DNA of 64,000 nucleotides from NCBI GenBank assembly GCA_902603905.1, contig CACKWM010000001.1:1-64000 (forward strand). The letters are read 5' to 3'. Each line of letters begins with the position of its first letter. Within the stretch, counting starts at the first letter, position 1. Source of the stretch: an uncultured Pelagibacteraceae bacterium. GTDB taxonomy: Bacteria; Pseudomonadota; Alphaproteobacteria; Pelagibacterales; Pelagibacteraceae. Below the pieces are notes generated by a model, which searched no databases, was not told the origin of the DNA, and saw only the letters and a program-made list of their open reading frames with translations. The position numbers and the translations under genes are program-made. Positions 1 to 64,000 of this stretch are shown one piece after another.

Positions 1-444
1 TTAAAAAAATATTATCTTGTTTATTCTGATTATAATACCAAAGACTATGACGGACCGATAATAATCAAGGACTATAAATCACTTCCAAACAATTCCTCTA
101 TTAAAAAATCAATATTTTTAGTTCTAAAAAAAAAGAGACTTCCTGATTTAAAAATGGTTTGTAATATGGTTTACTTAAATGAAAATTTTAAATGGAATAT
201 TAACGAGTTAGTTAAATTTTTTAAACCGTTTCACAAATATAGACTTAAAGCATATAAGCAGGTTGAAGATGACGATCATAGAGCACCCTATCAATATTTC
301 TGTATTTGGTTAAAGTTTGTAAAAGAAGAAATAATGAAAAAAGAACCTTCTGATAGTCCAAAATACGCAAAAGTCAGAAGATGTATTACTCCAGAGGGTA
401 GAGTAGTAAAAAATGATTTAAATCCAAATAAAGATTTTAATTGA
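1..444 (+). CDS. hypothetical protein, 5' truncated by window edge
   Basis: Frame 1 is open from base 1 (LKKYYLVYSDYNTKDYDGPIIIKDYK...) through the listed ORF 154-444; ATG at 154 is probably internal. Confidence 0.55.
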   Translation, partial: LKKYYLVYSDYNTKDYDGPIIIKDYKSLPNNSSIKKSIFLVLKKKRLPDLKMVCNMVYLNENFKWNINELVKFFKPFHKYRLKAYKQVEDDDHRAPYQYFCIWLKFVKEEIMKKEPSDSPKYAKVRRCITPEGRVVKNDLNPNKDFN

Positions 445-483
445 TGTGGATGACTTCATTGAAGAGTCGGGTTAAATTCAGGT

Positions 484-1125
484 ATGGGTAAAAAAGAAAC
501 CATAAAATTTACAACCACATTTAGTGACAGAAATGTTCCAAAAGTTTACAGAAATACTGTTCAATGGGGTAAAGAAGGTTTCCCAAATGGAATATATTCA
601 GATTATTCTTATGAACCACCAGAGAAAACAGAGCACATTAGAATTACTGGAAAAAATCTTTTATCTGATAATGATGCTTTTTTAGAAAAAAATAAAATAT
701 TTAAAACATTGAATAATATTCAAATCAATTACTTTGATGTAGTGCTTTGGGAAGATAATTACTTAAATTTAAAAAAGAAATTATTAGACCCTTCACATAA
801 AAGTCCAACTTATCAAACTAGAAGAATTGGAGAGTTTTGGGTGGACTACGATGATTCACATTTATATGATGAGGAGGGATCAGGTGAATACAGAGAGGAA
901 TCGGAATGTGTAGGAGAAAATGATTTTGTTCATATGATTAATTTTGAAGTACTAGTGGATTCAGAGGAGTTTTCTCAAATTTCTAAAAAAATAAAAGAGT
1001 CTAAAAATAATTTAAATTTTGAATTTACTATTAATTTTTATGACAGGGGCATTGCTGAACACGATGAAAATAAAAGTGGCGTTGGTATAATCAACGATAT
1101 TATTGATTTTAAATTGTTGTTATAG
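484..1125 (+). CDS. hypothetical protein (213 aa), no family recognised
   Basis: Long ORF with acidic/aromatic composition; followed by a strong hairpin terminator. Confidence 0.6.
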   Translation: MGKKETIKFTTTFSDRNVPKVYRNTVQWGKEGFPNGIYSDYSYEPPEKTEHIRITGKNLLSDNDAFLEKNKIFKTLNNIQINYFDVVLWEDNYLNLKKKLLDPSHKSPTYQTRRIGEFWVDYDDSHLYDEEGSGEYREESECVGENDFVHMINFEVLVDSEEFSQISKKIKESKNNLNFEFTINFYDRGIAEHDENKSGVGIINDIIDFKLLL

Positions 1126-1154
1126 ACGCATCTACACCGATAACACTTCCAAAT

Positions 1155-1185
1155 CCTTCATCATTCCTTCATCATTCCTTCATCA
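1155..1185. repeat. short tandem repeat, 11-bp unit CCTTCATCATT, about 3 copies
   Basis: ccttcatcatt/ccttcatcatt/ccttcatca read directly. Confidence 0.85.
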
Positions 1186-1207
1186 CTAATGATTTTCGTT
1201 AAGATAA

Positions 1208-1240
1208 AAAAAAAGGGCAGTAAAAACTGCCCTTTTTGAA
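1208..1240. terminator. intrinsic terminator, potentially bidirectional
   Basis: Perfect 11-bp stem AAAAAGGGCAG-TAAAAA-CTGCCCTTTTT with T tract. Confidence 0.9.
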
Positions 1241-1395
1241 TTTTTGTTTGAGTATAATGGGGATTACATATCCATACTTATTGCGCCAATACTCACTTAT
1301 TTAAGAACTTCATTGAAAACTTCATTGAGAAAACCGTTGAATTAGAAAGCAATTCAAAAGATGATTTCATTGAGGAGTGGGGTTAAAATGGGTTT

Positions 1396-1689
1396 ATGAA
1401 AACAAATATTATAAAATCTTTTTGGAATGGCGAGGTCCCACTTTGGATAAGTTATTGGATTGTCGGTGCGGTTGGCGGAAATATACTTGTTCGATTAGAT
1501 ATCTACTATTTAAGCGATAAATTTAATTTACCATGGGGGTCTATTTTTCTTCCATATTGGATATTTTGTTCAGTAGGAATATGGAGGTCATCTAATAATT
1601 ATAAAGGAAAAAAAATTTGGTCTCATTTGACAAAAACTATCATTACTGCTTGTTATGTAATGTTGTTTTTATATTTTCTATATATATAA
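1396..1689 (+). CDS. small hypothetical membrane protein (97 aa)
   Basis: ORF with hydrophobic segments (WISYWIVGAVGGNILV; IITACYVMLFLYFLYI). Confidence 0.55.
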   Translation: MKTNIIKSFWNGEVPLWISYWIVGAVGGNILVRLDIYYLSDKFNLPWGSIFLPYWIFCSVGIWRSSNNYKGKKIWSHLTKTIITACYVMLFLYFLYI

Positions 1690-1730
1690 AAAAAACCCCC
1701 GAAACTTTCGTTCCGAGGGTTCTAATTTTG
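1690..1730. terminator. intrinsic terminator between convergent ORF 1396-1689 and groEL
   Basis: Hairpin AACCCCCGAA...TTCCGAGGGTT flanked by A and T tracts. Confidence 0.75.
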
Positions 1731-1771
1731 TTTAGTGTATGTTTATTGAGTGTTCTCTGATTGGCAAGGAA

Positions 1772-3747
<1,976 letters not shown>

Positions 3748-3772
3748 AAATTCTCCTATTAGTATGCGACTC

Positions 3773-3801
3773 ATATAGCCACCTGCTTTTACTATTTCAA
3801 G
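3773..3801 (-). promoter_or_regulatory. putative heat-shock (RpoH/sigma32-type) promoter for groESL
   Basis: Minus strand CTTGAA-N17-CTATAT matches alphaproteobacterial RpoH-type spacing and elements. Confidence 0.7.
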
Positions 3802-3871
3802 TCACTCAAATAAAAATATATCCCTTAAAAAACGAGAGAAATTGTGCTTTTTTTGGGTTATATCTCATTTA

Positions 3872-4690
3872 ATGACTAAAAATTTAGATAATGAAGGACT
3901 GAGATCAGTTGTTGAAAATTATGACTTCTTTTTTATAGATTTATGGGGAGTAATTCACAATGGGATTATACTTTATGAAAATGCAATTAAAACACTTGTT
4001 GAAATCAACAATATAAAAAAAAACTATATTCTTCTTACAAATGCACCTCGCCCAAATAATACAGTAAAAATATTTTTAAAAAAAATGGGCATGGACAAAA
4101 GTATTTTTGATAAGGTTTACACCTCAGGAGAAGCAGCTTTAAATTATTTAAAAAAAAATCATCTAAATGATAAATTCTATCACATAGGACCACCAAGAGA
4201 TTTTGATTTATTTTTAGATTTTAAAAAAAACAAAAAGGAAAATATTAAAGAATCTAATTATTTATTATGCACAGGTTTGTTTGATAAATATGATCAAGAT
4301 TTAGATTATTACAAAGAATTGTTTGGTAGCTTTATTTCAAAAAAAATGATTTGTACTAATCCTGATTTGGTAGTTGACAGGGGAGAAAAAAGGGAATTTT
4401 GTGCAGGTTCAGTAGCAAAAGTTTTTGAAAAAATCGGAGGTCAGGTAGTTTACTTTGGTAAACCTTTTCCAGAAGTTTATAATCAATCAATAGATCGTAA
4501 TAAAAAAAAAGTATTAGCTATTGGAGATAATTTAAATACAGACATTAAAGGGGCCAACAATATGAATTATGATTCCATGATAATAGCAAACGGAATTCAT
4601 AAAAAAGAAATTGAAAAAGAAGGTATAGAAAAAATTTCTAAAAATTATAAGGTTATCGTAAACTTTATACAGAGTGAATTAAAATGGTAA
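3872..4690 (+). CDS. HAD-superfamily hydrolase, subfamily IIA-like (TIGR01459 type)
   Basis: FFFIDLWGVIHNG, LLTNAPRP, AIGDNLNTDIKGANN motifs; start trimmed to MTKNLDNEG. Confidence 0.8.
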   Translation: MTKNLDNEGLRSVVENYDFFFIDLWGVIHNGIILYENAIKTLVEINNIKKNYILLTNAPRPNNTVKIFLKKMGMDKSIFDKVYTSGEAALNYLKKNHLNDKFYHIGPPRDFDLFLDFKKNKKENIKESNYLLCTGLFDKYDQDLDYYKELFGSFISKKMICTNPDLVVDRGEKREFCAGSVAKVFEKIGGQVVYFGKPFPEVYNQSIDRNKKKVLAIGDNLNTDIKGANNMNYDSMIIANGIHKKEIEKEGIEKISKNYKVIVNFIQSELKW

Positions 4691-5619
4691 ATAAAGTTAA
4701 ATTTTATAATAATTTTAATATATCAAAAGCTCATAAGGATTCTATATTACTTATTGGTAATTTTGACGGACTTCATTTGGGTCATCAAAAACTATTCAAA
4801 CATGCAAATAATTATAAAAAAAAATTTAAATTAAAAGTTGGTATTATAACTTTTGAACCAGCACCTAAAATGTACTTTAACAAAAATATAAAAAATTTTA
4901 GAATTTTTAATTTAGATCAAAAAAAAAACTTTTTTAAAAAATTAGGTATTGATTTTGTTATTATTAAAAAATTTGATAAAAAATTTTCAAAAATTAAATC
5001 TCATAAATTTATTAAAGATATTTTATATAAAAGTTTAAGAGCTAAATATATATTTGTTAGTGATAATTTCAGATTTGGAAATAAAAGAGAAGGCAATGTG
5101 AAACTATTAATAAGTAATGAAAAAGAATTTAATTTTAAAATTATAAAACCTAAGCCTTTAGTATTAAAAAATAAAGTAATTTCCTCAACTTTAATTAGAA
5201 ACCTTTTATCTGATGGAAAAATAAAATATGCAAATAAACTTCTTTCAAGAAATTGGAGTATTGAAAGTAAAGTACAAATGGGAAGAAAAATGGGAAGAAA
5301 AATTGGATTTCCAACATGTAACATGGATATTAATAATTATGTTATTCCTAAGCTTGGAGTTTATGCGGTTAGAATTTTTCAAAAAAACAGTAATAAAATT
5401 TTAAAAGGAATAGCGAATATAGGCTATCGACCAACTTTTAATCAGAAAAAATTACTCTTAGAGGTACATATTTTTAATTTTTCTGGAAATCTTTATAATA
5501 AGGTTTTAACTATTGATTTCATTAGCTTTTTAAGAAATGAAAAAAAATTTAAAAATATTAATCAACTAAGAAAACAAATTAGTTCAGATCTAGTTATGGC
5601 CAAAAAAAAATTAAATTAA
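4684..5619 (+). CDS. ribF: bifunctional riboflavin kinase/FAD synthetase
   Basis: GNFDGLHLGHQKL; RKMGRKIGFPTCNMD; GVYAVRIF...GIANIGYRPTF. Confidence 0.95.
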   Translation: MVNKVKFYNNFNISKAHKDSILLIGNFDGLHLGHQKLFKHANNYKKKFKLKVGIITFEPAPKMYFNKNIKNFRIFNLDQKKNFFKKLGIDFVIIKKFDKKFSKIKSHKFIKDILYKSLRAKYIFVSDNFRFGNKREGNVKLLISNEKEFNFKIIKPKPLVLKNKVISSTLIRNLLSDGKIKYANKLLSRNWSIESKVQMGRKMGRKIGFPTCNMDINNYVIPKLGVYAVRIFQKNSNKILKGIANIGYRPTFNQKKLLLEVHIFNFSGNLYNKVLTIDFISFLRNEKKFKNINQLRKQISSDLVMAKKKLN

Positions 5620-5622
5620 CTT

Positions 5623-8358
5623 ATGTCGAAAGAAAATATAAATTTACCTAAAACAGCTTTTTCAATGAAAGCAAATTTACCTACGAGAGAACCAGATATA
5701 ATAAATTATTGGAAAAAAATTGAATTATATAAAGAATTAAGAAAAACAAATAAAGGCAAAGAAAAATTTGTTCTTCATGATGGACCTCCATATGCCAATG
5801 GAGACATACATATGGGCACAGCCTTAAATAAAATTTTAAAAGATATAGTAGTTAAATTTCATCAAATGGAAGGAAAAGATTCTGTTTATGTTCCGGGATG
5901 GGATTGTCACGGGCTACCTATAGAATGGAAAATAGAAGAACAGTACAAAAAAAATAAAAAAAATAAAAACGAAGTTCCGATAAATGAATTTAGAAAGGAA
6001 TGTAGAGATTTTGCGAGTAAATGGATTGGGGTACATAAAGATCAATTTCAAAGGTTAGGCGTAATAGGGGATTGGAATAATTATTACTCTACAATGAGTT
6101 TTGATGCAGAGGCACAAATTGTAAGAGAGCTTGGTAAATTTTTAAATGAAGGAAGTTTATATAGAGGTTATAAACCAGTTCTATGGTCAACTGTAGAAAA
6201 GACTGCATTGGCTGATGCAGAAGTTGAATATAAAGATCATAAATCGGATACAATTTATACATCATTTAAAGTTAAAAATTCTAAGTCAAATGAATTAAAA
6301 AAAAGTGAAATTATAATTTGGACCACCACACCCTGGACAATTCCTGCAAACAAAGCATTAGCCTATAATAGAAGTTTAAAATACCTTGTTATAAAAATTG
6401 AAGATGAAACAGATTTTAAAGACAGGCAGATTGTAATAGCAGAAGCTTTATTAAAGTCGGTTTTAGAAGATTGTAAAATAAAGAAGTATAGTAAAGTTAG
6501 CGAATTAAACGGTGAGGATTTTGAGGGAACTATTTGTAGTCACCCTTTTTCAAAAATTGGATTTGATTATGACATACCTATGCTGGAAGCAAATTTTGTT
6601 ACCACCGAACAAGGAACAGGAATTGTTCATTGTGCTCCTAGTCATGGACCAGATGATTTCAACTTATGCTTAAATAATGGAATTAAGGCAATAGAAACTG
6701 TTGATGGTGATGGAAAGTATACTGACCACATTCCACTCTTTAAAGGAACGCATATATTTAAAGCCAACAACCAAGTGATTGAAAAATTAAAAAATGAAAA
6801 AAATTTATTAGCAAATGGAGAATTGGTTCATTCATACCCACATTCTTGGAGATCTAAAGCTCCATTAGTCCATAGAGCAACACCTCAATGGTTTATATCG
6901 ATGGAAAGTCACGGTTTAAGAAAAAAAGCACTAAAGGCAATTGATGAAACTAAATTTTATCCTAGCAAAGGAAAAGAAAGGTTGAAATCAATGATAGAAA
7001 CTAGACCAGATTGGTGTGTTTCAAGACAAAGAGTTTGGGGAGTTCCCATACCTGTTTTTATGTCAAAAAAAACTAATAAAGTTTTAATTGATGAAGAGGT
7101 GACTGAAAATATTGCAAATATTTTTGAAAAAGAAGGTGCAGATTGTTGGTTTGAAAATGATGCTCAAAAATTTTTAGGAAAAAAATATGAAAGTGCAGAT
7201 TATGAAAAAATGAACGATATTGTTGAGGTTTGGTTTGATAGTGGTTCTACTCATAGTTATGTTTTAGAAAAAAGAGATGATTTAACTTGGCCAGCATCAA
7301 TGTATTTAGAGGGTTCTGACCAGCACAGGGGCTGGTTTCATTCTTCACTTTTAGAATCATGCGGAACCAGAGGAAGAGCGCCATTTAATTCTATACTTTC
7401 CCATGGTTTTGTTGTTGATGGAAAAGGTTTGAAAATGTCAAAATCTCTTGGAAATATAATGGCTCCAGAGGATATATTAAAAAAATATGGCGCGGACATT
7501 TTAAGAATTTGGGTTGCAGCATCTGATTACGCAGAAGATCTTAGAATTGATAACTCAATATTAGAGCAACATGCTGAGTCTTATAGAAAAATCAGAAATA
7601 CATTTAGGTATATTCTTGGAAATATAAAAGATAATCACGAAAAGATAGATTTTGAAAAATTAGAAATTGCCAAATTGCCAGAACTGGAGCAATATATGCT
7701 TCACAAACTTTATTGTTTAAATGAAAATTTTAATAAAAATTTTAAAAAATATAATTTTCATGCACTGTATAAAGATATATTAAATTTTTGCACAGTTGAT
7801 TTATCTGCATTTTATTTTGATATTAGAAAAGACACATTGTACTGTGATAAAATTAATAGTGAAAAAAGAAAATCGACAGTCCTTTTTTTAAATATTCTTT
7901 TAGATATTTTATTAAAATGGTTTGCGCCGATTTTATCTTTTACCACCGAAGAAATTTACTCTCTGGTTAAAATGAATGGAAAAAGTATACATTTAGAAAG
8001 TTTTCCATCAATACCTGAAAAATGGAAGAGTAGTAAACTTGAAAGTAAATGGGTAGAATTAATTAAAATTAGAGAAGCTTGTAATAGCAGTATTGAAATT
8101 AAAAGAGCATCCAAAGAGATAGGATCAAGCTTGGAAGCAAGCTTAATAATAAAATTAGAAGATAAATTACTTGATTTGACTAAAGATGTAGATTTTTCTG
8201 AATTATGTATAACTTCTAATGCAAAAATTGAAAAAAATACCTCAAATGAAATTAAGGTTGAAACTTTAAAAGCCGAGGGACAAAAATGTTCAGTTTGCTG
8301 GAAAGTTAGTAAAAATAAATGTGCAAGACCCCACTGTAGTTTAAACATTAATGCTTAA
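5623..8358 (+). CDS. ileS: isoleucyl-tRNA synthetase
   Basis: HDGPPYANGDIHMGTALNKILKD; GWDCHGLPIEWK; KMSKSLGN; C-terminal CSVCW...CARPHC. Confidence 0.97.
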   Translation: MSKENINLPKTAFSMKANLPTREPDIINYWKKIELYKELRKTNKGKEKFVLHDGPPYANGDIHMGTALNKILKDIVVKFHQMEGKDSVYVPGWDCHGLPIEWKIEEQYKKNKKNKNEVPINEFRKECRDFASKWIGVHKDQFQRLGVIGDWNNYYSTMSFDAEAQIVRELGKFLNEGSLYRGYKPVLWSTVEKTALADAEVEYKDHKSDTIYTSFKVKNSKSNELKKSEIIIWTTTPWTIPANKALAYNRSLKYLVIKIEDETDFKDRQIVIAEALLKSVLEDCKIKKYSKVSELNGEDFEGTICSHPFSKIGFDYDIPMLEANFVTTEQGTGIVHCAPSHGPDDFNLCLNNGIKAIETVDGDGKYTDHIPLFKGTHIFKANNQVIEKLKNEKNLLANGELVHSYPHSWRSKAPLVHRATPQWFISMESHGLRKKALKAIDETKFYPSKGKERLKSMIETRPDWCVSRQRVWGVPIPVFMSKKTNKVLIDEEVTENIANIFEKEGADCWFENDAQKFLGKKYESADYEKMNDIVEVWFDSGSTHSYVLEKRDDLTWPASMYLEGSDQHRGWFHSSLLESCGTRGRAPFNSILSHGFVVDGKGLKMSKSLGNIMAPEDILKKYGADILRIWVAASDYAEDLRIDNSILEQHAESYRKIRNTFRYILGNIKDNHEKIDFEKLEIAKLPELEQYMLHKLYCLNENFNKNFKKYNFHALYKDILNFCTVDLSAFYFDIRKDTLYCDKINSEKRKSTVLFLNILLDILLKWFAPILSFTTEEIYSLVKMNGKSIHLESFPSIPEKWKSSKLESKWVELIKIREACNSSIEIKRASKEIGSSLEASLIIKLEDKLLDLTKDVDFSELCITSNAKIEKNTSNEIKVETLKAEGQKCSVCWKVSKNKCARPHCSLNINA

Positions 8359-8842
8359 AAATAATTTTAAAAGAAATTTAATTTTTATTTTTATCTTTAT
8401 TTTAATATTTGCTTTCGATCGTATATCTAAATTATATATTTTAAATTTGGCTGAAATAAACGACACTCTAAATTTATTTGTAACGCCTTTTTTAAATTTT
8501 TATTTGATATGGAATAAGGGAATTGCTTTTGGTTTGTTTTCTTTTGACCAAAACTTTACATATAATCTCATTACATTTTTGATTGTACTCATAACGATTA
8601 TTATTTTGATAGTTGCTGTTAGATCAAAAGATTATAAAGGGTATTTTTTTATAAGTATTTTCAGTGGTTCGGTTGGAAATTTATACGATAGATTTTACTA
8701 TTCAGCGGTCCCAGACTTTATAGATTTCCATATTAATGATTTTCATTGGTTTATTTTCAATGTTGCTGATGTATTTATAACCGCAGGTGTGTTATGCCTT
8801 ATTATTGCTGAATTTATTTTTAATAAAACATCTAAGAAATGA
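8351..8842 (+). CDS. lspA: lipoprotein signal peptidase (signal peptidase II)
   Basis: WNKGIAFGLF, GSVGNLYDRF...VPDFIDFH, FNVADVFIT. Confidence 0.93.
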   Translation: MLKNNFKRNLIFIFIFILIFAFDRISKLYILNLAEINDTLNLFVTPFLNFYLIWNKGIAFGLFSFDQNFTYNLITFLIVLITIIILIVAVRSKDYKGYFFISIFSGSVGNLYDRFYYSAVPDFIDFHINDFHWFIFNVADVFITAGVLCLIIAEFIFNKTSKK

Positions 8843-9159
8843 AAAAAAATAATATATTTCTAATTTTGTTTATGATGCTTGCGCTAACTTCATGCGAATC
8901 AGTTAAAAATGCAGTAAGTGGAGTTAAAAAAGAAAATAGCGATGAGTTTTTGGTTCAAAAAAAAAATCCTTTAGTTTTGCCTCCTGATTTTACAGATTTG
9001 CCTGTGCCTTTAGAAGAATCTTCTAAGGTGACTGAAGTTCAAATTGAAGAAGATATTGAAAAATTATTGGGTATGGAAAATAGTACAAAAAATAAAAACG
9101 ATACATCCAACTCAAGCTCTATAGAAAGTTTTGTTTTAAAGAAAATTAAAGAAAATTAA
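8839..9159 (+). CDS. small lipoprotein, DUF3035-like
   Basis: Lipobox-like LTSCES; NPLVLPPDFTDLPVP; position directly after lspA. Confidence 0.7.
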   Translation: MKKNNIFLILFMMLALTSCESVKNAVSGVKKENSDEFLVQKKNPLVLPPDFTDLPVPLEESSKVTEVQIEEDIEKLLGMENSTKNKNDTSNSSSIESFVLKKIKEN

Positions 9160-10319
9160 TGTTAACGAAAAATATTAATTTTAAAAATTTTCCATCTAAA
9201 AAAAAAAATAATACAATAAATATTTTTAATAATATTAAAAAAAACTATTTTCTTGGAAAAGAAAAGCTACTTTTAACTTTATCAGATCAATATAAATATT
9301 CTTTTAATTTAAAAAAAATTTCTAATCTAAAAAAATTTCAAATTTACAGAATTATAGGAATGGGTGGCTCAGCACTTGGTGCAGAGGCAATTTATAATTT
9401 TTTAAAATTTAAAATAAAAAAAAAGTTTATTTTTGTTAATAATCTAAGATCAGGAATTAATAATAAATCTAAAAAAAATACTTTAAATTTAATTATTTCA
9501 AAATCTGGAAACACATTAGAAACAATAACAAATTTAAACACTCTAAAAATAAACAGAAATTGTATTTTTATTACAGAAAATAAAAATAACTATTTAAGAA
9601 AAATTTCTGAAAAAATTAAATGTGAAGTAATTGAACATAAAAATTTTATTGGCGGTCGCTATTCAGTTCTTTCAGAGGTTGGAATGTTGCCAGCTGAACT
9701 TATGGGCTTAAATGAAAAAAAATTTAAACAATTTAATTATTTAATTAATAATAAAATTTATATAAATAATTTGATTAAAAATGTGGAAGGAATTCTACAA
9801 TGTATAAAAAAAAGAAAAACTAATTCTATAATTTTAAATTACGATGAGGAATCCCAAGGTCTTTTTTATTGGTATCAACAACTTGTAGCTGAAAGTTTGG
9901 GAAAAAAATCAAAAGGTGTTCTTCCCATAGTTTCATTAATGCCCAAAGATAATCACAGTTTGATGCAACTTTATCTAGATGGACCAAAAAATAGTTTTTT
10001 TACATTTTTTGATGTTTTTAATAAAAAATCAGAAAAAATTTCTAAATCAAGTCTATTAAAGTCACATTTGTATTTAAAAAATAAGAGTGTTAATGAAATA
10101 ATGTTTGCACAAAGATTGGCTACTGAAAAAATATTTAAAAAAAAAAAAATTCCATTTAGAAGTTTTTTTGTGAAAGAAAAAAGCGAACAAACGTTAGGTG
10201 AACTATTTTGTTTTTTTATTCTAGAAACAATTTTATTAGGTAGAGCTTTAAAAGTTAATCCTTTTGACCAACCATCAGTAGAACTTATAAAAAAAGAGAC
10301 AAGGAAATTTTTAATTTAG
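9159..10319 (+). CDS. pgi: glucose-6-phosphate isomerase, compact (386 aa)
   Basis: SIS-type motifs GMGGSALGAEAIYNFL, ISKSGNTLET, GGRYSVLSEVGMLPAELMG; KVNPFDQPSVELIKKETR. Confidence 0.85.
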   Translation: MLTKNINFKNFPSKKKNNTINIFNNIKKNYFLGKEKLLLTLSDQYKYSFNLKKISNLKKFQIYRIIGMGGSALGAEAIYNFLKFKIKKKFIFVNNLRSGINNKSKKNTLNLIISKSGNTLETITNLNTLKINRNCIFITENKNNYLRKISEKIKCEVIEHKNFIGGRYSVLSEVGMLPAELMGLNEKKFKQFNYLINNKIYINNLIKNVEGILQCIKKRKTNSIILNYDEESQGLFYWYQQLVAESLGKKSKGVLPIVSLMPKDNHSLMQLYLDGPKNSFFTFFDVFNKKSEKISKSSLLKSHLYLKNKSVNEIMFAQRLATEKIFKKKKIPFRSFFVKEKSEQTLGELFCFFILETILLGRALKVNPFDQPSVELIKKETRKFLI

Positions 10320-10882
10320 TTAAATTTACCAAAAATTATCTTTGACATTCCATAACTTTCTGTTCTTAAAATTTTAAATTTATTATCAAAATTATTAACT
10401 GATTTTTTATGTCTATGCAAAACTACAATACCTTTATCAGTTAAAATATTCATTTCATTAATCTCATTTAAAAGTAAAATTATATTTTTTTCTTCATAAG
10501 GTGGATCTAAAAAAATTATATTAAATTTATTTTTATTGATTTTTTCAATTTTTTTTAAATTAAAAACATTTTCACACAATAATTTTATTTTTTTTTCACA
10601 ATTCAGTTTTTTAATATTTTTAGTTAATATTTTTATTGATGGCTTATGCTGTTCAATGAAATAAACCTTTGAAGATCCTCTAGATATACATTCTAATCCA
10701 AAAGACCCGGTTCCTGAAAAAAGATCTAGAACAATAGATTCTTTAAAAGAAATTTTCATATTTTTAGAATGTTCAAGAATATTAAAAATAGACTCTTTAG
10801 TTAAATCTTTTAAAGGTCTTGTTTCTTTATCTAGAGGTTCAAATATTTTTCTACCCTTATAATCACCTGCAATAATTCTCAT
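10316..10882 (-). CDS. rsmD: 16S rRNA (guanine(966)-N(2))-methyltransferase
   Basis: MRIIAGDYKGRKIFEP; DLFSGTGSFGLECISRG; IIFLDPPYE. Confidence 0.93.
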   Translation of the reverse strand: MRIIAGDYKGRKIFEPLDKETRPLKDLTKESIFNILEHSKNMKISFKESIVLDLFSGTGSFGLECISRGSSKVYFIEQHKPSIKILTKNIKKLNCEKKIKLLCENVFNLKKIEKINKNKFNIIFLDPPYEEKNIILLLNEINEMNILTDKGIVVLHRHKKSVNNFDNKFKILRTESYGMSKIIFGKFN

Positions 10883-12144
10883 TTATCTATTACTTTAAAT
10901 CCAATATCTTTTCTAAAAAAACCATTAGGCCAATTTAAATTATTAATTAATTTTAAAATATTATTTCTTGATTTTTTATAACTTGAAGAAATAGTTACAA
11001 AATTCAACACTCTCCCCCCATTTGAAAAAACATCACCATTATTTTTTTTTGTTCCAGCATGAAAAATATAATCATTTTTATTTAAACTTATTTTTTTTAA
11101 ATTATCTATTTTTATACTATTTTGAAACTTTTCTGGATATCCTTTAGAACATACTACAACACATAAACTTTTTTCATCTTTCCATTCAATTTTTAAATTA
11201 TCTAATTTCTCATTACAGCATGCATTAATAACTTCAAGAAAATCTGTTTTCAATAATGGTAATATGGTTTGACATTCTGGGTCCCCCATTCTTACATTAT
11301 ATTCCACAAGATAAGGTTCATTATCTTTAATCATTAAGCCGGCGTACAAAAAACCTTTATAATTTTCCCTTAAATCTTTAATTGCTTTTAGGGTAGGTGT
11401 AATAATTTTATCGATTATTTTTTTTTCTAAATTAAAATTAATTAATCCCGATGGCGAGTAAGCACCCATGCCACCTGTATTTTTTCCTTTATCACCTTCG
11501 AATACTCTTTTGTGATCTTGAGCAGTTTGAAATTTTTGAAAATTTTTTCCATCACTTATTACAAAAAAGCTCATTTCATCACCTTTTAAAAATTCTTCAA
11601 TTAAAACATTTTTTGCTTCACCAAATTTTCCACCAAATATTTCTTTTATTGCTTCATTTGCGTCGTTTGAATTTTCACAAATGTAAACTCCTTTGCCTGA
11701 AGCTAACCCATCAGCTTTAACTACAATTGGAAAATTACTAGATTTTAAAAATTTAAATGCATCTTCAATATTTTCAAAAATACTAAAATTTGCTGTGGGG
11801 ATGTTATATTTTTTACAAATTTTTTTTGTAAAAATTTTTGACCCTTCAAGCTGAGAGGATATTTTTTTTGGACCAAATACTTTAATTTCTTCTTTTTCTA
11901 GGAAATCTACTATTCCATTGACCAAGGGTTTTTCTGGTCCAACCACGACTAAATCAATTTTTGATTTTATTAAAAAGTTTTTAATTTTTTGAAAATCATT
12001 AATATCAATTTCAATGTTTTCAGCTATTTCGCTTGTCCCTGCATTACCAGGTATGCAATAAATTTTAGTTATTTTTGGAGACTCAGATATTTTTTTACAA
12101 ATTGAATGTTCTCTTCCACCGCTTCCTATAACAGCTATAATCAT
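10879..12144 (-). CDS. purD: phosphoribosylamine--glycine ligase
   Basis: VIGSGGREHSICKKI; GPEKPLVNGIVD; VVKADGLASGKGVYI; GPEC/RMGDPECQTILP. Confidence 0.97.
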   Translation of the reverse strand: MIIAVIGSGGREHSICKKISESPKITKIYCIPGNAGTSEIAENIEIDINDFQKIKNFLIKSKIDLVVVGPEKPLVNGIVDFLEKEEIKVFGPKKISSQLEGSKIFTKKICKKYNIPTANFSIFENIEDAFKFLKSSNFPIVVKADGLASGKGVYICENSNDANEAIKEIFGGKFGEAKNVLIEEFLKGDEMSFFVISDGKNFQKFQTAQDHKRVFEGDKGKNTGGMGAYSPSGLINFNLEKKIIDKIITPTLKAIKDLRENYKGFLYAGLMIKDNEPYLVEYNVRMGDPECQTILPLLKTDFLEVINACCNEKLDNLKIEWKDEKSLCVVVCSKGYPEKFQNSIKIDNLKKISLNKNDYIFHAGTKKNNGDVFSNGGRVLNFVTISSSYKKSRNNILKLINNLNWPNGFFRKDIGFKVIDK

Positions 12145-12165
12145 ATATATTCATCTTTCTATCTA

Positions 12166-12345
12166 ATGAAAAATAAATTAGCCACAATAAAATACTTTCC
12201 AAATAATTTTAAAATCATAGAAGAAGGGGACCATGTAATTTGTGCAGTATCAGGGAAGAAAATTTATTTAGATAAACTTACTTATTGGAATGTTGAATTA
12301 CAGGAAGCTTACTTTTCTTATGTTGAAGCAGATAAGAAGAGATAG
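12166..12345 (+). CDS. DUF2093-like small protein
   Basis: MKNKLATIKYFPNNFKIIEEGDHVICAVSGKKIYLDKLTYWNVELQEAYFSY; start trimmed from 12106. Confidence 0.75.
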   Translation: MKNKLATIKYFPNNFKIIEEGDHVICAVSGKKIYLDKLTYWNVELQEAYFSYVEADKKR

Positions 12346-12367
12346 GATTTAAAAAAATTGAACTAAA

Positions 12368-13243
12368 CTATTTCCAACGATCATGCGTCCAAACCCATTG
12401 ACATGAGTTTTTGATAATCATTTTTTCAATATTTTGATTAATTGCTAAAGAATTACTTTTTATGTCTTCTTCATGTATTCCAGTTTTATTTACTTCATAT
12501 GGTTTATGAATAACCATTTCAAAATTAATTTCATTTTTTCTCTCAATATATATTGGAACTAGTTTGCAATTGTACTTTAGAGCTATTTGTGAAGGAATAG
12601 TGGTTGTGTGTGCTCCTTTATTGAAGAAAGATATTCTTGGTCCCTCGCTAACACGCTGATCTACCATTAGTGCAATACAATAACCTTCATTGATTTTTTT
12701 CACTATTTCTCTGGACCCAGATTTGCCTTTTGGTATTTGTATAGGGCAAATGTATTTTGTTCTTAAATATTCCATTAAAGGATTTAAAAAAAAGTTGTTT
12801 AATGGTCTGTAAATTACGGCAAGTTTAATTCCAGATTTAACTAATTCCATAGCCATAAGTTCAAAATTTGCAAAATGACCTGAAAAAAAAACTACTGGTT
12901 TATTAGATTTTTTAATTTCATCTAAATATTCAATCCCTGTAATTTTTATATGATCAACACCAGTTTGGTTTAAATTAAAATTTTTTAAAAAAATATATTC
13001 AGCAAAAGTTCTTCCAATATTTGACCACATTCCATTTATAATTTCTTTTTCTTTTTTTTTATCAATATCGCCTAACCCAATTTTAATATTTTTTTTAATT
13101 ATATTTTGTGATCTAAAATAAGGACCAATTACTTTTCCCAGAATGCTTCCAAGGTTAGATGCATTCTTCAGTCCCAATATTTTAAAAATACTAAACAAAG
13201 AAATTATAATTATAAACTCAAAAAAATATTTTATAATTTTCAT
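12368..13243 (-). CDS. lpxL: lipid A biosynthesis lauroyl acyltransferase family
   Basis: VVFFSGHFANFELMA (HX4E-type), AVIYRPLNN, WVWTHDRWK C-terminus; adjacent lpxK/waaA. Confidence 0.87.
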   Translation of the reverse strand: MKIIKYFFEFIIIISLFSIFKILGLKNASNLGSILGKVIGPYFRSQNIIKKNIKIGLGDIDKKKEKEIINGMWSNIGRTFAEYIFLKNFNLNQTGVDHIKITGIEYLDEIKKSNKPVVFFSGHFANFELMAMELVKSGIKLAVIYRPLNNFFLNPLMEYLRTKYICPIQIPKGKSGSREIVKKINEGYCIALMVDQRVSEGPRISFFNKGAHTTTIPSQIALKYNCKLVPIYIERKNEINFEMVIHKPYEVNKTGIHEEDIKSNSLAINQNIEKMIIKNSCQWVWTHDRWK

Positions 13244-14160
13244 ATATTATCCTTTATTAATTCTACAAAATTATCTTTGTTATCTATATCTAGTTCAATT
13301 TTTAAGAATTCAATATTTTTTTTATAACTATCATCTATCCTGAAATAATCTTTTTCTGTAGTTAATAATACTGCATCTTTGCCCTCAGATAATAAATATT
13401 CATAATCAGAGATTGAAAACTTCCAATGATCAGGAAAAGAAATTGTGTTAATTAAATTTAATTTATTTTCTCTTAACAGATCAAAAAAATTTGATGGATT
13501 TCCTATTCCAGCAAAAGCACATATTTTCTTATCTTTAAATCTATCAATATTTACAGGTTTGTATTTCGAATAGAAAATTTTTACATTTCTATTTTTTTTA
13601 TATATTTGATTTTCAATTTTAATATTTTTTTTACCATTTATTACTACACAATCTGCCCTTTTTATTGCCGAAAGTTTTTCTCTTAGTGGGCCAGAGGGGA
13701 TAACAAATCCATTTCCAATCCATTGTTTTTGATTAAAACATAGTATAGAAAAATTTTTTTTAATAGTAAAATCTTGAAATCCATCATCAAGGATTGCTAA
13801 ATCATTATTCTTCTTAATTAAATTGTTGATTGCTTCTATTCTATTTTTAGCAACAAATGTTGATCCTGTTTTTTGTAATATTGATATTTCATCTTCAAGA
13901 TAATCATAATATTTTTTAATAAAACCTGGATTTTTTCCCAGTGATTTAGTTATATTAAAAATTTTTGATACTAAAGGTGTTTTTCCAGTTCCACCTAAAT
14001 AAATATTACCTACGCATATAATTGGAATTGAAAATTTTTTAGAAATTTTAAGTTTATTTATAAAAGAAAATAACAAAAATAATATTGAGATTGGAAAAAA
14101 TAAAATAATCAAAATAGAAAATTTTTTATCATCCCAAAATTTTGGTTTTTTTAACTTCAT
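13240..14160 (-). CDS. lpxK: tetraacyldisaccharide 4'-kinase
   Basis: MKLKKPKFWDD; ICVGNIYLGGTGKTPLV; LAILDDGFQ; AGIGNPSNFF. Confidence 0.93.
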   Translation of the reverse strand: MKLKKPKFWDDKKFSILIILFFPISILFLLFSFINKLKISKKFSIPIICVGNIYLGGTGKTPLVSKIFNITKSLGKNPGFIKKYYDYLEDEISILQKTGSTFVAKNRIEAINNLIKKNNDLAILDDGFQDFTIKKNFSILCFNQKQWIGNGFVIPSGPLREKLSAIKRADCVVINGKKNIKIENQIYKKNRNVKIFYSKYKPVNIDRFKDKKICAFAGIGNPSNFFDLLRENKLNLINTISFPDHWKFSISDYEYLLSEGKDAVLLTTEKDYFRIDDSYKKNIEFLKIELDIDNKDNFVELIKDNI

Positions 14161-15408
14161 TTATATATATTTATTAATCTCCTTTTGATTAATTAATAGT
14201 GTTTTATTGCCTATAGAATTTAATTTATTTATAATTTTTTTAGAACTAAATTTATTGTTTAAGTTTTTTTGAATTATATCTTTAGCCTGTTTAATAGTTT
14301 TAATTTTTAATGAAATGTTATTTTTATTTAATAAATCATAAACTTCCAAAAAGTTTTCAATATTAGATCCATGAATAACTTTGCATCCCAGTCTCGCCGC
14401 CTCTATTGGATTTTGTCCACCGTGATGTATTAATGAACCACCCAAAAATACAATATTACAAATTTTTATAAATAACTTTGTTTCTCCAAATGTATCGACT
14501 AAATAAATGTCAGTTTTGTTATCTATTTTTCCTCCAGAACTGTGTAAATGAACTTTTAATCCAATATTTTCTATTTCTTTCTTGATATCTGACGACCTAT
14601 GGATGTGTCGAGGAATTATAATAGTAACGCCATTTATGTATTTTTTTTTTAAATCTACATGTATTTTGGCACAAAAAATTTCTTCCTCTTGATGAGTGCT
14701 AATGGCTCCAAATAATATTCTTTTTAAATCAAAAAATTTTTTGGTATTTTTATTAATTTTATTAATATTTTTTAAACCTGTTTCGCAAAACTTTAAATTT
14801 CCTAATTTTTTAATATTTTTTGCTCCTAGCTTTTTAAGATAATTTTTAGTCTCATTATTTTGTGCTAAACAAACATCAAATTTTTTAAATATTGATTTAG
14901 AAAAAAAAGATATTTTCTTCCATTTTTTATAAGTTTTTTTAGTTATTCTAGCATTTAACAATATAAGTGGAGTATTTCTGTCTTTTAAATTTAATATTAT
15001 GTTTGGCCAAATTTCAGACTCTATAAAAATAGCCAATGATGGTTTCCAATAATTTAAAAATTTTTTTGTTATAAAATTTGAATCTATAGGTAGAAATTGA
15101 TGAATAGTTTTTTTTAATTTAAAATTGTTAAATACTTTTGCGGAACTTAAGGTATTTGATGTCAAAAGTATTTGTTTTATATTTTTCTTTCTTTCTAAGT
15201 TTTCTATTAAAGGCATTACACTCAATATTTCACCTACACTTGAACCATGAAACCAAATTAATTTTCCTAATTTCTTTTTATTATTAGAAAATCCTAATTT
15301 TTCTAAAAACCTTGTATGATGTTCTTTTTTTTTAAAAATTCTAAAAATTATTATTAGTGGTGAAATTAATAATGTTAAATTTATTAGTATTCTATAAAAA
15401 AATAACAT
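14161..15408 (-). CDS. waaA: 3-deoxy-D-manno-octulosonic acid transferase
   Basis: LIWFHGSSVGEILSVMPLIENL; FIESEIWPNIIL; FLGGSLIHHGGQNPIEAARLG. Confidence 0.94.
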   Translation of the reverse strand: MLFFYRILINLTLLISPLIIIFRIFKKKEHHTRFLEKLGFSNNKKKLGKLIWFHGSSVGEILSVMPLIENLERKKNIKQILLTSNTLSSAKVFNNFKLKKTIHQFLPIDSNFITKKFLNYWKPSLAIFIESEIWPNIILNLKDRNTPLILLNARITKKTYKKWKKISFFSKSIFKKFDVCLAQNNETKNYLKKLGAKNIKKLGNLKFCETGLKNINKINKNTKKFFDLKRILFGAISTHQEEEIFCAKIHVDLKKKYINGVTIIIPRHIHRSSDIKKEIENIGLKVHLHSSGGKIDNKTDIYLVDTFGETKLFIKICNIVFLGGSLIHHGGQNPIEAARLGCKVIHGSNIENFLEVYDLLNKNNISLKIKTIKQAKDIIQKNLNNKFSSKKIINKLNSIGNKTLLINQKEINKYI

Positions 15409-17147
15409 TAACTTTTTCTTATCTGCTTTTGATAAAAACTTTTGTATATTTCTGAATTTGATAAAAGTTCTGTATGAGTTCCATTCTCAATTACTGCTCC
15501 ATCATTTATTACATAAATAGAGTCCGAATTTAAAATTGTTGAAAGGCGATGAGCAATAACTACAGCTGTTCTTTCTTTAATTAAAATATTTAAAGCTTGC
15601 TGAATTTTATTTTCTGTTTCAGCGTCAAGAGAGGATGTGGCTTCATCCAATAAAATTATCTTACTTTTTTTTAACATTGCTCTTGCTATAGATATTCTTT
15701 GTTTTTCACCTCCAGATAATCTTAATCCATTTTCTCCTATGAATGTGTTGTATTTTTCAGGAAGTTTTTGAATAAAATCATCTGCAAAAGATAATTTAGC
15801 AACTTTTTTAATTTCATCTTCACTTGCATCCAAATCAGCATAAGCAATATTATTTTTAATTGTATCATCAAAAAGTGTGACATCTTGAGAAACTAGTGAA
15901 ATGTTTTTTCTTAAAGATGAAAGTTTTGATTTATAAATTGACTGTTTATCGATAAGTATATCACCAGAGTTAGCATCATAAAATCTTGGGATTAAATTTA
16001 AAATTGTTGATTTTCCTGCACCGCTGTAACCAACTAATGAAGTCGTTTTTCCACCTTTTATTTTAAGATTAATTGAATTTAAAGCTGAGTCTTCTTTAGT
16101 ATCGTATTTAAAGTTTACATTTTTAAAATCAATATCACCCAGAACAATTTTTAATTCTTGATCTGAACTTTTTTCTAAAATTTCATTTTTATGATCAATA
16201 ATAGGCAAGACTCTTCTTGCGGCTGATAGACTTTGGCCAATTGCGATGTTTAAAGTTGCCAGAGATCTAACTGGTTGATATGCCAACATCATAGCAGCTA
16301 AAAAAGAAAAGAAATTATTTATAGCCAGTTCATTGCTGATTATTAATTTTCCTGAATAAAAAATAAGACTTGCTATCATTATTCCTGTTAAAGTTTCCAT
16401 TATTGGTGAAGCCCTAACTAAAACTATTTGAGATTTTTTTGCTTTTTCTTTTAGATTATCAAGAAATTTTTTTGATCTTTCATTTTCAAAATTTTCTTTT
16501 TGAAAAATCTTAATTAATCTGTGGTTTTTAAATATTTCAAATAGATAAGTTGTAAGATCTCCGGCTCTTTCTTGAAGTTGTGTTGTTACTTTTCCCATTC
16601 TTTTGCCAAGACTTCTAGCAAAGAAACTTGCAAGGGGAATCATGATTAGAGCTACTAAAGATAATTTCCAATTTTGATAGAACATTACACACAGAAGACC
16701 AATTAAAGTAAGCGTGTCTTTAGAAAGATTCAATAAACCTGTACTTACAAGATTAGTGAGCATTGATGCGTCAAAAGTTAAATTAGAGATAAATTTTCCT
16801 GAGTTTTTTTTATCAATAAGTTTAGTATCAGCTTTGATTAGATTGCTGAGCATATCAGATTGAATATTTCTTTGTACATCTTGAGCAACTCCAATCATGA
16901 TAACTTTTGCTATATACATTGATATTCCTTTTGTTGCAAAAGCTACAATAATTAACCCAGGAATAATTAAAATTAATGTTTGGTTCTTTTCTATAAATAT
17001 TTTTTCTATTGCAGGGTCTAATAACCAAGCTATAGAAGAGGTGCTTCCCGCAACTAATAATGAAAAAAATATAGAAAGTAGAATTTTGTTTAGATAAATT
17101 TTTGTATAATTTTTAAATAATCTTTTTATAATTTCAAAATTAGTCAT
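15408..17147 (-). CDS. msbA: ABC transporter, transmembrane plus ATPase (MsbA-like)
   Basis: TSLVGYSGAGKSTILNLIPRFYD; LSGGEKQRISIARAMLKKSKIILLDEATSSLD; next to waaA. Confidence 0.87.
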   Translation of the reverse strand: MTNFEIIKRLFKNYTKIYLNKILLSIFFSLLVAGSTSSIAWLLDPAIEKIFIEKNQTLILIIPGLIIVAFATKGISMYIAKVIMIGVAQDVQRNIQSDMLSNLIKADTKLIDKKNSGKFISNLTFDASMLTNLVSTGLLNLSKDTLTLIGLLCVMFYQNWKLSLVALIMIPLASFFARSLGKRMGKVTTQLQERAGDLTTYLFEIFKNHRLIKIFQKENFENERSKKFLDNLKEKAKKSQIVLVRASPIMETLTGIMIASLIFYSGKLIISNELAINNFFSFLAAMMLAYQPVRSLATLNIAIGQSLSAARRVLPIIDHKNEILEKSSDQELKIVLGDIDFKNVNFKYDTKEDSALNSINLKIKGGKTTSLVGYSGAGKSTILNLIPRFYDANSGDILIDKQSIYKSKLSSLRKNISLVSQDVTLFDDTIKNNIAYADLDASEDEIKKVAKLSFADDFIQKLPEKYNTFIGENGLRLSGGEKQRISIARAMLKKSKIILLDEATSSLDAETENKIQQALNILIKERTAVVIAHRLSTILNSDSIYVINDGAVIENGTHTELLSNSEIYKSFYQKQIRKS

Positions 17148-17150
17148 AAA

Positions 17151-18023
17151 TTAAAAAGAAACTCTACCGATTAATAAATTTATAAAAATAATTAATCCAA
17201 AAAAATTATTGCTTTTAAATACATGAAGACAGACTTCCGGTTTTAAAGAATCAAACTTTTTTATTTGGTATAAAAATAAATGAGATATTGGTATAATTGA
17301 TAATATAAAGAAAGCTAAATTTAGTTTCATTAAGTAGCCCATTGTTAAATAAAAAAGCACGAATAAAAAAAATACAATTTTTAAAAACATTTTAGAATTA
17401 TTTTTGAATAAAATTGATGTTGATTTTACTCCTATTATTTCATCATCTTTTATATCTTGGAATCCGTATATTGTGTCGTAGCCAAGTGTCCAAAATATGG
17501 CCCCTAAATAAAATATTATGGGTTTAATATCTATTTCAGGATTTATAGAGGTCCATCCAAGTATGATTCCATAGTTAAAAGTTATACCAAGATATAGCTG
17601 AGGCCAATATGTAAATCTTTTCATTAAAGGGTAAGTAAAGGCCAGTGGCATTGAACAAATTGCCAAAACAATTGTAAAAGAATTAAAATTAATAAGAATT
17701 AATAAAGCCAACAAGCATAAAATTGAAGCATAACACAAAGCAAGTTTAATTGAAATTTTCCCTGAAGTTATTGGTCTAGATTTTGTTCTTTCAACTTTTT
17801 TATCAAAGTTTCTATCTGATATATCGTTAATTATACATCCAGCAGATCTCATTAATATTGCACCAGCTAAAAAAAAAATTAAATATTTACAAAAAATTAA
17901 TAAACTTCCATTAAAATCATATGCAATGGTCAAACCCCACAAACAAGGCCAAAAGAGCAGCATATATCCAATTGGTTTTTTTAATCTTGTTAGTTCAATA
18001 AAAAGATTTAGTTTTTGGAGCAT
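17151..18023 (-). CDS. ubiA: 4-hydroxybenzoate polyprenyltransferase
   Basis: RLKKPIGYMLLFWPCLWGL; AGCIINDISDRNFDKKVERTKSRP; GYDTIYGFQDIKDDEIIGVKST. Confidence 0.94.
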   Translation of the reverse strand: MLQKLNLFIELTRLKKPIGYMLLFWPCLWGLTIAYDFNGSLLIFCKYLIFFLAGAILMRSAGCIINDISDRNFDKKVERTKSRPITSGKISIKLALCYASILCLLALLILINFNSFTIVLAICSMPLAFTYPLMKRFTYWPQLYLGITFNYGIILGWTSINPEIDIKPIIFYLGAIFWTLGYDTIYGFQDIKDDEIIGVKSTSILFKNNSKMFLKIVFFLFVLFYLTMGYLMKLNLAFFILSIIPISHLFLYQIKKFDSLKPEVCLHVFKSNNFFGLIIFINLLIGRVSF

Positions 18024-18073
18024 AATTTACTTGTAAATAGCAAAGCCTAGATTCATAATCAAATTGATTCGTT

Positions 18074-18478
18074 ATGAATGTTGACTACACAGTAACTGCT
18101 TTAATGTTTCCAGCTATACCGCTTTTAATGAGTGTTTATGGTAATCGTTTTCACACACTAAGCAATTTAATTAGAAAAATACATGATGAATATGTTTGGG
18201 AAAAACATATTCCTCCAGAATGGGAAAAACAGTTAATAAATTTAAACGGCAGAGTTAAATGGCTAAAATACACTCTTGCGTGTGCAAGTTTTGGATTTTT
18301 GTTTAATATGCTAACAGTTTTTGCTCTTTATTTAGACATGATTTTTTTGGCACGAATTATTTTTGGATCATGTTGTTTATCAATGATAGTTTCTGTTCTA
18401 TTTTTTATTAGAGATATACATCTATCGACTGAAACATTAAAATTACATTTATCAGATATGAAAATTGATTTAGATTAA
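18074..18478 (+). CDS. DUF2721-like membrane protein
   Basis: MFPAIPLLMSVYGNRFHTLSNLIRKIHDEY plus two TM segments. Confidence 0.72.
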   Translation: MNVDYTVTALMFPAIPLLMSVYGNRFHTLSNLIRKIHDEYVWEKHIPPEWEKQLINLNGRVKWLKYTLACASFGFLFNMLTVFALYLDMIFLARIIFGSCCLSMIVSVLFFIRDIHLSTETLKLHLSDMKIDLD

Positions 18479-19446
18479 GGTATAATTATAGCTGGTCCAA
18501 GAATTTTTCTAGATTCTAAATCTTTATGAACTTCTACAATATTTTCTAATTTATATTTTTTAAATATTTCAATTTTAACTTTTCCTGATCCCACTTTTTC
18601 AAATAAAATTTTTGCACCCTCGTCAATTTCTTCTTTTTTGCTTAAATATTGTTGCATAGAAGGTCTTATAAAATACAAACCTTTTGGTTGTAACAATTTG
18701 GGCACATCTATGGGAGATAAAGCTCCAGAAGCATTTCCAAAGGATACCATCATTCCTCTTATACTTAGGCATTCTAAAGAACCTTCAAAAGTACTTTTGC
18801 CGACACCATCATAAACTACAGAAACACCTTTGCCATTTGTAATCTCTAAAACTTTTTCTGAAAAATTTTCCTTGTTGTAATTTATTATATGATCATATCC
18901 ATAACTTTTAGCTTTATCTATTTTTTCATCATTTCCGACAGTACCAATTACTGTACAGCCAAGAGTTTTTGCCCATTGCCCAAATATTTGACCAACACCT
19001 CCAGCCGCAGCATGAAACAGAATTGTTTCTCCAGATTTAACCGGATAAGTTTTGTGCAATAAATAAAAAGTAGTCAAACCCTTCGTCATTAAAGTTGCAG
19101 CAACTTCAAGATCAATATTATTTGGAACTTTTACAAGATTTTTTGTTGGATAATTTCTATGTGTTGAATAAGCTCCTAATGGTGCTCCAGAATAAGAAAT
19201 TTTGTCACCAACATTAAATTCTTTAACATCAGATCCTATTTCTTTTATTATCCCTGCTGCTTCAACGCCTATTCCAGACGGAAGTTTTAAAGGATAAAGG
19301 CCAGATCTATGGTAAGTATCAATATAATTTAATCCAATTGCTTTGTGCTCAATTGTTACTTCACCTGCATCAGGTTTATCTAAAGTAATTTCTTTTATTT
19401 CTAATACTTCTGGTCCACCAGTTTTTGATATTTGAACAGCTTTCAT
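18475..19446 (-). CDS. qor: NADPH:quinone oxidoreductase (zinc-less MDR family)
   Basis: MKAVQISKTGGPEVLEIKE; ILFHAAAGGVGQIFGQWAKTLG; VVYDGVGKSTFEGSLECL. Confidence 0.9.
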   Translation of the reverse strand: MKAVQISKTGGPEVLEIKEITLDKPDAGEVTIEHKAIGLNYIDTYHRSGLYPLKLPSGIGVEAAGIIKEIGSDVKEFNVGDKISYSGAPLGAYSTHRNYPTKNLVKVPNNIDLEVAATLMTKGLTTFYLLHKTYPVKSGETILFHAAAGGVGQIFGQWAKTLGCTVIGTVGNDEKIDKAKSYGYDHIINYNKENFSEKVLEITNGKGVSVVYDGVGKSTFEGSLECLSIRGMMVSFGNASGALSPIDVPKLLQPKGLYFIRPSMQQYLSKKEEIDEGAKILFEKVGSGKVKIEIFKKYKLENIVEVHKDLESRKILGPAIIIP

Positions 19447-20279
19447 TTCACAAATGTACCATTATGATAATCTTGGACTGCTTGCAAGATTTCTGATTTG
19501 GTGTTCATCACAAATGGACCACCCCTTGATATTGGTTCGCCAATTGGCTTACCTGATATTAGTAAAAATTTAGCTTTCGTTATAGCAGATACATGAAGTT
19601 TTTTACCTTTAGTTAACAAAATTAAAGTTGAATTTTGAACTTTATCGTGTGCTTGTTCTCCTACTTTAATTTCACCATTTATTAGATAAATAAAAGAGTT
19701 ATGATCCAAAGGTAATTCAAAGTTAAATTCTTTATTTTTTTTAATTTCTATATCAAAATAAATTGGATCAACATTATGGCCTTTAACAGGTCCTTCTGCA
19801 TTTTCAAATTTTCCAGCAATAACTTTTATTTGTTTATCTTCATCTTTGTGAAGACTCATTGTATCTGAATCAATATATATATAATCAGGTTTGCTCATTT
19901 TAAGTTTGGCAGGCATATTAATCCATAATTGAAATCCGTGAAGTTTGCCTTCTTTCATAGCTGGCATTTCAGAGTGAATTATGCCACTTCCAGTTTTCAT
20001 CCACTGAACATCTCCAGCAGTCATTCTTCCTTCACCTCCAGTACTATCTTTATGCTCAAAATCTCCTGCAAGCATATATGTTACTGTTTCAATTCCTCTA
20101 TGAGGATGAGGAGGAAACCCAGCGATATAATCATCTTTATTTTCAGAGCCAAATTCATCTAACATTAAAAATGGATCAAAGTAATTTGGTTCTACACCAA
20201 TGCTTCTTTTTAATTTTACACCTGCACCATCTGTTGTTGGGATAGGATCAATAATTTGATTAACCTCTATATTTGACAT
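19443..20279 (-). CDS. pirin family protein
   Basis: FDPFLMLDEFG; GFPPHPHRGIETVTYMLAGDFEHKDS; GGEGRMTAGDVQWMKTGSGIIHSEMP. Confidence 0.95.
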   Translation of the reverse strand: MSNIEVNQIIDPIPTTDGAGVKLKRSIGVEPNYFDPFLMLDEFGSENKDDYIAGFPPHPHRGIETVTYMLAGDFEHKDSTGGEGRMTAGDVQWMKTGSGIIHSEMPAMKEGKLHGFQLWINMPAKLKMSKPDYIYIDSDTMSLHKDEDKQIKVIAGKFENAEGPVKGHNVDPIYFDIEIKKNKEFNFELPLDHNSFIYLINGEIKVGEQAHDKVQNSTLILLTKGKKLHVSAITKAKFLLISGKPIGEPISRGGPFVMNTKSEILQAVQDYHNGTFVK

Positions 20280-20321
20280 TACTTTTATATAATTCCTTAA
20301 ATTATTAAATCAAGTTGGTAA

Positions 20322-20984
20322 TTAAAGTAAATTATTTAAATCACTTAAATTGTTAATTTCTGTTATCGGTTTATAATCTAAGTTATCGAATATATTTTTA
20401 TTTCTATTTACCCAAACTGCATTAAATCCAAAGTTACCTGCTGCAGACACGTCCCATGAATTAGCACTTAAATAAGCAAATTGATTTTTTTTAATTTGAT
20501 ACTTTTTAATAGGAATACTATAAACATTGGGATGAGGTTTATAAGTTTTTACCTCTTCTACAGACAAAACATCATCAAAAATATTTTCTAAATTATTACT
20601 ACTAACTAATTCTTTAAGTAAAGATGGAGTTCCATTTGAAAGAATTGCTAGTTTATATTTTTTTTCTTTGAGTATTTTTAAAGTTTCACTAACTTCAGGA
20701 AAAGTTGATAAAACTCTATAAAGATCTAACAGCTCATTTTTCATTAAAGCATTAATCTTAAAAACTTTCATTGATTTATCTAAACTATCTTCTGTAACTT
20801 GCCAAAAATCTTCATGTCTATTCATAAGGCTTCTTAGCCATGTATATTCAAGTTGTATTGTTCTCCAATAATTTGCAAAAGGTTCCCATTTATCTCCAAT
20901 TTTATTTTTGCATTTTTCTGCAGCTGAATTGACATCAAATAAGGTACCATATGCATCAAAAATTATTGCTTTAATATTTTTCAT
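20322..20984 (-). CDS. haloacid dehalogenase, type II-like
   Basis: IIFDAYGTLFDVNSAAEKC; LAILSNGTPSLL; FAYLSANSWDVSAAGNFGFNAVWVNR. Confidence 0.87.
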   Translation of the reverse strand: MKNIKAIIFDAYGTLFDVNSAAEKCKNKIGDKWEPFANYWRTIQLEYTWLRSLMNRHEDFWQVTEDSLDKSMKVFKINALMKNELLDLYRVLSTFPEVSETLKILKEKKYKLAILSNGTPSLLKELVSSNNLENIFDDVLSVEEVKTYKPHPNVYSIPIKKYQIKKNQFAYLSANSWDVSAAGNFGFNAVWVNRNKNIFDNLDYKPITEINNLSDLNNLL

Positions 20985-21001
20985 AAATTAACTTAATAAA
21001 T

Positions 21002-21715
21002 ATGAGTAATATTAGATTATTTTTTCCAGAAAGTTTATCACTTAATTTAAAAGCTAAGCTTGATAAATCTCAATCCCATTATGTTAATAAGGTGATGAGA
21101 GTGAAAGTTAATGATACCTTTTCTTTATTTAATGAGAAAGGAGAGTGGGAGGCAAAAATTAAAGAAATTTTAAATGGAATAGTAGAATTTAATATTACAA
21201 ACCAATTAAGACAAAAAGAAAATTCAAGAGAAATCTGGTTAGCTTTTTCTCCAATTAAATCTAATTACTTTAATTTCATGATCCAAAAAGCAACTGAATT
21301 AGGCGTAACTAAATTTGTACCAATCATTACAGACCGTACAATTGTTAGAAAAATAAATTATGAAAGGGTTAAAAAAATTATTATAGAAGCATCAGAACAA
21401 TCTAATCGTCTGACAGTTCCTGATATTGAAAAAGCTCAAAATTTAAAGTCTTTTTTAGAAAAAAATAATAATAAAGTTAACATGATTTTTGGGGACATAA
21501 ATACTAAAAATCAAAAACTAGATTCTAAAATAAAAAAAGGAAATAAACCAATTTGTATAATAATTGGACCAGAAGGAGACTTCACAGAAAATGAAAGGAA
21601 AGAAATTATTAATTTTAAAAATCTTCAGTCACTTAAAATAAACAATAATATTTTAAGATCAGAAACAGCTGTAATTTCTTCACTTTCTATAATTAATTAT
21701 TTTTTAAATTTATAA
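21002..21715 (+). CDS. rsmE: 16S rRNA (uracil(1498)-N(3))-methyltransferase
   Basis: KATELGVTKFVPIITDRT; EASEQSNRLTVP; IIIGPEGDFTENE; ILRSETAVISSL. Confidence 0.95.
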   Translation: MSNIRLFFPESLSLNLKAKLDKSQSHYVNKVMRVKVNDTFSLFNEKGEWEAKIKEILNGIVEFNITNQLRQKENSREIWLAFSPIKSNYFNFMIQKATELGVTKFVPIITDRTIVRKINYERVKKIIIEASEQSNRLTVPDIEKAQNLKSFLEKNNNKVNMIFGDINTKNQKLDSKIKKGNKPICIIIGPEGDFTENERKEIINFKNLQSLKINNNILRSETAVISSLSIINYFLNL

Positions 21716-22294
21716 ATATTTTTTAATTATTTTAATTGATCTTTTTAAGTCATCTTTATGAGTAATACGATCAACATATTTTCCATTCTTAAGTAATATA
21801 ATTGGAGAGCTGTGATTAACAGTATATTCTCCATCTTCTGAAAATATTTTTTGACTAGCTATGCCCCATGATTGTGAAAGTTTAAATATTTTTTCTGGAT
21901 TTCCAGTAATACCTGTAAATTTACCTTCAAAAGAATTTAAATAATCTTTCATTATTTCAGGAGTGTCTCTTTCAGGATCAATACTAATAAAAAAAACTTT
22001 TAAAGATTTATTTTCTTTTTTTAATCTCTCTAAAATAATACTTAGTTTATTTAAAGTCATTGGACACACATCAGGGCAGTGAGTAAATCCAAAAAACAAG
22101 GCCGTAGCAGGCCCTTGAAAAGATTTTTCAGTTACTACATTGTTATTAACATCGTTTAATGAAAATTCCGATCCTTTTATTGATGCGACATAATCTTCTT
22201 TTTTATCTTGCATTGAAAGGATTATGGGTAACATTATAAATAAAAAAATCCCAAAGCAGCCACCTAATATTATTAATGATGTCTTTAATTTCAT
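21710..22294 (-). CDS. SCO1/SenC family copper-binding oxidase assembly protein
   Basis: FFGFTHCPDVCPMTLNKL; FISIDPERDTPEIMKDYL; VNHSSPIILL. Confidence 0.93.
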   Translation of the reverse strand: MKLKTSLIILGGCFGIFLFIMLPIILSMQDKKEDYVASIKGSEFSLNDVNNNVVTEKSFQGPATALFFGFTHCPDVCPMTLNKLSIILERLKKENKSLKVFFISIDPERDTPEIMKDYLNSFEGKFTGITGNPEKIFKLSQSWGIASQKIFSEDGEYTVNHSSPIILLKNGKYVDRITHKDDLKRSIKIIKKYL

Positions 22295-22325
22295 AATTAA
22301 ATGTTTATATTCTTATCATATATTT

Positions 22326-23006
22326 ATGTCGAATTTTATTAAGAAACTTTTTGGCACACTAGCAGAAAAACCTTGGGAAAAAGAACAAGCAGCTATTGAC
22401 ACTTATCATTCAGGCAAGACTTTTAATTTATCAATGCAAACTTCAGCAGTTATAGTTATTTTTGGTCTAAGCACAGTGTTATTTAGTTTAATTCTTACTG
22501 GTTACCTTTATACAATGCCCCCAGAACAAGATACAAAGTTTTTGTTTAAACCAAATTTATTATGGATTAATACAATTGTTTTATTTTTTGTAACTTATTT
22601 TTTCAGCAAAATTACAAAAGATTTAAATAAAAATAACACAACTCAGATTAAAAAAAATTTAATCCTTGTTGGAGGGTTAAGCTATTTATTTTTATTTGGT
22701 CAAATCTTTTTTTGGTATCAATTAATGCAAGATGAAAAATTTGTTCATACAAATACATATTTTTCTTCATTTTATATTTTTACAGCATTACATGGTTTGC
22801 ATCTTTTAGGAGGTTTGTTTTTTTGGGGAAAGGTTTGTTCAAAAACTCTTAAATTAGAACAGAGTGAAATTATAAATCAAAAGAAAAACATATCAGCATT
22901 ATCTTTATATTGGACATTTTTATTAATTGTATGGTTAATTTTTTTCTCAACTATTTATGTTTTTAACGATGCTTTTATTGCTTGGTGTAAAACAATACTT
23001 ACATAA
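22326..23006 (+). CDS. heme-copper oxidase subunit III-like protein (first of two)
   Basis: FTALHGLHLLGGLFFWGKV; YWTFLLIVWLIFFSTIYVF; start trimmed to MSNFIKKLFG. Confidence 0.8.
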   Translation: MSNFIKKLFGTLAEKPWEKEQAAIDTYHSGKTFNLSMQTSAVIVIFGLSTVLFSLILTGYLYTMPPEQDTKFLFKPNLLWINTIVLFFVTYFFSKITKDLNKNNTTQIKKNLILVGGLSYLFLFGQIFFWYQLMQDEKFVHTNTYFSSFYIFTALHGLHLLGGLFFWGKVCSKTLKLEQSEIINQKKNISALSLYWTFLLIVWLIFFSTIYVFNDAFIAWCKTILT

Positions 23007-23190
23007 AAAGAACTAGGATAGCTCCAACTATAGCAATTAGAACTAATAGTATATTTACTGATTTTAAGTATCTTTTAATTTCTGGTTTTTTCTCATCTTT
23101 TGAAAATAATCCTGCTCCGAAAGATATAACGAAATAGAAAAGCAATACCATGACAAGTATGGCTACCAATATTCCAAATTTACCTAGCAT
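22999..23190 (-). CDS. small two-TM protein, possibly HIG1/twin-transmembrane type
   Basis: 63 aa, two hydrophobic segments separated by FSKDEKKPEIKRYLKS; sits between oxidase genes. Confidence 0.5.
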   Translation of the reverse strand: MLGKFGILVAILVMVLLFYFVISFGAGLFSKDEKKPEIKRYLKSVNILLVLIAIVGAILVLFM

Positions 23191-23234
23191 ATTTCCTGAA
23201 TATACATGCTAATTTAAGGTTTTTTTAAGACATT

Positions 23235-24113
23235 TTGTCTCTAGATTATATACATATTTCTTTTATAAGTTTTTCTATGCATGTTGGATTTATCTTTTTG
23301 GCAGTCATAGTTGGATCAATATTGTTCCATATTTTTACCCCATGGTATTGGACTGATATAGCGTCAAATTGGGGAGCTATGGATGACACTATTACTTTAA
23401 CATTTTGGGTTGGGGGAGGAGTTTTTGTAGCGGTCTGTCTTTTTATGGTCTACTGCGTATTTAAATTTTCATACAAAGAAGGACGTAAGGCAGAATATAA
23501 ACCAGAAGATAAAAAATTAGAAAAAATACTTACATGGGCGACTACTTTAGGAGTGGCAGCACTTTTAGCTCCAGGACTTATTGTTTGGAATCAATATATT
23601 AATGTTCCAAAAAATGCAATTAGCATTGATGTTATGGCTTGGCAGTGGGGATGGCAATATAGATTACCTGGCGAAGATGGGAAATTAGGTAGTACTAAAG
23701 TAGAAAACATAAATGACAACAATCCTTTTGGAATAATTTTAGAAGACACAAATGGTAGAGATGATGTTTTAATACAAAGTGATGTATTGCATTTAAAAAA
23801 TAATAGGCCCGTAAAAATTTTATTAAGATCAGTTGACGTGCTGCACAATTGGTACGTACCTCAATTTAGAGCAAAAATGGATGCCGTTCCAGGCACTATA
23901 ACTTATTATTGGTTCGAACCTAATAAAATTGGAGAATATGAAGTTTTGTGTGCTGAATATTGTGGGGTTGGACATTATGCTATGAGAGGAAGAGTTTTTG
24001 TTAAAAGCGACGAAGATTACAAGAATTGGATCAATGAACAGGAGACTTTTTCAGATTTAATTGCGAGACAAAAAATAATAGAATTTAGTGAGACAAAATT
24101 GGCAAAGAAATAA
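23235..24113 (+). CDS. coxB: cytochrome c oxidase subunit II (CuA)
   Basis: DVMAWQWGWQYRLPG; DVLHNWYVPQFRAKMDAVPG; CAEYCGVGHYAM; start (TTG at 23235 or ATG at 23277) uncertain. Confidence 0.93.
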   Translation: MSLDYIHISFISFSMHVGFIFLAVIVGSILFHIFTPWYWTDIASNWGAMDDTITLTFWVGGGVFVAVCLFMVYCVFKFSYKEGRKAEYKPEDKKLEKILTWATTLGVAALLAPGLIVWNQYINVPKNAISIDVMAWQWGWQYRLPGEDGKLGSTKVENINDNNPFGIILEDTNGRDDVLIQSDVLHLKNNRPVKILLRSVDVLHNWYVPQFRAKMDAVPGTITYYWFEPNKIGEYEVLCAEYCGVGHYAMRGRVFVKSDEDYKNWINEQETFSDLIARQKIIEFSETKLAKK

Positions 24114-24151
24114 TTTAAATGATTAAAAAAAAACATATATAAAAGAAATTT

Positions 24152-25990
24152 ATGTCAGAAGATTTTAACGAAAATAAAACAATACAAGCACAATCCTCAG
24201 AAACTATTTCTGGTGGAGAAACAGGAGTTGCACCTGACATTGATTATGTAAGACCTGCAGAATTATCTGATCAGGATTTATATCATGGTCACACCTTTAT
24301 TACTAAATGGGTTTTTTGTCAGGATGCTAAAGTTATAGGAGTGCAATATTTTCTTTTGGCAACCTTTACAGGTATAATTGGACTCATTCTTTCTTGGCTA
24401 ATGCGTTTACAGTTGGGTTTCCCAGGAGCAGCTGGCTTCATGACTGCAGAACATTATTATCAGTTTGTTACTATGCATGGAATGATAATGGTAGTTTATT
24501 TTTTAACTGCACTCTTTCTTGGAGGATTTGGTAATTATTTAATTCCATTAATGACGGGTGCAAGAGATATGGTTTTTCCTTATGTTAATATGGTAAGTTT
24601 TTGGATGTTCTTTGTTGCTGTAGGAGTTTTATTAGCAAGTTTTTTTGTTCCAGGTGGGCCAACAGGATCAGGCTGGACTCTTTATCCTCCCCAGGCAATT
24701 TTAGAAGGAACTCCAGGATCAGGTATGGGAATAATTTTAATGTGTGTATCTTTAATTTTATTTGTAGCTGGGTTTACTATGGGTGGACTAAATTATTTAA
24801 TTACAATTTTACAAGCTCGTACTAGAGGAATGACGTTAATGAGAATGCCTTTAACGGTCTGGGGCATTTTTACGGCAACTGTTTTAGCAATGTTAGCTTT
24901 TCCAGCATTATTAGTAAGTGCACTAATGATGACTTTAGATAAAGTGCTTGCAACAAGTTTCTTTATGCCAACAATTTTGAAAGCCGGGGAAGTTTTAGAG
25001 TATGGCGGAGGAACTCCTATTCTTTTTCAACATTTGTTTTGGTTTTTTGGTCATCCCGAAGTTTATATTGTTGCTTTGCCTGCCTTTGGAATAGTTTCAG
25101 ATTTAATCTCAGTTCATTCAAGAAAAAATATTTTTGGATATAGAATGATGGTTTGGGCAATCGTTGTCATAGGAGCTCTAAGCTTTTTTGTTTGGGCACA
25201 CCATATGTATGTCAGCGGAATGCATCCTTGGTTTGGTTTTTTCTTTGCAACCACAACACTTATCATAGCAGTTCCAACTGCCATGAAGGTCTATAATTGG
25301 ATTTTAACTCTTTGGAGAGGAAATATTAGAATGAATACTGTAATGCTGTGGTGCCTTGGTTTTATAGTCACTTTTGTAAATGGTGGTATTACTGGAATTT
25401 TTTTAGGAAATGTTACTGTTGATGTTCCGTTATCTGATACATATTTTGTTGTTGCTCATTTTCATATGGTCATGGGCATTGCACCTCTAATGGTAATTAT
25501 GGGAGCGGTCTATCATTGGTTCCCTTTAGTTGCTGGAAGAATGTTAAGTGAAAAATTGGGAAAATGGCATTTTTGGATTACATTTTTAGGAGCATACTCT
25601 ATTTATTTTCCTATGCATTATTTGGGATTCATTGGAGTGCCAAGAAGATATTTTGAAATGTATGACAGTCCATACATAACTTCGGCAGTCGGAATGAATG
25701 AATTTATAAGCACAGCTGCTTTTATAGTTGGTGCTGCACAGTTCATTTTGATTTACAATATAGTTGTAAGTTTAAAAATGGGAAAACCCGCAGGAAAAAA
25801 TCCTTGGCAAGCAAATTCACTAGAATGGCTTACACCTTCAGTGCCTCCCGAACATGGTAATTGGGGTGATAAACTTCCAGTAGTTTACAGATGGCCTTAT
25901 GATTTTAGTGTTCCTGGAGCAAAAGAAGATTTTATACCTCAAACAACACCACCAAGTGAAGTTGTTGAAACTGAGGTAGAAAAAACATAA
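24152..25990 (+). CDS. coxA: cytochrome c oxidase subunit I
   Basis: HGMIMVVYFLTALFLGGFGNYLIPL; WFFGHPEVYIVALPAFG; DTYFVVAHFHMVMG. Confidence 0.97.
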   Translation: MSEDFNENKTIQAQSSETISGGETGVAPDIDYVRPAELSDQDLYHGHTFITKWVFCQDAKVIGVQYFLLATFTGIIGLILSWLMRLQLGFPGAAGFMTAEHYYQFVTMHGMIMVVYFLTALFLGGFGNYLIPLMTGARDMVFPYVNMVSFWMFFVAVGVLLASFFVPGGPTGSGWTLYPPQAILEGTPGSGMGIILMCVSLILFVAGFTMGGLNYLITILQARTRGMTLMRMPLTVWGIFTATVLAMLAFPALLVSALMMTLDKVLATSFFMPTILKAGEVLEYGGGTPILFQHLFWFFGHPEVYIVALPAFGIVSDLISVHSRKNIFGYRMMVWAIVVIGALSFFVWAHHMYVSGMHPWFGFFFATTTLIIAVPTAMKVYNWILTLWRGNIRMNTVMLWCLGFIVTFVNGGITGIFLGNVTVDVPLSDTYFVVAHFHMVMGIAPLMVIMGAVYHWFPLVAGRMLSEKLGKWHFWITFLGAYSIYFPMHYLGFIGVPRRYFEMYDSPYITSAVGMNEFISTAAFIVGAAQFILIYNIVVSLKMGKPAGKNPWQANSLEWLTPSVPPEHGNWGDKLPVVYRWPYDFSVPGAKEDFIPQTTPPSEVVETEVEKT

Positions 25991-26002
25991 AGAAATAATA
26001 TT

Positions 26003-26716
26003 ATGTCGTCTGATCCAAAAATAGAAGGCTACAAATTTAAACCTGGATATAGCGGAATGGCAGCAGACACTGCTTCTGACCAAACTATGTTTAAAGGCGT
26101 ACACTGGGGTAAGGCAATGATGTGGATTTTTTTGTTAAGTGACACATTTATATTTAGTTGTTTTCTAATTTCATACATGAAAGGTAGAGCATCAACGCCA
26201 GTAGAATGGCCAAATCCAAGCGAAGTATTTGCTTTAAACGCATTTGGAGTACCTGTTCCATTGCTATTGATTGCCATAATGACATTTGTATTGATTACAA
26301 GTAGTGGAACCATGGCGTTAGCAGTTAAGTATGGCTACGAAAGAAATAGAAAAATGTGTGGCTGGTTAATAATAGCTACGGCTTTAGGTGGACTTACTTT
26401 TGTTGGAATGCAAGTTTTTGAGTGGTCAAAATTAATTCATGAAGGTGTTAGACCTTGGGAAAATCCTTTTGGAGCAGCGCAATTTGGTTCATTTTTTTTC
26501 ATGATTACTGGGTTTCATGGAACCCATGTCTCAATTGGTGTAATTTTCTTATTTATTTACGCTTATAAAACTTTTGCGGGCCACTATGATGAAGGAAAAA
26601 GAGGATGGTTTACAACAATGAAAGGTGATTATGTAGAAATTGAAATACTTGGTTTATATTGGCACTTTGTAGATTTAGTATGGGTATTTATTTTTGCATT
26701 TTTTTATTTGTGGTAA
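26003..26716 (+). CDS. coxC: cytochrome c oxidase subunit III (second of two)
   Basis: HWGKAMMWIFLLSDTFIFSCFL; FFMITGFHGTHVSIGVIFLF; YWHFVDLVWVFIFAFFYLW. Confidence 0.93.
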   Translation: MSSDPKIEGYKFKPGYSGMAADTASDQTMFKGVHWGKAMMWIFLLSDTFIFSCFLISYMKGRASTPVEWPNPSEVFALNAFGVPVPLLLIAIMTFVLITSSGTMALAVKYGYERNRKMCGWLIIATALGGLTFVGMQVFEWSKLIHEGVRPWENPFGAAQFGSFFFMITGFHGTHVSIGVIFLFIYAYKTFAGHYDEGKRGWFTTMKGDYVEIEILGLYWHFVDLVWVFIFAFFYLW

Positions 26717-26727
26717 ATTAAATAATT

Positions 26728-27063
26728 ATGGATGAGATAAAAAAAGAACAAACAACAACACATAAGATAGGAATATATCTTTGGATATGGGGACTACTAT
26801 TTGTTTTAAGTTTCTTTTCATACATGGTCGATTGGTATCAATTTCAAGGATTGCTTAGATGGTCTTTAATTTTATTTTTTATGTTTTTAAAAGCAGGATT
26901 AATTATGGCTTTTTTTATGCATTTATATTGGGAACGTTATGCCCTTGTTAATGTTCTTTTATGGCCAATGACAGCAATCGCATGCTTTGTTGGCTTGATG
27001 GTTGCAGAAGGCAAATATACACTCTTTTCAAGACTTTTTTATTTTTTTGTAGGGGGAGGCTAA
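26728..27063 (+). CDS. cytochrome c oxidase subunit IV-type (prokaryotic COX4) membrane protein
   Basis: IYLWIWGLLFVLSFFSYMV; LFFMFLKAGLIMAFFMHLYWER. Confidence 0.75.
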   Translation: MDEIKKEQTTTHKIGIYLWIWGLLFVLSFFSYMVDWYQFQGLLRWSLILFFMFLKAGLIMAFFMHLYWERYALVNVLLWPMTAIACFVGLMVAEGKYTLFSRLFYFFVGGG

Positions 27064-27069
27064 TAAAAT

Positions 27070-27333
27070 ATGGATGGTTATACTATACTTGCTGGAGCTT
27101 TAATTTTCTTCTTTCTGTTTATTTATTTAACTTGGCTTGGTGTCTCAATTAGAGTTGTAAACCAAGAGGAACAAAAATCAAATATCAAAATTAATCCTTA
27201 TGACAACTCGCCTTTACATAGAAAATTAATTGATAAAAAAAATAAACAAGTAGGATTTTTTGATTTAGGTAATCATATTCTTATAGTTGGATTTATACTG
27301 TTAGTTATATTTATCTCAATAAACGTAGAATAA
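27070..27333 (+). CDS. hypothetical two-TM protein in oxidase cluster
   Basis: 87 aa, N- and C-terminal TM segments; tight spacing to neighbours. Confidence 0.6.
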   Translation: MDGYTILAGALIFFFLFIYLTWLGVSIRVVNQEEQKSNIKINPYDNSPLHRKLIDKKNKQVGFFDLGNHILIVGFILLVIFISINVE

Positions 27334-27335
27334 TT

Positions 27336-28250
27336 TTGCCTGACAATATAATTAAAAAAAAAATCACTCTATTAAATTCAAACGATTACATAAAATCATT
27401 ATTATTATTAATGAAACCAAGGGTGATGTCTTTGGTTATTTTTACGTGTGCAGTAGGTTTGTTAACTGCCCCAAATACTGTTTCTTTATTTGATGCAATA
27501 ATTGGAATTTTTTTTGTTACAATTGGCGCAGGAGCCGCGGGAGCACTTAACATGTGGTACGAGGCTGATTTGGATAAGTTAATGACCAGAACTTGTTTAA
27601 GACCGATTCCAACTGGAAAAATTAATAGAGAGGATGCATTAATATTTGGAATAATATTATCTATACTATCAATTACAGGGTTATATTTTTTTTCAAATCT
27701 TATTTCATCAATTCTGTTGTTTGCAACTATTGCTTTTTATGTTTTTGTTTATACGATTTGGTTAAAAAGAAAGACTCCACAAAATATAGTTATTGGAGGT
27801 GCCTCAGGAGCTTTACCGCCAGTCATAGGCTGGACTATTGCTACAAACTCTTTAACATTTGAACCAATTACATTTTTCTTAATTATATTTTTTTGGACAC
27901 CCTCACATTTTTGGGCACTAAGTCTTTATAAGGCTAATGATTACGAAAAAGCAAAAATTCCTATGCTGCCGATAACTAATGGCGTTGAAGAAACGAAAAA
28001 AAATATTTTTATTTATTCATTGATAATGTTGCCTATAGTTATAATTCCTTATTATATTGGTTTTGCAGGTGAAATATATTTGATTGTCTCTTTAATGCTT
28101 ACTTTTTACTATAATTATGTTTGCTACGATCTTCTTAAATTCAAAAAAAATAAATTTGAAATAAAGAAGGCTAAAAAGGTATTTTCTTACTCAATTTTTT
28201 ACTTATTTTTACTATTTGTTTTATTTTTGATAGACCAGATTATAAGATAA
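27336..28250 (+). CDS. ctaB: protoheme IX farnesyltransferase
   Basis: LMKPRVMSLVIFTCAVGLL; NMWYEADLDKLMTRTCLRPIPTG; FFWTPSHFWALSLYKANDYEKAKIPMLP; TTG start. Confidence 0.95.
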   Translation: MPDNIIKKKITLLNSNDYIKSLLLLMKPRVMSLVIFTCAVGLLTAPNTVSLFDAIIGIFFVTIGAGAAGALNMWYEADLDKLMTRTCLRPIPTGKINREDALIFGIILSILSITGLYFFSNLISSILLFATIAFYVFVYTIWLKRKTPQNIVIGGASGALPPVIGWTIATNSLTFEPITFFLIIFFWTPSHFWALSLYKANDYEKAKIPMLPITNGVEETKKNIFIYSLIMLPIVIIPYYIGFAGEIYLIVSLMLTFYYNYVCYDLLKFKKNKFEIKKAKKVFSYSIFYLFLLFVLFLIDQIIR

Positions 28251-28291
28251 ATAATTATATTTATTTTAATAGAAAATGGTAAAAAAAATCC

Positions 28292-29659
28292 ATGAGATAT
28301 GTAAGCACTAGAGATAATTCAAAAGAATATAGTTTTGAAGATGTTTTTATAAAAGGCTTGGCTGATGATGGAGGTCTTTATATACCAAAATTATTAAAAA
28401 AATATAACACTGAAGAATTATCAGAGCTTAAAAATTTAAATTATAACGAATTATCTACAGAAATAATAAATCAATTTTCATCAGATTTTATATCTAAAGA
28501 TGAACTGTCATCTTTAGTTAGTAAATCATATTCAACATTTAGAGAAAAAGAGGTTGTTAAAATGTCAAGCGCTGGAGAACTAAAATTACTAGAATTGTTT
28601 CATGGACCAACATTAGCTTTTAAAGATGTTGCAATGCAGTTTATTGGAAATTTGTATGAGTATTATTTAAGTAAAAATAATAATAAAATAAATATAGTTG
28701 TTGCAACTTCTGGAGATACAGGTGCAGCAGCCATTAATGCAATTAAAGGAAAATCCAATTTAAATATTTTTGTTTTGCATCCGAATAATAGAATTTCTTC
28801 TGTTCAAAGAAAATTGATGACAACTGTTGATGAAAAAAATGTTTTCAATATTGCAATAGAAGGAAACTTTGATGATTGCCAGAATATTGTAAAACAAATG
28901 TTTTCTGACTTAGAATTTTCTAAATCTATAAATATGTCAGGTGTAAATTCAATTAACTGGGTAAGAATTATTGCTCAAACAGTCTATTATTTTTACTCAT
29001 ATTTTAAATTAGATAAAGAAACTATTTCATTTTCAGTTCCCACAGGAAACTTTGGCGATGTCTTTGCAGGCTATCTTTCAAAGAAAATGGGATTACCAAT
29101 AGATAAACTAATTGTTGCAACAAACGAAAACGATATTTTGCATAGAGCGATTTCAAAAGGAGATTATGTATCAAGAGAAGTAAAAGAAACATTGTCACCT
29201 AGTATGGATATTCAATTAGCAAGCAACTTTGAAAGATTAATTTACTATATAAATAATTCCGACTCTGAAAAAACAACAGAAATTATGAAAAAGGTTAAGC
29301 AAAATTCTTATCAAATTGAAAAGAACAATTTAGATATAATTCATAAGGATTTTTTATCTGAAAGTTGTAATGAACAAGAAACTTTAGAAATTATTAAAAA
29401 AAATTATGAAGAAAATAATATCATATTAGATCCTCATACAGCGGTTGGAGTAGGGGCTGCAAAAAAACTATCTTTTAATGATTGTGTAGTTTTAGCAACA
29501 GCACACCCATGTAAATTTCCTGATGCCACAAATAATGCAATAAATAAGCATGAAAAATTGCCTGATGAACTTCAGCATGTGCTTGATAAAAAAGAAAATT
29601 TTCAAGTATTAAAAAATAATACTGATGATGTAAAAAACTTTGTTAAAAGCAAAATCTAA
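28292..29659 (+). CDS. thrC: threonine synthase
   Basis: MRYVSTRDNSKEYSFEDVFIKGLADDGGLYIPK; HGPTLAFKDVAMQF; VATSGDTGAAAINAIKG. Confidence 0.96.
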   Translation: MRYVSTRDNSKEYSFEDVFIKGLADDGGLYIPKLLKKYNTEELSELKNLNYNELSTEIINQFSSDFISKDELSSLVSKSYSTFREKEVVKMSSAGELKLLELFHGPTLAFKDVAMQFIGNLYEYYLSKNNNKINIVVATSGDTGAAAINAIKGKSNLNIFVLHPNNRISSVQRKLMTTVDEKNVFNIAIEGNFDDCQNIVKQMFSDLEFSKSINMSGVNSINWVRIIAQTVYYFYSYFKLDKETISFSVPTGNFGDVFAGYLSKKMGLPIDKLIVATNENDILHRAISKGDYVSREVKETLSPSMDIQLASNFERLIYYINNSDSEKTTEIMKKVKQNSYQIEKNNLDIIHKDFLSESCNEQETLEIIKKNYEENNIILDPHTAVGVGAAKKLSFNDCVVLATAHPCKFPDATNNAINKHEKLPDELQHVLDKKENFQVLKNNTDDVKNFVKSKI

Positions 29660-29661
29660 AG

Positions 29662-29686
29662 GGGGCGTTCTGTTGCCAGGCGCTCC
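29662..29686. repeat. 25-nt hairpin repeat, copy 1 (3' of thrC and of DUF805 gene)
   Basis: GGGGCGTTCTGTTGCCAGGCGCTCC; 19/25 identical to copy 2 at 30111-30135. Confidence 0.75.
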
Positions 29687-29693
29687 AAATATA

Positions 29694-30065
29694 TTATTTT
29701 TTTAATTTTAAGGGCGATCCATGGACATTTTTCTTATTTTCACCAACAGTTGCCCACCAAATTATTAATAAAATTATTCCAATCACAGTTAGTACAATTA
29801 ACTGCCACCAACCTGATCTATTTATATCATGAAGTCTTCTTGCTCCAACAGCGATATAAGGTAGAAAAGTTATTACACTAAATATTATATTTGTGGGTCC
29901 ATATGCTTCAAGGGAATATCCAAAAATCATTACATCTATTACTGCAGTAACTATTCCACCTATAAAACCAAAAAGTGCAAACCACCAAAATTCAGATCTA
30001 GATGCCCTTCCAGAAAAATCGGCATATTTAGAAAAACAGGTTTTTATAGATGTTCCAAAGTCCAT
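29694..30065 (-). CDS. DUF805 family membrane protein
   Basis: KYADFSGRASRSEFWWFALF; LPYIAVGARRLHDINRSGWW. Confidence 0.9.
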   Translation of the reverse strand: MDFGTSIKTCFSKYADFSGRASRSEFWWFALFGFIGGIVTAVIDVMIFGYSLEAYGPTNIIFSVITFLPYIAVGARRLHDINRSGWWQLIVLTVIGIILLIIWWATVGENKKNVHGSPLKLKK

Positions 30066-30110
30066 GTAGGTTTATAAACTAATTTAATTTAAATTTAAAT
30101 AATAATTAAA

Positions 30111-30135
30111 GGGGCGTTTTGTCACCAGGTGCCCT
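30111..30135. repeat. 25-nt hairpin repeat, copy 2 (between rnhA and DUF805 gene)
   Basis: GGGGCGTTTTGTCACCAGGTGCCCT; same orientation as copy 1. Confidence 0.75.
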
Positions 30136-30137
30136 GA

Positions 30138-30560
30138 TTATAAATTTGCTGCTTCTTTAGCTATTAGATCTACTTCGTTATTTAATTTATTTGTTGAATG
30201 TGCTTTTACCCAATTCCAACTTATTTCAAATTCATTAGTTAAAAGATCTAACTTTTCCCAAAGTTCTTTATTTTTTACTGGTTGTTTATTTGCAGTTTTC
30301 CATCCATTTTTTTTCCAATTATGGATCCACTCTGTTATTCCTGACTTTACATATTTAGAGTCAGTGAAAATTTGAACTTTGGTGCCTTTTGAAATTTTTT
30401 TTAAAGCTTTTATAGGAGCCATAAGCTCCATTTGGTTATTAGTAGTATTTTTTTTACTTCCTTTTATCTTAGTTTTTTTTCCATTTTTAATAATTATTGC
30501 AGCCCATCCACCATTACCTGGATTTCCTAAACATGATCCATCAGTATAAATTTTAATCAT
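30138..30560 (-). CDS. rnhA: ribonuclease HI
   Basis: IYTDGSCLGNPGNGGWAAII; NNQMELMAPIKAL; FTDSKYVKSGI; WVKAHSTNKLNNEVDLIA. Confidence 0.96.
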   Translation of the reverse strand: MIKIYTDGSCLGNPGNGGWAAIIIKNGKKTKIKGSKKNTTNNQMELMAPIKALKKISKGTKVQIFTDSKYVKSGITEWIHNWKKNGWKTANKQPVKNKELWEKLDLLTNEFEISWNWVKAHSTNKLNNEVDLIAKEAANL

Positions 30561-31529
30561 TTAATTATAATAATTTTTAAAATTGCTAAATTTATTATGT
30601 ACTTTAAGTTTTTGAATATATTCTCTTGGATTCTTTATTTTAATAATAGCACTTTTTGGAGTATTTAAGTAATCATAGGTTCTTGTTAATAAATATCTAA
30701 GAGCCGCACCTTTACACAAGACATTTAAAGATTTTTTTTCTTTATCAGAGAATTTTCTAATTTTTGAATAACCCCCAATAAGATTTGTTGATTTTTTCTT
30801 ATTAAATATAAATTTATTATTTTTTTTATCAAAACATAATGCATTGATACAAATAGCAATTTCATACATTAAAAAGTCATTACATGCAAAATAGAAGTCT
30901 ATATATCCATGAAACTTATTTTTCTTAAAAAAAATATTATCAATAAACAAATCAGCATGAATAATTCCATAAGGTAAATTTTTTGGCCATTTATTTTTTA
31001 TCTGTAAGAAACTATTCTTCATTAAACTACTTAAATTTGGGCTTATAATTTTAGATTTATTTCCAATTTTATTTAATAGTTTTGGCCACTCTTTTAAAGA
31101 TAAAGAATTTTTTCTATAAAGTTTTATTTTCTTTGATGCTCTGTGAAGTTTGGCTATATTTTGTCCGATTTCATAACAGTTTTTTGGGTTTAATTTTAAC
31201 TTATCTTTTCCTTCAACAAATGAAACAATAGAGCCAGTTTTTTTTTTAATTTTTAACAAAAAACTTCCTTTTTTATTTCTTTGAGGTTCTGGGCAATTAA
31301 TTTCATATTTACTTAACTTATCCATTAGATTCATGAAGAAAGGTAAATCTTTTTTTTGAACCCTCTTTTCAAAAAGTGTCAGTATGAATTTTTTGTTTTT
31401 TGTTTTTAAAAGATAATTAGTATTTTCAATTCCTTTTTTAATACCTTTAAAAGAAATTATTTTTCCCAAATTGAATTTTTTTTCAATTAAAGAAATGTCA
31501 TCTCTAGAAATTTTAGTGTATATTGCCAT
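30561..31529 (-). CDS. thrB: homoserine kinase
   Basis: GKIISFKGIKKGIENTNYLLKTK; IIHADLFIDNIFFKKN...YIDFYFACNDFLMYEIAICINAL. Confidence 0.9.
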   Translation of the reverse strand: MAIYTKISRDDISLIEKKFNLGKIISFKGIKKGIENTNYLLKTKNKKFILTLFEKRVQKKDLPFFMNLMDKLSKYEINCPEPQRNKKGSFLLKIKKKTGSIVSFVEGKDKLKLNPKNCYEIGQNIAKLHRASKKIKLYRKNSLSLKEWPKLLNKIGNKSKIISPNLSSLMKNSFLQIKNKWPKNLPYGIIHADLFIDNIFFKKNKFHGYIDFYFACNDFLMYEIAICINALCFDKKNNKFIFNKKKSTNLIGGYSKIRKFSDKEKKSLNVLCKGAALRYLLTRTYDYLNTPKSAIIKIKNPREYIQKLKVHNKFSNFKNYYN

Positions 31530-32474
31530 TTAATTTAATTTTCCTGGAGTTTTAAATATTACATTTTCTTTAATAATTTCCACTTCTTCAATATTAACTT
31601 TGACCTCTTTTTTAATTTTATCAATAAAATTTTTTACCAATACTTCTGGCGCAGATGCTCCAGATGAAATTCCTATAGTAGAACAATTAATAATTTTTTT
31701 AATTGGTATTTCGTTTTCTGTATGAATAAGTTCTGATTGTTTACACCCTGCTTGTTGTGCAACTTCAACTAATCTTAAAGAATTAGAAGAATTTTTACTA
31801 CCAATTATAAAAAACATTTCACATTCTTTAGCTATTTTTTTTACTGCAGCTTGGCGATTAGTTGTAGCATAACAAATATCTTCTTTTACTGGTTCTTTTA
31901 TTTCTGGAAATTTATTTTTTAAAATTTGTACTATTTTTTTTGTGTCATCCACAGAAAGAGTTGTTTGTGTAATATAAGCAATTTTTTTGTCATTTTTTTT
32001 TACATATTTATCTGCATCTTCAACTTTTTCTATTAAATCAATAGAATTTTTTGGAAGTTGACCCATAGTACCTATTACTTCCGGATGATTGAAGTGACCA
32101 ATTAAAAGAATATGATAATTATTTTTATATAATTTTTCCGCTTCTTTATGAACTTTAGATACAAGCGGACAAGTAGCATCTACATACTCTATGTTAAGAT
32201 TTTTTGCTTTTTCAGGTACAGATTTGGGAACACCGTGCGCAGAAAATATTACAGGTCTTGTCTTATCTTGAATTTCATCTAATTTTTCTACAAAAATTGC
32301 TCCAATTTTTTTTAAATTATCAACAACATATTTGTTGTGAACAATTTCATGTCTGACATAAACAGGGGAACCATATTTTATTATACTTTTTTTTACAATT
32401 TCAATTGCTCTGTCAACACCAGCGCAAAATCCTCTAGGGGCCGCAAGCAAAATTTTAATTTCTTTATTTTTCAT
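31530..32474 (-). CDS. ispH: 4-hydroxy-3-methylbut-2-enyl diphosphate reductase
   Basis: LLAAPRGFCAGVDRAIEIV; VYVRHEIVHNKYVV; VIFSAHGVPKSVP; DATCPLVSKVHKEA. Confidence 0.97.
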   Translation of the reverse strand: MKNKEIKILLAAPRGFCAGVDRAIEIVKKSIIKYGSPVYVRHEIVHNKYVVDNLKKIGAIFVEKLDEIQDKTRPVIFSAHGVPKSVPEKAKNLNIEYVDATCPLVSKVHKEAEKLYKNNYHILLIGHFNHPEVIGTMGQLPKNSIDLIEKVEDADKYVKKNDKKIAYITQTTLSVDDTKKIVQILKNKFPEIKEPVKEDICYATTNRQAAVKKIAKECEMFFIIGSKNSSNSLRLVEVAQQAGCKQSELIHTENEIPIKKIINCSTIGISSGASAPEVLVKNFIDKIKKEVKVNIEEVEIIKENVIFKTPGKLN

Positions 32475-32518
32475 TTTTTCTAACGATTATTTTAACAATA
32501 TACTATGTTAAGAAGATA

Positions 32519-33016
32519 TTATGAATTGATCTTTTTTAATGCTATTTTTGTTTCTTCTAAATTTTTTTCAAAAATATTGTCTAGTTTTGATTTATCAATT
32601 GAAGTAGTCATGACTTTCTTTACGGAATCTATCGCTATTTTTACTGAAACATCTTTTATTTCTTTAAGCGCTGCTTCCTTCATTTGAAAAATTTTGCTTT
32701 CTCCTAAATTTTTTTTAATTTCTGAAGATTTATGAAACTTATCATTCATTTCTATTACTAACTCTTCCGCTTCTTTTTTTGCTTCCTTCAAAATTTTTTT
32801 ACTTTCTACGTTTGCGCTATCAAGTTTATTTTGAGCATTATCTAACAGAACTTTAGATTCAGATCTTAATTTTTCACTTTCTTCTATTTCATTTTTAATA
32901 TCTGATATTAATTTATCTAAAGTTTTAGTAATTTTTTGTGGTATTTTTAAATAAATTAATCCTCCACAAAATATTATAAAAGATACTGCCACCCAAAATG
33001 TTGCATCAAATGCCAT
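32519..33016 (-). CDS. atpF: ATP synthase F0 subunit b
   Basis: MAFDATFWVAVSFIIFCGGLIYLKIPQKI plus long coiled coil; start trimmed. Confidence 0.88.
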   Translation of the reverse strand: MAFDATFWVAVSFIIFCGGLIYLKIPQKITKTLDKLISDIKNEIEESEKLRSESKVLLDNAQNKLDSANVESKKILKEAKKEAEELVIEMNDKFHKSSEIKKNLGESKIFQMKEAALKEIKDVSVKIAIDSVKKVMTTSIDKSKLDNIFEKNLEETKIALKKINS

Positions 33017-33593
33017 AGTATTTATCCTTATCTTTAGACAGGTCATTAACTATTGCAGATATACTACTGTTATTTACTTCAATAGAAGTTAATTGTCGAA
33101 TTACATCTGTAGAAATTTCAATTGCAATTTTATTAATTTTTTCTGGAGCTTTATTTTTTAAATCTTCTATTTCAATTTCCGCTTTTTTTATTTCTTCATT
33201 AATCTCTTTGTCTAAATTTTCTTTTTTTTGATTAATATCTTTAAGTATTTTTTCACGAGTTTGATTAAAATAATTTTTTGCTTCAATTTTACTATCTTGT
33301 ACAATCTTATTGTATTCTTTTATTTTTTCTTCACCTTCCTCTCTAGATTTCTCTGCCGCCTCAATATTCTCTAATATTTGTGATTTTCTTTTTTCAAGAT
33401 TGTCACTTATTTTTGGAAGTATTAGTTTAGAAAGCACCAAATACAAAGTTCCAAATGTTAGCACTAACCAAAAAATTTGAGAAATCCAAAATTCTGGATT
33501 TAATTGAGGCATACCACCACTTTCAGATGCAAAAGCTTCCTCTAAAAATAGGAAGCTTAAAAAGATCAACTGAAAAATCTTTTTTTTAATCAT
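33006..33593 (-). CDS. ATP synthase F0 subunit b'
   Basis: GGMPQLNPEFWISQIFWLVLTFGTLYLVLSKLILPKI; between b and c genes. Confidence 0.9.
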   Translation of the reverse strand: MIKKKIFQLIFLSFLFLEEAFASESGGMPQLNPEFWISQIFWLVLTFGTLYLVLSKLILPKISDNLEKRKSQILENIEAAEKSREEGEEKIKEYNKIVQDSKIEAKNYFNQTREKILKDINQKKENLDKEINEEIKKAEIEIEDLKNKAPEKINKIAIEISTDVIRQLTSIEVNNSSISAIVNDLSKDKDKYYGI

Positions 33594-33598
33594 TATAT

Positions 33599-33826
33599 TT
33601 AAAATGCAAATAAAATAATTAATGCAACTACTAGTCCAAATAAACCAGTTGCCTCAGCTAAAGCAAATCCTAATAATAAATTAGGAAATTGTTTTTGAGC
33701 TGCAGACGGGTTTCTCATTGCGCCAGAAAGGTAGTTACCGAAAATAATACCAATACCAACACCAGCACCAGCCAATGCAATTGCCGCTAGCCCTGCTCCA
33801 ATCATTTTTGCCGCTTCTAATTCCAT
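33599..33826 (-). CDS. atpE: ATP synthase F0 subunit c
   Basis: MELEAAKMIGAGLAAIALAGAGVGIGIIFGNYLSGAMRNPSA; LLGFALAEATGLFGLVVALIILF. Confidence 0.97.
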   Translation of the reverse strand: MELEAAKMIGAGLAAIALAGAGVGIGIIFGNYLSGAMRNPSAAQKQFPNLLLGFALAEATGLFGLVVALIILFAF

Positions 33827-33845
33827 TATGTCCTCCTTTTTTTAA

Positions 33846-34580
33846 TTAATGGTGTAAATTTAATGCATCGTTTAAATAGATACATGTTAAAATTGCAAAA
33901 ACATATGCTTGAAGAAAAGCAACTAAAATCTCCAAACCAGTTAAAGCAACTGAAAAACTCAGTGGAAGCCATCCACCAACTATTCCGAGACTTATAACAA
34001 AGCCTCCGAAAACTTTCATCATAGTATGACCAGCCATCATGTTTGCAAATAAACGAACAGATAGGCTAATTGGCCTACTTAAATAAGATATAATTTCAAT
34101 AACAACAATCAGTGGCAATAATAAAACTGGTACTCCACTAGGGACAAATAACTTTAAGTACCCAAATCCATGTTTAATAAAACCAATAACTGTAACTCCA
34201 ATAAAAATAAAAATTGCCAAGATAAAAGTTACAATAATATGACTAGTAACTGTAAATGTGTAAGGAATCATTCCAAACATATTGCAAAACAGCACAAACA
34301 TAAAAAGTGAAAAGATAAATGCAAAATATGGTTTTGCCTTTGATCCCGCTGTATCACTTATCATTTTCGAAACAAATATATAGCTAAGTTCTGCCAAAAG
34401 CTGAATTTTACTAGGAAGTACTGAATTTTTTTTTGTTCCAAGATTAAAAACAAATAAAATAGCAATTGAACTAATTAGCATGAACAAACTAGCATTAGTA
34501 AATGATATATCAATTTCTCCTAATTTAATTTCAGGACCAATTCTATATACTTCAAATTGGTGCATTGGATTTGTTGCCAT
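33846..34580 (-). CDS. atpB: ATP synthase F0 subunit a
   Basis: MHQFEVYRIGPEIKLG; LSVRLFANMMAGHTMMKVFGGF; GLEILVAFLQAYVFAILTCIYLNDALNLHH. Confidence 0.97.
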   Translation of the reverse strand: MATNPMHQFEVYRIGPEIKLGEIDISFTNASLFMLISSIAILFVFNLGTKKNSVLPSKIQLLAELSYIFVSKMISDTAGSKAKPYFAFIFSLFMFVLFCNMFGMIPYTFTVTSHIIVTFILAIFIFIGVTVIGFIKHGFGYLKLFVPSGVPVLLLPLIVVIEIISYLSRPISLSVRLFANMMAGHTMMKVFGGFVISLGIVGGWLPLSFSVALTGLEILVAFLQAYVFAILTCIYLNDALNLHH

Positions 34581-34585
34581 AGTTT

Positions 34586-34861
34586 TTATTTTTGCATTTT
34601 TTTCGCAGATTTAAAGACATTTACAATACCAGCAATCACACCTACGAAAAAAAATATTAATATTAACCACGGTTTAGTACCAAAGGTTTTATCTAAAATA
34701 AACCCAATAATTGTCCCAACTACCACATGAGCTACTAATTCAGTGCTCATTTTAAAGGCTACTCCTAAGGAAGAATTAGGTTTATTATCTTGGTAAAGTT
34801 TTTTCTTTAAAAGCTTTTTTTTTGCAATCTCTAAGCGAGTTTTAAATGTATCTTTTAGCAT
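34586..34861 (-). CDS. atpI: F0F1 ATP synthase AtpI-type protein
   Basis: AFKMSTELVAHVVVGTIIGFILDKTFGTKPWLILIFFFVGVIAGIVNVFK; start trimmed. Confidence 0.85.
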   Translation of the reverse strand: MLKDTFKTRLEIAKKKLLKKKLYQDNKPNSSLGVAFKMSTELVAHVVVGTIIGFILDKTFGTKPWLILIFFFVGVIAGIVNVFKSAKKMQK

Positions 34862-34868
34862 TAAAATT

Positions 34869-37265
34869 TTACGCCACCATGCTTTCAGCTTTTTGCAAAT
34901 CAACAGCAACTAACTGACTAATTCCTTTTTCTGGCATTGTCACTCCATACAGTCTATCCATTTTCGACATAGTTAAAGCATGATGTGTAACAATTATAAA
35001 ACGAGTGTTAGTAATCTTTGTTAGCTCATCTAATAAAGTACAAAATCTATTTACATTTGCATCATCTAGTGGAGCGTCAACTTCGTCAAGCACACAAATT
35101 GGAGAAGGGTTTGTTAAAAAAACTGCAAAGATTAATGATAATGCGGTTAAAGCTTGCTCACCGCCAGATAATAGAGTTATAGACTGTAATCTTTTGCCTG
35201 GAGGACTAACCAACATTTCTAATCCTGCTTCAAGAGGATCGTCTGCGTCTATTAATTCTAATTTGGCATTTCCACCATTGAATAATTTTGTGTAGACTTC
35301 ATTAAATTTTCTATTAACTTTTTCAAAAGCCTCTAAAAGTTTCTCTCTTCCTTTTTGATTTAACTCATTAATACTTTCTTTTAATTTTATAATAGCTGCT
35401 ACTAAATCTTCTCTGTCTTTTCCCATTTTTTTAATTTCTGTTTCGTATTTGCTAGTTTCCTCATCAGCACGAAGATTTACAGATCCTAATTTTTCTCTTT
35501 CTCTTTTTTTTTTATCAAGCAACTCTTCTTGTGTGACAGCGTCAGGTAAATTCTCTACTTGATTCAGGTTTGAAAATTTAAGAATATCATTTTCATTTAG
35601 ATTAAGCTCAGTTTCAACTCTTTCTAAAAGATCATCTTTCCGTTTTTTTAATCCTTGAATTGTTGCTCCAGAGCTTGCTTTTCTTTCTCTAATTTGAATT
35701 GTTTTTTCTTGAGTTTCATTCAATTCAGATCTTAACGAGTTAATTTTTTTATCTATTTCTTCAATTATAACTTCATTTTCATTTTTTTCTTTTTCAGAAA
35801 TTCTTAAATTTTCAGAGATTTGACCTTTTTTTTCTGCTTGTATTTGAGGCTGTTTTTCAAGTTGATCTAGTTGATTTGATAATACATTTTTTCTATCGGT
35901 TAATTCAGTGATCATTTTCTCTGAATTAATTAGCAAATTTTTCCAGCTTTCTATTTCTGTTTCAATTGTGCCAATTCTTTGTTTTCTTTTTATAGACTCA
36001 TTTTTAATATTTTGATTTTTACTGTAACTATCTGCATATTCCTCTATGATCATTTTGCAGCTATCAAGAACAATTATTGCCTCATCATTTTTCTGGGCGT
36101 TTATTAATTCTTTTACCCTGTCTATTTCAATCTTTAATTTATTTTTTGTAATATCTAAGTCTTCATTAGATTTTTTTTCTGTGTCGTAGTATTTTGAGTC
36201 AATTTCTATTAGTTCATTCTTTTCTTCCTTTAATCTTTTTTCATTTGAAGTTGCATCAACTACAATACTTTTTTCCCTGTCAGCATCTTCTTCAATGGTA
36301 TTTAAAGATTTCTTAATGTTTTCTATTTCTGTCTGCGTTCGTTCATTTTGTTCATCTAGACTTTTAAGCTCTAAGTTTAAACGTTGCAACCTTGATAAAT
36401 TTTCAATATTTTTTTCTCTTAATGGAGAAACTTTTTCTGTCTCCTTTTTAATTGAGTTTTCAAAAATGTTTATCTGTTCATTAAAACCACTTACTTCATT
36501 TTCTGCTTCACTATTAATTTCATTTTCTAATTTAATTTCATGATCAATATCTTTGAGTCTTAAATAATATAATCCAGCTTCAATTTTTTTTATTTCTTCT
36601 GAAATAATTTTATATTTTGCAGCTTCTTCTGCTTGTTTTTTAATATTTATTAATTGTTTTTCCTGCTGTCTCCTTAGTTCATCAGCTCTTTTTAAGTTAT
36701 TTTCAGCTGCGTTTAATCTTAACTCTGCTTCATGTCTTCGAACATGAAGCCCAGCAATTCCTGCCGCTTCTTCTAAAATAGCTCTTCTATCAGTTGGCTT
36801 AGCTGTAACTAATGCCCCAATACGTCCTTGGCTTATGATTGAAGGCGAATGAGCTCCTGTAGATAAATCAGCAAAAAACATTTGTGCATCTTTTGCTCTT
36901 ACTTCTTTATGATTAATATAAAACTTTGAACCTTTATCTTTTTCAATTTTTCTTCGAATTTCTACTTCATTTAGATTTTTATATTGTATCGGACCATCTT
37001 TAGTCTCATTATTTATGCTTATTGAAACTTCTGCAATATTTTTAGAAGATTTATTTGAAGTTCCTGAAAATATTACATCTTCCATTCCTGAACCTCTCAT
37101 ACTTTTTGCTGAAGTTTCACCCATAACCCATCTTAAAGATTCTACAATATTAGATTTTCCACAACCGTTAGGCCCAACTATCCCTGTTAGACCATTTTCA
37201 ATTAAAAAGTCGGTCTTTTCCGCAAATGATTTAAAACCATTAAGTTGGATTTTTTTAAACTCCAT
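34869..37265 (-). CDS. smc: chromosome segregation protein SMC, shortened (798 aa)
   Basis: IQLNGFKSFAEKT; GIVGPNGCGKSNIVESLRWVMGE; LLSGGEQALTALSLIFAVFLTNPSPICVLDEVDAPLDDANV; no recognisable hinge. Confidence 0.93.
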   Translation of the reverse strand: MEFKKIQLNGFKSFAEKTDFLIENGLTGIVGPNGCGKSNIVESLRWVMGETSAKSMRGSGMEDVIFSGTSNKSSKNIAEVSISINNETKDGPIQYKNLNEVEIRRKIEKDKGSKFYINHKEVRAKDAQMFFADLSTGAHSPSIISQGRIGALVTAKPTDRRAILEEAAGIAGLHVRRHEAELRLNAAENNLKRADELRRQQEKQLINIKKQAEEAAKYKIISEEIKKIEAGLYYLRLKDIDHEIKLENEINSEAENEVSGFNEQINIFENSIKKETEKVSPLREKNIENLSRLQRLNLELKSLDEQNERTQTEIENIKKSLNTIEEDADREKSIVVDATSNEKRLKEEKNELIEIDSKYYDTEKKSNEDLDITKNKLKIEIDRVKELINAQKNDEAIIVLDSCKMIIEEYADSYSKNQNIKNESIKRKQRIGTIETEIESWKNLLINSEKMITELTDRKNVLSNQLDQLEKQPQIQAEKKGQISENLRISEKEKNENEVIIEEIDKKINSLRSELNETQEKTIQIRERKASSGATIQGLKKRKDDLLERVETELNLNENDILKFSNLNQVENLPDAVTQEELLDKKKREREKLGSVNLRADEETSKYETEIKKMGKDREDLVAAIIKLKESINELNQKGREKLLEAFEKVNRKFNEVYTKLFNGGNAKLELIDADDPLEAGLEMLVSPPGKRLQSITLLSGGEQALTALSLIFAVFLTNPSPICVLDEVDAPLDDANVNRFCTLLDELTKITNTRFIIVTHHALTMSKMDRLYGVTMPEKGISQLVAVDLQKAESMVA

Positions 37266-37273
37266 GAATAAAC

Positions 37274-37864
37274 TTATATCAGTTTTTCAATGGATTTTTT
37301 TAAATTTTTATAGTTTAGAGACTTATCAAACTTTTTATTATTGATTATTATCGTAGGAGTAGCATTTACTTTAAATTTTTTAACTCCTTCGATTCGATCA
37401 TTTAAAACGTAATCTTCAATTTTTTTGTTGTTTGTGCATTTTTCAAAGTCAATAGCAATATTTTCATCTTTTAAAAGTTTTTTCAAATTTTCATTTGCTG
37501 TTTCTACAGTTTCACCGATTGCCCATTTTTTCTGATTTGAAAACAAAAAATTTAAAACATCTGATTTTCCATCATTTCTGCATTGAGCAATTTTTGAAGC
37601 ATTTAATGCAGCCATATCTAAAGGAAAATGTCTAAATTCTATTTTAACTATTCCCGTATCAATAAATTCTTTTTTTAATTGAGGGTAAATATCTTTATGA
37701 AAATCTGCACAGTGACCACATGTTAAAGACTCATATGTAATAATAGTTATTTTAGCATCTTTATTACCCTCATATATTCGCTGGATAGAACTTGTAGTAT
37801 CAGCAATTATTTGAGTGCTAAAACTTAAAATTAAGATATTTAATACTAAAAATATTTTTTTCAT
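37274..37864 (-). CDS. DsbA-type thioredoxin-fold periplasmic protein
   Basis: Signal peptide; ITYESLTCGHCADFHKDIYPQLK; KFKVNATPTIIINNKKF. Confidence 0.87.
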   Translation of the reverse strand: MKKIFLVLNILILSFSTQIIADTTSSIQRIYEGNKDAKITIITYESLTCGHCADFHKDIYPQLKKEFIDTGIVKIEFRHFPLDMAALNASKIAQCRNDGKSDVLNFLFSNQKKWAIGETVETANENLKKLLKDENIAIDFEKCTNNKKIEDYVLNDRIEGVKKFKVNATPTIIINNKKFDKSLNYKNLKKSIEKLI

Positions 37865-38346
37865 TTTTTTTTAAATAATTTGCTTAATTCAATTAATGAT
37901 TTTTTAATTTTGTCATTCTTAATATCAATAATTTTATTCATATATCTGCTATTTGTCGCATTATGATTAGTTTTAGATTTTTTAACATTAGTTTTACTAT
38001 CATCAAAACTTACAAGTTTTATTTTTTCCACAACTGAATAACCAAAATAACTATTTATTTTGTCTAATATTTGTTTTTTTGAATATTCCAGATCCACCTC
38101 ATGACCTCTTTTTACCATAATAAGCAAATAACTAACTCCTAATTTATTAGAATTTTTAAATGATTTTGGGTAGCAAACTTTAAACAGATCATCCCCAACT
38201 ATGTATTTCCAGTTATTTAAAGTTTCTGAAAATATATGCCCTTTTTTTTGAATTATTTTTTTAATATTTTTCGGCAAAGTGTCCTTAAAAGATCTTAAGC
38301 CTTGAATGAACCTGTTTCTCTGCTTAGTATTATTTCTATATTGCAT
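37861..38346 (-). CDS. DUF721/DciA-like protein
   Basis: FSETLNNWKYIVGDDLFKVCYPKSFK...LLIMVKRGHEVDLEYSKKQILDKINSYFGYSVVEKIKLV. Confidence 0.75.
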   Translation of the reverse strand: MQYRNNTKQRNRFIQGLRSFKDTLPKNIKKIIQKKGHIFSETLNNWKYIVGDDLFKVCYPKSFKNSNKLGVSYLLIMVKRGHEVDLEYSKKQILDKINSYFGYSVVEKIKLVSFDDSKTNVKKSKTNHNATNSRYMNKIIDIKNDKIKKSLIELSKLFKKK

Positions 38347-39330
38347 ATGAATAACTTAATATTAACAAAAAAAATTCTCGATTGGTACGATAATAATAAA
38401 AGAATTTTACCTTGGAGAAAAAAATGTTCTCAAAAAAAAAGAGAATATTTTACTTTAGTAAGTGAATTTATGTTACAACAAACACAAGTTTCTACAGTTA
38501 TTCCTTATTTTAAAAACTTTGTAAAAAATATTCCCAACCTTAAAATGCTTGCAAAAGCTCAAAATAAAAAATTAATCAAACTTTGGGAAGGTCTTGGATA
38601 TTATTCTAGAGTAAGAAATTTAAAAAAAACTTCGCAAGTTATTATTAAAAATTTTAAAGGAAAAGTACCCGAAAATTTTGAAGATTTAAAATCATTACCT
38701 GGAATTGGCAATTATACTGCAAGTGCAATTTTAGCTATTGCATTTAATAAACCATACATTCCATTGGATGGAAATATAGAAAGAGTTTTAAAAAGATATC
38801 TTTATTTAAAAAAGGAAAATGAAATACAAAAAGAAAATCTTATAGAAAAAAAATCTGTATTTGGATTATCTAAACGATCAAGTGATTATGCCCAAGCTCT
38901 AATGGAGTTAGGTGCATTAATTTGTAAGCCGAGTAATCCTTTATGCAATCAATGTCCTATTTCAAAAAAATGTAAGTCTTTTAGAAAAAAAGATTTTAAT
39001 TTAATAAAGAATACTAAAAAAAATATTAATAAGTATTTTATCTTAAAAGTTTATAAAAAAGATCAAAGATATTTGTTAATCAGAAACACTAAATTTAATT
39101 TTTTAAAAAACTTAAGAATTTTTCCTATGGAAGAATTATTTCAACCTAAAAATTTTAATGAAAATTTAAATTTTAAAATGTCTAATATGAATATGAATAT
39201 TAAGATACAGTATTCAAAAAATAATATAAAACTACCTTCTTCTTATTGGGTTGATCAAAAAAAATTAAATAATTATATGTTACCGACATTCACAAAAAAA
39301 GTTGTTAAATATTTAGAAAATAATAAATGA
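38347..39330 (+). CDS. mutY: A/G-specific adenine glycosylase
   Basis: LDWYDNNKRILPWRKK; EFMLQQTQVSTVIPYF; LPGIGNYTASAILAIAF; Fe-S cysteines CKPSNPLCNQCPISKKC. Confidence 0.95.
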   Translation: MNNLILTKKILDWYDNNKRILPWRKKCSQKKREYFTLVSEFMLQQTQVSTVIPYFKNFVKNIPNLKMLAKAQNKKLIKLWEGLGYYSRVRNLKKTSQVIIKNFKGKVPENFEDLKSLPGIGNYTASAILAIAFNKPYIPLDGNIERVLKRYLYLKKENEIQKENLIEKKSVFGLSKRSSDYAQALMELGALICKPSNPLCNQCPISKKCKSFRKKDFNLIKNTKKNINKYFILKVYKKDQRYLLIRNTKFNFLKNLRIFPMEELFQPKNFNENLNFKMSNMNMNIKIQYSKNNIKLPSSYWVDQKKLNNYMLPTFTKKVVKYLENNK

Positions 39331-40505
39331 AAAAAATTGCAATTATTGGGGCAGGGATATCAGGATTATTTATTGCGAATCTATTTAAAAAAAATCCAAA
39401 TTATCAAGTATCAATCTATGAAAAAAATAACTCAGTTAATCTTAAAGAGGGTTATGGAATTCAATTATCAGTCAACAGTATAAAACTTTTGAATGAAATT
39501 GGTTTTAATAAGCTAGATGAATTAGAAAAATTTAATCCTGAAAAAATTGATTTTTATTCAATTAATAACTCAAAAAAAATATGTGAATTAAATATTTCAG
39601 ATTTTAACTCTGAAAACTGCAAGTATACCACTTTAAAGAGATCTACTTTAATTAATTTTTTAAAAAAGGATTTGGAAGATCTAATAAAAAATGGCTATAA
39701 TATTTTAAAGATAGATCAGCAAAACCAACAAATTAAACTTTCTTTTGAGAATAATGAAGTTAAGGAATGTGATTATTTAATTATTTCTGATGGAGTTTTT
39801 TCAAAAAGCAAAAGTCTTATTTTAAATAATCAAACCAAACCAAGATTAAACGGCACATTAGCAATTAGAGGAATTATTATCCAGGGTCTTATGTGGGACA
39901 AAAAAAATAATGGGCCCAGTATTATAAAGAGCATAGATGATGAAAATATTTCTATTTTTTTAGGTTCTAATTTTCATTCCGTGATTTATCCAGTGAATCC
40001 TCATGGAGATTTAAATTATATAGCCATAATGAAATACAAATTGTCCCTTCAAGAAGAAAAAAATTATTCATTTTTTAATGACGAATCTTTTGCAAGAAAA
40101 ATATTAAGTAAAATTCCAATAAAGGATGAAATTACTAGTAATTTACAAAATATTAAAATTTTTCCAGTATTTGTAAGTGATGATTTTTATCAACTACAAA
40201 ATAATAATATACATTTAATTGGGGATGCTTTTTTTACGTTTCCTCCTTCGTTTGCTCAAGGTGCATCTCAATCAATAGAGGGTGCATATGAATTATTTAA
40301 AAGTATTGAAAAAAATTCCGAAAGTAGTTTTTTTAAAAATAGGGTGAGAAAAACAAAGATGGTTAATAATAGATCAAAATTAAATCAATTTGCTTTCCAT
40401 TTATCTAATCCTTTAACTATATTTTTTAGAAATATTTTTTTGAAAAGATTAGTAAAAAATAAAAAGTTTTTAGAAAGTTATTTAGGAAAAGTTTATAAAA
40501 ATTAA
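39327..40505 (+). CDS. FAD-dependent monooxygenase
   Basis: IAIIGAGISGLFIANLFKKNPNYQVSIYEKN; LIGDAFFTFPPSFAQGASQSIEGAYEL. Confidence 0.85.
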   Translation: MKKIAIIGAGISGLFIANLFKKNPNYQVSIYEKNNSVNLKEGYGIQLSVNSIKLLNEIGFNKLDELEKFNPEKIDFYSINNSKKICELNISDFNSENCKYTTLKRSTLINFLKKDLEDLIKNGYNILKIDQQNQQIKLSFENNEVKECDYLIISDGVFSKSKSLILNNQTKPRLNGTLAIRGIIIQGLMWDKKNNGPSIIKSIDDENISIFLGSNFHSVIYPVNPHGDLNYIAIMKYKLSLQEEKNYSFFNDESFARKILSKIPIKDEITSNLQNIKIFPVFVSDDFYQLQNNNIHLIGDAFFTFPPSFAQGASQSIEGAYELFKSIEKNSESSFFKNRVRKTKMVNNRSKLNQFAFHLSNPLTIFFRNIFLKRLVKNKKFLESYLGKVYKN

Positions 40506-41575
40506 TTATTAGAGATTAATCTTTGTCTCAAATGATCAATAGGTACTACCGCACCATCTAAATTATAATGCCAATAAGTCCACCCATTGCAACTTTCAGC
40601 ACCCAGAATTGTTGCTGCCACTTTATGAATTGAGCCTTCTGTTTGTGCATGTTTAATACTGCCATCGGCCATAATTTTTGCTCTAACTTTCTTTTTATTA
40701 TCAAAAATAGTGCTGCCAGGCTTTATTATTCCTAATTCAACTAAAGAACCAAAAGGTATTCTTGGCTTTGATCTATTATTTTTTAATGTGTCTAAATAAT
40801 CATCATCTATAGGTTTTGTATTTTTTAATCTTTCTTCTGCTGCTTTAAAATAATTTTTTTCTTTTTCAATTCCGTAATAATTTCTTCCCAGTTTTTTTGC
40901 AACTGTAGCCGTTGTTCCAGATCCAAGAAAAGGATCCAAAATCATATCCCCTTTATTTGAGGAGGCTAATAAAACTCTATGTAATAGGGACTCAGGTTTT
41001 TGCGTAGAATGAATTTTCTTACCATTCTTTTTTAATCTTTCAGCTCCGTTACAAATTGGCAAATTCCAGTTTGACCTCATTTGAATATCATCATTTAAGC
41101 ATTTTAATGATTGATAATTAAATGTGTATTTTGAATTTTTTTCTTTAGAGGCCCAAATTAATGTTTCATGAGCATTAGTAAATCTTGTTCCTCTGAAATT
41201 TGGCATTGGATTATTTTTGTTCCAAATTACATCATTAAGTATCCAAAATCCTAAGTCTTGTATTTTGGCACCAACTCTAAAAATATTATGATAACTACCA
41301 ATTACCCAAATGCTCCCATTTTTTTTTAAAAGTCTTTTGCATTCTAAAAGCCAATCATTAGTAAATTCATCATAAGTTTTAAAACTTTCAAATTGATCCC
41401 ATTTGTCATTTACTGCTTTTACTTTAGACCTATCAGGTCTGATTAATTTATTTCTTAGCTGCAAATTATATGGAGGATCAGCAAAAATTAGATCAAAACT
41501 TTCATCAGGGATTTTTTTTAATTCTTTAAGACTGTCCCCGTTAATAATTTTATTTTTTAAATTCGAGCTAATCAT
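40502..41575 (-). CDS. ccrM: CcrM-like adenine-specific DNA methyltransferase (GANTC predicted)
   Basis: DSFDLIFADPPYNLQL; ILDPFLGSGTTATVAKKLGRNYYGIEKE; C-terminal extension with AES CNGWTYWHY; start trimmed. Confidence 0.9.
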   Translation of the reverse strand: MISSNLKNKIINGDSLKELKKIPDESFDLIFADPPYNLQLRNKLIRPDRSKVKAVNDKWDQFESFKTYDEFTNDWLLECKRLLKKNGSIWVIGSYHNIFRVGAKIQDLGFWILNDVIWNKNNPMPNFRGTRFTNAHETLIWASKEKNSKYTFNYQSLKCLNDDIQMRSNWNLPICNGAERLKKNGKKIHSTQKPESLLHRVLLASSNKGDMILDPFLGSGTTATVAKKLGRNYYGIEKEKNYFKAAEERLKNTKPIDDDYLDTLKNNRSKPRIPFGSLVELGIIKPGSTIFDNKKKVRAKIMADGSIKHAQTEGSIHKVAATILGAESCNGWTYWHYNLDGAVVPIDHLRQRLISNN

Positions 41576-41592
41576 TTTTATAAAAAACAATT

Positions 41593-41672
41593 AGACTCCA
41601 GCTCAGAGTCTCCGTCAACCTGCGATTGAATTAATTTGAGTCCAATAGTGATCTAATTTATTTTAGACTCAA
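41593..41672. promoter_or_regulatory. cluster of four GANTC sites arranged as inverted pairs upstream of the ccrM-like gene
   Basis: GACTC 41594, GAGTC 41606, GAGTC 41638, GACTC 41666; AGACTC-N7-GAGTCT and TTGAGTC...GACTCAA. Confidence 0.6.
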
Positions 41673-42230
41673 TATATTGTGTATTGGTTGAAATGTTTTT
41701 CTATGGTGCTTGGTTATCCCAAATTTTTTAATTGCTGATAAATGGTCCTTAGTTCCATAACCTGAATTTTTATTCCAAAAATATCTAATATATTTTTTTG
41801 ACATTTTTGTAATTAAACGATCTCTTGAAACTTTAGCAATTATTGAAGCAGCAGATATTTCAGGTATTTTTTGATCTCCTTTAACTACATATTTTAAATT
41901 GTAATTTTTAATTTTTGGAATTTGATTTCCATCTATCAATATTTTTCCAGGTTTTTTTTTTAATTTTATTATAGCTCTTTTCATTGCAAGTAGACTTGCA
42001 TTTAAAATATTCATTTTTTCTATTTCTTTCAATGAAGCAGAACCAATAGACCAATATGAATTTTTTTTTATATATTTTTCTAATATTTCACGATTTTTTT
42101 TTGATAATTTTTTTGAGTCTTTTAGCTTTTTCTTATTTAATTTTTTTTTTAATATAACTGCAGCAGCATAAACAGGCCCAATTAGACTTCCCCTGCCAAC
42201 TTCATCTACGCCAGCTATGGTTTTTTTCAT
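41658..42230 (-). CDS. rnhB: ribonuclease HII
   Basis: IAGVDEVGRGSLIGPVYAAAVIL; KDSKKLSKKNREIL; PEISAASIIAKVSRDRL. Confidence 0.96.
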   Translation of the reverse strand: MKKTIAGVDEVGRGSLIGPVYAAAVILKKKLNKKKLKDSKKLSKKNREILEKYIKKNSYWSIGSASLKEIEKMNILNASLLAMKRAIIKLKKKPGKILIDGNQIPKIKNYNLKYVVKGDQKIPEISAASIIAKVSRDRLITKMSKKYIRYFWNKNSGYGTKDHLSAIKKFGITKHHRKTFQPIHNILSLK

Positions 42231-42234
42231 ACAA

Positions 42235-42954
42235 TTAAATTTCTATATTTTGTTGATTGATTTCTTTACGAATAATTTTTAGGTCTTCCCATGAAAACTT
42301 TTTTTGATCAGGTTTTCTTAAAAGGTACGCTGGATGAAATGTAATAATAGTTTTGTAGATTTTTTGTTTAATAATTACCTCTTTCCATTGACCTCTTTCA
42401 TTAGATATTCTTTTATTACTTCCCAATATAGCTTCCATTGCAGTGCTCCCCATAAGTATTAAAATTTTAGGATCAATAATTGAAATGTGTTCCTTGAGAT
42501 ATTTGGAATATCTATTAATTTCTGATTGCTCTGGTTTTCTATTATTAGGAGGCCTGTAATTTACCACATTAGTTATATAAACTTTTTTTCTTTCAATCTT
42601 TATTGCGCTAAGCATTTTATTTAGTAAATTTCCAGCATCTCCTACAAAAGGTTTTCCTAACTCATCTTCTTTTTGGCCTGGACCTTCGCCAACTATCATT
42701 ATTGAACTTTGAATATTACCGTCTGCAAAAACTATTTTCGATGCATTATTTTTTAATTTACAATCATTAATTGAATTTATTTCTTCTTTTAATTTTATAA
42801 GTTTTTCATGTTTATTTTCATTTTGCTTACTTGGATTATTAATTTGATTTTTTAAACGATTAATTGGACTGTTATTAAATACATAATCATATCCAATTGA
42901 GTTTAATAGTTCTATATCCAAACTGTCTTTTTGATTTATTTGTTTTTTAATCAT
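42235..42954 (-). CDS. uracil-DNA glycosylase (family 4-like)
   Basis: IMIVGEGPGQKEDELGKPFVGDAGNLLNKML; VYITNVVNYRPPNNRKP; ITFHPAYLLRKPDQK. Confidence 0.92.
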   Translation of the reverse strand: MIKKQINQKDSLDIELLNSIGYDYVFNNSPINRLKNQINNPSKQNENKHEKLIKLKEEINSINDCKLKNNASKIVFADGNIQSSIMIVGEGPGQKEDELGKPFVGDAGNLLNKMLSAIKIERKKVYITNVVNYRPPNNRKPEQSEINRYSKYLKEHISIIDPKILILMGSTAMEAILGSNKRISNERGQWKEVIIKQKIYKTIITFHPAYLLRKPDQKKFSWEDLKIIRKEINQQNIEI

Positions 42955-42965
42955 AAAATAGAACT

Positions 42966-44654
42966 ATGTTAACAAAGTTTTATAAAATATTTTGCCTTAT
43001 ATTATTATTAATTTTTCAAAGCCCATTATACTCCAAAAGTAAAGATTTTAGGGAATTTAATTCGAAAAATTTATCTAGCTATTTTTCGGGACTTGTATCT
43101 TACAATAATCAAAAAAATATTGATTCCCTAAAGTTTTTCAATTTATCCGATTCTTTAATAGATAAACATGAACCTTACCTTAAAAAATATATTTTTTCTT
43201 TAGTAATGGAAGGAAAAATTAATCAAGCTATAAAAAAATTAAAACAATTTTCAGGTGAAAAAAATTCAGATTTTTTTGAAGCTTATTTAATATTAACACT
43301 TGATAGTATTAAAAAAAAAAATTTTAAAAATACCAATAAATATTTAAATGAACTATCAAGATTTAAAGAAAATAGTACATTTGAACTAATTATTTATGAG
43401 TCTATAAAAAATTATACTTATCTTTTTGAAAACAAAAAAAAATTATCGAACGGTAATAATTTAGGTAATTTATCGCTTATTAGCAATGCATTTCATAGTT
43501 GTTATCTAGAAGAAAAAAAAACTAAAAATTATTTTGAAAAATTATTTAATAGTGGTGAAATTGACTATTCAAGGTATATTTTTTTTTATATTAATTATCT
43601 AATTGAACAAAAACAATTTACCAAAGCGAAGGAAATTACTGATAAAGTAGATATTTTAAGTAGCAGTCTACTAATTGCTCAAACAAAAAATTGGATTGAT
43701 AATAAGGAATTTAATAAATTTAATCAGATTTTTTCCTGTAAGAATGAAACAGATATTTTGAGTGAATTTTTCTTTTTAATTTCTAATATATATTCATCAG
43801 AAGATGAAATAGGAAAATCAAATTTTTATTTAAAAATATCTAATTTTTTAAATCCAAAATTTCATTTTAATTTGTCTTTATTTGTTGAGAATTATTACAA
43901 TAGCAAAAACTATAAAACGACTGAAAAAGTATTAGATAATTTTGATGAAAGTGATGATTTTTATTATTGGTATAAAATAAAAATAAAAACGCAAATAATT
44001 TCTCAAGAATTAGGACAAGAACAAGCATACAATTTTATAAATTCAAAATTTAAAAAAATTAAACAACCATCAGTAAAAATTTTATATGATATGGCAAATT
44101 TGGTGAAAGGTTTTGAAAAACATCAGATTGCTATAAATTACTATAATGAACTTCTTACAAAAATTAATATAAATTCAAATACTTATGCAGAAATTTTATT
44201 TAGAAGAGGTGGGAGTTACGAAAGATTAAAAAAATTTAATCAATCTGATAAAGATTTATTACAATCTTTAGAAATTAATCCAGATGAAGCTTACGTTTTA
44301 AATTATTTGGCTTATTCATGGCTAGAAAGAAATTATAAAATTGATACTGCAATAGAAATGTTGCAAAGGGCATATAAACAAAAACCAAATGACCCATTTA
44401 TTATAGATTCTGTTGGTTGGGGATATTATTTAGTTAATGATTTAATTAATGCAGAAAAATTTTTGAGAAGAGCAATTGAACTAATGCCAAATGATCCAAT
44501 AGTTAATGATCATTATGGAGATATATTGTGGAAAATGGATAGAAAAATTGAAGCCAGATATTATTGGAAAAGTGTTTTAAAATTTGAAGATACTGAGGAA
44601 AAAATGAAAGAAAATATTAAATTTAAACTTCTAAAAGGTTTAAAAGTAATTTAG
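42966..44654 (+). CDS. TPR-repeat protein with signal peptide
   Basis: C-terminal TPRs: EILFRRGGSYERLKKFNQSDKDLLQSLEINPDEAYVLNYLAYSW... Confidence 0.82.
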   Translation: MLTKFYKIFCLILLLIFQSPLYSKSKDFREFNSKNLSSYFSGLVSYNNQKNIDSLKFFNLSDSLIDKHEPYLKKYIFSLVMEGKINQAIKKLKQFSGEKNSDFFEAYLILTLDSIKKKNFKNTNKYLNELSRFKENSTFELIIYESIKNYTYLFENKKKLSNGNNLGNLSLISNAFHSCYLEEKKTKNYFEKLFNSGEIDYSRYIFFYINYLIEQKQFTKAKEITDKVDILSSSLLIAQTKNWIDNKEFNKFNQIFSCKNETDILSEFFFLISNIYSSEDEIGKSNFYLKISNFLNPKFHFNLSLFVENYYNSKNYKTTEKVLDNFDESDDFYYWYKIKIKTQIISQELGQEQAYNFINSKFKKIKQPSVKILYDMANLVKGFEKHQIAINYYNELLTKININSNTYAEILFRRGGSYERLKKFNQSDKDLLQSLEINPDEAYVLNYLAYSWLERNYKIDTAIEMLQRAYKQKPNDPFIIDSVGWGYYLVNDLINAEKFLRRAIELMPNDPIVNDHYGDILWKMDRKIEARYYWKSVLKFEDTEEKMKENIKFKLLKGLKVI

Positions 44655-44657
44655 TCA

Positions 44658-45497
44658 ATGAAATTAAAGTCTTATGCCAAAGTTAATCTTTCACTAAACA
44701 TTGTAGGAAAATTTAGATCAAAAAAACATAAGATAGAAAGTTTAATATCATTTATAGATTTTTATGACTTAATATACTTGAGACCAATACATTCTAATAA
44801 ACACAAAGTTTATTTTATGGGTAAATTTGCAAGAGGAATAAATAGAAAAAATACAGTTTCTAAACTTTTAAATATACTTGACCAAAAAAAATTACTTAAC
44901 AATCAAAAATTTGAAATTAAAATCAAAAAAAATATTCCTCAACAATCTGGAATGGGAGGGGGATCCATGAATGCCGCATCTTTAATTAATTATTTCTATA
45001 AAAATAAAATTATTAGATTGAACAAAAAAAGATTAATAAATCTAGCTAACTTGATAGGATCAGATGTTATTCTTGGAATAAATCCCAAAAATACAATTTT
45101 ATCTTCTAGCGGGAAATTGACTAAATTTAAAAAAAAACTTGGTTTATATGTATTAATTGTGAAACCTAATTTTGGCTGTTCTACAAAATTTATTTATTCA
45201 AAGGTAAGATGCTACTCTAAAGCCAAGTATAATAATCCAAAAAAATTATTGCTAAGTAAGAAAAATATTATCAATTCAAGCAATGCATTGGAAAAGATTG
45301 CTTTTAAAGAATATCCAAAATTAATCAGAATAAAATTATTTTTATTAAAATTATCGAAAGTAAAATTTGTTAGAATGTCTGGATCAGGATCCTCAATTTT
45401 GGCTTATTTTTATTCTAAAAAAGCTACAGAAAATGGAAGAAAGGAATTCAAGAAGAAATTTAACAACTATTGGTGTATTACATCAAAAACTATATAA
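44658..45497 (+). CDS. ispE: 4-diphosphocytidyl-2-C-methyl-D-erythritol kinase
   Basis: MKLKSYAKVNLSLNIVGKF; IPQQSGMGGGSMNAASLINYF; VRMSGSGSSILAYF. Confidence 0.94.
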   Translation: MKLKSYAKVNLSLNIVGKFRSKKHKIESLISFIDFYDLIYLRPIHSNKHKVYFMGKFARGINRKNTVSKLLNILDQKKLLNNQKFEIKIKKNIPQQSGMGGGSMNAASLINYFYKNKIIRLNKKRLINLANLIGSDVILGINPKNTILSSSGKLTKFKKKLGLYVLIVKPNFGCSTKFIYSKVRCYSKAKYNNPKKLLLSKKNIINSSNALEKIAFKEYPKLIRIKLFLLKLSKVKFVRMSGSGSSILAYFYSKKATENGRKEFKKKFNNYWCITSKTI

Positions 45498-45529
45498 TTT
45501 TTTTTTTTTGTGATATATGAAATTGATTT

Positions 45530-45603
45530 TGGGGCGTAGCCAAGCGGTAAGGCAGCGGTTTTTGGTACCGCCATCCTAGGTTCGAATCCTAGCGCCCCAG
45601 CCA
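45530..45603 (+). tRNA. tRNA-Gln (anticodon UUG), CCA encoded
   Basis: TGGGGCG...CGCCCCA acceptor stem; anticodon arm GCGGT-TTTTGGT-ACCGC; T arm CTAGG-TTCGAAT-CCTAG; CCA 3' end. Confidence 0.96.
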
Positions 45604-45606
45604 TAT

Positions 45607-46881
45607 ATGATGACTTTATTAAATAAAATTTTTTCTCAATCAAAAAATTTTAATTATTTAAACTTAGCGTTTCAAAAAATTAAAAAAAAAACTGAGATAA
45701 AAAAAATATTCAAAGCTATAGAAGAATTTTCAAACAATAGCGAAATAAGATATGTTGGCGGTTGTGTCAGAAAAGCTATTAACAATGAACTTATTGACGA
45801 TATTGATCTTGCAGTTAATTTAAATCCAGATGATGTTTGCAAAATTTTAAAGAAAAATAATATTAAATTTTATAAAACAGGAATTGATCATGGAACGATT
45901 ACTGTTTTGATTCGTAATAAAAAATTTGAGATAACATCATTAAGAAAAGATATTTTAACTGACGGAAGACATGCAAAAGTTAAATTTTCAAATGATTGGC
46001 ATGAAGATGCCTCAAGAAGAGATTTTACAATAAATTCAATTTATGCGGATATTGATGGAAATTTATTTGATCCTTTTGATGGAAAAAAAGACTTAGAAAA
46101 TGGCGAAATAAAATTTATTGGAGAAGCTGAAAAAAGAATCAAAGAAGACTATCTAAGAATTTTAAGATATATAAGATTTTTTCTTAATTATAGTAAAAAA
46201 AAGCACAATTCAGATGTTACCAAAGCTATAAAACAAAACTTAGATGGATTTAGTAAAATTTCACCAGAAAGACTGTTGGAAGAATTTAAAAAATTGGCCG
46301 ATTCTAGTGGTTTTTCTAAATTGACTAAAGATATCTTCTGTTTTGAAATCATTAAATTAATTTTTCCCCAATTTAAAAATATTAATATTTTTAAAAAACT
46401 AAACAATTTTGCCAAAGAAAATATTAATAATTTAGATTTTATTCTTTTAATATCTCTACTGATTATTGATGATACTGACAATACCGATTATTTTATATAT
46501 AAATTTAATATTTCCAAAAAAGATGAAAAAAGAATTTTGTTTTTAAATAATTTTTTTTCATCAAAAATTAGCAGTAAAACTTTTTCTAAAAAAAATCTAG
46601 ATAAAATTTTGTATTTTAATGGCAAGCAATCATTATTAGATTTACTTTATTTTCAAATTTTTAGATCTAAAAAAGTTGATAAAAAAATTATAGAAATGAT
46701 AGAATTTTTTAAAGATAAAGAGGCGCCATTATTACCCCTAAGAGCTATCACTTTAATGACTGAATATAATTTCTCTGAAGGAAAAGAACTTGGAGTTAAA
46801 CTAAAGGAAATAGAAAAGAAATGGGTTGAAAATAATTTTGAAATTTCAAAATTAGAAGTTCAAAAAATCATAAAAAATTAA
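45607..46881 (+). CDS. cca: CCA tRNA nucleotidyltransferase/poly(A) polymerase family
   Basis: [61 protein letters not shown]. Confidence 0.94.
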
Positions 46882-47372
46882 ATATATTTTACGTCTTTAA
46901 TTTCAAAGTTTTTTGTACCTGCGGGTGTAGATATTTCAATTAGATCACTTTTGTTTTTTCCAATTAAGCCTTTACCAATAGGTGATTGAAAATATATAAG
47001 TTTTTTTTTTAAATCTGCCTCATCTTTTCCAACAATTTTATAATTAATTTTTTCTCCAGTATCTAAATTATTTAAATAAACAGTTGAACCAAAAATAACT
47101 TTTCCCTCATTTGTTATTTTTGTTATATCGATTACATCTGCTCTAGCAATTATGTCATTAATTTCTTGTATTCTTCCTTCATTATGAGATTGTTGTTCTT
47201 TAGCAGCATGGTATTCTGCATTTTCTTTTAGATCTCCGTGAGATCTTGCCTCGGCTATAGCGGCAACTATTTCAGGGCGTTTTTTTTCTTTTAAAAAAAT
47301 TAATTCATTTTTTAATTTTTCAAGACCCTCAATAGTTATTGGTTCTTTATTCACATTATTTCCATTTTGCAT
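46878..47372 (-). CDS. greA: transcription elongation factor GreA
   Basis: [51 protein letters not shown]. Confidence 0.97.
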
Positions 47373-48165
47373 TTGGAGGCATAGACATTAATATTGCTTC
47401 AGGGTTACCTCCACTATTTAATCCAAATTTTGTTCCACGATCATACAACAAATTAAACTCGACATATTTACCTCTTTTTAATAATTGAGTTTCTTTTTCT
47501 TTTTTTTTCCATTTTAAAAACATTTTTTTTTCTACAATTTTTTTAACTAAATTAGCAAAAGTAATACCAACATCTTTAATAAAAGAAAAATCTTTTTCCC
47601 AATTACCCATTTTATAATCAAAAAAGATACCTCCTATACCTCTCAATTCATTTCTATGAGGTATATAAAAATATTCATCGCACCACTTTTTATATTTAGA
47701 ATAGTATTTATTATTGTGTTTATTACATATTTTTTTTAACTCAGTATGAAAATATTTTTTTTCTTTATTATCAGTAATACAAGGGGTTAGGTCCATTCCT
47801 CCTCCAAACCAAATTTTTTCTGTACAAATAAGTCTAGTATTAAAATGCATAGCGGGGATTTTAGGATTTTTTGGGTGCAATACCACAGAAATACCTGAAG
47901 ACCAAAAACTAGCATTACTTTTTGTTCCAGGGATTTTTTTTGCAAATTCTTTTGAAAATTTTCCTACCACATTCGAAAATGCAACACCTCCTTTTTCAAT
48001 TACTTCACCTTTGATTATTCTAAACTCACCATGTCTCCATTTATTTTTTTTAAATTTTTTGTTAGAGCCATATTTTCTTTCTAATTGTTCAATGTTATTA
48101 CAAATTATATTTTGTAAACCAATGAACCATTCTTTAGCTAATTTTTGTTTTTTTTTAATTTTCAT
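47356..48165 (-). CDS. hemF: oxygen-dependent coproporphyrinogen III oxidase
   Basis: [57 protein letters not shown]. Confidence 0.96.
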
Positions 48166-48172
48166 ATTTTTT

Positions 48173-48637
48173 TTAAAAAATTTTATTTTGTCTCATGCTT
48201 TCAGCAAGGACTATTGCCACTGAAGAAGCTATATTTAATGATCTTTTGCCAGACATTAATGGTATTTTAATTCTATTATCAACCAATTTGTGAATTTCTT
48301 CAGGCACCCCAGAGCTTTCTCTTCCAAATAAAATTGTATCATTAATTTTGAACTTAAACGATGAATATACATCAGAAGCCTTAGTAGTCATAAGCACTAT
48401 TCTTTCATTTTCTTTTTTTTTAAATTTAAAAAAAGATTCTTTACTTGGATAAAATTTAATCATTTTTTCATCAAAGTAATCTAATACTACTCTTTTGAAG
48501 CGTTTATCATTAAATATAAATCCACATGGTTCAATGATCTCAATCATAGCGCCTAAGCAAGAACATGTTCTAATAATTGCAGCTGTATTTTGGGGTATAT
48601 CCGGTTCATAAAGTGCTATTTTTGGGCCTAAATTCAT
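48173..48637 (-). CDS. trmL: tRNA (cytidine(34)-2'-O)-methyltransferase, SPOUT family
   Basis: IALYEPDIPQNTAAIIRTCSCLGAMIEIIEPCGF; LFGRESSGVPEE; IPLMSGKRSLNIASSVAIVLAE. Confidence 0.93.
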   Translation of the reverse strand: MNLGPKIALYEPDIPQNTAAIIRTCSCLGAMIEIIEPCGFIFNDKRFKRVVLDYFDEKMIKFYPSKESFFKFKKKENERIVLMTTKASDVYSSFKFKINDTILFGRESSGVPEEIHKLVDNRIKIPLMSGKRSLNIASSVAIVLAESMRQNKIF

Positions 48638-48725
48638 TTTTTGTGTGTCATTGTTACCATTAGAAATAAATCTTTTTTACTATATGAAATCATATATTAG
48701 ATAAGAATAAACATAATTTTTTAAT

Positions 48726-49238
48726 ATGTCAGATCAAAAAAAACCTAAAAGAAGGGATTTTTTATTTACTGCATCATATGCAATAGGTGCAGTTGGTATT
48801 GGTGCAGCAGTTTGGCCTTTAGTGGACCAAATGAATCCAGACAAATCAGTAAAAGCTCTGGCTAGCACTGAAGTTGATGTAAGTTTGTTGGAACCTGGAA
48901 AGTCAATAACTGTTTTATGGAGAGGAAAACCAGTTTTTATAAAAAGAAGAACACAAGAAGAAATATTTGAAGCAAGAGCTGTCAAGATGGATGAACTTAA
49001 GCATCCAGAAAAAGATGAAGACAGAGCAAAAGATCCAGAGTGGCTAGTAATGCTTGGAGTTTGCACTCATCTAGGGTGTGTGCCTGTAGGAGATAAAGGT
49101 GATTACAATGGTTGGTTTTGCCCTTGTCATGGATCGCACTATGATACATCTGGAAGAATTAGGAAAGGCCCAGCTCCTACAAATCTTGAAGTGCCTAAAT
49201 ATGAATTTATTAATAGCAATACAATTAAAATAGGTTAA
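48726..49238 (+). CDS. petA: ubiquinol-cytochrome c reductase Rieske iron-sulfur subunit
   Basis: Twin-Arg-like [31 protein letters not shown]...[12 protein letters not shown]. Confidence 0.97.
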
Positions 49239-49245
49239 AAATTTA

Positions 49246-50505
49246 ATGAGTGATCAAAACTATGTACCATCTTCAAAATTAGGTAAATGGTTTAATGATC
49301 GATTACCTTTATTATCTTTAAGTGCTCATTTGAGAGAGTACCCTACACCAAAAAATTTAAATTACTGGTGGACTTTTGGGGGTATATTAACTTTCTGTTT
49401 AGTTGCCCAAATTATTACAGGAATTGTATTAGCAATGCATTATGTAGCGCATACAGATTTAGCTTTTGCAAGCGTAGAACATATAATGAGAGATGTAAAT
49501 TATGGATGGCTACTTAGGTACTTTCATGCAAATGGAGCATCAATGTTTTTTTTAGCAGTTTATATTCATATTTTTAGATCGCTATATTATGGATCTTATA
49601 AGTCACCAAGAGAAGTTATATGGATTATAGGAATGATAATATATTTTTTAATGATGATGACGGCATTTATGGGATACGTATTACCATGGGGGCAAATGAG
49701 TTTTTGGGCAGCAACAGTAATAACAAATTTATTTAGCGCGGTTCCTTTTGTAGGTGAAAGTATTACGAATTGGCTATGGGGAGGTTTTGCAGTTGATAAC
49801 CCAACATTAACAAGATTTTATGCTTTGCACTACCTTCTTCCTTTTTTGATTTTTGGTTTAGTAATTTTACACATTTGGGCTCTGCATGTTCCAGGAAACA
49901 ACAATCCAATAGGAATTGAACTGAAAAAACCATCAAAAGATACAGTTCCTTTCCACCCATATATAGTTATTAAGGATTTGTTTGCTCTGTTGCTTTTTTT
50001 AATTGTATTTGCTTTTTTTGTTTTTTATGCACCAAATATATTGGGTCATGCTGACAATTATATTGAGGCAAACCCAATGGTCACTCCAAATCATATAGTT
50101 CCAGAATGGTACTTATTGCCTTTTTATGCAATATTAAGATCAGTACCAGACAAACTTTTTGGAGTTATTGCAATGTTTGCTTCAATTTTTGTTTTGGTAA
50201 TATTGCCATGGCTTGATACTTCTAAAGTTAAATCAGCAATTTTTAGACCTATATACAAGCAATTTTATTGGATACTAGTGATAGATGTTTTTATATTAGG
50301 TTATATGGGAGCGATGCCCGCAGAAGGAACATACTTACTAATTGCTAGAGTAGCTACCACATATTATTTTGTTCATTTTTTAATTATTTTACCAATCCTC
50401 GGTAAGAAAGAAAAGACATTACCAATACCTTTAAGCATTACAGATCCAGTCATGGGTGTGTCACCAAATCCTGACATGGTAAAAAAAAAAGAAATTTACA
50501 ATTAA
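49246..50505 (+). CDS. petB: cytochrome b
   Basis: [63 protein letters not shown]. Confidence 0.98.
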
Positions 50506-50509
50506 TTTT

Positions 50510-51292
50510 ATGAAAAATTTTATTAAATTATTTAGTTTTTTATTTTTAATTATAATTCTTTCCAGCCAAAATGCTTTTACAGAAGAAAAAAAAAAATTAC
50601 TAAATCCTGGTTGGAGTTTTAAAGGTTATTTTGGAAAGTTTGATAGAGCTTCGTTACAAAGAGGCTATCAAGTTTACACAGAAGTTTGTGCCTCATGTCA
50701 TTCAATGAAGTATTTAAGCTATAGAAATTTGGCAGAAGAAGGAGGTCCAGAATTTTCTAAGGAACAAGCAAAGGCTATAGCGGCAAGCTTTGAAGTAACT
50801 GATGGTCCTAACGATGATGGAGATATGTTTGTAAGACCAGCAAAGCTATCAGACAAATTTGTTGGTCCATATCAAAACGACAAAGAAGCTATGGCTTCTA
50901 ATGGGGGAGCGTATCCTCCAGATTTTTCTGTCTTAGTAAAGGCAAGAAGTGGAGGAGCAGATTATATTTATTCACTATTGCTTGGATATGAAGATCCACC
51001 TAGCAATGTAATATTGGATGATGGAGTTTATTACAATAAATACATGTATGGAAATATGATAAGAATGCCAAATCCTTTATCAGATGGTTTAATAGAATAT
51101 AATGACGGTACAGAAGCAACAGAAGAACAAATGGCAAAAGATTTAGTAACCTTTCTTGCATGGGCTGCAGAGCCTCATCTTGAGGCAAGGCATAAAATTG
51201 GCTTTAAAGCAATTATATATTTAATAATTTTAACTATTTTAGCTTATTTTAGTATGAAAAGACTTTGGCTACGTATTGAACCTAAAGTTTAA
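50510..51292 (+). CDS. petC: cytochrome c1
   Basis: Signal peptide; VYTEVCASCHSMKYLSYRNL; MPNPLSDGLIEY; C-terminal TM anchor. Confidence 0.96.
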   Translation: MKNFIKLFSFLFLIIILSSQNAFTEEKKKLLNPGWSFKGYFGKFDRASLQRGYQVYTEVCASCHSMKYLSYRNLAEEGGPEFSKEQAKAIAASFEVTDGPNDDGDMFVRPAKLSDKFVGPYQNDKEAMASNGGAYPPDFSVLVKARSGGADYIYSLLLGYEDPPSNVILDDGVYYNKYMYGNMIRMPNPLSDGLIEYNDGTEATEEQMAKDLVTFLAWAAEPHLEARHKIGFKAIIYLIILTILAYFSMKRLWLRIEPKV

Positions 51293-52342
51293 TATATCGC
51301 CATCTTTAACAATATAATCTTTGCCTTCTAACCTCATTTTTCCATTTGTTTTAGAGTTCAACCATCCTTGGTTTTTTATGAAATCATCATAAGCAATTGT
51401 TTCAGCTCTAATAAAACCTTTTTCAAAATCTGTATGAATCTCACCCGCTGCTTTTGGTGCAAGACAATTTTTTTGAATAGTCCATGCTCTAGTTTCTTCT
51501 GGGCCTGATGTAAAAAAAGTTTCTAATTCTAAAACATTATAACCTTTTTGTATTAACATGCTAAGACCTGTTTCTTTTAATCCAATCATTTTCATGTAAT
51601 TTATTTTTTCATCATTTTCTAATTGATTTATTTGGTTTTCAATTTCTGCTGAAACAATTAGTGTGTTTTTATCTCCAAATTTATTTATGAAATCTTTAGT
51701 ATATTTGTTACCATTTTGAATGCTTTTCTCATCTACATTACATACATATATTTTTGGCTTTATTGAAAGAAGAGCACTTTGATTTAAAATTTTATTATTA
51801 AACTGCTCAGTTAAAATTTTAAGGTTTTTATTATTATTAATACAATCTAAAGCTATTTCTAAAATTTTTAACTGCTCTTTGTCTATATTTTTCTTGTTTT
51901 TTTTATCAAGTCTTTTTTGGATAGATTCTAAGTCTGCTAGCATCATTTCAGTTTCAATAATTTCTAAATCTCTTATTGGATTTACATTTGGATTAACATT
52001 TTGAATATCTTCTGAGTCAAAACATCTAATCATATGAATAATTGAATCAACTTCCCTAATGTGTGATAAGAATTTATTTCCTAATCCTTCACCTTTAGAA
52101 GCGCCTTTTACAAGACCCGCTATATCAACAAAAGATATTGTAGTGTTTATTTTTTTTTTTGAATTAGAAATTTTAACCAATTGATCCAGTCTATCATCGG
52201 GGACAGGAACAACTCCAATATTTGGATCAATAGTACAAAAAGGAAAATTTTCTGCTTGCGCTTTGCTTGAATTTGTTAAAGCATTAAATAAAGTTGATTT
52301 ACCAACATTTGGCAAGCCTACAATTCCACATTTGAAGCTCAT
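51269..52342 (-). CDS. ychF: redox-regulated ATPase/GTPase YchF
   Basis: MSFKCGIVGLPNVGKSTLFNALTNS; VDIAGLVKGASKGEGLGNKFLSHIREVDSIIHMIRCF. Confidence 0.97.
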   Translation of the reverse strand: MSFKCGIVGLPNVGKSTLFNALTNSSKAQAENFPFCTIDPNIGVVPVPDDRLDQLVKISNSKKKINTTISFVDIAGLVKGASKGEGLGNKFLSHIREVDSIIHMIRCFDSEDIQNVNPNVNPIRDLEIIETEMMLADLESIQKRLDKKNKKNIDKEQLKILEIALDCINNNKNLKILTEQFNNKILNQSALLSIKPKIYVCNVDEKSIQNGNKYTKDFINKFGDKNTLIVSAEIENQINQLENDEKINYMKMIGLKETGLSMLIQKGYNVLELETFFTSGPEETRAWTIQKNCLAPKAAGEIHTDFEKGFIRAETIAYDDFIKNQGWLNSKTNGKMRLEGKDYIVKDGDILNFRFNT

Positions 52343-52902
52343 TACTTGTTATTTATTGTGCTGGAAAAAAGGTCTAACTTTTTATCAAGTAAAATTGACA
52401 AAGATTCAGTTATATTAGTAGTAATTTTTTTTAAGTCTTTAATTTCTTCTTCATCAAAATCCTTAAGAACATGATCTACTACATCAGAGTTTTTTTTAGG
52501 TTTACCTATTCCTATTCTTATTCTAGAATAATCTTTTCCAATAAATTTATCTATTGATTCAATTCCATTGTGTCCAGCACTTGATCCACCAAATTTTGCT
52601 TTAATTTTTCCAAAATCGATATCAAGATCATCATGAAAAACAATTACATTTTCAGCTTCAATCTTAAAATATTCTATCAATTCTCTAATACATATTCCTG
52701 AGTTATTCATAAATGTTAGAGGTTTAATTGCATAAACTTTTTTGCCATTAATGTTTCCTGTTGTAAGCAATCCTTTAAATTTTGGTTTTTGCTTTGAAAG
52801 ACCAAATTTTTGATTTATAGCATCAATGATTTTGAAACCGATATTGTGCCTGTTGTTTTCACTATCAGGCGTTGGATTTCCTAAACCTACGAATAAAAGC
52901 AT
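52342..52902 (-). CDS. pth: peptidyl-tRNA hydrolase
   Basis: LLFVGLGNPTPDSENNRHNIGFKIID; KPLTFMNNSG; FHDDLDIDFGKIKAKFGGSSAGHNGIESI. Confidence 0.96.
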   Translation of the reverse strand: MLLFVGLGNPTPDSENNRHNIGFKIIDAINQKFGLSKQKPKFKGLLTTGNINGKKVYAIKPLTFMNNSGICIRELIEYFKIEAENVIVFHDDLDIDFGKIKAKFGGSSAGHNGIESIDKFIGKDYSRIRIGIGKPKKNSDVVDHVLKDFDEEEIKDLKKITTNITESLSILLDKKLDLFSSTINNK

Positions 52903-52943
52903 AATTTTTTAAAATCGAATCTGAAGATTTTCACTTTTTTTGA

Positions 52944-53690
52944 TTATTTTTTTTCAGCTACTGGCTTTTTTTCTTCTTTTTTGTTCTTATCAACCTCTTT
53001 TTTATCGCCTTTTTCATCTTCCTTTTTATCACCCTCTACTGCTTTTGCCTCTCCTTCTGCTCCTTCAGTGCTTGCTTCTGCACCCTCAGCACCTTCAGCA
53101 GTTTCTTCAGCAGGCTTCTCTGGTTCTTTGATAACTGTTGGCGCAGCAAGTGTTGCCACAACAAAATCTCTTCCTTGAATCGTTGGTGTAACACCTTCTG
53201 GTAATTTGATTGATGAAATTTTAAAACTTTCACCGATATCTTTATTTTCTAAATCTACAATCAATTCATCAGGAATATTTTCTGTTGGACATTTTAATTC
53301 AACTTTTCTTCTGACAATATTAAGTACTCCACCTCTTTTTAATCCTGGTGATTTTTCATTGTTTATAAATTTAACTGGAATCTCTAAAGCTATTTTTGCT
53401 CCTCCAACTATCCTTAAAAAGTCTACATGAATTGGTTCATCACTGATTGTATCAAATTTTATTTCTCTTGGTAAAACATTTTGAGAATCGCCTTCAATAT
53501 TTAATGTTAAAATATTTGATAAAAAATTTTCTTTATCTGCTAATAACTTAATTACTTTTTTTGAAATTGAAATTTTTTGGTTTTTATTTTTTCCACCATA
53601 AACTATTGCTGGAACTATATCTTTGGATCTAAGAGCCTTAACTTCACCTTTAGTTTTTGTATTTCTAATGCTAGCTTCAATTGAATTCAT
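52944..53690 (-). CDS. rplY: 50S ribosomal protein L25/general stress protein Ctc
   Basis: SIEASIRNTKTKGEVKALRSKDIVPAIVYGG; PIHVDFLRI; Ala/Glu/Lys-rich C-terminal tail; start trimmed. Confidence 0.94.
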   Translation of the reverse strand: MNSIEASIRNTKTKGEVKALRSKDIVPAIVYGGKNKNQKISISKKVIKLLADKENFLSNILTLNIEGDSQNVLPREIKFDTISDEPIHVDFLRIVGGAKIALEIPVKFINNEKSPGLKRGGVLNIVRRKVELKCPTENIPDELIVDLENKDIGESFKISSIKLPEGVTPTIQGRDFVVATLAAPTVIKEPEKPAEETAEGAEGAEASTEGAEGEAKAVEGDKKEDEKGDKKEVDKNKKEEKKPVAEKK

Positions 53691-53734
53691 AAAAACAAAG
53701 TTTTTTATCACATGTTATTTATAACTCAAGAAGA

Positions 53735-54667
53735 TTATTTGAATAAGTCGGATACAGATGTTGAGTTTGAAATTCTTTTAATTGCTTCTGCCAATAAGTT
53801 AGATATCGTTAATACCTCTATATTCTTGACTTTTTTTATCTTATCAGAGTTATTAATTGTATCGGTAATAACTAATTTTTTTATTCTAGATTTTCTAATT
53901 CTATCAACCGCAGCCCCGCTCAAAACTCCATGAGTTATATAAACATGCACTTCTTTTGCTCCTCTATTAATTAAAGCTTGCGCTGCATTTACTATGGTTC
54001 CACCAGAGTCGATTATATCATCAATAATTATACAGGTTTTATCTTTAACATTTCCAATAACATTCATTACTTGAGATTTTCCTGGAGAAGGTCTTCTTTT
54101 ATCAATTATTGCTATACCAATATCTAATTTTCTTGCAAGTGCTCTTGTTCTTTCAACGCCACCAACATCAGGGGCTACACAAATTAAACTTTTTTTACTT
54201 AAATTCTTTTTAACATGTCTTGCAAAAATTGGTGTCGCAAAAAGGTTATCAACTGGTATGTCAAAAAAACCCTGAATTTGGCCAGCATGCAAATCAACAG
54301 TTACAACTCTATCTGCTCCAGCTTTTGTAATTAAATTAGAAACTAATTTTGCTGATATAGATGTTCTTGGAGCAACTTTCCTATCTTGTCTTGCATAACC
54401 AAAATAAGGAATGACAGCTGTAATATTCTTTGCGGAAGACCTTTTAAGAGCATCAATACACAATAGCAACTCCATTAAATTGTCATTAGCAGGTGAAGAA
54501 ACAGATTGAATTAAGAATATACTATTACCTCTTATATTTTCGTTTATTTCTATATAAATTTCTCCATCTGAAAATTTTTTAATACTAGAATGGACTAATT
54601 TTGTTTTTAATTGTTTTGATATTTTTTGACTAAGGCTTTTATTGCTGTTTCCTGTAAGGAGCTTCAT
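53735..54667 (-). CDS. prs: ribose-phosphate pyrophosphokinase
   Basis: LLTGNSNKSLSQKISKQL; VIPYFGYARQDRK; DLHAGQIQGFFDIPVDNL; IIDDIIDSGGTI. Confidence 0.97.
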   Translation of the reverse strand: MKLLTGNSNKSLSQKISKQLKTKLVHSSIKKFSDGEIYIEINENIRGNSIFLIQSVSSPANDNLMELLLCIDALKRSSAKNITAVIPYFGYARQDRKVAPRTSISAKLVSNLITKAGADRVVTVDLHAGQIQGFFDIPVDNLFATPIFARHVKKNLSKKSLICVAPDVGGVERTRALARKLDIGIAIIDKRRPSPGKSQVMNVIGNVKDKTCIIIDDIIDSGGTIVNAAQALINRGAKEVHVYITHGVLSGAAVDRIRKSRIKKLVITDTINNSDKIKKVKNIEVLTISNLLAEAIKRISNSTSVSDLFK

Positions 54668-54679
54668 TTTGTGGGAACC

Positions 54680-55441
54680 CTATTTAATCATAATTATTGA
54701 AATATTTCTACCATAATCATTTTCTTTATCATGGATAGACCTTCTTGCACTAAAAAAATTATTATTTGGATCAAATGTATCTTTGTTAATTATTTCTAAG
54801 TTATTAACACCCAATTTTTTCAATTGAGAGTAAATATACTTATTAAGGCTAAAATATGTTTTATTTTTTATTGATTTAAAAAAAATTTTGTTCTTTTTAT
54901 CTTTTTTAAGAAATTTATCTTTAAAATTTTTTTGTATTTCATAGTTTTTTTGGGAGATGCCAGGCCCAATTACTGCAATTAAATTTTTAGTACTGCTTCC
55001 ATTATTTATTAAAAATTTAATAACTTTTTTAATTATTCCTTTATAAGCACTCTTCCATCCAGCATGAATTGCAGAGATGATTTTGAGTTTTTTATCATAA
55101 ATTAATATTGGCACACAATCTGCAGTTAAAATACTTATAGCAATTTTTTTAACATTAGTGATTAAAGCATCTCCCTTTAATCTTTTTTTGTTAAATTTAA
55201 AATTTTTATTTATAAAATGAAATTTATTACTATGGACTTGATTTAACAAAATAAGTTTATTTGAGAAACAATCAATTTTCTTACAAACTATTTTTAAGTT
55301 ATTTTTTACATTTTTTTTTGTATCAGAAGAGCCTATGCCACAATTTAAACTTTTATAAATTCCTTTAGATTTGCCACCTTGTTTATTAAAGAAAGCATGA
55401 TTTATTTCCCTAAATTTTGAAAGTTTTTTTGATTTTATCAA
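54680..55441 (-). CDS. YfiH/polyphenol oxidase (laccase-domain) family protein
   Basis: LNQVHSNKFHFI; ILTADCVPILIYD; ISAIHAGWKSAYKGI. Confidence 0.92.
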   Translation of the reverse strand: MIKSKKLSKFREINHAFFNKQGGKSKGIYKSLNCGIGSSDTKKNVKNNLKIVCKKIDCFSNKLILLNQVHSNKFHFINKNFKFNKKRLKGDALITNVKKIAISILTADCVPILIYDKKLKIISAIHAGWKSAYKGIIKKVIKFLINNGSSTKNLIAVIGPGISQKNYEIQKNFKDKFLKKDKKNKIFFKSIKNKTYFSLNKYIYSQLKKLGVNNLEIINKDTFDPNNNFFSARRSIHDKENDYGRNISIIMIK

Positions 55442-56490
55442 TTTACAAATCCGGTTTGAAAATTAACATTTTTTTTTGTTCCCAGCATAACTTTAAAAAT
55501 TTCACCCATTGAATGTTTATCAATTAATCTTTTAACTCTGAAGTAAATGTCTGCTTTTTTTGAAAAAGGTAAGTTTTTAGAAATAATTTCTGCTCTTTTT
55601 AATATTCCGAGATTTATAAGAAAGTTTTTTTGATTTGTCATTCCGTTTACTTTTAAATTAAATTTTTTAAGTATTTTTTCTATAAGCTTAAAACTAAGAT
55701 TATAAGTAATGTCAGATTTGCTAAAGTTATTTAATACGTTTTCGAACTTATGATTAGATATTGATTTAAGAGTATTTTTCATATTTTTGCCCCAATACCC
55801 ATAGTCAATGATTAATATTCCTCCATTATTTGAATTTATTTTCTTTGAAATTATTTTCAAATATTCAATCGCCAATGGCGAATATTCAATAAATTTCTGT
55901 TTATGAGAAATTTTAAAACCAATTTTTTTTTCAAATTTTTTTATATCAATTAAAACATCTATAAACTTTGGCCTGTTTAGTTTAAAAAATTTTACATTTC
56001 TCTCATACCATTTGTTATTTTTTTTAATAAATTGTTTGATTGGCAAAGCATCAAAAAATTCATTTCCGATGAATATGCTTGGGATATTTGATACTTCATT
56101 TAAATTTTTTAACCATTTAATGTTTTTATTTTTAAGTTTTTGTTTTTGAATTTTTTTTAAATAAATGCTTTTTTCCAAAATATTAATTTTACAAGAATTT
56201 TTAAATGATAAAAATCTATCAAATGTTTTAATTATTTGCTTTATCATTTCTCCATTACCAGCACCTAATTCAATGAGATTAAATTTTTTTGGACGTTTTA
56301 AATTTTCCCAGAATAAAATTATCCATATTGCAATCATTTCTGAAAATAATATAGAAATGTTTGGAGCGGTTATATAATCACCACTTTTTCCAAAAGGATT
56401 AGCTTTTATATAATAACCAGATCTTCTATTATATAATGCTTCGTGAATATATTTGTCTACAGTTAAAATGTCATTTTTTTTAATTTTCAT
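55438..56490 (-). CDS. SAM-dependent methyltransferase, MidA/NDUFAF7-like
   Basis: YIHEALYNRRSGYYIKANPFGKSGDYITAPNISILFSEMIAIW; IELGAGNGEMIKQI; FIGNEFFDALPIKQF. Confidence 0.9.
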   Translation of the reverse strand: MKIKKNDILTVDKYIHEALYNRRSGYYIKANPFGKSGDYITAPNISILFSEMIAIWIILFWENLKRPKKFNLIELGAGNGEMIKQIIKTFDRFLSFKNSCKINILEKSIYLKKIQKQKLKNKNIKWLKNLNEVSNIPSIFIGNEFFDALPIKQFIKKNNKWYERNVKFFKLNRPKFIDVLIDIKKFEKKIGFKISHKQKFIEYSPLAIEYLKIISKKINSNNGGILIIDYGYWGKNMKNTLKSISNHKFENVLNNFSKSDITYNLSFKLIEKILKKFNLKVNGMTNQKNFLINLGILKRAEIISKNLPFSKKADIYFRVKRLIDKHSMGEIFKVMLGTKKNVNFQTGFVN

Positions 56491-57250
56491 TTTTTTTAAA
56501 ATATAAAAAAATTCCTAAAAAGAAAAATACAATACTAATTAATTGTCCAAGAGTTAGTTGATACATTAAATAGCCAATTTGAAAATCAGGTTCTCTAAAA
56601 AATTCTAATGTAAATCTAAAAAAAGAATAAAATATTAAGAACATTGATGAAATTAATCCTGGATTTTTAAAATTATCTTTTTTTGAAAAATGATTTAATA
56701 TAAAGAAAAGAATTAATCCTTCAAATATAGCCTCATATATTTGAGAAGGGTGCCTTGGTATATTATCAATAGCAATAAATTTTACTGACCAAAACACATC
56801 TGTTTCTCTTCCATAAAGTTCTGAGTTAATAAAATTTGCTACTCTACCCAAAAATAATCCAATTGGAGCAACTAAGGAAATTAAATCTAAAAAAATATAT
56901 GAATTAATTTTATGTTTTTTAGAAAACATTGTGGTTGCTAAAATAACCCCTATTAATCCACCATGGAAAGACATGCCTCCATTCCAAACCATTAGTATTT
57001 CAGAAAAATTATTTATGTAATAATTGAAATTGTAGAATATAACATAGCCTAGACGCCCACCTATGATAATTCCTATTATTAAATAAGCTATTAAATCATC
57101 AAATAAATTAAGTAGCTTTTCATCTTTGATTAATTTTTTTTTGCAATAAAGCCACCCAAATACAATTCCAAAAATATATGCTAAAGAATACCACCTTATT
57201 TCAAAGGAAAAAATTTGAAATGCAACTGGGTCAAAATTATTAATAAACAT
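56480..57250 (-). CDS. lgt: prolipoprotein diacylglyceryl transferase
   Basis: IRWYSLAYIFGIVFGW; GGRLGYVIFYN; WNGGMSFHGGLIG; GRVANFINSELYGR; RHPSQIYEA. Confidence 0.97.
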   Translation of the reverse strand: MFINNFDPVAFQIFSFEIRWYSLAYIFGIVFGWLYCKKKLIKDEKLLNLFDDLIAYLIIGIIIGGRLGYVIFYNFNYYINNFSEILMVWNGGMSFHGGLIGVILATTMFSKKHKINSYIFLDLISLVAPIGLFLGRVANFINSELYGRETDVFWSVKFIAIDNIPRHPSQIYEAIFEGLILFFILNHFSKKDNFKNPGLISSMFLIFYSFFRFTLEFFREPDFQIGYLMYQLTLGQLISIVFFFLGIFLYFKKNEN

Positions 57251-57295
57251 TTTTAAATAATAAATGTAGAATATATTAATTGTATAAACGAATAT

Positions 57296-57538
57296 ATGTC
57301 AAAATCAAAATTTGTAATTGATAAATTAGCGAAGCTATTTGAGCAGGGTCTTATATCTTATAGAGATTTAAGTTCTGAAATTGTTAGTATATTAAACTCC
57401 AAAAGAGATGAGATAATTTTTAAAATGAAACTGACCAGTAAAGAAGAAACAGAGATTTTAAATAATAGAATTGAAAATTTAGAAAAAAAAATAAAAAAAT
57501 TAGAAAAAAATTATTTAAAAAAAAAACTAAAAAGGTAA
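57296..57538 (+). CDS. UbiK/BMFP-domain accessory factor-like coiled-coil protein
   Basis: 80 aa; N-terminal helix then MKLTSKEETEILNNRIENLEKKIKKLEKN. Confidence 0.65.
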   Translation: MSKSKFVIDKLAKLFEQGLISYRDLSSEIVSILNSKRDEIIFKMKLTSKEETEILNNRIENLEKKIKKLEKNYLKKKLKR

Positions 57539-58840
57539 GATAACTTTAACTCTCAGCCCATTTTTTGGAGATTTATCTAAGATAATGTTTCCTCCATGTG
57601 ACTTAACAATATCTGAAGCAATCGACATTCCAAGACCGACGCTGGATTTAGAGTCGCTTCTACTTTTATCTATCTTATAAAATGGTTTAAAAACATTTTC
57701 ATATTCTTTTTCTGAAATTCCTGGACCATCATCGTCTATTACTAGAGATAAGTAATCTTTACTTTTAGTTAATTGGATATCAATATTATTTGAATATTTT
57801 AGACCATTATCAATAAGATTATTAAGACATCTTTGAATTAAAATTTTTCTGCCATTCATAATAATTTTTTTTTCTAAATTTGTTGATATATTTTTATTTC
57901 CATATTTATCAATACTGTTTACTATCAATTCAGCCATATTAAATTTTTCTGTTTTTTCAGCAAAGCTAGAACTTGCAAACTGCAAGTAGTCATTTAGCAT
58001 TTTTTCCATATCCTGCACATCATTCGATAATTTTTTTGCAATTTCTTGATCTTTTATAAATGCTAGTTGCAATTTTATTCTTGTTAAAGGTGTTCTAAGA
58101 TCGTGACTAATTCCTGACAACATTTCTGATCTTTGATTTAGATGTCGAATTATTCTTTTTCTCATTTTGTCAAATTCATATCCTGCCTGTCTTATTTCAA
58201 GTGCACCCGAAGGTCTGAATTCATCTAATTCTTCACCCCTACCAAATTTTGCTGAAGCTTTAGCTAAATTTGTTATTGGTCTAGTTTGATTTTTTAAAAA
58301 AATTAACGAAATAGTAATCAATAAAAAAGCAGGCAAAGTTATCCATAGCGCAAACATTCTTGCAGAACTGGTTGTTACTCTTTCTTTTGGAATATAAAAC
58401 TGAAAATATCCATTTAAATATTTAATTCTTAAATCAATTAAACTTTTATAAGAAGTTGTATCAAACCAATAATTAAATTGTTTAGATTTTAGTTCTCTTC
58501 TTAAAGTTCTATCTATAGGACTGAACCATCTTTGAGAGTTAGCTTTAGGTAACAATTTTTTTGGTTCAAATTTTACATGAAAATGTAAATTTTTCTTAAA
58601 AAGATTAATTAATGAGTCTTTGTTATACTCCTCGTTTTCATATGCACTTATAAAAGTTGCAATCTCTCCAACCAAAGCTCTAGTCATTCCTTTATTAGTT
58701 TTTATCCAAAGGCTATCAAAAAAAACTATAGAAATAGTTATTTGTAAAATAATTATAGGAGCTGCAACAATTAATAATGCTCTGTAAAATAATCTTTTTG
58801 GCAAAAGATTTTTGATAAATTTACTCAATCCATAAAACAT
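57527..58840 (-). CDS. envZ: EnvZ-like sensor histidine kinase
   Basis: HAMP-like region; MLSGISHDLRTPLTRIKLQLAFI; VIDDDGPGISEKEYENVFKPFYKIDKSRS; SVGLGMSIASDIVKSHGG. Confidence 0.88.
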   Translation of the reverse strand: MFYGLSKFIKNLLPKRLFYRALLIVAAPIIILQITISIVFFDSLWIKTNKGMTRALVGEIATFISAYENEEYNKDSLINLFKKNLHFHVKFEPKKLLPKANSQRWFSPIDRTLRRELKSKQFNYWFDTTSYKSLIDLRIKYLNGYFQFYIPKERVTTSSARMFALWITLPAFLLITISLIFLKNQTRPITNLAKASAKFGRGEELDEFRPSGALEIRQAGYEFDKMRKRIIRHLNQRSEMLSGISHDLRTPLTRIKLQLAFIKDQEIAKKLSNDVQDMEKMLNDYLQFASSSFAEKTEKFNMAELIVNSIDKYGNKNISTNLEKKIIMNGRKILIQRCLNNLIDNGLKYSNNIDIQLTKSKDYLSLVIDDDGPGISEKEYENVFKPFYKIDKSRSDSKSSVGLGMSIASDIVKSHGGNIILDKSPKNGLRVKVILPF

Positions 58841-59498
58841 AACCAGCTCCTCTTATTGTTTGTAGGTATTTTGGATTTTTGGGATCAATTTCAATTTTTT
58901 TTCTTAATCTTGTTATTATAACATCAATAGATCTTTCTTTACTTAAATCAATTAATTTTCCAATAGATTCTCTTGAAAAAGTTTGGCCAGGAGCATTAAT
59001 CATTTTTTCCAGTATAATTTTTTCAGTATTATTTATTTTAAATTCTTTTTTATTTTGAACTATTAATGACTTGCTCAAATTTATTTTAATATTATCAAAT
59101 TCAATAATTTTTTTTTGATTTTTAGTTTTTGTTTTATCTAGAATATTTTTAATTCTTAAAATTAGTTCTTTTGGTTCAAAAGGTTTTGGTAAATAATCAT
59201 CAGCTCCAGTTTCCAAGCCTTCTATTCTTTCAGTTGCCTCACCCTTTGCAGTTAGAAGAATAATTGGTGTATTGATTTTATTCTTATTTTCTAAAGTAAA
59301 CTCTAGGCCAGTTTTACCTGGCATCATTATATCCAGAACTATTAAATCAAATTTAATTATTGAAATTTTTTCTTTTGCCTCCTCTGCATTACTTGCGGTC
59401 GTAACTAAAAAACTATTTTCAGTTAAATATTGTTTTACTAAATTTCTTATTCCATCGTCATCATCAACAACAAGTATATGGCCAATAAATTTATTCAT
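58821..59498 (-). CDS. ompR: OmpR-family response regulator
   Basis: ILVVDDDDGIRNLVKQYL; LIVLDIMMPGKTGLEF; PIILLTAKGEATERIEGLETGADDYLPKPFEPKEL; C-terminal wHTH. Confidence 0.9.
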   Translation of the reverse strand: MNKFIGHILVVDDDDGIRNLVKQYLTENSFLVTTASNAEEAKEKISIIKFDLIVLDIMMPGKTGLEFTLENKNKINTPIILLTAKGEATERIEGLETGADDYLPKPFEPKELILRIKNILDKTKTKNQKKIIEFDNIKINLSKSLIVQNKKEFKINNTEKIILEKMINAPGQTFSRESIGKLIDLSKERSIDVIITRLRKKIEIDPKNPKYLQTIRGAGYVLWIE

Positions 59499-59928
59499 GA
59501 ATTATTTTTTTTAAAACATTGTCAAAGAATAAAACTTCTTCTGGAGTTGAATTAAGAAAGGCATTATAAATTCTTTTTTTTTGAACTGAAAAAATCTCAT
59601 CAAAAAGTTTTTCACCTTTTTCACTTAAAAAAATATGCTTTAGTCTTGTGTCTTTTTTATCCTTTTTAAAAGATATTGCATCTAGTTTTATTAGATCTTT
59701 TATAACTCTATTTAAACTTTGTTTGGTAATTTTTAATTTTTTTAATAATTCTGAAATTGTTATGCCTTTATAAATGGACAACAAGTGAATAACTTTATGA
59801 TGAGCTATCCCAATTGAATATTTATCTAATGTTTTTTTTGCATCAGAAAAAGACTCTCTGTAACCCATAAAGAGCTTTTCAATGAATTCTTTCAATTGAT
59901 CATCTTTTAAATATAAAAGTTCACGCAT
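59491..59928 (-). CDS. MarR-family transcriptional regulator (PetP-like)
   Basis: IGIAHHKVIHLLSIYKGITISELLKKLKITKQSLNRVIKDLIKLDAISFKKDKKDTRLKHIFLSEKG. Confidence 0.87.
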   Translation of the reverse strand: MRELLYLKDDQLKEFIEKLFMGYRESFSDAKKTLDKYSIGIAHHKVIHLLSIYKGITISELLKKLKITKQSLNRVIKDLIKLDAISFKKDKKDTRLKHIFLSEKGEKLFDEIFSVQKKRIYNAFLNSTPEEVLFFDNVLKKIIHE

Positions 59929-59989
59929 ATTGGTAAGTTATATTGACATATTATATATACAAAGATAATTTTTGAAGAAAATAAATCTA

Positions 59990-60871
59990 ATGATACCCTA
60001 CGATAAAAGAGAAGGCAAAATTTGGTACAACAATGAACTTGTTAATTGGCAAGAAGTGAAACTTCATGCTCTTAGTCATGGATTGCATTATGCGAGTTTT
60101 GTGTTTGAAGGACTAAGAATTTATGATGGGGAAATATTTAAGCTAGAGGAACACACAGATAGATTTTATCATTCTGCAAAAAGAATGGATATTAAAATTC
60201 CTTATTCAAAAAATGAAATTAATAAAGCTACTAAGAAAATTGTTTCAGTTCAAAATGTTCAAAATGGATACATTAGACCTTTTGCCTGGCGAGGAAGTGA
60301 AATGATGGCAGTTTCAGCACAACAGACAAAAATACATGTAGCAATTGCAACTTGGGAATGGGGTTCTTATTTTGATCCAAAATTAAAAACTGAGGGAATA
60401 AAATTAAATATTTCTAAATGGAAAAGGCCTTCTCCCGACACAATTCCTTGGGACACTAAGGCTTCAGGGTTATATATGATATGTACGCTTTCAAAACATG
60501 AAGCTGAAAGAGATGGATATACAGATTCATTAATGCTTGATCATGAAGGTAATATTGCTGAAGCAACTGGGGCAAACATATTTTTTAAAGATAAAAATGG
60601 CGAACTTCATACACCAATACCAGATTCTTTTTTAGATGGAATAACTAGGAGAACAGTAATTGAAATAGCAAAATCTAAAAATATAAAAATCAATGAAAGA
60701 AAAATTTCACTAGATGAACTTAATAATTTTGCAGGATGTTTTCTTACTGGTACAGCAGCGGAAGTTACTCCTGTTTCAAAGATTGCTAAACATAATTACA
60801 AAGTATGTAATCTTATTTTAGATTTATCCACAAGTTATAACAAGTTAGTTCGAAAAAAGAAAGCTGCTTAA
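59990..60871 (+). CDS. ilvE: branched-chain amino acid aminotransferase
   Basis: MIPYDKREGKIWYNNELVNWQEVKLHALSHGLHYASFVFEGLRIYDG; IAEATGANIFF; start trimmed from 59972. Confidence 0.94.
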   Translation: MIPYDKREGKIWYNNELVNWQEVKLHALSHGLHYASFVFEGLRIYDGEIFKLEEHTDRFYHSAKRMDIKIPYSKNEINKATKKIVSVQNVQNGYIRPFAWRGSEMMAVSAQQTKIHVAIATWEWGSYFDPKLKTEGIKLNISKWKRPSPDTIPWDTKASGLYMICTLSKHEAERDGYTDSLMLDHEGNIAEATGANIFFKDKNGELHTPIPDSFLDGITRRTVIEIAKSKNIKINERKISLDELNNFAGCFLTGTAAEVTPVSKIAKHNYKVCNLILDLSTSYNKLVRKKKAA

Positions 60872-61452
60872 TTTTTTTCATCTTCAGAAATGGCATGATC
60901 AATACCTCTTCTAAGATATTCATATCCAGTGTATAAAGTTAAAAAAGCTGATAACCATAATAAGATAATTCCAATTGTTTGAGCATTATAATCTTGGAAA
61001 TTTATAATTTTGTTTCCTGTTTCGCCTGTTAATAAAATTGCTATTGAAAACATTTGTAAAAATGTTTTCAATTTTGCTAAATTTGAAACAGGCATTTTTA
61101 TTTGGCCTTTGGCTAAAAATTCTCTTAACCCAGAAATTAATATTTCCCTAGTTAAAATTATAATTGCCGCTAGTACTTCATAATTTTTAATTGTTCCATT
61201 CATTACTAGTAAAATTAAAGCTGCTGCTACAATTATTTTATCTGCAATTGGATCTAATAATTCTCCAAGCTTAGATTCTTCTTTAAACATTCTAGCCAGC
61301 AATCCATCTAGAAAATCAGTAAACGAGGCTACAATAAATAATGCAAAAGCGATTAAATCACCATAAAAACCAGGCAGATAAAAAGCGAAAACAAAAAAAG
61401 GCACAATTATTATTCTGCCAATAGTTAAAATATTTGGTATTTTTATTTTCAT
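60868..61452 (-). CDS. pgsA: CDP-diacylglycerol--glycerol-3-phosphate 3-phosphatidyltransferase
   Basis: MKIKIPNILTIGRIIIVPFFVFAFYL; ASFTDFLDGLLARMFKEESKLGELLDPIADKI. Confidence 0.94.
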   Translation of the reverse strand: MKIKIPNILTIGRIIIVPFFVFAFYLPGFYGDLIAFALFIVASFTDFLDGLLARMFKEESKLGELLDPIADKIIVAAALILLVMNGTIKNYEVLAAIIILTREILISGLREFLAKGQIKMPVSNLAKLKTFLQMFSIAILLTGETGNKIINFQDYNAQTIGIILLWLSAFLTLYTGYEYLRRGIDHAISEDEKN

Positions 61453-61453
61453 A

Positions 61454-63289
61454 TTATTCGTGAAAAAAGTTATATATCTTTTTTGCTACTTTTTCCTCAA
61501 CACCTTCGACAGATTTAATTTCATCAAAACTTGCAGATTCCACTGCTCTTGCTGATCCAAAATGATTTAATAAGGCTCTTTTTCTTATAGATCCAATGCC
61601 ATTAATTTGATCTAAGAGAGACTTGCTTATACCTTTTTTTCTTTTAGCTCTATGTGCACTAATTGCAAATCTGTGAGCTTCATCTCTTAACCTTTGTAAA
61701 AAGAAAAGTGTTGGATCATTCTTTTCAAATTTAAAGCTTTTACCATTATAAAAAAAAGTTTCATTGCCGCTATTTCTAAATTTTCCTTTTGCAATAGCAA
61801 TAATTGGCAAGTCATGTAAACCAAATTCATTTAAGATTTCTCTTGCTGTGCTATACTGTCCTTTTCCACCATCAACTAATAAAAGATCAGGAAATGATAA
61901 ATAATTACCTTTCTCCAGCAAAGCTCTTTTGAATCTTCGACTCAGTACTTCTTTAATCATTGCATAATCATCATTTCCAGCACTTTTTGTTTTGATATCA
62001 AATTTTCTATATCTTTTTTTTATAAATCCTTCTTCTCCAAAAGCAATCATTGCACCAACACTATTTGTTCCTTGAATGTGACTGTTATCATAAACTTCAA
62101 TTAAACTAATATTATTTTTAATATTGAATTTTTGATTTATTCTTTCAAATAAATTTTTATTATTATTTGCTTCATAAATTTTTCTATTTAAAGATTCTTT
62201 TGCATTTTTTTCTGCTAGCAAAATAACATTTAATTTGGATCTTTTTTTTGCAATTGTAATTGCAATATTTTTATCTTCTTTTGAACTTAATGTTTTTTCA
62301 ATTAATTTTTTATCTTTGATATCATGATTTAAAATAACTAATTTTGGAACATTTTTATTTTCATAAAACTGCATTATAAATGAAGACATAATTTCAGAAA
62401 TATTTTGATCAGGATCATGTTTAGGAAAATAAGATTGATTTCCCCAATTTTGTTTAGATCTGTAGAAAAATACTTGAACACAAGTTTTGCCAGATTCTTT
62501 ATATGCCGCAATTACATCAGCATCTACTAAATTAGATTCATTAATTTTTTGAGAGGATTGAATGATATTTAATGATTTAATTTTATCTCTAAGAATTGAA
62601 GCTTTTTCAAAATCTAGTTTTTCACTTGCTTCTTCCATCTGTTTGGATAAATTTTTTTGAATTTCTCTTGATTTTCCAGAAACAAATTTTATCGCATCTT
62701 CAACAGAGTTTTTGTATTCAACTTCATCTACATATCCTACACATGGCGCAGAACACCTTTTGATTTGATATAAAATACATGGACGTTTTCTATTTTTAAA
62801 TGTGCTTTCATCGCAAACTCTGATTTGAAATATTTTTTGAAGCATTTTGATTGTCCAATTTGCTGAACCAGCAGATGCAAATGGACCAAAATAAAACCCA
62901 TCTTTATCTTTTTTTCCTCTATGCTTAATTAGTTGTGGCCACTTATCTTTCTTACCAATGTATATAAATGGAAATGATTTATCGTCTTTAAGTAAAATAT
63001 TGAACTTTGGTTTAAATTTTTTTATTAAATTTGCTTCCAAAAGCAAAGCTTCACTTTCATTAGAAGTTGTTGTAATTTCTATTTTATGAGTTTGAGCCAA
63101 CATTCTTTCTGTTCTAATTATATGGTTTTTTTCTGAAACATAGCTCTTAAGTCTGTTAGGTAAGTTTTTTGCCTTCCCAACATAATGAATGTCACCTTTG
63201 TGGTTTATCATTCTATAAACTCCTGGGCTTTTAGGTATTAAAGAGAGTTCTTTTTTTATTACTTCTTTGCCAAGATCAGAGCTTTTCAT
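61454..63289 (-). CDS. uvrC: excinuclease ABC subunit C
   Basis: [64 protein letters not shown]-terminal HhH. Confidence 0.97.
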
Positions 63290-63695
63290 AGTTTCTTTTT
63301 TTAGAAATTTTTATTCCAACTGACGAACAGTCTTTCATAATTTCTAATTTTTCTATTTGAAGATTTATTTTATCAATTCTTTTATCTTTAAATAATTCAT
63401 CAAAAACATCTTCTGCCAGTGTTTCAAGAAAATTGTAATGTTTATTTTTTACTAATTTTTTTATTAGTTTAACTATTTTGTCGTAATTAACTATTGATTT
63501 TAAATCCTTATCATTAGTTGGTTTTTTATCTTTGTAGTCAATTTCTAATGTAAACTTTACTTTCTGTGGTTTATTTTTTTCAAAATTGAAATAACCTAGC
63601 TTTAAATCTAAAGTTAGATCTTTTATGAGAATTTTTTTCTCATAATTAAATAAAACTTTTCCTATTTTAATAACTTTTAAATTACTTTTTTTCAC
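63276..63695 (-). CDS. folB: dihydroneopterin aldolase-family protein
   Basis: [50 protein letters not shown] start at 63695 overlaps upstream TGA and has GGAAGG nearby. Confidence 0.75.
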
Positions 63696-64000
63696 TCTTT
63701 TCCTTCCATTATATCTGGTGTTTGCCAATTCAAATTTTGCCCACTATCAACAGCCAGCACTTGTCCAGTAATTGATCTGTTTTTAATAAAAAAATCAACT
63801 GCATTACAAATTTCTGATACATTAACTTGTCTTTTTAAAGGAGTGGCTAAATATTGTTTTTTAAAATGTTTTTCACTTTGTCTTTTATTTTTAAGAGTTG
63901 GTCCTGGGGCAATCCCATTTACTCTTATTTTTGGAGCTAAGCTTATAGCGCTAGTTTTGGTCATAGTATAAAGGCCAGTCTTACTTATTGTGTATGAAAA
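63692..64000 (-). CDS. short-chain dehydrogenase/reductase, 5' part beyond window edge
   Basis: Frame stays open to 64000: FSYTISKTGLYTMTKTSAISLAPKIRVNGIAPGPT (YxxxK active site); C-terminus SITGQVLAVDSGQNL. Confidence 0.88.
   Translation of the reverse strand, partial: FSYTISKTGLYTMTKTSAISLAPKIRVNGIAPGPTLKNKRQSEKHFKKQYLATPLKRQVNVSEICNAVDFFIKNRSITGQVLAVDSGQNLNWQTPDIMEGKE

Follow-up and report, generated by a model that had tools for sequence, protein, structure and literature searches.

Copies of the 3' end of the permuted tmRNA gene flank a probable single-gene cassette in a Pelagibacter genome

In the stretch of DNA analysed here, which spans 64,000 nucleotides (64 kb) and is referred to as the window, two 25-nt repeats enclose a gene for a DUF805 membrane protein. 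Both repeat the 3' end of ssrA, which in Pelagibacter is a permuted, two-piece tmRNA gene. They are best explained, at a probability of roughly 0.8, as attachment-type core sites derived from this gene end, with the DUF805 gene forming a one-gene cassette between rnhA and thrC.

The repeats had been noticed in an original prediction made from the sequence, and a pattern search placed them exactly as described there, at positions 29662-29686 and 30111-30135, in the same orientation, with the DUF805 open reading frame between them and with six differences, every one a transition. A pattern pooled from both copies and allowing at most three mismatches matched only these two places in the 64-kb window and was not found in 100 dinucleotide shuffles; the same two copies were also its only matches in the whole window genome (853 kb, 61% complete). 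Core copy 1 (29662-29686, minus strand) reads GGAGCGCCTGGCAACAGAACGCCCC, lies 7 nt past the DUF805 stop codon at the thrC end, and departs from the genus consensus, itself the 3' end of ssrA, by two mismatches. Core copy 2 (30111-30135, minus strand) reads AGGGCACCTGGTGACAAAACGCCCC, lies 2 nt past the rnhA stop codon and has four such mismatches. The cassette interval between the two cores (29687-30110, minus strand) comprises 424 nt and holds one gene, coding for the DUF805 protein of 123 amino acids (29694-30065, minus strand; Pfam PF05656, E=3e-25), in the direction of the ssrA-sense cores. The neighbouring genes are rnhA for RNase HI (30138-30560, minus strand; PF00075), at whose 3' end insertions recur, and, on the far side of the insertion, the convergent thrC for threonine synthase (28292-29659, plus strand).

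On the minus strand the element reads GGGGCACCTGGCAACAGAACGCCCC; in relatives, the permuted ssrA gene has this sequence at its genomic 3' end. A clue to this identity, which the original prediction had missed, was a sub-threshold Rfam match to alpha_tmRNA on the minus strand of copy 1, with CCTGGCAACAGAA common to the 3' end of the model. An example is the tmRNA gene at G008:C4:87714-88011 (minus strand), which contains the core at 87717-87741. The core forms the genomic end of ssrA in every same-genus genome in which ssrA was found; the ssrA of the window genome itself was not found in its incomplete assembly. Further copies in related genomes had been anticipated, and the element was indeed identified in 75 of 91 same-genus genomes, the window genome included. 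The element pattern was present in none of 53 sister-family genomes and in one of six more distant ones, and a reversed control pattern gave zero matches in the same genome set. For the sister family, a single copy of the core, located at ssrA, was found in 24 of 25 genomes. The named records with the element belong to the Pelagibacteraceae (SAR11), plus one Fonsibacter and one Aquisediminimonas. In the latter (L240:6350-6412), two successive ssrA 3'-end-like copies lie about 40 bp apart, a sequence arrangement which suggests insertion at the permuted ssrA end in another alphaproteobacterial order. In the window, Rfam also returned a match to the bablM sRNA at 41573-41642 (minus strand), at 56.8 bits and over the gathering score.

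Genomes with the element carry one to six copies of it, and many have copies beyond the one at ssrA. Among the matches listed, 286 distinct element contexts were distinguished, 137 at ssrA and 149 elsewhere, in counts which derive mostly from partial single-cell assemblies and include related, non-independent cells. Neighbouring cores less than 7 kb apart delimit 75 distinct core-to-core intervals of 99-6266 nt (median 775), and all of these pairs are direct repeats, with no inverted pair among them. The intervals hold one to a few unrelated genes, with 128 open reading frames of at least 60 amino acids, 104 antisense and 24 sense to ssrA. The cargo includes restriction and nuclease functions (type I restriction genes, Mrr- and McrB-like restriction proteins, HNH proteins and exo/endonuclease-phosphatase proteins) as well as GNAT, AhpC, rhodanese, cupredoxin, methyltransferase, small secreted and DUF805 proteins. 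Many arrays are located at ssrA itself (L073, L076, L075), while the unit in the window is located at rnhA-thrC. Unrelated cassette proteins in L060, L280, L133 and L218 share an almost identical signal peptide (MKK-LGI-VLGLL), so that by sequence the start of the gene looks like a module open to reuse.

Across the 146 copies outside ssrA, the site has a sharp right border, with CCCC followed by T in 84%, and the left border is fuzzy, with conservation fading over positions 1-4. Many cassettes have a conserved leader past the core, often ATTATTCGCGAATAAT or a related sequence, plus 11-nt direct repeats before unrelated open reading frames; this leader could be a part of the site or a promoter. 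The palindrome ATTATTCGCGAATAAT or variants of it stand beside the core at L286:4798, L068:8139, L064:7433 and about 40 other cassette ends. The 11-nt repeats carry cassette-specific sequence, for example ATCCCGTACAT and ATCCCGTACAG.

The sequences downstream of the element were grouped into 31 clusters of at least two members, about 20 of which were found in at least two upstream contexts. The cluster DN2, for example, occurs three times at ssrA, twice at rnhA, twice in the context U6, once at pnp, once at a cassette tail and at one unassigned place. The rnhA context comprises 22 copies; the pnp context was assigned to polynucleotide phosphorylase by sequence inspection, and in L237 the core lies 6 nt past the stop codon of this gene. 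Interval starts shared between ssrA, rnhA, pnp and further gene ends have their junction exactly at the element. Since the same starts come after the element at different gene ends, the units have moved between sites. Entire cassettes, too, are conserved from array to array: the content of one, for example, is 92.7% identical over 1593 nt in an ssrA array and in a second one. The thrC-side junction sequence of the window is shared with the members of cluster DN13 in L065, L079 and L221.

For the rnhA-thrC site, empty, lone-core and filled alleles were identified. The empty site is present in the close relative G015 (RnhA 91% identical), where the gene ends overlap and the element is lacking. 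A lone core lies between rnhA and the next gene in G065, G072, G033 and G029, and filled alleles are present in the window (DUF805), in G084 (GNAT), in G066 and in G079. Deeper branches, for example G012 and G082, carry no element at the rnhA site. Cores also enclose DUF805 elsewhere in the chromosome, in L052 (from G015) and L048 (from G154). In L141 (from G008) DUF805 also adjoins rnhA, and a decayed core follows directly after its stop codon, with a match (17/25) equalled in none of 20,000 short random trials; the DUF805 loci of G018 and G021 are without cores. Of the three candidates offered in the original prediction, it is the cassette-boundary reading, with DUF805 inserted between thrC and rnhA, that the empty-site alleles, the cassettes shared across loci and the strictly direct orientation support.

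The following course of events is proposed for the cassettes. An excised cassette would be a circle carrying one core, and a crossover within the core, between the circle and a chromosomal copy, would result in an insertion with a core on each side. Chromosomal targets would be the core at ssrA or cores left earlier at the 3' ends of rnhA, pnp and other genes. Repeated insertions would build arrays of the same orientation, and excision would leave a lone core. The reaction would be carried out in trans by a tyrosine recombinase, either a conserved Cre/XerA-like enzyme or a phage integrase. Several points count against this model: for cores to reach the ends of protein genes, a first insertion must have taken place where there was no core, which the model does not explain; no recombinase gene was found in the arrays or their vicinity, with the candidate enzyme undetected in several genomes that have extra cores; and some loci, such as those of DUF805 in G018 and G021, are without cores.

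No integrase was identified among the scanned cassette open reading frames or near the arrays, and no serine recombinase (PF00239) was identified in 96 genomes. With PF00589, usually one tyrosine recombinase per genome was found, of about 318 amino acids and with recognisable R, K, HxxR, H and Y motifs (L307:4643-5599, minus strand, plus orthologues). By sequence it is nearest to XerA and Cre. Its score was about 25-34 bits for integron integrase, where the cut-off is 265, and about 60-80 bits for XerC/XerD, where the cut-offs are 329-335, the latter in line with the absence of dif/Xer reported for P. ubique (PMC2731167). In the sister family, Xer-sized recombinase relatives were found at two loci in most genomes, and by size and number this pair is presumably XerC and XerD. 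Pelagibacter seems to have one Cre/XerA-like recombinase in place of these two. Since the sister family, with two Xer-sized loci, has a lone core at ssrA, the Pelagibacter enzyme is a candidate recombinase; it is the sole near-universal candidate, with a putative role in the cassettes. It was undetected in G033, G035 and G037, which are 86-90% complete and have extra cores, and also in G075. None of 16 regions around integrase genes contained a core, and the conserved recombinase is located in another region, with no core nearby.

Some genomes contain sporadic phage-type integrases, beside tRNA-Leu or elsewhere. These would fit an alternative, satellite-like origin: the repeats would be what is left of phages or islands specific to ssrA, with the integrases either lost or acting in trans. 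In keeping with this view, integration often targets ssrA (PMC11915505, PMC3146451), and pelagimyophages bear an entire ssrA with the same core at its end. However, the sporadic integrases have no core within 3-4 kb, and among 2.9 million viral contigs there were eight occurrences of the core, each within a full phage tmRNA gene, so that this origin is considered unlikely, if worth weighing. The IMG/VR contigs L177-L184 (for example L177:10573-10892) derive from T4-like pelagimyophages and encode a complete permuted ssrA with the tag ADENLALAA; the phage gene ends in the exact 25-nt core, and differing small genes lie just downstream.

In cyanobacteria, integration at the non-tRNA-like end of the permuted ssrA is reportedly described by Williams in 'Traffic at the tmRNA gene'. 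This work is cited in PMC11915505. The tycheposons of Prochlorococcus are linked to tRNA genes, usually have their own tyrosine recombinase and are larger. They resemble the cassettes in that island cargo is located beside RNA-gene ends in streamlined marine bacteria. Tycheposons are named in PMC10872708 and PMC12416821. Like ssrA-integrated elements, the Pelagibacter cassettes are bordered by a repeat of the ssrA 3' end, but the scanned cassette open reading frames and array surroundings are without an element-borne integrase. In Dehalococcoides, the ssrA islands (vcr-GI and others) have direct repeats of the ssrA end and grow in tandem, and islands without their own integrase occur; they use a serine recombinase module, and all repeats lie within 100 kb of ssrA (PMC3146451). 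In Pelagibacter, by contrast, ssrA is permuted with a non-tRNA-like end, the serine recombinase is lacking, the units often consist of one gene, and arrays are also present at rnhA, pnp and other genes distant from ssrA. The pdif (XerC/D) modules of Acinetobacter plasmids are similar in that short sites of the tyrosine-recombinase type flank genes and the chromosome supplies the recombinase (PMC7399989). The Pelagibacter core, however, is not dif-like, and P. ubique is the species reported above to lack dif/Xer.

The likeness to integrons consists in units of a single gene with one site each, arranged in arrays of strict orientation, and in unrelated cargo that includes restriction and nuclease genes. 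The site, however, is a 25-bp ssrA end, there is no IntI beside an attI, and several insertion loci are used. The attC boxes RYYYAAC...GTTRRRY were not seen in the core or the leader by inspection of the aligned sites. An attC-like hairpin formed by complementarity between tail and core (CTGTTGC...GCAACAG) was seen by eye in some cassette ends and was discarded as not general. In an earlier study, variable regions of SAR11 were found to be without attC sites, and an integrase gene was noted in HVR2 (PMC2217521). The Pelagibacter cassettes work like att-site or integron cassettes and are outside the integron family. That they constitute an integron-like system of Pelagibacter's own, in which the conserved recombinase would carry cassettes of one gene from one copy of the tmRNA end to another, with ssrA as the founding site and the ends of housekeeping genes as further sites, is a tentative idea of low probability.

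The lack of a dedicated recombinase near the arrays would also be expected if cassettes were exchanged by ordinary homologous recombination at short identical ends, in the absence of any site-specific enzyme. For the large variable region of SAR11, high rates of recombination and exchange across flanking RNA genes have been proposed (PMC2217521). However, the homology is only about 25 bp and varies among the sites, and no spread is seen in the sister family, which has an ssrA end of its own. The strict orientation, the single-gene units and the border at a constant nucleotide fit site-specific exchange better, which makes the homologous route rather improbable.

The original prediction had folded both copies as plus-strand RNA and considered a structured 3' UTR element. 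The fold holds for copy 1 (-12.5 kcal/mol, z -2.4), which folds better than shuffles, but not for copy 2 (-8.0 kcal/mol, z -0.7), which does no better than shuffles and in its own context adopts a different fold (z -0.65). A conserved structured RNA spread to gene ends, such as a terminator, a 3' UTR hairpin or an RNA processing element, would account for the position of copies a few nt past the stop codon of such genes as rnhA and pnp; moreover, the five outer pairs are intact in 137 of 137 ssrA copies, some of which enter T tracts. Among the non-ssrA copies, however, all five pairs are present in just 80 of 146 and the stem is broken in the other 66, contrary to the expectation that the stem would be kept, while the centre CACCTGGCAACAGAACG is nearly invariant. 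The T content after the core is at background level (3.65 versus 3.47 per 8 nt), and the signature of an intrinsic terminator, a stable GC stem with a T run, was absent over the 146 copies. A frequently broken stem, a conserved centre and a background level of T point to conservation of a DNA site rather than of a terminator or RNA hairpin. The occurrence of the same cassettes at different loci would likewise be left unexplained, and an RNA origin is therefore regarded as very improbable. Among the motifs described in PMC2704228, a bulged hairpin near rhtB, with a frequent U tract, occurs in a context other than that of the Pelagibacter core. The REP-like element that had been suggested, or a MITE-like repeat spread by a transposase, is considered exceedingly improbable, since the element, although small, hairpin-capable, dispersed and present in several copies, occurs only one to six times per genome, solely in direct arrays and with identity to the ssrA end, and the Y1 transposase family (PF01797) gave a single sub-threshold, stop-interrupted match in 96 genomes and thus no credible enzyme.

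The reading of the repeats as cassette core sites places the DUF805 unit of the window as one of many such cassettes across the streamlined Pelagibacter genomes. Literature searches, with most subscription journals outside their coverage, returned no description of a SAR11 cassette system at tmRNA ends, and the system appears to be previously undescribed. SAR11 bacteria are among the most abundant in the ocean and are held up as a model of the streamlined genome with few mobile elements. If the cassette system is true, it would provide a concrete and testable route by which single genes, those for restriction enzymes and other nucleases among them, are gained and lost, and the end of a permuted tmRNA gene would be able to seed sites chromosome-wide, beyond ssrA. 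To count cassettes in metagenomes, the core sequence can serve directly as a probe.
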